IMG/VR virus record: IMGVR_UViG_3300046010_002014
Location: 1-27,363 of that record
Length of the DNA stretch: 27,363 bases
From: a virus
Reading direction: 5' to 3' (one strand)
Positions within the stretch are counted from its first letter, which is position 1; every line of letters begins with the position of its first letter. The notes beneath the pieces are model-generated. The model saw nothing but the letters and a program-made list of their open reading frames with translations, was not told where the DNA came from and did no database searches. Positions 1-27,363 of the stretch are shown here, piece by piece. A program made the position numbers and the translations under genes.

Positions 1-131
1 GAAGCCAAATACAAAGCCGCTTTAAACGTGTCGGCTGCGCTGGTTCCACGGGTGGGTGCTGTACCAAAGTTATGAGTAGCCGTCATCAGCTCGCTCATAA
101 ACGAAGTACACATCGACTGAGTGTTCGCCAT
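1..131 (-). CDS. Partial structural protein, paralogue of the 144-aa neighbour
   Basis: The 5' part of a gene that runs off the left edge of the window. An AAAAGGAG ribosome site lies six bases before the ATG. The 43 visible residues begin MANTQSMCTSFMSELM and go on with THNFGT and TFKAALYLAS. This matches the start of the protein two genes upstream (MAIIQTACTSYKAELA, then LHNFT and FKIALYLSS), so the two are tandem paralogues. Neither belongs to a family I can name with certainty; being beta-prone and lying at the distal end of the virion operon, they are probably tail or tail-fibre-associated proteins (inference). The 3' end is not visible. Confidence 0.8.
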   Translation of the reverse strand, partial: MANTQSMCTSFMSELMTATHNFGTAPTRGTSAADTFKAALYLA

Positions 132-148
132 TTCAGGCTCCTTTTAAA

Positions 149-340
149 TTAACCAAACGTTGCTAGTTCAGGTACTGAAAATACTGCCGCTTGCTTTAAG
201 GTTACATGGACAGACCTGTGAACAAGCTCGCCTTCATGCCAATACTCTACCCACGTAGTGTATTCATGATCATTATCAACCACTCCCTCGCGCTTCTCAA
301 GAAGGGATTCGTCCATCTCGCCCTTAGTGGTGTTAATCAT
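149..340 (-). CDS. Small acidic hypothetical protein between the paralogues
   Basis: A 63-aa acidic protein, rich in Glu and aromatic residues (EYTTWVEYWHEGELVH). Its ATG shares one base with the TAA of the preceding gene (TAATG), an arrangement typical of translational coupling, and only 17 bases separate it from the next start. No domain, signal peptide or membrane segment is evident. It sits between two paralogous structural genes, so it may have been carried with one of them when the pair duplicated. Function unknown. Confidence 0.7.
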   Translation of the reverse strand: MINTTKGEMDESLLEKREGVVDNDHEYTTWVEYWHEGELVHRSVHVTLKQAAVFSVPELATFG

Positions 341-774
341 TATTCAATCCGTAAAATGGCGTCAGTGGCTGACGCGGCTGGGAATGTAATCACCAAGTCC
401 TGTGCAACTTTGGTAATCGTACTACCGAAATTCAGAACACATACTGCACGGTTTCCATTAGTGGAATTGTAGATCAATGCTCCGGCACAGGAAAGGGTAA
501 CGCTGCTAAAAGTAGCTGTCTGAAATGACCAGTAAGCGGTGGTTCCGCTTGTCGTTGGTGTGATGTTTGTGAGTGCAATCCCGCCAGCGGTGTAATTGGT
601 TCCACTCGTCGATACTTCCCCAGCGGATGAGTAAACGGTTGTATCTGCACCGAGGGTGGCAGAGGAGAGGTACAAAGCGATTTTGAAAACATTTCCTGTC
701 GTCGCCGTAAAGTTGTGTAACCCCTGGGCAAGCTCCGCTTTATAACTTGTACACGCTGTCTGGATGATTGCCAT
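340..774 (-). CDS. Probable virion structural protein (tail-associated), paralogue pair member
   Basis: A 144-aa protein, very rich in Ser, Thr, Ala and Gly with alternating hydrophobic residues, as in beta-sandwich or fibre-type virion proteins. The N-terminal 40 residues are clearly related to the partial gene at the left edge (CTS, HNF and KxALYLxS all shared). It starts one base after the stop of the adaptor-like gene and ends with a TAATG overlap into the next gene, so it belongs to the same late operon. I recognise this as a recurrent hypothetical of aquatic phage contigs, without a known function. A virion role is inferred from composition and position. Confidence 0.75.
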   Translation of the reverse strand: MAIIQTACTSYKAELAQGLHNFTATTGNVFKIALYLSSATLGADTTVYSSAGEVSTSGTNYTAGGIALTNITPTTSGTTAYWSFQTATFSSVTLSCAGALIYNSTNGNRAVCVLNFGSTITKVAQDLVITFPAASATDAILRIE

Positions 775-775
775 A

Positions 776-1435
776 TTACTTTACCGGATACCGAACCTGA
801 CCAGAACGATAAGCATCCTGACGGTCTTTAGCATCACCAAGCTGTTTAAGGAGCGCCATCGCTTCACCGTACATCTTATCCACAGCCGCAATCATATCCG
901 GCTCACCCTTCAAGAAGATATAAGCCTCGCGGATCGAACCGTATAAAAGTGTTGAGTCAAAGTTCTCACTGAGCCATGTATTACCTGAAGCGGCATCCAC
1001 AATCGACTCAGGGTAGTAGTAATAGTGTAGCTCCATGGCATACGCCAAGTTAGGCGTTGGACCAAGTAAAAATGTCAGCTCTCGTGGGGCACTGTAATCA
1101 GGACCGAAGATAGCGTAGTGCTTTGGTTTACCTGTTGCTGTTGGAGAGGGGTACGCCTCACGGATAAAGTTCACGTCTTTATTCAACAGATAAAGATACT
1201 CACCAGACGTTGGGTCAATAACCGCTAAGCTATAAGGCGACAGAAAGTCATCCGGGCACTGAAGATACTTGTTGTTAGCAGTGGTTATACCCGTTACGTT
1301 GCGACGAAGATTGGGCAACTGCACCGAGTTATAGATGCGCTGCTCTGCCTGACGAATGATGGTATCAATGTCAGTCGTGGAGAAAATATTCTCCACATAA
1401 TCCTGAACCGCTGTAACGAGCTGGCTGTAATTCAC
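776..1435 (-). CDS. Head-to-tail adaptor-like protein (SU10 adaptor type)
   Basis: A 219-aa protein. An N-terminal helical part contains IIRQAEQRIYNSV and LRRNVTG, then CPDDFLSPYSL, a central beta region ending in ELHYYYYPESI, and a C-terminal helical part with NTWLSENFDSTLLYGSIREA. This order (AExRI helix, PxDFL, Tyr-rich strand, N-W-L then LYG helix) is what I associate with the phage adaptor family named after phage SU10, which sits between portal and tail in podoviruses. The start is GTG, inside a GTGA overlap with the stop of the preceding basic protein. Length fits that family. Family assignment rests on motif memory and needs a profile search. Confidence 0.7.
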   Translation of the reverse strand: MNYSQLVTAVQDYVENIFSTTDIDTIIRQAEQRIYNSVQLPNLRRNVTGITTANNKYLQCPDDFLSPYSLAVIDPTSGEYLYLLNKDVNFIREAYPSPTATGKPKHYAIFGPDYSAPRELTFLLGPTPNLAYAMELHYYYYPESIVDAASGNTWLSENFDSTLLYGSIREAYIFLKGEPDMIAAVDKMYGEAMALLKQLGDAKDRQDAYRSGQVRYPVK

Positions 1436-1695
1436 GCCATTGGTCCCCTGCTCATCGTACCTTTAGTCGCAGCACCTGCACCACGCATCTTGATCCCAGA
1501 GGTCTTGACTGCATTATTCTCACGGTTGGTATAAGCACCAACGCTCATACGCAGCGTGTCGGTATTGCGGTGGTCTGGACCAGAACCTGGGTTAGCTTCA
1601 ACCTTAGTCTTTTTACCAGCCATGGTATGCGGCTCTGCATAAGTTGAGGCAGGACCAACTTCTTTCCCACCTTTTTTCATACTGTACTTAGCCAT
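1432..1695 (-). CDS. Small basic Gly/Lys-rich protein
   Basis: An 87-aa basic protein of low complexity, rich in Lys, Gly, Ala, Thr and Met (KGGKEVGP, MRGAGAATKGTMSRGP). It lacks membrane segments and any catalytic motif. It starts four bases after the stop of the 58-aa gene and overlaps the adaptor-like gene by four bases. It is one of a group of small basic proteins in this part of the late operon, a feature of many aquatic podovirus contigs. A virion-internal or DNA-associated role is possible but is inference only. Confidence 0.75.
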   Translation of the reverse strand: MAKYSMKKGGKEVGPASTYAEPHTMAGKKTKVEANPGSGPDHRNTDTLRMSVGAYTNRENNAVKTSGIKMRGAGAATKGTMSRGPMA

Positions 1696-1698
1696 GTC

Positions 1699-1875
1699 TT
1701 ACCCCTGGTTACGTGCGCGAGCCAAGTTACGACCCATTTTCCGCATATCCATACCCGTAGGGCCACCCTTCTTGAGCTTAGTCAGGGGCTGACCTTTATG
1801 CTTGGCACGTTCATGCTTGTGCACTGCACCGGCTACCATCTTTTTGTCTTGCGCTAAATCTTTCTTATCCATCAT
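1699..1875 (-). CDS. 58-aa highly basic protein
   Basis: A short gene lying between two well-supported ones. It has a GGAG site five bases before a double ATG (MMDKKDLAQDKK) and runs to TAA four bases before the next start. The product is strongly basic (Lys, Arg and His throughout: HKHERAKHKGQPLTKLKKG) and Gly-rich, ending in RNLARARNQG. It fills what would otherwise be a 180-base gap in a packed operon, supporting its reality. No family recognised; it fits the neighbouring cluster of small basic proteins. The second ATG, three bases on, is an alternative start. Confidence 0.7.
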   Translation of the reverse strand: MMDKKDLAQDKKMVAGAVHKHERAKHKGQPLTKLKKGGPTGMDMRKMGRNLARARNQG

Positions 1876-1881
1876 GGACTC

Positions 1882-2256
1882 CTAAGAAACGGTAACTGAA
1901 CCAACTTCTGCAAAACTGACCAAGTGATTTGGCGTCAGGGCAGCGTCGAACCATCGTGCCATGCCCACAGGATTAAAGCCCCACTCAATGACACGAGAGC
2001 CACCATCTCCGCCAGGAGCTGGAACATAATAAGATGGCGCATCAGGTCTTGGATTGCGAATAGCTTGCGGATCATAGACAGGGTACATCCCAAGTTGCAA
2101 CTGTGGTTGGTCAGGCTCCCAACATTCAGGACACACCAAGATATTAACGTTTTTGGTCTTAATAACCAAGGTCTTAAGCTGTTTTAGCTTAAAACGAAAG
2201 TTGCACCGATCACACTGCGCTATCGCCCATTTACCAGAGGCAAACTGATTAGGCAT
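1882..2256 (-). CDS. Zinc-ribbon-containing hypothetical protein
   Basis: A 124-aa protein with two cysteine pairs, CDRC at about residues 15-18 and CPEC at about 42-45, separated by about 23 residues, the layout of a zinc ribbon. A Pro-rich middle (PRPDAPSYYVPAPGGDGG) follows, then a C-terminal part with WGFNPVGMARWFDAALTP. The ATG overlaps the TGA of the preceding adaptor-like gene by one base (TGATG). Zinc-ribbon proteins next to adaptor genes recur in phages of this type; the role is unknown. It could be a minor virion protein or a nucleic-acid-binding protein made late. Confidence 0.75.
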   Translation of the reverse strand: MPNQFASGKWAIAQCDRCNFRFKLKQLKTLVIKTKNVNILVCPECWEPDQPQLQLGMYPVYDPQAIRNPRPDAPSYYVPAPGGDGGSRVIEWGFNPVGMARWFDAALTPNHLVSFAEVGSVTVS

Positions 2257-3020
2257 CAGAAGCTCCCGGTGTTGCCCAAATACATGCGCCGGGGGACAAA
2301 CCGAACAGCTGCTTTTTCACGATCCTCGCCAGTAGCGTAGGTCATCTGCTGTTCATACTCAGCCCGTAAAAACTGCAAACGCTCTTGACCTTCAGGAATC
2401 TTCTGGGCAATGTAATAAGCCAGCCCTGCCATCAAGCAGGGGTAAAACCTAAATGACATATCAGGCGTCTGGATACCAGACCCAGCATCCTGTATACGGC
2501 GCATGCGCCAATAAACTACTTGGTAGTACGGAGAGGCTTGCGTGCCTTGGTCAGGGACAGGCCAAACTGTGAATCGGGGGTTTGCCGTGTCTGAGGGTTC
2601 GTAGTTGCTTGTGGCTGGGTAGGTCTGTCCAGAGAGCCGTTGGACGTAAATCTGTATCGGTCTGGCTTGAGCAAGTTTGTTTGGGATTGTGGCGTAGGTG
2701 GAGACACTAATCCTTGTAAGTGTAAGGTCAGCTTGCGTTGAGGAATTTCCAGCTCCTGTCCTTATAACGTGCTCAAGCAGGTCAATGGTGTCGTTCGGTA
2801 GATCGTACGTCGCAGTGCCTTGTACAAGGTTAACAGTCCCTTGTTCAATCGTCCACATGTTAATGCCACGATTTGCCCACTCTATCGTCAGTAAATTCAT
2901 CGACCTGCGAGCAGTCCGCAAGTCATAACCTGAGCGCATCTCACGCCCAGCCCGTTCAAACGCTTCTTCAGCGATCTCCGTAAATTCTGGGGTGAAGTCT
3001 GTTGCGCCGCTAGTGGTCAT
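2256..3020 (-). CDS. Head-to-tail connector/adaptor-like protein (gp4-like)
   Basis: A 254-aa protein. The N-terminal helices FTEIAEEAFERAGREM and RRSMNLLTIEWANRGINMW are followed by a beta segment (VNLVQGTATYDLPNDTIDLLE) and a C-terminal helical part with CLMAGLAYYIAQKIP. The early helix pair and the GTATYDLP strand resemble phage connector proteins of the P22 gp4/tail-tubular type that extend the portal. It overlaps the preceding small basic gene by four bases. Together with the 219-aa adaptor-like protein it suggests a short-tailed virion. Assignment is by motif recognition; the exact family is uncertain. Confidence 0.7.
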   Translation of the reverse strand: MTTSGATDFTPEFTEIAEEAFERAGREMRSGYDLRTARRSMNLLTIEWANRGINMWTIEQGTVNLVQGTATYDLPNDTIDLLEHVIRTGAGNSSTQADLTLTRISVSTYATIPNKLAQARPIQIYVQRLSGQTYPATSNYEPSDTANPRFTVWPVPDQGTQASPYYQVVYWRMRRIQDAGSGIQTPDMSFRFYPCLMAGLAYYIAQKIPEGQERLQFLRAEYEQQMTYATGEDREKAAVRFVPRRMYLGNTGSF

Positions 3021-3250
3021 CTATATCTCGCAGTCTTTGCGGCAATTTTTGCCGGTTGTTTGACAAACTGCTTACCTGCACTTTTTCCAGCTCGCTTTGC
3101 CTTTGTTGTTGCTGCGTATTCAGCAGGGCTAAGTGCATTAATTGCCGCCGACGGGAGGTATCGTTCGCCAGTTTTGCTAGACGGTTTACCACTTTTGGTC
3201 CGCCATTTCTGATCCCCCCAGTCTTTTAAACTTTGCTGCGGCGCTTTCAC
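3017..3250 (-). CDS. Small basic conserved protein (DUF5872-like)
   Basis: A 77-aa protein, strongly basic. It contains WGDQKWRTKSGKPS, GERYLPSAAINALSPAEY and a Lys/Ala-rich end (GKQFVKQPAKIAAKTARYR). The GERYLP...LSPAEYAATTKAKR pattern is one I recall from the unknown-function family DUF5872, present in phages and large eukaryotic viruses; that name is a recollection. The ATG overlaps the preceding stop by one base, and the next gene by four. The dense charge suggests nucleic-acid contact, perhaps inside the capsid (inference). Confidence 0.75.
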   Translation of the reverse strand: MKAPQQSLKDWGDQKWRTKSGKPSSKTGERYLPSAAINALSPAEYAATTKAKRAGKSAGKQFVKQPAKIAAKTARYR

Positions 3251-3642
3251 TACACCATCTTTCCACGCGTTTTACCACGTTGAGCTATACCGTCACCACG
3301 TTTAGAGGCGGAACCAACTGAGCCACCTTTAGCGTATTTTTCCTTTGCTGTTTTTTCAAGTCCAGATTTACGCAAAGGAGTTTGTTCATCTCTGGATTCA
3401 GTCCCATCATCACTATCGACAGAACCTTTTGAGGTCATCACTTGTTCTCTTGGTTCCCGTTCGCTTTTTACGCCTTCAATTTCTGCCGCCCATTTTTGCC
3501 CTTGAGGGCTTTTACGAAAGGATTCAAAAGCAGACATCCCTAAAGGACCACTACTATAAGCTTTTGCTGTAGGAAAACTTCCAGAGACAGAACTACCTAA
3601 TGTAGAACCGCCTGAGTTAAATTTTTTAGTTTTCTTAATCAC
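3250..3642 (-). CDS. Low-complexity basic protein with DGIAxxGKTxGK tail
   Basis: About 130 aa, Ser/Gly-rich at the start and Lys/Arg-rich later, largely disordered by composition. It ends in KYAKGGS, then DGIAQRGKTRGKMV; a close relative of this tail (DGIAMKGKTKGK) occurs in the 97-aa protein three genes away. I chose the GTG at 3642 because a GGGGG run lies six bases upstream and the overlap with the preceding gene is then eight bases; a GTG at 3654 is the alternative and adds four residues. Function unknown. Confidence 0.65.
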   Translation of the reverse strand: MIKKTKKFNSGGSTLGSSVSGSFPTAKAYSSGPLGMSAFESFRKSPQGQKWAAEIEGVKSEREPREQVMTSKGSVDSDDGTESRDEQTPLRKSGLEKTAKEKYAKGGSVGSASKRGDGIAQRGKTRGKMV

Positions 3643-3907
3643 GATAACCCCCACCAGCTTCTTTGTACTTCTTAGCTACGAGTTGAGCTTTCCTCGCGGA
3701 CCATTGTCCTGCCTTAGTGCCATGAGTCGCTGCGGCTTTAACTTGGGCTACGATCTTTTTCCGTAACCCAGGCTTGGTGTAATTACCTGCCGCATTGACC
3801 TTGCCACCTTCAGCATACTGATCGAAATCAGTATCGTCCCGCCTAGCTTTACGCTTAGCGGAGGGCATTTTAGAAGGGGCTATGCACCCCATCCCGCGAG
3901 ACGCCAT
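3635..3907 (-). CDS. Small basic conserved protein
   Basis: About 90 aa. It contains an acidic patch (RRDDTDFDQYAEGG), then NAAGNYTKPGLRKKIVAQ and a Lys/Ala-rich stretch with GTKAGQWSARKAQLVAKK and GGGYRD. The NAAGNYTKPxLR...GQWSARKAQ pattern recurs in aquatic phage and giant-virus proteins, but I cannot give a firm family name. A GTG immediately upstream (3910) is an alternative start; a GGGAG site within the end of the preceding gene could serve either. It lies in the run of small basic late genes. Function unknown. Confidence 0.7.
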   Translation of the reverse strand: MASRGMGCIAPSKMPSAKRKARRDDTDFDQYAEGGKVNAAGNYTKPGLRKKIVAQVKAAATHGTKAGQWSARKAQLVAKKYKEAGGGYRD

Positions 3908-3911
3908 CACT

Positions 3912-4205
3912 TTAGCAACTCCCGCCCTTCATATAACCGCCCTTCTTCATAGCGGGCATCTTGCCACCGCCAGCCATCTTGATCTGCTTGCCTTTGGTTT
4001 TACCCTTCATAGCAATGCCGTCTTTGCTGGGGGCAGCAGTCTTAACAGCGCCCATCTTGCTTGCGGCCATGCCGCCCATGTTCATCTTTTTCATACCCGT
4101 AAACTCCTTACCAACAGATTGAGGGACACCTACCTTCTTTGCAAACTTAGGATTGTGAGCCACAGCTTGCATGAACTTCTCTTGCTTATCACTGACCGCT
4201 GGCAT
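3912..4205 (-). CDS. Met/Gly/Lys-rich small basic protein
   Basis: A 97-aa protein. The N-terminal third (MPAVSDKQEKFMQAVAHN, then VGVPQSVGKEF) looks like the helical DUF3008-type start found in small phage proteins. The rest is low complexity with about a dozen methionines, many Gly and Lys, the DGIAMKGKTKGK motif, and a final GGSC. It begins three bases before the end of the preceding intergenic gap and is followed directly by the next small basic gene. The unusual Met/Gly/Lys composition is notable. Function unknown; a virion-internal role is possible. Confidence 0.7.
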   Translation of the reverse strand: MPAVSDKQEKFMQAVAHNPKFAKKVGVPQSVGKEFTGMKKMNMGGMAASKMGAVKTAAPSKDGIAMKGKTKGKQIKMAGGGKMPAMKKGGYMKGGSC

Positions 4206-4207
4206 CT

Positions 4208-4459
4208 CTACCCCTTCTTAGCAAGCTGGTCAATCTTTGCTTCAAGCCGCTCAAAGCCTGCATCGAAGCGTTCCATAATTCTTTCAAGGTCTGCACGAAC
4301 CTCTGCACGAGTGATGTGGTCACGAGCGATTTCTTCTCTTGTTCGGTTTAGCAAAATCTGAATCCGCTTTTGTTCATCATGGTTCATCTTAATCATGAAC
4401 ATAACTAATGCCACAAAGAACGATGTAATCAAATTCCAAACGAGCGCACCTGTTTCCAT
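4208..4459 (-). CDS. Small membrane protein with coiled coil
   Basis: An 83-aa protein with one N-terminal membrane segment (about residues 6-23, LVWNLITSFFVALVMFMI). A charged helix follows that fits a coiled coil (RADLERIMERFDAGFERLEAKIDQL). This architecture is common in phage-encoded membrane-anchored proteins: holin-like, spanin-like (Rz) or tail-associated. No lysozyme or second holin candidate is visible nearby, so a lysis role cannot be assumed. It lies three bases from each neighbour in the late operon. Confidence 0.65.
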   Translation of the reverse strand: METGALVWNLITSFFVALVMFMIKMNHDEQKRIQILLNRTREEIARDHITRAEVRADLERIMERFDAGFERLEAKIDQLAKKG

Positions 4460-4462
4460 GAC

Positions 4463-4717
4463 TCAACACTTCCATGCCCTTAACGACTTATTGATACGAC
4501 TGTTCGGATCGTTAGCGGTTTTGGCTGAGGTTAGCTTCTTTTTCATGCCTTTCATTCGGGCGCAAAAAGAATCCCGGCGAGAGCCACCTTCGGGTTGCGG
4601 AGGTTTTAACCCAGGCTTACCGGGATTTGCAGCATTGTAAGAGGCACGGCCTTTAGCATTAAGACCGCCCTTTTGCGACTTCCCTTCTTTCCTTTGCCAT
4701 GCTGGGGTTTTAGGCAT
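4463..4717 (-). CDS. Basic conserved protein (DUF6321-like)
   Basis: An 84-aa basic protein. It has MPKTPAWQRKEGKSQKGGLN, NAKGRASYN, LKPPQPEGGSRRDSFCARM, then KKLTSAKTANDPNSRINKSL and a final RAWKC. I associate the AWQRKEG...GLNAKGR...RRxSFCARM...LRxWxC pattern with the unknown-function family DUF6321, shared by phages and large DNA viruses (recollection). Its ATG lies inside the last codons of the LAGLIDADG endonuclease gene, whose end supplies an AAGGAG site seven bases upstream. The endonuclease carries a divergent copy of this protein's first nine residues. Confidence 0.75.
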   Translation of the reverse strand: MPKTPAWQRKEGKSQKGGLNAKGRASYNAANPGKPGLKPPQPEGGSRRDSFCARMKGMKKKLTSAKTANDPNSRINKSLRAWKC

Positions 4718-5141
4718 ATTGCCGCTCCTTTTCCTTGCGAACAGCTACACACAACCTTTCACGCAATTCAAAAACTTCGGCTGTTATAGAATCTTTACCA
4801 CCCTTTTTAGTTTTAGAAAACTCAAGTGCTAATTCAGCTTGTGCTTTCTTAATTCTTAAAAAGGGTGTTAATGTTTCTAAAAACTGAACAGCCGCTGCGT
4901 CATCTGCGTACCATTTCCATACGCCACGATTGCAATGTATTGTGCCACCAACCACATCATAAAGCTGCTTTAAAACCGTTGGGTCTTTCTGGGCAACGTT
5001 TATACGTAACCTATGAAAGTATGTCTGGTCTTTAGCACCCCAAGTTTTCTTTTGGCGAGTAATAGAAATACACCCTTCGCCATCAAAAAATCCAGCAAAG
5101 TATATAAGATCATCGCGCTGCCAAGCAGGAGACTTAGCCAT
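4710..5141 (-). CDS. LAGLIDADG homing endonuclease with captured host-gene N-terminus
   Basis: A 143-aa protein. Residues 11-23 (DLIYFAGFFDGEG) are a clear LAGLIDADG motif and RIKKAQAELALEF near residue 97 is the usual second landmark of single-motif enzymes, which act as homodimers cutting long DNA sites to spread their own gene. The first nine residues, MAKSPAWQR, do not belong to the enzyme family but match the start of the next gene (MPKTPAWQR). It overlaps both neighbours by eight bases, and both junctions have the same TATGSCTAA layout. It is a free-standing gene inserted in the late operon, probably not needed for virion assembly. Confidence 0.9.
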   Translation of the reverse strand: MAKSPAWQRDDLIYFAGFFDGEGCISITRQKKTWGAKDQTYFHRLRINVAQKDPTVLKQLYDVVGGTIHCNRGVWKWYADDAAAVQFLETLTPFLRIKKAQAELALEFSKTKKGGKDSITAEVFELRERLCVAVRKEKERQYA

Positions 5142-5418
5142 AGAACACCGTGACCTTAGCTGAGGTTGGTAGCGTTACGTGTACATCCGTCGTAAACAAA
5201 ATCCCCTCTCCGGGGATTAAGTTAGCAAAAGGATTATTGGTGTTTGCTGGGATATTAAATTGCAAACGGATCGTACCGCTTGCTCCACCATCACGGAAAA
5301 TAATATCGCCAGCAGTGCCCCCGGAGAGGCACTGATAACCCTTTACACGAACCCTGCCAGATACCGCAGTGCCAGTAGCCTCTACATGAGAGGACTTAAC
5401 GTCTGTTTGCATAGCCAT
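5134..5418 (-). CDS. Beta-rich probable virion protein
   Basis: A 94-aa protein with alternating polar and hydrophobic residues (VSGRVRVKGYQCLSGG, IIFRDGGASGTIRLQFNIP, ILFTTDVHVTLPTSAKVTV), consistent with a small beta-barrel. A GGAGG site lies eight bases before the ATG (MAMQTDVK; the second ATG two codons on is possible). It sits just upstream of the LAGLIDADG gene, which probably entered at its 3' end. Proteins of this size and pattern in aquatic phages are unannotated; a decoration or tail-surface role is inferred. Confidence 0.7.
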   Translation of the reverse strand: MAMQTDVKSSHVEATGTAVSGRVRVKGYQCLSGGTAGDIIFRDGGASGTIRLQFNIPANTNNPFANLIPGEGILFTTDVHVTLPTSAKVTVFYG

Positions 5419-5433
5419 AATTGGCCTCCGTCA

Positions 5434-5934
5434 TTAGACGTTTTGCTGACCGAGGTAAGGATCGGTGACGTAGTAGAAGATTTCCCCAGTGATACTGCCG
5501 CCCGTGGGAGCATCACCTGTCGTACCCCCGCCAGTGATTTTGACCATCTGGGTAGCAGACATGATCGTATTAAGGTCATCCCCTGCGGTAGCAGAAGCAA
5601 AATCAATCACAAGCTTACCTGTCGTAGCAACAGCCGCAGCAACTAACCCATTGTCGTCAGAAGCTGAAGTATCGGAATACCCAATCCAACCCATATCAAA
5701 CGTGGGGGTCGTACCGCCTGTTGCAGCACATAAAGCATTAATTTGAGTAACAACTGCGCCAGCAGGAAGAATTACCGGGGCGGTGTTAGTAGAAGAAACT
5801 TGGACGGCTACGCTGTTAGCAGATGCGCCAGAAATGTAAAACTCGGCAACCATAAGAGGGGTGCCACAATATGCGGTACGTGTTTGATCGCCGCCACCAG
5901 AGCGCCAAATGGCTTGGGTCGTTGAAACTGCCAT
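5434..5934 (-). CDS. Beta-rich probable virion structural protein
   Basis: A 166-aa protein rich in Ala, Thr, Gly, Val and Ser, with few charged residues, as in capsid-surface or tail proteins. It reads MAVSTTQAIWRSGGG at the start and IFYYVTDPYLGQQNV at the end. An AAGGAT site precedes the ATG. It is the first structural gene after the GIY-YIG endonuclease gene, from which it is separated by 92 bases containing a small CTGGG/CCCAG hairpin. Family not recognised. Confidence 0.7.
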   Translation of the reverse strand: MAVSTTQAIWRSGGGDQTRTAYCGTPLMVAEFYISGASANSVAVQVSSTNTAPVILPAGAVVTQINALCAATGGTTPTFDMGWIGYSDTSASDDNGLVAAAVATTGKLVIDFASATAGDDLNTIMSATQMVKITGGGTTGDAPTGGSITGEIFYYVTDPYLGQQNV

Positions 5935-6026
5935 GATAAATCCTTATGCACAAGTAGCTTGCCAATCGGTGCATCGTCTGCTGGGACAGTTTAGCAAGCT
6001 GGGTTTTCCCAGATAATGTGTTTTTA

Positions 6027-6947
6027 TCAGGTTGTGGGGGTTGTGTCAATAAGCTTTGCGCGAATTAGTGCTAGATCGTTTTCAGTAGGTTTTGAATCAA
6101 CACCGCCGTATTTGAAACTATACCCCGCTAAGCGTCCTTTTGTTAAAGGTTTGCCGGATATTAAAGCCCTACGAAGGGTCGGCATCTGCATTCCATAGTA
6201 ATTGAGTGTTGCAGTAAGACTTGGAAATAAAATGCCGTCAGGCATAACGAATACAGTTTTGCTCATTTTTTCTTTTGCTTCCTCAGTATGTTTACGTCCT
6301 AGCCAGTGCATATGACTACGACCTGCTTCGATGTTTGCGCGAATCTTTAAGCGCCCTTCTTCTGAAACTTTACGCCCCTCTGCTTTTGGTTTGCCGCGTT
6401 GCGTCGCACCAATCTTTGCTTTTGTTTCGTCGGATAACGTTTTACCGTATCGATAGTGATTTTCCCCGGCAGTAGGGGTTCTGTTCTGTCGAATCTTTAA
6501 CCGTGCTTCTTCGGTATGCTTTTTCCCAACACGAGGGTGGTTAAAGTAGTCCGCAGCATAAAACTCTTTAAGAGTTGTAGAAATTTTTTCTTTTTGTTGC
6601 TCTGCCATTACTTTGCCAAAGTTTGGCGTAGTTTCTGGCGGGGCGTTGCGCCAAGGCGCGTCCGCAGAATATCCAGAGTTATAGCACATAGGCTGACCAA
6701 CATGTTGAAGTAGATAAATATCTTCTATCTGTTGAAGAGGCATAGTTTCTGGAACAACCTCAACAATCACAAACTCGAACTTATCTTCACCATATTTGTT
6801 CCACGCTGCTTGCAAATGTTTGCAGTGGTGCCTATTACCGCGAAGTAATTTACGGTGTTGTCTAAAGCGCACTTTCTTGTTTGTTGTGCTGCCTACATAA
6901 AACTTGTTGTTGACTACGTTGATGATTTTGTAAATGACCTGTTCCAT
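6027..6947 (-). CDS. GIY-YIG homing endonuclease with NUMOD3 repeats
   Basis: A 306-aa protein. An N-terminal GIY-YIG nuclease domain has VIYKI at 4-8, FYVGS at 16-20, an Arg-rich helix, and QIED (the metal-binding Glu) near residue 75. Four NUMOD3-type DNA-binding repeats follow (GKKHTEEARLKIR, GKTLSDETKAKIG, GRKVSEEGRLKIR, GRKHTEEAKEKMS), then a C-terminal helix-turn-helix region with FPSLTATLNYYGM and GYSFKY, like NUMOD1/IENR1 modules. I start at the ATG with GGAGGG five bases upstream; a longer frame back to 7040 would run through the capsid terminator and is not credible. It is a mobile gene inserted between the capsid and a tail-side structural gene. Confidence 0.9.
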   Translation of the reverse strand: MEQVIYKIINVVNNKFYVGSTTNKKVRFRQHRKLLRGNRHHCKHLQAAWNKYGEDKFEFVIVEVVPETMPLQQIEDIYLLQHVGQPMCYNSGYSADAPWRNAPPETTPNFGKVMAEQQKEKISTTLKEFYAADYFNHPRVGKKHTEEARLKIRQNRTPTAGENHYRYGKTLSDETKAKIGATQRGKPKAEGRKVSEEGRLKIRANIEAGRSHMHWLGRKHTEEAKEKMSKTVFVMPDGILFPSLTATLNYYGMQMPTLRRALISGKPLTKGRLAGYSFKYGGVDSKPTENDLALIRAKLIDTTPTT

Positions 6948-6975
6948 ATTCCCTCCGTTACAAAGCCATATCCGT

Positions 6976-7004
6976 AATGTACCAAAAGGAACCAACATTG
7001 TCAA
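6976..7004 (-). promoter_or_regulatory. Sigma-70-like promoter for the endonuclease and distal structural genes
   Basis: On the minus strand there is a perfect -35 box TTGACA (6999-7004), a 17-base spacer and a TACATT -10 box (6976-6981, four of six consensus positions). It lies just downstream of the capsid terminator and about 30 bases before the endonuclease start codon. Its position suggests it restarts transcription of the endonuclease and perhaps the structural genes beyond it. Seen directly; activity is inferred. Confidence 0.65.
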
Positions 7005-7011
7005 CAAACAA

Positions 7012-7036
7012 AGAAAAAGCCACCCGAAGGTGGCTT
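7012..7036 (-). terminator. Intrinsic terminator after the major capsid gene
   Basis: On the minus strand, AAGCCACC and GGTGGCTT form a perfect 8-bp stem closed by a TTCG tetraloop with a C-G closing pair, and the 3' arm runs straight into TTTTTCTTT. This is a textbook intrinsic terminator. It ends messages coming from the terminase-to-capsid block, comparable in position to the leaky terminator after the T7 capsid gene. Confidence 0.9.
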
Positions 7037-7069
7037 CCAAATCAAGCTAAGTACTTGATTTTATTGGTA

Positions 7070-7978
7070 TTAGGCTCCTTGGGAACCGTAAATACCCAAC
7101 GGATCGCTCACTCCAAACGAGTACCTTTCTCTCGCTTTATATCTGACATTCCCGGTGTCGAAATCGCCATCCATTGAATTTTGTAACGGTGTACGTACAA
7201 AATGCTTCAGACCATTAGGAACATCAGTCGTAAGGAACCAAGCGTTGGTGTCGGTCAAGAAGTGGTTAACGGTGTAACCTTCAGGAATCGAACCATTGTT
7301 CTTCAACGCGTTGATGTCGTTATCGTTAGTACCGACACGGAGTTCGGTTTCCAACAGGCGTGTTGCCACGAACATCAAAGCAGGAGGAACAATAAGCTTG
7401 CGAGGCTTAGCAGCAATCAACAAACTACGTTCATCAGTCCATGCTGCGATCTGAATCACAGCGTTTTCCAACGACGTTTCGTTGAGGTCCACGCCCGTTG
7501 CGGTCGTGTTGCTGTTAGTACCCCCAGACACAAGCGGGTGAGCCGTTGAGAACAGGGATTGGCCGTCACCATAAGTAACAGCAGCAGACCAACCATTGTT
7601 CAACACAGCAGCAGCTTTAACCTGCTTGGTGTAAGCCATAGCGCGAGCAAGTGCCTTGGTGTAACGAGCAGACAAGCTGTCGTACAGGTTATCTTCAATC
7701 GCTTCTTCAGTGATCGAAAAGCCAAGTGCAATTGTTTCGTGCGTATAGCGGGCGGTCCAAGCTTCTTGCGCGTTGTCATAAGCAATCGCAGCGCCTTCGT
7801 TCTTCACCGGAGCGGCGGAGAAGCCAGACAGCTTGGTTTCCTCTTCAAACGAACGCTCGGAGGTCTCGGTTTCGTAGATCTCTTTGTGCTCTTCGCCGTA
7901 CTTTGCATACTCCAGACCGAACAGTGCGTTCAAGCCGGGGAGAAGCTCTTTCAGTAGTTGTGCGCGTGAAATAGCCAT
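7070..7978 (-). CDS. Major capsid protein
   Basis: A 302-aa protein. The N-terminus has LLKELLPGLNALFG and the early acidic segment EYAKYGEEHKEIYETETSER, followed by FEEETKLSGF and PVKNEGAAIAYDNAQEAWTARY, then ALGFSITEEAIEDNLYDSL. The C-terminal half has KPRKLIVPPALMFVATRLL and GNVRYKARERYSFGVSDPLG. This strand-helix order (N-arm and E-loop region, then a spine helix, then a conserved Arg-Tyr-rich C-terminal segment) fits the HK97-fold capsid proteins of tailed phages with Mu gpT-like or aquatic-podovirus types. Its place after portal and scaffold genes and before a strong terminator supports this. It contains no obvious propeptide cleavage site. Confidence 0.88.
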   Translation of the reverse strand: MAISRAQLLKELLPGLNALFGLEYAKYGEEHKEIYETETSERSFEEETKLSGFSAAPVKNEGAAIAYDNAQEAWTARYTHETIALGFSITEEAIEDNLYDSLSARYTKALARAMAYTKQVKAAAVLNNGWSAAVTYGDGQSLFSTAHPLVSGGTNSNTTATGVDLNETSLENAVIQIAAWTDERSLLIAAKPRKLIVPPALMFVATRLLETELRVGTNDNDINALKNNGSIPEGYTVNHFLTDTNAWFLTTDVPNGLKHFVRTPLQNSMDGDFDTGNVRYKARERYSFGVSDPLGIYGSQGA

Positions 7979-7990
7979 TTAAGTTTCCCC

Positions 7991-8650
7991 TTACAGTCCG
8001 GTTGGGTTGTAGTAGGCATGACCACCGAGGAAGGTAGAACCGCTAATGTTCGGCATATTGAACTTAACGATTGCCTCTGGGTAGTAAACCGTACCACTAT
8101 AAGTAAACGCCGTATCCGGCACCAAATCAACAATACGTACAGGCAAAGAAGCCGTTACGTCAGCGGAACTCAACAGGATGCCCTGCTGCGAATCGCCAGT
8201 TGTCGTATTGAGGGTGTTAGCCACCAAAGCGACGTTGTTGTTTACGTTGGTGTAGGTAAGGCCCGAAGTTGTCGAAACAACCGTGGTTCCCGTCACAACA
8301 GCAACTTGGAACAACTGATCGGGATCTTCACAGACATAAGCATAGATAAAGGTGTTAGCCTTCACCGAAGTGCCGCTGATCCATGACTGCGACCATGTGG
8401 GTTGTCCAGTAACAGACGAAACAAACTGACAGCCTAGAAAGACGCCAGCAAAACCGGTGGCTGGTGCAGCAGTTGTCGAGGTCGATACAGCGATGGTGCC
8501 GTCGTTAACAAAAATAACGGGGTCACCAAAACCAATGCTAGAAGCACCGGATGCGATACGACGCTGACGAGTTGCTCCAGCAAACACCTGACCACCGATC
8601 AGATTGATCGGCTTCAAGCCATAGGGCTTGTCTACAGTCGGGTAAGCCAT
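7991..8650 (-). CDS. Probable capsid decoration protein
   Basis: A 219-aa protein rich in Thr, Ser, Val, Gly and Ala and poor in charge. It starts MAYPTVDKPYGLKPINLIGG and includes RRIASGASSIGFGDPVIFV, a typical start for head-decoration or capsid-stabilising proteins in phages with similar gene order. An AGGAG site lies nine bases before the ATG. It lies 12 bases before the major capsid gene. No profile name can be assigned by eye; the decoration role rests on position, size and composition. Confidence 0.65.
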   Translation of the reverse strand: MAYPTVDKPYGLKPINLIGGQVFAGATRQRRIASGASSIGFGDPVIFVNDGTIAVSTSTTAAPATGFAGVFLGCQFVSSVTGQPTWSQSWISGTSVKANTFIYAYVCEDPDQLFQVAVVTGTTVVSTTSGLTYTNVNNNVALVANTLNTTTGDSQQGILLSSADVTASLPVRIVDLVPDTAFTYSGTVYYPEAIVKFNMPNISGSTFLGGHAYYNPTGL

Positions 8651-8662
8651 TTGGAATTACTC

Positions 8663-9139
8663 CTAAGATTGTGGATTGCCACGTCCGAATGTCACCGAAG
8701 TCTTGCGCTCTGAAAACAGAGGCATCCTCGGATCGTTCTCGCGCATGAATGAATTATCGACAGAGCGCATCTGAGCATCTGCTTGCGCTTGATAATACGC
8801 ATTACGTTGCTCAACGAGTTCTACCGGGGTTTTGCAAAGCATCAAACCGCCAACAACAATGTTGTCCTTAAACCGCTGATTATCGTTATCCAGATAACCA
8901 GAAATCTCAGGATGATCTTCAGCTCTTACAGGTTCCCAGCCTTCACGGAGTTTTGTTGACACATTACGTGGGTCAGATTGGCCCATCATGGAGACTCGAA
9001 CCCAACGATATTTGTACCCAGGCTCAGGTGTAGGGTCAGGCAGCAACGTGGGGGGTGCCCAAGTGCGAGGACGCTCTGCTTTTGCACGGGTATCTAATTC
9101 GCGGTTTACGCGGTTTTCAATCGTTTTAGAATCAGCCAT
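8663..9139 (-). CDS. Conserved capsid-region protein of unknown function
   Basis: A 158-aa protein with an Arg/Glu-rich N-terminal helix, a Pro-rich part (WAPPTLLPDPTPEPGYKYRW), a short beta part (REGWEPVRAEDHPEI, then NIVVGGLMLCKTP) and a C-terminal helix with ELVEQRNAYYQAQADAQM. It overlaps the preceding scaffold-like gene by eight bases (ATGGCTGA), with an AAGGG site inside that gene's end. The pattern is familiar from capsid loci of aquatic phages, but its function is unknown. A scaffold partner or minor head protein is plausible. Confidence 0.7.
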   Translation of the reverse strand: MADSKTIENRVNRELDTRAKAERPRTWAPPTLLPDPTPEPGYKYRWVRVSMMGQSDPRNVSTKLREGWEPVRAEDHPEISGYLDNDNQRFKDNIVVGGLMLCKTPVELVEQRNAYYQAQADAQMRSVDNSFMRENDPRMPLFSERKTSVTFGRGNPQS

Positions 9140-10064
9140 TTTGTGTCATCCCTTCCGCTACTTTGCGAGCGTACAGTTCAAGAGGAATTTTTAACTTCTT
9201 CGCTAAAGCTACCTGCGTTTGGGTGAGCGTGATTTTCTTGGGGGCAACGCTACGAGACGCTGGAGCTACTACGTTACTACGTCGAGGTTTTTCCTCTTTT
9301 ACACTCTCAAAGTTCTCAGGGAACTTCTCGCGTATACGAGAGTTGACGCGTTCATAATACTCATCTGAAGTCGGGTCAACACCGTTTTTGACCAATTTCT
9401 CATGCAGCCCCAGAGCAAAGCTGGTCATCTCTTCGTCCTGCCCAAACCACCGATTTTGGTCACGCCATGCAAGTGCTTTCGGGTCAGGAGACGGCTCTGG
9501 TGCGGATTGTGGTTGCATATTTACAGGAATTTGTCTTTCCTGTAAAGGGGTTGGTTTGAAATTGCTAATCCGTTCAAGTTTTAATTTAGCAACAGTTAAT
9601 GCTTCTTGTGCTGCTACGATTTGATCGGCATCCCCAGCGTCATATGCAGACTTATAAGCTTTTCTAGCTTGGTCAAGCTCTAACTCAGCAGTATTCTTAG
9701 CCGTTTTAACGAGCACATCGGTATTACTACCGAGGTCTTTTTTGAGGCGGTTGTTTTCATCAATTAGCTGTTGAGCAAACTTCAAAGCCTCTTCACGTTC
9801 ACGCAAAGCTACTTCTTTAGCCCGACGCTCGTCATGATAACCATGAGTTATTTTCTTAATACGTTTTTGTACGCTCTCGTCGTATTTAGATAGCTCATCG
9901 TCAGAAGCTTCAGCAACAGGCTCCTCTAAAGGTTTTCTATTTCTATCTTCTGGAGGAGTGTCATCGACGATTTCAATCTCAAACTCACTGTCCGCCTTAG
10001 CTTCTTGTTTAGGCTCTTTTTCAGCTTCATCAGGAAACTTAAACTCTTCTTTATCCATTGCCAT
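9132..10064 (-). CDS. Scaffold-like acidic coiled-coil protein
   Basis: A 310-aa protein. The first 70 residues are strongly acidic and disordered (EAEKEPKQEAKADSEFEIE). A long coiled-coil region follows (RRAKEVALREREEALKFAQQ, then LIDENNRLKKDL and AELELDQARKAYKSAYDA), then a Pro-rich linker and a basic C-terminal part with KKITLTQTQVALAKKL. This layout (acidic, helical, basic tail) is usual for scaffolding proteins that guide capsid assembly, and the gene lies between portal and capsid genes where scaffold genes sit. A GAGGTG site precedes the ATG. Function inferred. Confidence 0.72.
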   Translation of the reverse strand: MAMDKEEFKFPDEAEKEPKQEAKADSEFEIEIVDDTPPEDRNRKPLEEPVAEASDDELSKYDESVQKRIKKITHGYHDERRAKEVALREREEALKFAQQLIDENNRLKKDLGSNTDVLVKTAKNTAELELDQARKAYKSAYDAGDADQIVAAQEALTVAKLKLERISNFKPTPLQERQIPVNMQPQSAPEPSPDPKALAWRDQNRWFGQDEEMTSFALGLHEKLVKNGVDPTSDEYYERVNSRIREKFPENFESVKEEKPRRSNVVAPASRSVAPKKITLTQTQVALAKKLKIPLELYARKVAEGMTQNG

Positions 10065-10072
10065 AGTTCACC

Positions 10073-10453
10073 TCACGCAGCACGTCGGATACCACGGGGA
10101 TCTTCAACCACCGCTTCGACGGAATCATCGTTAATCAAACGAAACTCTCGGTCATGGATCATGATCCGAGTACCTGTATTGGCTCTAACTAAAATAAAGT
10201 CGCCCTCTCTACACCAAGGACCGCTAGGAAAACGAGACGGATCAGCGTAGGCAAGATCTCCTAGCTTTACGACAAACAGCACATTAGTAAGCAGCTCTTC
10301 ATGCTTAATCGTAATGTCCGCTTTTACGATCCCGCTATCAAACTTTTCTTCGTAGTCAGGTATAGTGCACAGGATCTTGTACCCTTTAGGGACAGGTAAC
10401 TGCTTTGCTTTTTGTTGTGCCGCTTCAATAACAGCCTCCGCTGTGTCATTCAT
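10073..10453 (-). CDS. groES: Phage GroES-like co-chaperonin
   Basis: About 126 aa. It shows the GroES layout: VPKGYKILCTIPDYEEK as the first barrel strand, a mobile-loop stretch (FDSGIVKADITIKHEELL), then VLFVVKLGDLAYAD, WCREGDFILVR and a final DREFRLINDDSVEAVVEDP. GroES caps the GroEL chamber; phage versions such as T4 gp31 adjust the host chaperonin for capsid protein folding. I start at the ATG overlapping the previous stop, with GAGG nine bases upstream; an upstream ATG adding nine residues lies inside that gene. The position among head genes fits a capsid-folding role. Confidence 0.85.
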   Translation of the reverse strand: MNDTAEAVIEAAQQKAKQLPVPKGYKILCTIPDYEEKFDSGIVKADITIKHEELLTNVLFVVKLGDLAYADPSRFPSGPWCREGDFILVRANTGTRIMIHDREFRLINDDSVEAVVEDPRGIRRAA

Positions 10454-10649
10454 CTTCAAATTCCTCATAACGTTGCACAAGGTCTTGGATTTCCATCTTT
10501 GCTAGGCGCAGACCTTGGATAACGCCACACAAATTTCTATACTCAGCAAAGTCTTTCGCTCCGCTTCCCACTAAAGAGTCCTTGATGGACTCCTCCCGCT
10601 CTATCAGCCGCTTACTCAAATGCTCAAGCATCTGCCGTTCATAAGTCAT
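10446..10649 (-). CDS. Small helical protein between portal and co-chaperonin
   Basis: A 67-aa, charged, entirely helical-looking protein (RQMLEHLSKRLIEREESI, then GLRLAKMEIQDLVQRYEEF). The ATG overlaps the portal TGA by one base (TGATG), with a GAGG site near the portal's end; a TTG one codon upstream is less likely. It overlaps the co-chaperonin start by eight bases. Similar short coiled-coil genes follow portal genes in related phages. Function unknown. Confidence 0.72.
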   Translation of the reverse strand: MTYERQMLEHLSKRLIEREESIKDSLVGSGAKDFAEYRNLCGVIQGLRLAKMEIQDLVQRYEEFEDE

Positions 10650-13027
10650 CAACCACCTCGTTTCATAGCAGATTTAAGTAAGTCAGCTTGTATTTTCTTA
10701 TCATCCCTACGATCTTGGCTTTGCAGACGAATGTTTTCCTTCTGAGCTTCAAGTTGGATACGCTGCTGCTCGTTCTGTAACCTACCCTGAGCAAGTGCCA
10801 TATCTGCCTGATCTTTAGCGGCTTTGCGTTGTTGCTCCATTGCCTTGATCTGCAACTCTTGTTGCTGCATCTGAACCAGCGGATCTGCTGCCATTGCCTG
10901 AGACTGTTGCTGTGCAGCTTGTGCTTGATGAATCTGTAGGACTTGTTGTGCAGCTTCAGCCACATACTTCGCCATCGCAAGCTCTTCAGCTTCGGACACC
11001 TTCTGCTCCGGTCCAGGTAGGGGCGCACCGACACGTTGTTCAATCTCTTGACGGTAAGCATACCCAAGATGCTCAGAGACATGAGCCATAATCGCAGCTT
11101 GCATCTGCTGCGCCATCGGAGACTGACCAATCGTTGCAGCAATCTTAGGATCTTGCATGAACGCCATGTGCGTTGAGATATGCGCTTGGTGGTCCTGATA
11201 AATAAAGGCTTTTAGCGGTGTGCCTTTTAGCGCGTTCATGTTCTCCGTCACAGGATCTTTAGGCGTCTGATCGTCAGGTAGTGGTACCAACTTATCAGCA
11301 TTGGGAATACCCAACACATCGAGCATCTGCCTATGCAGCCGTGGGAGGTCATAAAGCTGAGGTGCCCCTTGAGCTAACTGAAGTGCCGCTTGGTACTGCA
11401 CCACCCGCTGAGCCATGGTCGAGGCGTTAGGGTCAGAGACGGGTATGACCTCAATGATGTCGTAGTCCTCAGCCTTAACCTGTGGGGTGCCATCTTGTGG
11501 TGTATAGCTATAGTCCGGTGCGGTGTACTCGCGGATGATCTCTTTGAGGAGCTTGAACTCTTCCTTCATTGCCGCATGGATGCGAGCCTGTACTGCACCC
11601 ATCGTCTTGAGCTGTCGCTCTAAGAGAGCCAGCGTTGTACCCACCGGAGCTTGACTCGACATGTCGCTGATCTTCATATCAGCCATACCACTGAGCCGTC
11701 GCGCTTCTTCAGTAATCTGATTAAGCAGTGCTAATAAGACCTGACTTGGTTCTTTATACGGCAGCGGCAGGATGTTGTCTCGTATAGCACCTCCAGGCAC
11801 ATCCACATCTCGCCATTCACCGGGAGCTATCGGCGTGTCATCACCTTTAATGCGTAGTCCTCTGGACTTAAGACCGCCGGGGAGGTTAGACAGTGAGCCT
11901 GCATCCACAAGCTGACGGATCAACATCGTACCTGCGGTGGCATAACCACCAATAATATGTATCAACCCGAAGCCATACGCTCCAAACCCAGGTATATACA
12001 TATAGTGCACAAAGTGCTGACGCGCACGTTTCTGTGAGTCATCTTCCCGATAGTTGCGACGGATGGCGAGTACTTTATTAGTGCCTTTATCAATCGTAAT
12101 GACGTAGGGCACCGGCAACTCTTCCTCATACCCCGGCAAGTCATACTCAGCGTGGATCTCATAGATCTGATACCGCTCATCGCGGGTGGGCTGCTGACCT
12201 TCTTTCTGCGCCTTGGCTTTCTCAATATCTGTCTGACTGGGGTCAGGCTCACCAAGGTCGATGTCCCTATAAAACCCACTGACCTGCAACCGCTTAATGT
12301 CATTCTTAGTCTTACGCATCACATGAGTGAGGCGGTCTGTACGTCGAATGTTTGTCACACCATAAGGCAAAATGACATCTTCAGCAGGAACATAGAAAGA
12401 CACCTGTCGCTCAAGCGACGGATCGTAGTAGACTTTCTTAAACGATGACCCCGCAAGGGCAACACCCCACAGAGCACGTTCATGCTCACTGCGGTACTCA
12501 GGCATCTTGTCCGTAAGCTGATAGTTCATATCAGCCTGTACCCGCTTGGCAGCTTCTTCGACTTGTGGGTTCCAAGCTCCAATGATGTTGGTCTTAACCG
12601 GACCTTGCGCGGGGAATGTCTCCATAATAGACTCGCTCTGGAAGCGAATCGCCGACTCAGTCAGCAACGTAGAGAACACCCCACAAGCGCCATCCCAAGG
12701 CTCAGTCACCTCATCGTACCGAAGGCCAAGAACATCCAAACCCTTGACATACGTATCAACCCAGTCTTTGCGACTATTAATATCAGCCTCAACTAACTCC
12801 ATCAGATCAGAAGATAGCTTCTGTAAGTCAGCTTCAGACATGAAATCTGCAAGATTAGCGTCAAAGTCCTCAGCCGAAGGCTCATCTGGCACAAGTTCAA
12901 TCTCCACCCCACCCACACCAATACTCATACTTTCGGGGTTCTCAACTTCAATCTCGATGGGGGCTTCTTGCTGCGCCAACATCTCGATGCCTTCAGGCAT
13001 TTCATAAAGTGCTTTACTGATTGCCAT
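10649..13027 (-). CDS. Portal protein (P22/SU10-like)
   Basis: A 792-aa protein, the size of large P22-type portals. After an acidic start come RKDWVDTYVKGLDVLGLRYD and WDGACGVFSTLLTESAIRFQ, followed by ETFPAQGPVKTNIIG. The core continues with GSSFKKVYYDP, FYVPAEDVILPYGV, AYGFGLIHIIGGYATAGTML and MADMKISDMSSQAPVGTTLA. The C-terminal 120 residues are a Gln/Lys-rich coiled coil (QAQAAQQQSQAMAADP, then QQRIQLEAQKENIRLQ). The portal is the dodecameric ring at the head vertex through which DNA is packed. It lies directly after the terminase large gene. Family call is strong; the subfamily less so. Confidence 0.92.
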   Translation of the reverse strand: MAISKALYEMPEGIEMLAQQEAPIEIEVENPESMSIGVGGVEIELVPDEPSAEDFDANLADFMSEADLQKLSSDLMELVEADINSRKDWVDTYVKGLDVLGLRYDEVTEPWDGACGVFSTLLTESAIRFQSESIMETFPAQGPVKTNIIGAWNPQVEEAAKRVQADMNYQLTDKMPEYRSEHERALWGVALAGSSFKKVYYDPSLERQVSFYVPAEDVILPYGVTNIRRTDRLTHVMRKTKNDIKRLQVSGFYRDIDLGEPDPSQTDIEKAKAQKEGQQPTRDERYQIYEIHAEYDLPGYEEELPVPYVITIDKGTNKVLAIRRNYREDDSQKRARQHFVHYMYIPGFGAYGFGLIHIIGGYATAGTMLIRQLVDAGSLSNLPGGLKSRGLRIKGDDTPIAPGEWRDVDVPGGAIRDNILPLPYKEPSQVLLALLNQITEEARRLSGMADMKISDMSSQAPVGTTLALLERQLKTMGAVQARIHAAMKEEFKLLKEIIREYTAPDYSYTPQDGTPQVKAEDYDIIEVIPVSDPNASTMAQRVVQYQAALQLAQGAPQLYDLPRLHRQMLDVLGIPNADKLVPLPDDQTPKDPVTENMNALKGTPLKAFIYQDHQAHISTHMAFMQDPKIAATIGQSPMAQQMQAAIMAHVSEHLGYAYRQEIEQRVGAPLPGPEQKVSEAEELAMAKYVAEAAQQVLQIHQAQAAQQQSQAMAADPLVQMQQQELQIKAMEQQRKAAKDQADMALAQGRLQNEQQRIQLEAQKENIRLQSQDRRDDKKIQADLLKSAMKRGG

Positions 13028-13035
13028 GATCTGTC

Positions 13036-14577
13036 CTAACTTAAGTAATATCCACGTTTAGCACCGCGAAAGCCTCTAAAGTACTGGACCTCATCTGGCT
13101 CGTCGCTTGGGAGACGTAAAAAACCCCCATTCCTAAAACGTGCTAATGCTAACGTAGTTGCGTCCACATAGTCATCATGCTCGCCTGCGGGAAAAGCTGC
13201 AATCTCATCAATAAGTTCTTCAGCCCAACGTGTGTTAGGCACCCATACCCGCCCTGACTGTATGATGTCAGACACCGAATTAAGTCTAGTTATCTTGTCG
13301 TTACCTTTACTGGGAGTGAACTCTGACACAGGCACACCCATCCGACGCAACTCTTGATATAGAGAGATACCTGATACCTTCTTTTCTACAATAAGTGCAT
13401 CGGGTTCATACTCTTTATACAACTCAAGCACCCGTTGCTTTAACTGGAAAAACTCCATCCGCGATTTCCACGCGTCTAAGAGGATAATGTTTGTCTGATC
13501 TTCCTCAGTTGTCCACACACCCCACGTTGTACACGCAGAATAGTCCGAACGATTAGTCGTTTCGTACGCCGTATCCCACGACTGAATGATAAAGTTACAG
13601 TTTGGAGGGTCATCTTTCTCCCATACCTTCCACCATTCGCGTTTGACGATGGCACCTTCTTCAGAAGTAGGCTGTTGTTGGTACTGAGCCTGCCATTTGC
13701 TGTTTGGAAGCTCCTCTTTTAGCGCAGAAAGCTCGTCTAAAGACCAAAATTCAGGCCAAAGTGGGTTTCCAGAAGGTAAAATAGCAGGAAATTCGATCAC
13801 TTCCCACTCATCTCCCCCTCTTTGGGCGGCATTTTTAACAACTTGCCCCGTTAAATCCCGCAAACCCCAGCGTGTCATAACAATAACGATGGCTCCCCCA
13901 GGCTGTAGGCGCTGTCTTGGCCCGGATGTGTACCACTCGTACACCTTATCGTAGATTTCTGGGTTAGTTGCAGCTAAGGCAGCTTCTTGTTCCGAGTGCG
14001 GGTCGTCAATAATGAGTAGGTCAGCACCTTTACCCGTAACAGCACCTCCCACACCAATAGCAAAATACTCTCCACCCTTGTTAGTCGCCCACCGGCCAGC
14101 AGCTTTAGAGTCCGCTTGTAGGCCAACTGTTGGAAATATGTCTTTATATACGTCTTGATCGACAAGATTTCGCACCTTTCGTCCAAAACCTACAGATAAT
14201 TCAGCAGTATGGGCAGTTTGAATTACTTTTTTATTTGGAAATTTACCTAAAAACCACGCCGGAAGTAAATAAGAAGCAAACTCACTTTTGGTATGACGAG
14301 GCGGCATATTTATTATTAATCGTTTTGTTTTACCTTCAGCAACTCTTTCAAACGCCGCAGCCATACGTAAATGGTGCCGACCATCTACAAACGTAGGCCA
14401 AACTCGTTTTACAAACCGAATAAATCGTTCTCTACATACTTCTTGTTCTTTTAACTGCTCAAGTTTTTGCAGTCGAATATTTAAATCGCGTAAATCACTT
14501 TCAGGTAATCCAGATATATTATTTAATAATGCAGATAAACTTGCTGGATCTGATTGTTGCGGTATATTAATAGTCAT
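13036..14577 (-). CDS. terL: Terminase large subunit
   Basis: A 513-aa packaging ATPase and nuclease. The ATPase part has a Walker A-like loop MPPRHTKSE at 91-99, Walker B LLIIDDPHS at 187-195 and a coupling motif VMTRW at 233-237. The RNase H-like nuclease part has SWDTA near 335, IVEKK near 398 and HDDYVDA near 470, giving the acidic triad. It cuts concatemeric phage DNA and pumps it through the portal. Its ATG overlaps the preceding stop (ATGA). The first 100 codons and the gene before it are visibly AT-richer than the rest of the operon. Confidence 0.96.
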   Translation of the reverse strand: MTINIPQQSDPASLSALLNNISGLPESDLRDLNIRLQKLEQLKEQEVCRERFIRFVKRVWPTFVDGRHHLRMAAAFERVAEGKTKRLIINMPPRHTKSEFASYLLPAWFLGKFPNKKVIQTAHTAELSVGFGRKVRNLVDQDVYKDIFPTVGLQADSKAAGRWATNKGGEYFAIGVGGAVTGKGADLLIIDDPHSEQEAALAATNPEIYDKVYEWYTSGPRQRLQPGGAIVIVMTRWGLRDLTGQVVKNAAQRGGDEWEVIEFPAILPSGNPLWPEFWSLDELSALKEELPNSKWQAQYQQQPTSEEGAIVKREWWKVWEKDDPPNCNFIIQSWDTAYETTNRSDYSACTTWGVWTTEEDQTNIILLDAWKSRMEFFQLKQRVLELYKEYEPDALIVEKKVSGISLYQELRRMGVPVSEFTPSKGNDKITRLNSVSDIIQSGRVWVPNTRWAEELIDEIAAFPAGEHDDYVDATTLALARFRNGGFLRLPSDEPDEVQYFRGFRGAKRGYYLS

Positions 14578-15233
14578 TCTAATTCATCAATAGAAGCCAT
14601 TACTGGTTTTGCAACACCCAACTCTTCATCTAAATCTGTCGCAGGAATTACTTCTACGTCAGTAGCACCACCTACTAATAAACGTTTAATACGTTCTTTT
14701 ATTTCTGCTTCTAAGTCAGCAGAATTTTTATGAGTAATGGTTATCTCGCTGCGCTCAGTAAATACACCAATATCACTATGCTTACCTAAAAGCTCTAGGG
14801 CTTTAATTTCTATTTTAGTATCCCCACACGTTGCAAGTTCTACTAACTTAGCGGTAATAAATTGACGTGCTTGCACAACATCGGCAAACACTGGGGAGTC
14901 ATACTTATTAATAATAGTTCTTAGGGTTGCGGCTACGCCGCCCTTCATTAATTCTTTCTTTACTTTTCTTGCTGGAAGCACCTTACCAGCTTGCCTGAAT
15001 AACTCTTCGGCTTTGGCTTGGTCATTGGGGTCCATCTCTAGCGGCATGCCCAACTCATGGAGCAGCAACGCCGTATCCCCCGCAACAATCATTTTTTCTT
15101 TTATATGGTCGGGGGTCTCTGAAGAGAGATCAAACGGTATAGGTCTATCTGTGGTGGGTTCTATTTTAATCACGGGAATAAGGGCACCGAGATTGGGATG
15201 GCTGAATGTATATGTAATTAATAATTTTTGCAA
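14574..15233 (-). CDS. Probable terminase small subunit
   Basis: A 219-aa protein in the position where the DNA-recognition subunit lies, overlapping terL by four bases. The middle part is helical (IKEKMIVAGDTALLLHELGM and GGVAATLRTIINKYDSP) and the C-terminal part charged (SADLEAEIKERIKRLLVGG). The visible motifs do not settle the family, so the call rests on position and size. The frame opens with TTG; an AGGAG site lies upstream but is bracketed by a CTCCT that could pair with it. A GTG 19 codons in (VIKIEP) is an alternative start. Codons are AT-rich compared with the portal gene. Confidence 0.65.
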   Translation of the reverse strand: MQKLLITYTFSHPNLGALIPVIKIEPTTDRPIPFDLSSETPDHIKEKMIVAGDTALLLHELGMPLEMDPNDQAKAEELFRQAGKVLPARKVKKELMKGGVAATLRTIINKYDSPVFADVVQARQFITAKLVELATCGDTKIEIKALELLGKHSDIGVFTERSEITITHKNSADLEAEIKERIKRLLVGGATDVEVIPATDLDEELGVAKPVMASIDELE

Positions 15234-15781
15234 GAGGAGGTTGTGACTCCTTACCGGGGGGTGTTTCTATATAAGGGGGTAAGATAATTGTGGTGAAATT
15301 TGAATAGGTAGGGGGGGTAATTTTATTTGGAGTGATGGGATGAGCGGCACAGTATGTATGAGCGTGGCGGGGCCGTCAAAGCCAGTTTGGGGGGGTCGGG
15401 GTACGGTGGTATTACATTATATTTATTTTCTTACGTATAGGGGCGGATTGTGGTACATTCCAACCAAGCCCACCAATGGGCGATCAACGGAAAACCTCCC
15501 GCCAACGCGAAACAACGTCAAAGGGGAGGGGAGAGGGGAGCCTTGCTTTAGGTGGCGATCGATCGCTGTACACTGGTACGGTTAAGGTCAAAGCCTAAAG
15601 GGGTGCACAACGCGACAGGAACGACCGAAATTCCCCCTTCGCAAATAGCGATACGCTAACGAAACGCGCAAGCGTTGATCGGGCCGGATCGAAAGTTGCA
15701 ACCCGTCAAAAAGCGGGATTGGGCGTGTACCAAGCCACTGACCCAAGCAAGAAAACTGTAATCGAAGTACCCGTTGCCAAT

Positions 15782-15833
15782 CCGCGCAGGCAAAGCTACT
15801 AGGTCAAACCTTGGTAGCCCATACCCTGCGCGG
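15782..15833 (+). promoter_or_regulatory. Two-tier stem-loop in the leader of the first right-arm gene
   Basis: An outer perfect 9-bp stem, CCGCGCAGG (15782-15790) with CCTGCGCGG (15825-15833), encloses an inner stem of GCTAC/GTAGC plus U-G, A-U and two G-C pairs around a TCAAA loop (15795-15818). There is no U-tract after it, so it is not a normal terminator. It sits about 45 bases before the start codon of the 172-aa gene and could act as a leader RNA structure or as a protein-binding DNA site. Confidence 0.7.
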
Positions 15834-15834
15834 G

Positions 15835-15852
15835 TCTTACATTAGCAGTCTA
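15835..15852 (+). repeat. 18-bp inverted repeat, left arm
   Basis: TCTTACATTAGCAGTCTA, an exact reverse complement of the segment at 16459-16476. The two arms enclose the 172-aa gene. A 13-of-14 match to the first 14 bases occurs again in direct orientation at 16867-16880, before the zinc-ribbon gene. The arm lies directly after the two-tier hairpin and some 20 bases before the AAGGA ribosome site of the gene. Confidence 0.9.
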
Positions 15853-15878
15853 TCAACTACTAACTTAAGGAAATTATC

Positions 15879-16397
15879 ATGGCACTCAAACCTACCGCAA
15901 TCCTTACCAAGGACATCGCAAGCATTGGACGCGCAGGGGTCAAGTTGACCCGCATGATTCAAGATGCGGCAGTGCAAGCGATTGGCTACTCATTGGTGCA
16001 TGGCGACATCACAATCGGACAACGCCTCTTCGAGGCTTGCCCCAAGGGTGTTCGTCGTAACTCACTAGTAGCATACCTTGAGAAGTTCGGTGCATTCCAA
16101 TGGGATGCTAAGAGCAAGAGCCTCAGACATCGTAAGACTGAGATCGAGTTCACCGAGCAATATGAGCAAGATCTTATGAATACCGCTTGGGATGACGCCA
16201 AGCCTGAGCCTGAGATTGTAAGTGTTTATGATGTACAGAAAGAGTTCGACAAGTTCATCAAGCGTATGGAAAAACTGCGCCAAGATGCAGAGATTACATT
16301 GCACCACAAGGCATTGTTAGATTCCTTACAAGAAACATCCTCGCAGTACAACGCACGCCTAATGTTAGGCGAAGCAGCAGACAAAGCAGTATTGTAA
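15879..16397 (+). CDS. First right-arm gene, unknown function
   Basis: A 172-aa protein with an AAGGAA site eight bases before ATG. The first half looks globular and mixed (IASIGRAGVKLTRMIQDAA, then GYSLVHGDITIGQRLFE); the second half is charged and helical (VYDVQKEFDKFIKRMEKL). I recognise no domain. As the first gene of the rightward arm, behind a long structured leader, it may be an early protein made at once on infection. It is enclosed by a perfect 18-bp inverted repeat, so it may be specially regulated or movable. The gene is followed by a GC-rich hairpin. Confidence 0.8.
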   Translation: MALKPTAILTKDIASIGRAGVKLTRMIQDAAVQAIGYSLVHGDITIGQRLFEACPKGVRRNSLVAYLEKFGAFQWDAKSKSLRHRKTEIEFTEQYEQDLMNTAWDDAKPEPEIVSVYDVQKEFDKFIKRMEKLRQDAEITLHHKALLDSLQETSSQYNARLMLGEAADKAVL

Positions 16398-16405
16398 GAA
16401 CACGG

Positions 16406-16426
16406 GAGGGAGTCTTACACTCCCTC
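16406..16426 (+). terminator. Possible terminator-like hairpin after the first right-arm gene
   Basis: GAGGGAGT (16406-16413) and ACTCCCTC (16419-16426) form a perfect 8-bp stem with a CTTAC loop, nine bases after the stop codon. It is followed by TTACACTATGTTT, not a clean U-run, so termination would be weak or factor-dependent. The loop and 3' edge each contain a copy of the CTTACA motif. Confidence 0.45.
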
Positions 16427-16458
16427 TTACACTATGTTTCCCTTTAGAATCAACAACT

Positions 16459-16476
16459 TAGACTGCTAATGTAAGA
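16459..16476 (-). repeat. 18-bp inverted repeat, right arm
   Basis: TAGACTGCTAATGTAAGA, the exact reverse complement of the arm at 15835-15852. It is followed by TGTAAGGC and six T. Matching stops abruptly on both sides, with no match in the adjacent bases. Confidence 0.9.
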
Positions 16477-16759
16477 TGTAAGGCTTTTTTCGGGAAATAT
16501 GCAGGGGTCTGGGGTCGCAAGCCTCTCGCCAAGTGCAGTCCTCCCCCGTTATAACTTCTGGGCAACTCTTATATATATAGGAAAAACTACTTACTTACTT
16601 ACACTACGCTCGCAACTTATTGATTTCAAACACGAAAATCGCGTAAGTCCACTTATAAATCTTATGACGATTCTCTTACAAAGCCTGTTTTCTCTTACAC
16701 CCCTCTTACACAACCCCTGCCTACACCCTGCGTGACTAGGCTCTATCTTACACTGTGTT

Positions 16760-16788
16760 ACATCGTAATTATTACGATGTGGTATAAT
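16760..16788 (+). promoter_or_regulatory. Extended -10 promoter with palindromic operator
   Basis: ACATCGTAAT (16760-16769) and ATTACGATGT (16771-16780) are perfect inverted arms around a single T, a repressor-operator shape. Immediately after comes TGGTATAAT, a perfect extended -10 promoter element (TATAAT at 16783-16788). The operator occupies the place of the -35 box, where only a weak TTACA is found. A start some 7 bases on would read into the miniprotein gene at 16808. This most likely drives the right-arm operon and is controlled by a dimeric DNA-binding protein. Confidence 0.75.
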
Positions 16789-16807
16789 GTAATCTTCTGG
16801 AGGCAAC

Positions 16808-16891
16808 ATGATTGATGACAACTTCGTCGGTGGATTCGTTGTAGCTATGCTCTTAGTCACAATAGTTCTTACATTAACAGGAGCGATCTAG
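16808..16891 (+). CDS. 27-aa single-span membrane miniprotein
   Basis: A short frame with a TGGAGG site five bases before ATG and TAG immediately before the next ATG. The product, MIDDNFVGGFVVAMLLVTIV followed by LTLTGAI, is a short acidic N-terminus and one hydrophobic segment of about 18 residues. It is the first gene after the extended -10 promoter. It could be a small inner-membrane protein acting early on the host, but no family is recognised. The strong ribosome site and exact junction with the next gene support it. Confidence 0.65.
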   Translation: MIDDNFVGGFVVAMLLVTIVLTLTGAI

Positions 16892-17104
16892 ATGGTACGT
16901 TTCTTACACTGCCGTGAATGCGGCGACGAGTTGCACGACCCTGTGCACACCCTAGCGGGATTCTGTTGGGACTGCCGCGAGCAAGCGGCAATCGATGCGC
17001 GGAAAGCATGGTGCATAGCACCCCTGCACAAGAGCAACTACATGCTGATAACCAACAAGCAAGATCTGCAAGGGTTGAACAACAAAGGAGGGTTAGTGCG
17101 ATGA
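16892..17104 (+). CDS. Small zinc-ribbon protein
   Basis: A 70-aa protein with CRECGDELHD at 8-17 and CWDC at about 25-28, two CxxC pairs spaced as in a zinc ribbon, and a further Cys later. It starts directly after the TAG of the miniprotein, with AGGAG eight bases upstream, and overlaps the next gene by four bases (ATGA). Small zinc ribbons in phage early regions may bind nucleic acid or host proteins; no specific function is supported. A frame shifted by one base overlaps it and leads into the next gene but is only a shadow upstream of 17101. Confidence 0.72.
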   Translation: MVRFLHCRECGDELHDPVHTLAGFCWDCREQAAIDARKAWCIAPLHKSNYMLITNKQDLQGLNNKGGLVR

Positions 17105-17277
17105 AGAAGTTTGAAGTCGAGTTCAGAAGGGCGTCGTACATCATCGTAACCGTCGAGGCTGAGTCGAGAGACGAGGCGGAAGATAAGGCGTGGCAAGAGC
17201 TTGAGTTCCTAGCCACGCAGCCAACGCATATTGACGACAGCTCTTGGGATGTTGAATCAATCGAGGAGAGTGTATGA
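17101..17277 (+). CDS. 58-aa small protein, paralogue of the 70-aa protein downstream
   Basis: A 58-aa acidic protein beginning MKKFEVEFRRASYIIVTVEA and ending SSWDVESIEESV, with AAAGGAGG upstream of the ATG. The strand-helix pattern (FEVEF, IIVTVEAESRDEAED) and the DxWDxES end match the 70-aa protein at 17621, so the two are paralogues; both recall the small DpnD/PcfM-type fold (recollection). It overlaps both neighbours by ATGA. Its frame is open further upstream, but the ribosome site and paralogy fix this start. Function unknown. Confidence 0.75.
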   Translation: MKKFEVEFRRASYIIVTVEAESRDEAEDKAWQELEFLATQPTHIDDSSWDVESIEESV

Positions 17278-17624
17278 AAACGAGTGAACTAACAGGACTT
17301 GCCCTTGATTGGGCAGTGGCGAAGTGTGAAGGGCATAACATGGATTACTTCCAGGTTGTCGATGCGTACCTACCGTCAACCGACTGGGCGCAGGCAGGCC
17401 CGATCATTGAGCGGGAGGGGATAAGCGTGATGCTGTCTTTCCGCGACAGTTACGCCGAGGGTGCGAATGCCAAACCGTCGGGTTGGTGCGCTAGAAAATA
17501 TCAATACGGAGTGCTTAACGAGCCGCTTAGTTACGGCCCCACGCCCCTAGTTGCTGCTATGCGGTGTTACGTAGCAAGTAAGTTAGGCGACGAAGTGGAG
17601 ATACCAGAGGAGGTAAAAGCATGA
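17274..17624 (+). CDS. DUF2591 / NinX-like protein
   Basis: A 116-aa protein. MKTSELTGLALDWAVAKCEG at the start, PSTDWAQAGPIIEREGI in the middle and YGPTPLVAAMRCYVASKLGD at the end are the hallmarks of the DUF2591 family found in phages, related to lambda-type NinX. Its biochemical role is unknown. It overlaps both neighbours by four bases and lies between two paralogous small proteins, so the three may be a functional unit. Confidence 0.88.
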   Translation: MKTSELTGLALDWAVAKCEGHNMDYFQVVDAYLPSTDWAQAGPIIEREGISVMLSFRDSYAEGANAKPSGWCARKYQYGVLNEPLSYGPTPLVAAMRCYVASKLGDEVEIPEEVKA

Positions 17625-17833
17625 AGTCTTATGTAGTCGAATTTACGTACAACGTCATTCCCACAATCAAGATCGTTGTCGATGCACAAGACCCCAAGGA
17701 GGCAGAAGAGTTAGCCCTTGAGCAGTTAGAAGAAGCATACGAGAACGATTGGGTAGACCAGATGAGCACCTTCGATGCTAACGATTGGGACATCGAGTCA
17801 GTAGCCGTTGAGAAGTTCAATCCCTACAAGTAG
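17621..17833 (+). CDS. 70-aa acidic protein, paralogue of the 58-aa gene upstream
   Basis: A 70-aa acidic protein starting MKSYVVEFTYNVIPTIKIVV and ending NDWDIESVAVEKFNPYK. It shares with the 58-aa gene the VEF start, a V-x-A-x-D/S strand turn, an acidic EA-rich helix, and the (D/S)xWD(I/V)ES(V/I) end. It overlaps the DUF2591 gene stop (ATGA). A 37-base gap follows before the AAA+ gene, the end of this tightly coupled group. Function unknown. Confidence 0.78.
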   Translation: MKSYVVEFTYNVIPTIKIVVDAQDPKEAEELALEQLEEAYENDWVDQMSTFDANDWDIESVAVEKFNPYK

Positions 17834-17870
17834 CAACTAATGACGAACAACAAACAACCAAGGAGTATTT

Positions 17871-18950
17871 ATGGATGACACCACAGTAACCAAAGACCGC
17901 TACGTATCACTAGCCGAGGCAGCATCCCTCATCGTTTCCGTCCCTGAGAATCGTTTCTGTCTCGTGGGTGAGCCTGGGATTGGCAAGTCCTCAATCCTCA
18001 AACCCTTAGCGCAACTGCTACCTGCCGAGGAGTATGAGTTCACCTATGTCGATGTGCCCTCCCTAGAACTTGGCGATACAGCTATACCCGTCCCCAACAA
18101 AGAGTCAAAAATCCTCGAATACCTACCCAATGGTAGGTTCAAACTGCATACCAACAAGAAGGTAGTCATCTGCCTCGATGAGTTTGGTAAGGGTGCAGAC
18201 CCTGTGAAGAACATGCTACATCCACTGCTAGAAGAGAATGCCCCTCGCCTTGCAGACCGACCCCTACCCGAAGGATCCCTCGTATTCCTAACAGGTAACT
18301 TCCGCACCGATGGTGTAGGTGACAACCTCAAGGCGCATACCATTCAGCGTATATCAGAGGTAAAGGTACGCAAGCCCGATGCCGATGAGTGGCTACTGTG
18401 GGCAGCAGCAAACAACATAGCAAGAGAGGTGCGTGCATGGGTCAAGATGTTCCCCGACTCGCTAGCATCCTACCGAGACCCTGGGCAGGGTAGCAACCCA
18501 TACATCTTCAACCCTCGCAAGCCCACCATGTCTGCTGTCTCACCGCGCACGCTGTCTCGTGCCTCTAACATCGTGCATAGACGCAAGCAGTTGACACCCA
18601 ACGCAGTGCATGCCGCACTTGCAGGTACAGCAGGTGATGCCTTCGCGGATTCGTTCGCGGCGTATTTGCAGTTCTCGGATCAACTCCCTCCGATGGAGAC
18701 ACTAGTCACTAACCCAACCGCTGCACGAGTGCCCACCGAGTCAGGTGCTCAAGCCATACTCGTCTACGGCATGATCGACATGCTGAGCAAGGAGACCGTG
18801 GATCCCTTCATGCAGTACGTGGTGCGCCTCAACCCTGACTGGACTGCATGCTTCTGCATATCAGTAGCTAAAGACCCAGACAAGCAACACATTGCGTTCA
18901 GTAACCCTCGGTTCAGTGCGTGGTGTGCCGAGAACCAAGACTTACTCTAA
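17871..18950 (+). CDS. MoxR-like AAA+ ATPase
   Basis: A 359-aa ATPase. Walker A GEPGIGKS at 33-40, Walker B VVICLDEFG at 98-106, sensor 1 TGN at 141-143 and an IQRI arginine near 160 are present, as in MoxR/NorQ/CbbQ-type AAA+ proteins (AAA_5). Such enzymes remodel or insert cofactors into partner proteins and usually act with a vWA protein, and one lies two genes downstream. AAGGAG lies six bases before the ATG. In related phages and mobile elements this type is often annotated CobS. The C-terminal 150 residues carry no motif I recognise. Confidence 0.9.
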   Translation: MDDTTVTKDRYVSLAEAASLIVSVPENRFCLVGEPGIGKSSILKPLAQLLPAEEYEFTYVDVPSLELGDTAIPVPNKESKILEYLPNGRFKLHTNKKVVICLDEFGKGADPVKNMLHPLLEENAPRLADRPLPEGSLVFLTGNFRTDGVGDNLKAHTIQRISEVKVRKPDADEWLLWAAANNIAREVRAWVKMFPDSLASYRDPGQGSNPYIFNPRKPTMSAVSPRTLSRASNIVHRRKQLTPNAVHAALAGTAGDAFADSFAAYLQFSDQLPPMETLVTNPTAARVPTESGAQAILVYGMIDMLSKETVDPFMQYVVRLNPDWTACFCISVAKDPDKQHIAFSNPRFSAWCAENQDLL

Positions 18951-18971
18951 ACAAACCAAGGAGAACATAGC

Positions 18972-19838
18972 ATGACTATCCTAGCTAACGCAGTACTTGT
19001 CGAACTCAACATCTCAACGTGGACTGCATATAAGTTGGACAAGCAGCAATCCGCGAAGATCGTTGCAGATAACAACGCAACCGAGAGCGATGCCGCTCGC
19101 GTCAACAAGAACCTCATGGCAGGTACATCCCTGCTCAAGAACATCAATGACTACGTTGCGAAGGTTCGCGTGTGGCACATAGCGCAGACGCTGCCGTGGG
19201 CAGAGAAGGGTCCGAGACTACTACCGATGAAGAACTTCTTTGCCTACAAGCAGCAACTCAACCAGATGGAAGGGAACGTCTCCGCACTGGTGCGGACATT
19301 CGTCGATGCTTATCCTAACCTCGTATCCGTAGCAGCATTCAAGACCGGTGGGTTTTTCAACCGTGATGACTACCCGTCAGTTGATGAGGTCTCTCGCAAG
19401 TTCAGCTTCAGGTATGCCTTCACCCCTGTGCCACAAGCAGGACACTTCATACTCGACACACACAACGAGGTGATGCAAGAGCTAGCTACAAACTACGAGG
19501 CCGAGGCTAACCGCAGGATAGGTGAAGCGATGAAGGATGCGTGGGGTAGGTTGCACGAGACACTGAAGCACCTCTCAGATCGCATGACCGATGCACCTGC
19601 TGAGCAAGAAGATAAGAAGAAGCGGTATCACGACAGCATGTTGACTAATGCACACGAGCTATGTGCACTGCTTACTGCGTTCAACATCACATCAGATCCT
19701 AACTTGGAACAAGCACGGCAGGACTTGGAGCGCACGCTGTCAGGGGTGAGGATAGACGACATCAAGGAGAGTGCCTCTGTCCGCAAGGAGATCAAGACCA
19801 AGGTAGACAGCATCATCAGTTCATACGAGTGGCTTTAA
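18972..19838 (+). CDS. Middle protein of the AAA+/vWA module
   Basis: A 288-aa protein with no motif of its own that I can name. It has an early SxYKLDKQ region, a central AFKTGGFFNRDDYP and FRYAFTPVPQAGHF, and a C-terminal helical coiled-coil half (EAEANRRIGEAMKDAWGRL, then ERTLSGVRIDDIKESASV). Size and place between ATPase and vWA genes recall DUF3150-type proteins seen in phages and integrative elements (recollection). It follows the ATPase with 21 bases and AAGGAG. It may be an adaptor or substrate of the ATPase (inference). Confidence 0.8.
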   Translation: MTILANAVLVELNISTWTAYKLDKQQSAKIVADNNATESDAARVNKNLMAGTSLLKNINDYVAKVRVWHIAQTLPWAEKGPRLLPMKNFFAYKQQLNQMEGNVSALVRTFVDAYPNLVSVAAFKTGGFFNRDDYPSVDEVSRKFSFRYAFTPVPQAGHFILDTHNEVMQELATNYEAEANRRIGEAMKDAWGRLHETLKHLSDRMTDAPAEQEDKKKRYHDSMLTNAHELCALLTAFNITSDPNLEQARQDLERTLSGVRIDDIKESASVRKEIKTKVDSIISSYEWL

Positions 19839-19852
19839 TAACAGGAGGCTAT

Positions 19853-21115
19853 ATGCAAGCAACGCAAGCACTGGCACTAACCACTGAGCAGAGGCTAGCT
19901 GCACAGTCAAGGCGCATGACCAAGGTCAACATCAGCATCATGCGTGAGGATAGGTTCGCACTGTGGTCTGGGTTCTTATCACTGGGTGAGATACGCATAC
20001 TGGACAAGCAGTTCACTGCAAGGACCGATGGGCTTAACGAGGAGTACTCACTGCCATTCCTTGAGTCTCTTAGCGATAAGGAGATCGCCTTCGTCAGGTT
20101 GCACGAGATGCTGCACAAAGCCTTCAAGCACCTCACTATCTACAAGAAGCTATACAAGGAAGATGCCGAGTGTGCTAACAAGGCATGCGACTACCTCATC
20201 AACTACCTGCTGTGGGATACGGACAAGCAAGGGGTAGTCATCAAGATGCCCAAGATCGCACTGTTCGATCACAAGTATAAGGGTATGAACAGCAAGCAGA
20301 TCTATGACTTGCTACGCAAGCAGAAGCAAGGACAAGGACAAGGCACACCACAGCAGGGGCAGGGGCAACCTAGCCAAGGCAACCAACCTAGTATGGATGA
20401 GCATGACTGGGATGCAGCGAACGCTAGGAGTGAAGAGGATAAGGAGAAGCTAGAAGAGCAGATCAACACTGCCATACGCCAAGGCATGATCGCACACAAC
20501 AAGAAGAAGGGTAATACAAGCGGCGACCTCTATCGACAGCTACAAGAGTTGCTTGCTCCCCAAGTTGATTGGCGCGAGCAGTTGCGGTTCTTTATCAAGC
20601 AAGCGTGTCCAGACAAGACGCGCACCTCGTGGCGCAGGCTCAACCGTCGCATGCTTGAGCATGACATCTACATGCCTGTGCTGATCGGTGAGCAGATGAA
20701 GGACTTGGTCATTGCTGTGGATACATCAGGTTCTATTGGTGATAAGGAGCTAGTTGCATTCCTGACTGAGATCCAGTCTATCTGTGAGGAGGTACGACCA
20801 AGCAACCTGCACCTGCTCTACTGGGACACACGCATCGCTAATCACGAGACATATACCGACAGCAACCTTGAGCTACTGTCATCATCAACTAGGCCCAAGG
20901 GTGGGGGCGGCACTAGCCCTAGCTGCATCGCTAAGTATATGAAGGAGAAGCACATCGATGCTGAACTATGTATTGTGTTTACCGATGGTTATGTCGGCAG
21001 TGATTGGGGTGGTCCGGCAGAAGATTGGGTATCACCTGTCCTGTGGGCAATTGCAGATAACGCGCAAGCTGTTCCAGCTTTTGGGTCAGCTATACATGTC
21101 ACAGTTAATAAGTAA
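19853..21115 (+). CDS. Metallopeptidase-like/vWA protein (DUF2201 type)
   Basis: A 420-aa protein. The N-terminal part holds HEMLH (84-88), a zinc metallopeptidase-like HExxH. A Gln/Gly-rich linker (about 157-178) follows, then a C-terminal von Willebrand factor A domain with the metal site DTSGS (290-294), a GGGGTSP Thr and FTDGY (376-380). This order is typical of the DUF2201 family, partner of MoxR ATPases. I start at ATG 19853 because AGGAGG lies five bases upstream; a GTG at 19829 in the same frame overlaps the preceding gene. The linker is repetitive at DNA level (CAAGGA repeats). Confidence 0.9.
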   Translation: MQATQALALTTEQRLAAQSRRMTKVNISIMREDRFALWSGFLSLGEIRILDKQFTARTDGLNEEYSLPFLESLSDKEIAFVRLHEMLHKAFKHLTIYKKLYKEDAECANKACDYLINYLLWDTDKQGVVIKMPKIALFDHKYKGMNSKQIYDLLRKQKQGQGQGTPQQGQGQPSQGNQPSMDEHDWDAANARSEEDKEKLEEQINTAIRQGMIAHNKKKGNTSGDLYRQLQELLAPQVDWREQLRFFIKQACPDKTRTSWRRLNRRMLEHDIYMPVLIGEQMKDLVIAVDTSGSIGDKELVAFLTEIQSICEEVRPSNLHLLYWDTRIANHETYTDSNLELLSSSTRPKGGGGTSPSCIAKYMKEKHIDAELCIVFTDGYVGSDWGGPAEDWVSPVLWAIADNAQAVPAFGSAIHVTVNK

Positions 21116-21125
21116 GGAGTGGGTT

Positions 21126-21374
21126 ATGGACAACACGAGAGTTATGTTGGAGCTGTCAGGCAGTGGCAGGTCATTCGTTGTAGATGTTGACGTAGCAGTA
21201 AAGGTTATGAATCTACTTAGTGATTGTGAGGTGTACGAAACACAATGGCATAGCGAAACTAAAGCGTATACAAAACATGTATACACCCCTGACGAATCGC
21301 CGGTTAGGTTGGCTCTTATTCCTAATGGCATGTATGCAATGTGTAAGGCTGCTGGTAAACCTGAGAGGAACTGA
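21126..21374 (+). CDS. 82-aa hypothetical protein
   Basis: An 82-aa protein beginning MDNTRVMLELSGSGRSFVVD, with AAGGAG before the ATG, chosen over a longer open frame that overlaps the vWA gene. It shows a short beta-alpha pattern (RVMLELSG, FVVDVDVAVKVMNLL) and ends NGMYAMCKAAGKPERN. It comes 10 bases after the vWA gene and one base before the next ATG, so it is likely co-translated with them. No family recognised. Confidence 0.7.
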   Translation: MDNTRVMLELSGSGRSFVVDVDVAVKVMNLLSDCEVYETQWHSETKAYTKHVYTPDESPVRLALIPNGMYAMCKAAGKPERN

Positions 21375-21375
21375 T

Positions 21376-22347
21376 ATGACAATCATGCAACTACCCCCCA
21401 GAGAGGATAACTCTTACGAGACTTCGCGCCCCACTGACTACGATCTACCTGAGTATCACCCTGTGTATAAGAACGTACACTTCATGCCACCTAAACTTGT
21501 AGATGAGTTTGCCGTTTATAACGAGGAGAAGGAGCGACAAGCTAATAGGATGGGCAGGATCTTTCAACCCGTTAGACCTTATCTACGTCACGGCATGCTT
21601 AAACTTCTTGAGACGCTTGCCGCGAAGCGTCCGCTGTGGAGATTTGTAGGTTCAGGGTTTGTAAGTTCGGGGTTTATATCTGCCTTCGATGTGTTCGATG
21701 GGGAAGAGAAGCTAGGCAAGTTGGACCATACACTTAATTATAACTATCGAGTAAGCTCGACCAAGCGGGTAGACGAGTTCAAGTTATATAACGACCGTAT
21801 TAACAGCAAGCTAGATCGCAGGGATCACAAGACAACGGGCAAGGTATCTATCGCTGTAACTACTGTGCTTAAGGAGTTTGGTGCAAAGACAAACGGTGAG
21901 CTAATCGTAGATGCTAAGCAACAACTAGCAAAGGTAGCAACAGAACTAAGCATGTCTGCCGAGCGCAAGATGACTAACGCGGCGTGGGATCTACGTCCTA
22001 AGATGACAGAGGACTTTATAGCTAATCCCGAAGTGTATGCACACCGCCCCTGGTATGAGGTTCTAGGTAAGAAGTATTTAGAAGCAGCAATGGTAGATAG
22101 CAAAGCTACAGAGTTGAAGAATCGAATTACAAACATGCAAGCAGGGAGGATTGTTATACAACGTGACGACACTTATATTATTGTTGACAATGTCAATAGC
22201 GCAGTGTATACTCATCAAACACTACCTTTCGATGTGCGTTCTAAACTCGGCATGCTTAAACTTGTTGATCCTGAAACGTATCTCGATGGTGTGGGTGTAA
22301 AGACTAAAGATACTGGCTTTTATTACATATTAAATAACGAGGAATAA
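21376..22347 (+). CDS. 323-aa hypothetical protein
   Basis: A 323-aa protein with start MTIMQLPPREDNSY and a GAGAGG site; an upstream extension of the same frame lies inside the preceding gene and is rejected. It contains Tyr/Pro-rich stretches (DYDLPEYHPVYKNVHFMPPK), a Gly/Phe region (FVGSGFVSSGFISAF) and a mostly helical C-terminal half. No domain is recognised. It follows the AAA+/vWA group directly and may be a further part of the same cluster, but this is only positional. Confidence 0.75.
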   Translation: MTIMQLPPREDNSYETSRPTDYDLPEYHPVYKNVHFMPPKLVDEFAVYNEEKERQANRMGRIFQPVRPYLRHGMLKLLETLAAKRPLWRFVGSGFVSSGFISAFDVFDGEEKLGKLDHTLNYNYRVSSTKRVDEFKLYNDRINSKLDRRDHKTTGKVSIAVTTVLKEFGAKTNGELIVDAKQQLAKVATELSMSAERKMTNAAWDLRPKMTEDFIANPEVYAHRPWYEVLGKKYLEAAMVDSKATELKNRITNMQAGRIVIQRDDTYIIVDNVNSAVYTHQTLPFDVRSKLGMLKLVDPETYLDGVGVKTKDTGFYYILNNEE

Positions 22348-22348
22348 C

Positions 22349-22627
22349 ATGGTTACAGCAAAGCGCAGGGGCAGACCCCCCAAGACAGCGCAGGTACAAG
22401 CATCAGCAGATGCAATGCAGGTTGGCGGCAATCACTATAAGAACATGCCCGTGCAACCGTGGGAAGTGATGGAGTCCATGCTTACTCATGAGGAGTTCTT
22501 AGGGTTTCTCAAGGGTTGCATGATTAAGTACTCCATGCGTCAAGGTCTCAAAGATGCACACGATGCTGAGAAGTTCAGGCACTACAAGCAGAAGTACGCT
22601 GAGGTGCTGAAGGCTTACAAGAGCTAG
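22349..22627 (+). CDS. DUF3310 protein with AT-hook-like N-terminus
   Basis: A 92-aa protein. VGGNHYKNMPVQPWEVME, FLKGCMIKYSMRQGLKDA and DAEKFRHYKQKYAEVL are the signature of DUF3310, a small phage family. The N-terminal KRRGRPPK is an AT-hook-like basic motif that may bind minor-groove DNA; it is not part of the core family. The ATG lies two bases after the preceding stop with GAGG upstream. Role unknown, but the family is common in early/replication regions of T7-like and other phages. Confidence 0.9.
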   Translation: MVTAKRRGRPPKTAQVQASADAMQVGGNHYKNMPVQPWEVMESMLTHEEFLGFLKGCMIKYSMRQGLKDAHDAEKFRHYKQKYAEVLKAYKS

Positions 22628-22630
22628 CCC

Positions 22631-22831
22631 ATGCAAGTCGGGGACCGAGTGCGGTTCCCCAATAAGGAAGTAGGTACAGTCGTGAAGATAGAGGGTAGCG
22701 ATCTAGTGGTCATCGTTCCTCAACCTCCTTGGCCTTTTCCACGTTGGGTCCACTGCACTAGACAAAGCGTCAAGCTAGTGCGTACTAGCAAGCAAGACCA
22801 ACTTAACGACATCGAGGAGGCTCCGTTCTAA
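22631..22831 (+). CDS. Small SH3-barrel-like protein
   Basis: A 66-aa protein: MQVGDRVRFPNKEVGTVVKI, then SDLVVIVPQPPW and a C-terminal charged part (KQDQLNDIEEAPF). The GDxVxF...GxVxxIxG pattern at the start is typical of small SH3-like barrels. It begins three bases after the DUF3310 stop and its stop overlaps the next ATG by one base. No specific function. Confidence 0.75.
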   Translation: MQVGDRVRFPNKEVGTVVKIEGSDLVVIVPQPPWPFPRWVHCTRQSVKLVRTSKQDQLNDIEEAPF

Positions 22832-23046
22832 TGACCGAAGATGAGCTACAGACAATGGAACGCTACATCAAGCTGTGGAAGTCTGGCTCCGATGTAATGG
22901 CTGTGTGGAAGAAGCAACCAGTTCCCGAAGATAAGAGGAGGGACATGCCGCACCCTGCTCCTACGTGGACACCCCCAAGCGAGGATCCGTATTACTTACG
23001 CAAGTGGGCGTTCTACAAATCCCTGTCGGCAAAAACAAACGAGTGA
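22831..23046 (+). CDS. Small hypothetical protein with Trp-rich composition
   Basis: A 71-aa protein with five Trp, an acidic helical start (MTEDELQTMERYIKLWKSG) and a Pro-rich middle (HPAPTWTPPSEDP), ending RKWAFYKSLSAKTNE. It has GAGGAGG upstream and a TAATG start overlap with the preceding gene. No family recognised. The Trp and Pro content suggests a protein-binding peptide rather than an enzyme. Confidence 0.7.
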   Translation: MTEDELQTMERYIKLWKSGSDVMAVWKKQPVPEDKRRDMPHPAPTWTPPSEDPYYLRKWAFYKSLSAKTNE

Positions 23047-23053
23047 GGAAACT

Positions 23054-23818
23054 ATGGCTACAAAGAAAGTAACAGAAGATACGATCCAAATCATTGAGAT
23101 GGAAACACAGACGGTCACGTTCCACATCGTAGGAACTACACCTAAGATTTGTAATCGTATGCCTGAGAAAGCATGGCAACAGTTGCTGCTTCCCTCCGGT
23201 CGCAAGACTGCTGCTGAGAAGGCAGGATCAATGAAGCACGATCCGTTGGTTGAGTATCGCTCATCGCCTTACCGCATGTCGTCAGGTGCTACAACCGAGT
23301 TAGCTGTTCTTGCTACGCAGTTCAAAGGTGCGCTACGTAATGCTGCGTTGGATATGCCAGGAGCTAAGAAGTCTCAGATCGGTCGGCTGACTTATGTAGA
23401 AGGTGAGCGCATTGAGTTGTATGGTATCCCTAAGATCTTTTCAAGTATCACTCGATCAGCAGACATCAACAAAACCCCTGACGTTCGTACTCGTGCCATC
23501 TTACCGAAGTGGGCGTGCAAGGTTGATATAACTTATGTGCGTCCAGTGTTGAACCATACCGTTATCTCTAATCTCTTCGCTACAGCAGGTATTACGATGG
23601 GTGTAGGTGATTGGAGACCTGAGAAAGGTTCAGGTAACTACGGTCGTTGGAAGATTGTGGATGCCGATGATCCTGAGTTCTTAGAGATTATCAAGAGCGG
23701 TGGGCGTGATGCACAGCTTGAGGCACTTGAGAATCCTGAAGCATACGACGATGAGACCGAGGAGCTATTGTCTTGGTTCAATGCCGAGACCAAGCGCCGT
23801 GGATTGAAGGTAGCCTGA
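23054..23818 (+). CDS. Conserved phage protein with RAMP/Cas7-like features
   Basis: A 254-aa protein of a phage family I have met without a function. It has VTFHIVGTTPKICNRM (residues 21-36), LAVLATQFKGALRNAALD (83-100) and, near the C-terminal third, GVGDWRPEKGSGNYGRW (183-199). The phrase FKGALRNA resembles the conserved 'GSSLKGxLR' helix, and GVGDWRPEKGSGNYG the glycine-rich loop, of RAMP proteins (Cas5/Cas7 types). The resemblance is by eye; no CRISPR array is in the window. Alternatives are a recombination or single-strand-binding protein. Neighbouring 153-aa gene is its usual companion. Confidence 0.78.
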   Translation: MATKKVTEDTIQIIEMETQTVTFHIVGTTPKICNRMPEKAWQQLLLPSGRKTAAEKAGSMKHDPLVEYRSSPYRMSSGATTELAVLATQFKGALRNAALDMPGAKKSQIGRLTYVEGERIELYGIPKIFSSITRSADINKTPDVRTRAILPKWACKVDITYVRPVLNHTVISNLFATAGITMGVGDWRPEKGSGNYGRWKIVDADDPEFLEIIKSGGRDAQLEALENPEAYDDETEELLSWFNAETKRRGLKVA

Positions 23819-23819
23819 T

Positions 23820-24281
23820 ATGGATAGAGCCGCAATCGCTAAGAGGTTAGAAGAGATTGCGGCCCTCCACGGAGGGTCGCTTACACCCGACATCGTAGTA
23901 GCTGATGCTAAGAATCCAGGTAGTCCTCTGCATGAATACTTCGATTGGGACAAAGAGTCAGCATCGTATAAACATTGGTTAGACACTGCACGTAACCTGA
24001 TCGCCTCTGTTCGGGTTGTCATAACGACAGAGAAGGTTGTTATCAAAGCACCTGTGTACTTGAGAGATCCTAGCAAGAAGGGTAATGAGCAGGGCTACAC
24101 CACACTGACTAAAGTTCGCAGTGATCGGTCTATGGCAGCAGAAGTTATTAACCACGAGGTCGCTCTGATTATTGGTGCATTACGTCGAGCCAAGAACGTA
24201 GCGCAAGCCCTTGATATGGTGGATGAGATGGAGAACCTACTCACTCAGGTCTTGGCACTAAGAAGTAAGGTGGAAACTTAG
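23820..24281 (+). CDS. Conserved companion of the 254-aa protein
   Basis: A 153-aa protein: an N-terminal helix (IAKRLEEIAALHGGSLTPD), DxKNPGSPLHEYFDWD, then KHWLDTARNLIASVRVVITT and a C-terminal charged coiled-coil. The 'GGSLTPD..VADAxNPxSPLHxxFxWD' pattern recurs as a phage protein next to relatives of its neighbour, suggesting a shared function. It starts two bases after the 254-aa stop. The pentanucleotide array begins immediately after its stop codon. Confidence 0.8.
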   Translation: MDRAAIAKRLEEIAALHGGSLTPDIVVADAKNPGSPLHEYFDWDKESASYKHWLDTARNLIASVRVVITTEKVVIKAPVYLRDPSKKGNEQGYTTLTKVRSDRSMAAEVINHEVALIIGALRRAKNVAQALDMVDEMENLLTQVLALRSKVET

Positions 24282-24864
24282 GCAGGTCTGGTGTTGTACG
24301 GCATGACTCGGTGGGGTTGGGTAGGGTGGCATTTGGCAGGTCTGGTTGGGAACATTAGTTTCGGCAAGGTAAATATGGTGCGGTTCGGCAGGTGAGGTTC
24401 GGAGACGCATGGTCCTATGAGGTTGGGATTTTTTTGGTAACGCAGGTCAGGCGTGGCGTGGCGTTATGAGGTATGGAGGGATGCGTTTAGGCGTGGCAGG
24501 TATTGCAAGGTGGGGTCGGGATTGACGCGGTTGGGTCTGGCAGGTCCGGTGGGGTCGGGATAGGTGCGGTATGGTTCGGCATGGATCGGCAGGTAGGGTT
24601 CGGTTCGGCAGAGTGAGATCCGGTCTGGTATGGCAGGGCAGGTATTGCAAGGTGTGATGGGGCCTGGTGCGATCAGGTGCGTATAGGTTGGGCAGGTTTC
24701 GCATGGAACGGATGGGTATTACATGGTTCGGTTCGGCAGGTCTGGTCTTGTGCGAATAGGTTGGGAGCGGTGTTTGAGGTGTGGTCGAGCATGGTACGGC
24801 AGGTTAGGTGAGATCGGGATAGGTGTCTTATGACAATTCTGGCAGGTAATTCATAGGAGGTTGT
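24282..24864 (+). repeat. Degenerate period-5 G-rich repeat array
   Basis: About 560 bases with no credible gene, in which a pentamer of form NGGYN (mostly TGGTN, CGGCA, AGGTN) recurs with occasional phase shifts, roughly 110 units. Larger words are reused: GGCAGGT occurs eleven times, and GGCAGGTATTGCAAGGT occurs twice (24495-24511, 24637-24653). The plus strand is very G-rich and C-poor. A run of seven T sits at 24429-24435. The last 25 bases hold the ribosome site of the next gene. Not a microsatellite of perfect copies, and not codon-periodic. Confidence 0.85.
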
Positions 24865-25083
24865 ATGGAAGATTTTGAAGCGGAACGTGAGTGGGCAAGG
24901 GAGCAGTTCATAGCGGAACTTAGAGATGATTTTGCTATGTCAGCAATCACAGGGATCCTTGCAGGTAAGTGGGGGCAGATGCCGCAGTACACACCCGAAG
25001 CAGCATTTGCTGACTTTGCTTACCGAATAGCAGACGAGATGATTAAACGGAGAGAACAGTATGTCGGCACTAAATCAAAATAA
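24865..25083 (+). CDS. Small conserved phage protein
   Basis: A 72-aa acidic protein: AREQFIAELRDDFAMSAITG, QYTPEAAFADFAYRIADEM, then IKRREQYVGTKSK. The 'AMxAxxG.L...PE..A..AY.IADxM' pattern is common in small phage proteins of unknown role. AGGAGG lies five bases before the ATG, and it is the first gene after the repeat array. The next start lies 23 bases before its stop. Confidence 0.8.
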   Translation: MEDFEAEREWAREQFIAELRDDFAMSAITGILAGKWGQMPQYTPEAAFADFAYRIADEMIKRREQYVGTKSK

Positions 25084-25294
25084 ACCTTCAGAGACTATCC
25101 AACAGCCTGTGTTCTATCTCAGGGGTGTCTTGCATCTTCCTCATTACTCAACTAAGCACATGTGGGTAGGCCCAGGCCGTAACTCCACAGCTATATCTAC
25201 AACGAGTTTAGTAGAACAAGGAGCGAGGCTTAGCGTGATGAGCTTATGGGAGAGGTACTGGACTAAGGAGGTTAAAGGATGGAAGCAGCTTTAA
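25061..25294 (+). CDS. 77-aa hypothetical protein
   Basis: A 77-aa protein starting MSALNQNKPSETIQQPVFYL with a GAGAG site, overlapping the end of the previous gene by 23 bases. It contains no recognisable domain; Tyr, His and Trp are frequent (HLPHYSTKHMWVGPG). The overlap and consistent packing with the next frame support it, but less strongly than its neighbours. Confidence 0.6.
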   Translation: MSALNQNKPSETIQQPVFYLRGVLHLPHYSTKHMWVGPGRNSTAISTTSLVEQGARLSVMSLWERYWTKEVKGWKQL

Positions 25295-25449
25295 TTTTCT
25301 TTGTGGGTTGGTTATTCGGAATCTTTATTGGAAGCATCCACGGCAGGCGAAGCATTGTTAAAGAAGCCCAAGCCCTTGTAGCTGAAACAATCATAGAGAT
25401 AAGAGATAGATATGAAACCAAAAGGAATGACAGACAAGCGGTACATTGA
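25279..25449 (+). CDS. 56-aa membrane protein
   Basis: A short frame with GGAGG seven bases before the ATG. The product starts MEAALIFFVGWLFGIFIGSI, one membrane segment, and continues as a charged helical tail (KEAQALVAETIIEIRDRYE). It overlaps the preceding gene by 16 bases and the next by 38. A small inner-membrane protein of the holin-like or host-modifying kind is possible; no family is recognised. Real presence is supported by the ribosome site and membrane signature. Confidence 0.6.
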   Translation: MEAALIFFVGWLFGIFIGSIHGRRSIVKEAQALVAETIIEIRDRYETKRNDRQAVH

Positions 25450-25618
25450 ATTGCTTGAGAAGAAGTTAGAGGTCTACGAGAAGCTGCAACAGCGCAATGA
25501 GTGGCGAGATCTTGCTAATACAACAATCTTTGCAGAGAGCATGCGGTGGGTTAATTCTTCTATGTTTACAGCAGGCGCGAACTGGGCGCAGCGTAGGTTA
25601 AAGGAGTTAAACGGATGA
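25412..25618 (+). CDS. Small helical hypothetical protein
   Basis: A 68-aa protein with charged helices (YIELLEKKLEVYEKLQQRNE) and a C-terminal part with NTTIFAESMRWVNSSMF and NWAQRRLKELNG. The start MKPKGMTDKR has only a weak GAGAT site; the ATG six residues on (MTDKRYIELL) is an alternative but lies too close to its AAAGGA. It ends in an ATGA overlap with the next gene. Unknown function. Confidence 0.65.
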   Translation: MKPKGMTDKRYIELLEKKLEVYEKLQQRNEWRDLANTTIFAESMRWVNSSMFTAGANWAQRRLKELNG

Positions 25619-25923
25619 AATCAGAGTTAACAGCGTATCAACTCAAGATCGTGGTGTTCGTCAAGAACTGCGAGAAGCCTCCTAACCGCAGAGCAGTAGC
25701 TGAGCACATAGGTGTTTCCGTTCAAGCTGCTAACAACATGTTGACTAAGTTGGTGGAGTACGGATGCCTTGCTGCCTTTCATCAACGAGGTGCATCTAAT
25801 CAGATGGAACGGTACTTTAAGTTTGTGAGTGGGCGGCGTACTAAGTTTGATAAGCCCAGAAAGACAGACCTGACATGCAGAATGTTTAACGATCCTTTTA
25901 ATTTAGCAGGAGTTAGACCATGA
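25615..25923 (+). CDS. Winged-helix DNA-binding protein
   Basis: A 102-aa protein. Residues 5-60 form a helix-turn-helix of MarR-like type: LTAYQLKIVVFVKNCEK, then PNRRAVAEHIGVSVQAANNM (recognition helix) and LTKLVEYGCLAAFHQRGAS (wing). The C-terminal tail is basic. Such proteins regulate phage or host genes. It overlaps both neighbours by four bases. Whether it controls the palindrome at 16760 or other sites in this genome cannot be told from sequence. Confidence 0.82.
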   Translation: MKSELTAYQLKIVVFVKNCEKPPNRRAVAEHIGVSVQAANNMLTKLVEYGCLAAFHQRGASNQMERYFKFVSGRRTKFDKPRKTDLTCRMFNDPFNLAGVRP

Positions 25924-26108
25924 CTAGCCCCGACTACAAGTTCGCCATGCTTGCCGCATGGCTTGAAGGCTACGCCGAGGGCTTGCCTGACTACTGCACA
26001 GCAGAGAAGTTCAAGATCAAAGAAGCTGCTGAGTTATTAATGGAAGTGTACGAACAACGTATGAAGGAGAAAGAAACATGGAAACAAGAGATAAGGGATC
26101 AGGCATAA
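25920..26108 (+). CDS. Small acidic hypothetical protein
   Basis: A 62-aa protein: FAMLAAWLEGYAEGLPDYCT, KFKIKEAAELLMEVYEQRMK, then a charged end. It starts with an ATGA overlap and GCAGGAG upstream, and overlaps the next gene by 31 bases. The fold is likely two helices. Family not recognised. Confidence 0.7.
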   Translation: MTSPDYKFAMLAAWLEGYAEGLPDYCTAEKFKIKEAAELLMEVYEQRMKEKETWKQEIRDQA

Positions 26109-26548
26109 GGTGTAACGAGCACCCCGATGCACCACACAGTTTTATGCGTGACGCATCACACAGTGCAGGACGATATGTTTGTGAGTGTGAGTCTTGGGAA
26201 CCGCCGAAAAACAAACCAATGACAAGAGATGAATGGAAGGAATGGCTTAGAGAGTCTTGGGACGAAGCGCAAGCACGAACCCACACGATCAAAACATGGC
26301 GAGACCGATGCGAAGAACACCCGGATCACGAGGGCATTGTGACTGAGCGGATGATTCGTAACAGGATGCAAGAGGAGATCGACGAACTACGCCAAGCCAT
26401 TGCAGAGGAAGAGAAGCGTGAATGGGTTGGGCTGACGGATGAGGAGCGAATTGCGTTGTGGGGGATGCGATCTGACGGGCCAAGTAACAGCGAAATTCGA
26501 GGTTTTGCCCGTGCCATCGAAGCCAAATTAAAGGAGAAGAACACATGA
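26078..26548 (+). CDS. Zinc-binding-like protein with WVxLTDEE module
   Basis: A 156-aa protein. The start has RCNEHPDAPHSFMRDASHSA and YVCECESWEPP, with Cys and His in a zinc-binding pattern. The central part is charged and helical. The C-terminal block reads EWVGLTDEERIALWGMR, then a helix and AIEAKLKEKNT; the 133-aa neighbour ends with the same type of module. AAGGAG lies eight bases before the ATG inside the previous gene. Its stop overlaps the next start (ACATGA). Probably a phage accessory protein; function unknown. Confidence 0.78.
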   Translation: METRDKGSGIRCNEHPDAPHSFMRDASHSAGRYVCECESWEPPKNKPMTRDEWKEWLRESWDEAQARTHTIKTWRDRCEEHPDHEGIVTERMIRNRMQEEIDELRQAIAEEEKREWVGLTDEERIALWGMRSDGPSNSEIRGFARAIEAKLKEKNT

Positions 26549-26946
26549 GCAGAGAAGCTATTGAAGAAGCGATAGAGGTGCTGGAGGATGCAAGCGCAGA
26601 GATGCTGATGGAAACAGGCGATAAAAATTACTACATCGAAGCCATTGCCGTTTTACGCCAAGCACTTGTCGATGCCGACGACACATCACAAGAACGTGTT
26701 GATGAAATCGTAAAAGATGAACATGAGCCGGTGGCGTGGGCCAATTCATTCGACCTGCAAAACTTTGACATGAAAGTGCGGACAGGTCCTGACCTGCACC
26801 ACACAGTGCCCCTCTACACCGCACCACCAAAGCAATGGGTCAGTCTGACGGATGAGGAGATCAGCGCAGTGGATTGGAAACCTAACGAGACTTTGCATGA
26901 CTATGCAAGGCATATAGAACTTAAATTAAGAGGTAAAAACACATGA
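26545..26946 (+). CDS. Accessory protein with WVxLTDEE module
   Basis: A 133-aa protein. An N-terminal helical part (AIEEAIEVLEDASAEML, then YYIEAIAVLRQALVDAD) is joined to a middle (EPVAWANSFDLQNF, then VPLYTAPP) and the C-terminal block QWVSLTDEEISAVDW with a LKLRGKNT end, shared with the preceding gene. The EPVAWxxxF...PLYTAPP region is common in phage hypotheticals, as I recall. Both ends overlap neighbours by ATGA. A modular accessory gene, likely exchanged between phages. Confidence 0.78.
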   Translation: MSREAIEEAIEVLEDASAEMLMETGDKNYYIEAIAVLRQALVDADDTSQERVDEIVKDEHEPVAWANSFDLQNFDMKVRTGPDLHHTVPLYTAPPKQWVSLTDEEISAVDWKPNETLHDYARHIELKLRGKNT

Positions 26947-27314
26947 GCCAGCAGGATTCTTTATGTCCAAAGTGTGGGCTAATCTCGTGGAGCGGTCATC
27001 GCTGTGCGGCAATTCTTGAAGGAGAAGAACACATGAACCCACAACCCAAAGCCTTAGTGCTGGCTGATGCGCTAGAAGAACTTGACGTGCAATTCAGCCA
27101 CACGGGTCTATGCGGAGAAGCCGCCGACGAACTGCGCCGATTGCATGTATGGGAAAAGGCTTACGAAGCCGTATGCGATGAGCGAGATGCGATCATAAGG
27201 TCGCTTCTGCGATGGGTTGAGAAAGAGATGCGCTACGCCGGGTGGGACATACGCTTAAACGACCAGCACGGACGCACGGATGTGTACGAGGCCATCAAGG
27301 AGTTCTTAGCATGA
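26943..27314 (+). CDS. Accessory protein with N-terminal zinc pairs and an internal start
   Basis: A 123-aa protein. The N-terminal 21 residues have CPKCG and HRCA, a zinc-ribbon-like pair. Residue 31 is a second ATG with a strong AAGGAG eight bases upstream, giving a shorter protein beginning MNPQPKALVLADALEELDV that resembles small phage genes on its own. The sequence before this internal start matches that before the 133-aa gene (AAGGAGAAGAACACATGA). The rest is helical, ending DVYEAIKEFLA. Either one long gene or a zinc-pair gene fused in frame to another. Confidence 0.7.
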   Translation: MSQQDSLCPKCGLISWSGHRCAAILEGEEHMNPQPKALVLADALEELDVQFSHTGLCGEAADELRRLHVWEKAYEAVCDERDAIIRSLLRWVEKEMRYAGWDIRLNDQHGRTDVYEAIKEFLA

Positions 27315-27363
27315 GCGAAAACAAAAACGCAAAGACACCAGCAGATGACGGTCAGCCAGTGGC
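27311..27363 (+). CDS. Start of a partial gene at the right edge
   Basis: An ATGA overlap with the previous stop and an AAGGAG eight bases upstream mark a new gene that begins MSENKNAKTPADDGQPV and leaves the window. Too short to assign a function. Confidence 0.7.
   Translation, partial: MSENKNAKTPADDGQPV

Follow-up and report, generated by a model that had tools for sequence, protein, structure and literature searches.

The window, the whole stretch of DNA that was analysed, is an entire virus record of 27,363 bases and is probably a fragment. Terminase, portal and head genes lie on the minus strand, and the other genes lie on the plus strand. The locus of interest, all on the plus strand, consists of three successive elements. 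(i) The gene here called vipr (23054–23818) encodes a 254-aa RAMP-fold protein predicted to bind guide RNA. (ii) A vap-like partner gene (23820–24281) encodes a 153-aa protein of phrog_15946, for which 47 homologues were aligned. (iii) An array of GGYNN cassettes punctuated by GGCA follows (24281–24847) and closes with a terminal GGCAGGT at 24841–24847. The next gene (24865–25083; 72 aa) forms the downstream border, its start codon lying 17 bases past that last word. An initial annotation had placed the array at 24282–24840, in an exact intergenic slot. The slot does start at the upstream stop codon, but its limits are better stated as 24281–24847, because the first base of the array is the last base of that codon and the final GGCAGGT ends at 24847.

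The array is built on a five-base lattice. Lag-5 GG–GG pairs number 55, against 19.8 expected from 1000 shuffles that preserve dinucleotides (z 8.9; no shuffle reaches the count), and Fourier power at period 4.9 is 16.4, against 0.7 in shuffles (z 38.7). There is no Fourier peak at exactly 5.0. Both the mean period of 4.9 and the apparent phase jumps arise because each cassette opens with a 4-base GGCA before its 5-base GGYNN units; the jumps are the borders of cassettes. The initial annotation was thus right about the periodic signal and the jumps, and equally about the 11 copies of GGCAGGT, the G-rich, C-poor strand bias (239 G, 77 C) and the non-coding nature of the interval, in which no open frame crosses the array and stops occur in 6 of 6 frames. 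Its account of larger recurring words was partly overstated: GGGGTCGGG is found twice, ATCGGGAT, said to recur several times, is found once, and TCGGGAT three times. No exact repeat is longer than an 18-mer, which lies at 24495 and 24637. Over 1129 units, position 1 is G at a frequency of 0.86, position 2 is G at 0.79 and position 3 is T or C at 0.93, whereas positions 4 and 5 are near random, with entropies of 1.93 and 1.98 bits. Within cassette families, NN is not more conserved than GGY (P 0.34). A covarying structured RNA, one of the roles first suggested, finds no support, as the array folds no better than shuffled sequence (z 0.37) and an Rfam search of it returned zero family matches. 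A promoter and terminator scan gave fewer matches than in shuffles and none on the plus strand, and megablast against phages gave no match.

Individual cassettes can be read as series of NN pairs. The first (24281–24334) reads CT-GT-AC-AT-TC-GG-TG-AG-GG-TT; the second (24335–24386) has irregular units. A pair follows at 24387–24494, with a degenerate internal boundary where CGCAGG at 24441 replaces GGCAGG; the family of its second member also occurs in five related contigs (L003, L004, L006, L013 and L015). The cassette at 24495–24538 (AT-AA-GG-CG-TT-GC-TG-CT) belongs to a family present in L003 and L004. That at 24539–24587 reads CC-GG-CG-TA-GC-AT-TC-AT-TC, and that at 24588–24636, shared with L015, reads AG-TC-TC-AG-GA-CC-CT-AT. 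The next (24637–24690; AT-AA-GT-GG-CT-GC-CA-GC-TA-TG) recurs in L002, L003 and L015. It is followed by TT-AT-AC-TG-AT-AT-TC-TC (24691–24734) and by CT-CT-GC-TA-TG-GC-GT-GA-GT-CG-AT-AC (24735–24797), the latter also in L002 and L015. The last cassette (24798–24840; TA-GA-CG-TA-GT-AT-AA-CT) is the sole family found in 15 of 15 phages.

These relatives come from a search with the 153-aa upstream gene, which yielded 14 further virus contigs. An array of the same kind stands directly after the vap-like gene in all 14, in the same slot; neither this result nor the excess of period 5 over shuffles refutes the periodic array of the initial annotation, which had named both as refuting checks. These arrays are patchworks drawn from about 70 cassette families, in which recurring cassettes vary in number and order. 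Cassettes typically measure 43–68 bases, mostly 44, 49, 54, 59 or 64 (4 + 5n), and have been shuffled, duplicated and lost between relatives. The association also holds when the search starts from DNA alone. A pattern requiring GGCAGGYNNGG twice found at least 120 stretches. Among the stretches listed, 67 are strongly periodic, and 58 of these lie with a homologue of vipr, vap or both; among the non-periodic loci listed the figure is 1 of 42 (Fisher P 5e-20). Lattice loci carry vipr or vap far more often, and the array and the two genes therefore form one module, which is found in AT-rich and GC-rich phages alike. The vap-like gene, a conserved partner, adjoins vipr in most array loci. Two other repeats were noted during this survey. 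At L097:5950–6374, on the minus strand, the pattern recurs six times, spaced by exactly 72 bases and with neither vipr nor vap, a different kind of repeat; L080:3500–4400 is a long GG-rich stretch with many GGCAGG words and no clean five-base lattice.

The 254-aa protein connects the module to a described system. A profile of its 66 homologues, all 66 of which are assigned to phrog_4652, matches PDB 36pp, the 'SUSP1 Vipr protein', at E 1.8e-18; this is the one solved protein that the profile matches significantly. Its AlphaFold model has a pLDDT of 89.5, and the Foldseek matches of the model in the PDB, among those listed, are Csm3/Cas7-type CRISPR subunits, with E from 2e-6. The 153-aa partner, which may play an assisting part, has no significant match in a fold search of the PDB. 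A 2026 preprint describes Viral Interference Programmable Repeat (VIPR) systems, in which phages encode a RAMP protein together with an accessory gene and with guide RNAs (vrRNAs) that alternate GGY and NN (bioRxiv 2026.04.26.720920; PMC13142463). In the same account the NN pairs recognize DNA with one base skipped between pairs (bioRxiv 2026.04.26.720920).

The period-5 array almost certainly holds the guide RNAs of a VIPR system carried by a phage. This assignment is made because of the Vipr profile match, the RAMP fold, the GGY/NN units, the vipr/vap association and the decoded targets described below. It also bears out the suggestion that the array is linked to a protein working in five-base steps, which is probably correct, with Vipr as that protein. 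The following mechanism is proposed. (i) The array would be transcribed on the plus strand together with vipr and the vap-like gene. (ii) Vipr would coat the RNA, one subunit for each five-base GGYNN unit, with GGY serving as a scaffold held by the protein and NN being read out. (iii) A cassette between two GGCA would constitute one guide of about 8–12 NN pairs, GGCA marking the guide border. (iv) The guide would recognize DNA of the form NNxNNxNN, one target base being skipped between pairs. (v) The complex would most likely silence genes of competing phages. Three parts of this scheme come from the VIPR preprint (bioRxiv 2026.04.26.720920), namely the binding of guides, the skipping of one base and the repression of transcription.

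The closest described counterpart is the type II system of Escherichia phage SUSP1 (PDB 36pp; NC_028808; bioRxiv 2026.04.26.720920). It shares with the present locus a phage-borne RAMP-fold Vipr immediately followed by a small partner gene, as well as alternating GGY/NN guide RNAs and the one-skipped-base target rule. The arrangement of the guides is different. SUSP1 is described in the preprint as having four separate vrRNAs of about 100 nt with a conserved 3' tail, whereas the cassettes here run head to tail, tail-less, with only GGCA between them. The structured nature of that type II tail likewise has no equivalent in the window, where cassettes abut and the fold z is at shuffle level. The window's GGY scaffold is looser than that of SUSP1, and its partner shows no detectable sequence relation to the ORF that adjoins SUSP1 vipr, which is taken as vap1 because of its position. 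The architecture may correspond to the 'staggered arrays with overlapping vrRNAs' of the preprint (fig. S18; bioRxiv 2026.04.26.720920). Of the defining features of VIPR, a RAMP-family Vipr, non-coding tandem GGY/NN units and one-base-skip targets with the skip at wobble positions are all found here. Carriage by a phage or prophage is evident from the terminase, portal and head genes of the record, and cassettes contain 8–12 five-base units, the shortest falling slightly below the lower end of the roughly 9–16 per guide described. Class 1 CRISPR effector RAMPs such as Csm3 and Cas7 share the fold and RNA-guided recognition with periodically interrupted pairing, but the guide information in the window consists of gapped dinucleotides, not a contiguous spacer. 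CRISPR-Cas itself was considered and rejected: there are no identical direct repeats, only the short GGCAGG word recurs, and the five-base lattice runs throughout. No cas genes were seen among the scanned window proteins.

The module is also present in two cultivated phages, which a search with the protein alone brought up. Both Mycobacterium phage Saal (genes 51–52) and Gordonia phage ODay (genes 19–20) have a Vipr of this family (E 3.5e-69 and 4.6e-72, respectively) and a partner of the same 153-aa-type family (E 2e-35 and 2e-39), with a GGCAGG-punctuated pentamer array nearby. Unlike the window they are GC-rich, and the array precedes vipr in Saal and lies between vipr and its partner in ODay.

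The skip rule was examined across arrays. The periodic arrays of 66 loci contain 702 nine-unit stretches, 700 of which were decoded at each skip from 0 to 3 bases. The comparison was with about 3.4 million bases of other sequence in which arrays were masked; an earlier search had enriched this sequence for sak4 phages, but it served equally for the skip controls. Exact 18-base matches numbered 8 with a skip of one base and 0, 0 and 0 with skips of 0, 2 and 3. Matches at 17 of 18 bases numbered 22 with the one-base skip, against 5, 7 and 3. The exact one-skip matches come from two other loci, L112 and L118, each with a Vipr homologue. In six contigs a guide of L112, which reads Y-G-E-S-N-S-I-R-Y, matches the DUF669 gene that immediately follows sak4; L118 guide stretches read (D-F-)D-L-G-L-T-G-F and match ParB/methylase genes. 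The two arrays are unrelated, and they match these DUF669 and ParB/methylase genes in the same rival phages. When guides were compared with sibling phages and flanking loci only, the signal was not above that of shuffled guides. One 15-of-16 guide match within the window was dropped, the rest of the guide failing to extend it.

The guide common to all 15 phages (24798–24840) exists in two versions, clusters 1 and 9, whose GGY scaffolds differ while the NN series is the same; one version adds CA. Decoded with a one-base skip it gives TAxGAxCGxTAxGTxATxAAxCT, the motif Y-D-R-Y-V-I-K-L of Sak4-like genes, which act in recombination. A search of IMG/VR with its 18-base pattern, TANGANCGNTANGTNATNAANCTNCA, gives at least 120 exact matches. 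The matches listed all fall in Sak4-like genes, 118 of 120 by a strict motif test and the other two, with the same motif or a variant, by inspection. They lie at HTDIKRFDSPEHxPYDRYVIKL[HQ] of one phage gene family, and the skipped base coincides with the codon wobble position. In GTDB genomes the same pattern has 99 exact matches, against about 7 expected by chance (257 billion bases, uniform composition; our own estimate), and 97–98 of the 99 fall in Sak4-like genes. These are mostly in Rhodobacteraceae and other Alphaproteobacteria. A member of the target family is assigned to Pfam AAA_24 and PHROG 124, 'Sak4-like ssDNA annealing protein'. On this sequence evidence the universal guide is predicted to target the sak4-like ssDNA-annealing gene of other phages, the silencing of which would harm these rivals. 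No sak4 was seen in the examined sequence of the window phage's longer relatives. In L118 a VIPR array occurs together with a sak4 gene, and this gene agrees with the guide of the window in 17 of 18 bases (L118:127–1188, L118:11001–11051); VIPR phages may accordingly be targets of one another.

Certain findings count against parts of this interpretation. The GGY scaffold is looser than in published clades, with G at position 2 in just 0.79 of units. The missing 3' tail, the lack of excess folding and the unrelated partner protein, all noted above, weigh on the same side. Only a single tested guide of the phage group has a recognizable target: matched IMG/VR scans with four others gave 0, 1, 1 and 3 matches, at or near chance. 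Of the last three, two share one sequence and fall outside the frame that would be expected. The two single matches, at chance level, are those of the cassettes at 24637–24690 and 24735–24797. Moreover, the at least 120 viral matches represent one gene family and so one event. The lone target and the single family are also what would be expected if the array were VIPR but its sak4 match were an accident of an abundant, conserved protein motif. That explanation is improbable. With about one chance match seen per pattern, a family of more than 100 should arise in roughly 1% of cases, and fewer given the wobble register (our own estimate); the universal cassette alone is kept in 15 of 15 phages; and independent arrays match the adjacent DUF669 gene and the ParB/methylase gene in the same phages.

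Far weaker is the case for a non-coding DNA element, such as a replication origin or recombination hotspot where a phage protein binds G-rich iterons. Recombinases load readily on G/T-rich DNA, and the extreme strand bias and regular spacing would suit such an element. Iterons, however, need neither near-random positions 4–5 between cassettes nor their retention within families. The cumulative GC-skew minimum of the window, a check proposed for the origin reading, lies near 15 kb, away from the array; a RAMP protein accompanies the array in phages that are not related to one another; and decoded sequences fit rival phage genes solely with the one-base skip. This reading is very improbable, and the origin, recombination-site and helix-face DNA-binding roles offered initially are left unsupported. 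Least credible is a functionless degenerate pentamer satellite spread by slippage and recombination beside phage genes, which would explain the shuffling, duplication and loss of cassettes but not the strict vipr/vap association, the guides kept under different scaffolds in clusters 1 and 9, or the exact target matches.

The findings lend independent support to the VIPR code, on the strength of DNA alone and in phages that differ from those studied: exact targets are predicted when one base is skipped, and none under the other rules. VIPR was already known, though very recently; the new elements here are the compact arrangement of shuffled cassettes and the concrete target of the conserved guide. 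The locus could, more tentatively, exemplify a form of VIPR with compact tail-less arrays, GGCA guide boundaries and ready-made guides traded by recombination, its shared libraries directed against near-universal rival motifs (Sak4, DUF669, ParB/methylase); we consider this a plausible proposal that falls somewhat short of even odds. If it is true, silent mutations cannot provide escape from libraries aimed at such motifs. Cassette-wise exchange of guides between phages bears on how libraries evolve without CRISPR-type acquisition. Sak4 provides a testable target for a VIPR clade outside the main-text work of the preprint (bioRxiv 2026.04.26.720920), and Saal and ODay, which carry the same gene pair and an array, are cultivable.

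Further observations concern the remainder of the window. The minus-strand terminase (13036–14577) is nearest to those of aquatic phages, with 58% for DSL-LC04 of Gammaproteobacteria and 51–53% for Pelagibacter phages; the decoded targets point to alphaproteobacterial prophages. At about 15233–15340 the structural genes of the minus strand give way to plus-strand genes, at the same place as the window's minimum of cumulative GC skew, and this region is more likely than the array to be a divergent control or origin region. On the plus strand, a MoxR-like AAA ATPase (17871–18950) and a DUF2201 VWA/metallopeptidase-like protein (19829–21115) flank a 288-aa protein with no family assigned. A homing endonuclease gene (6027–7040, minus strand; phrog_314, with GIY-YIG family matches) adjoins the major head protein gene at 7070–7978.
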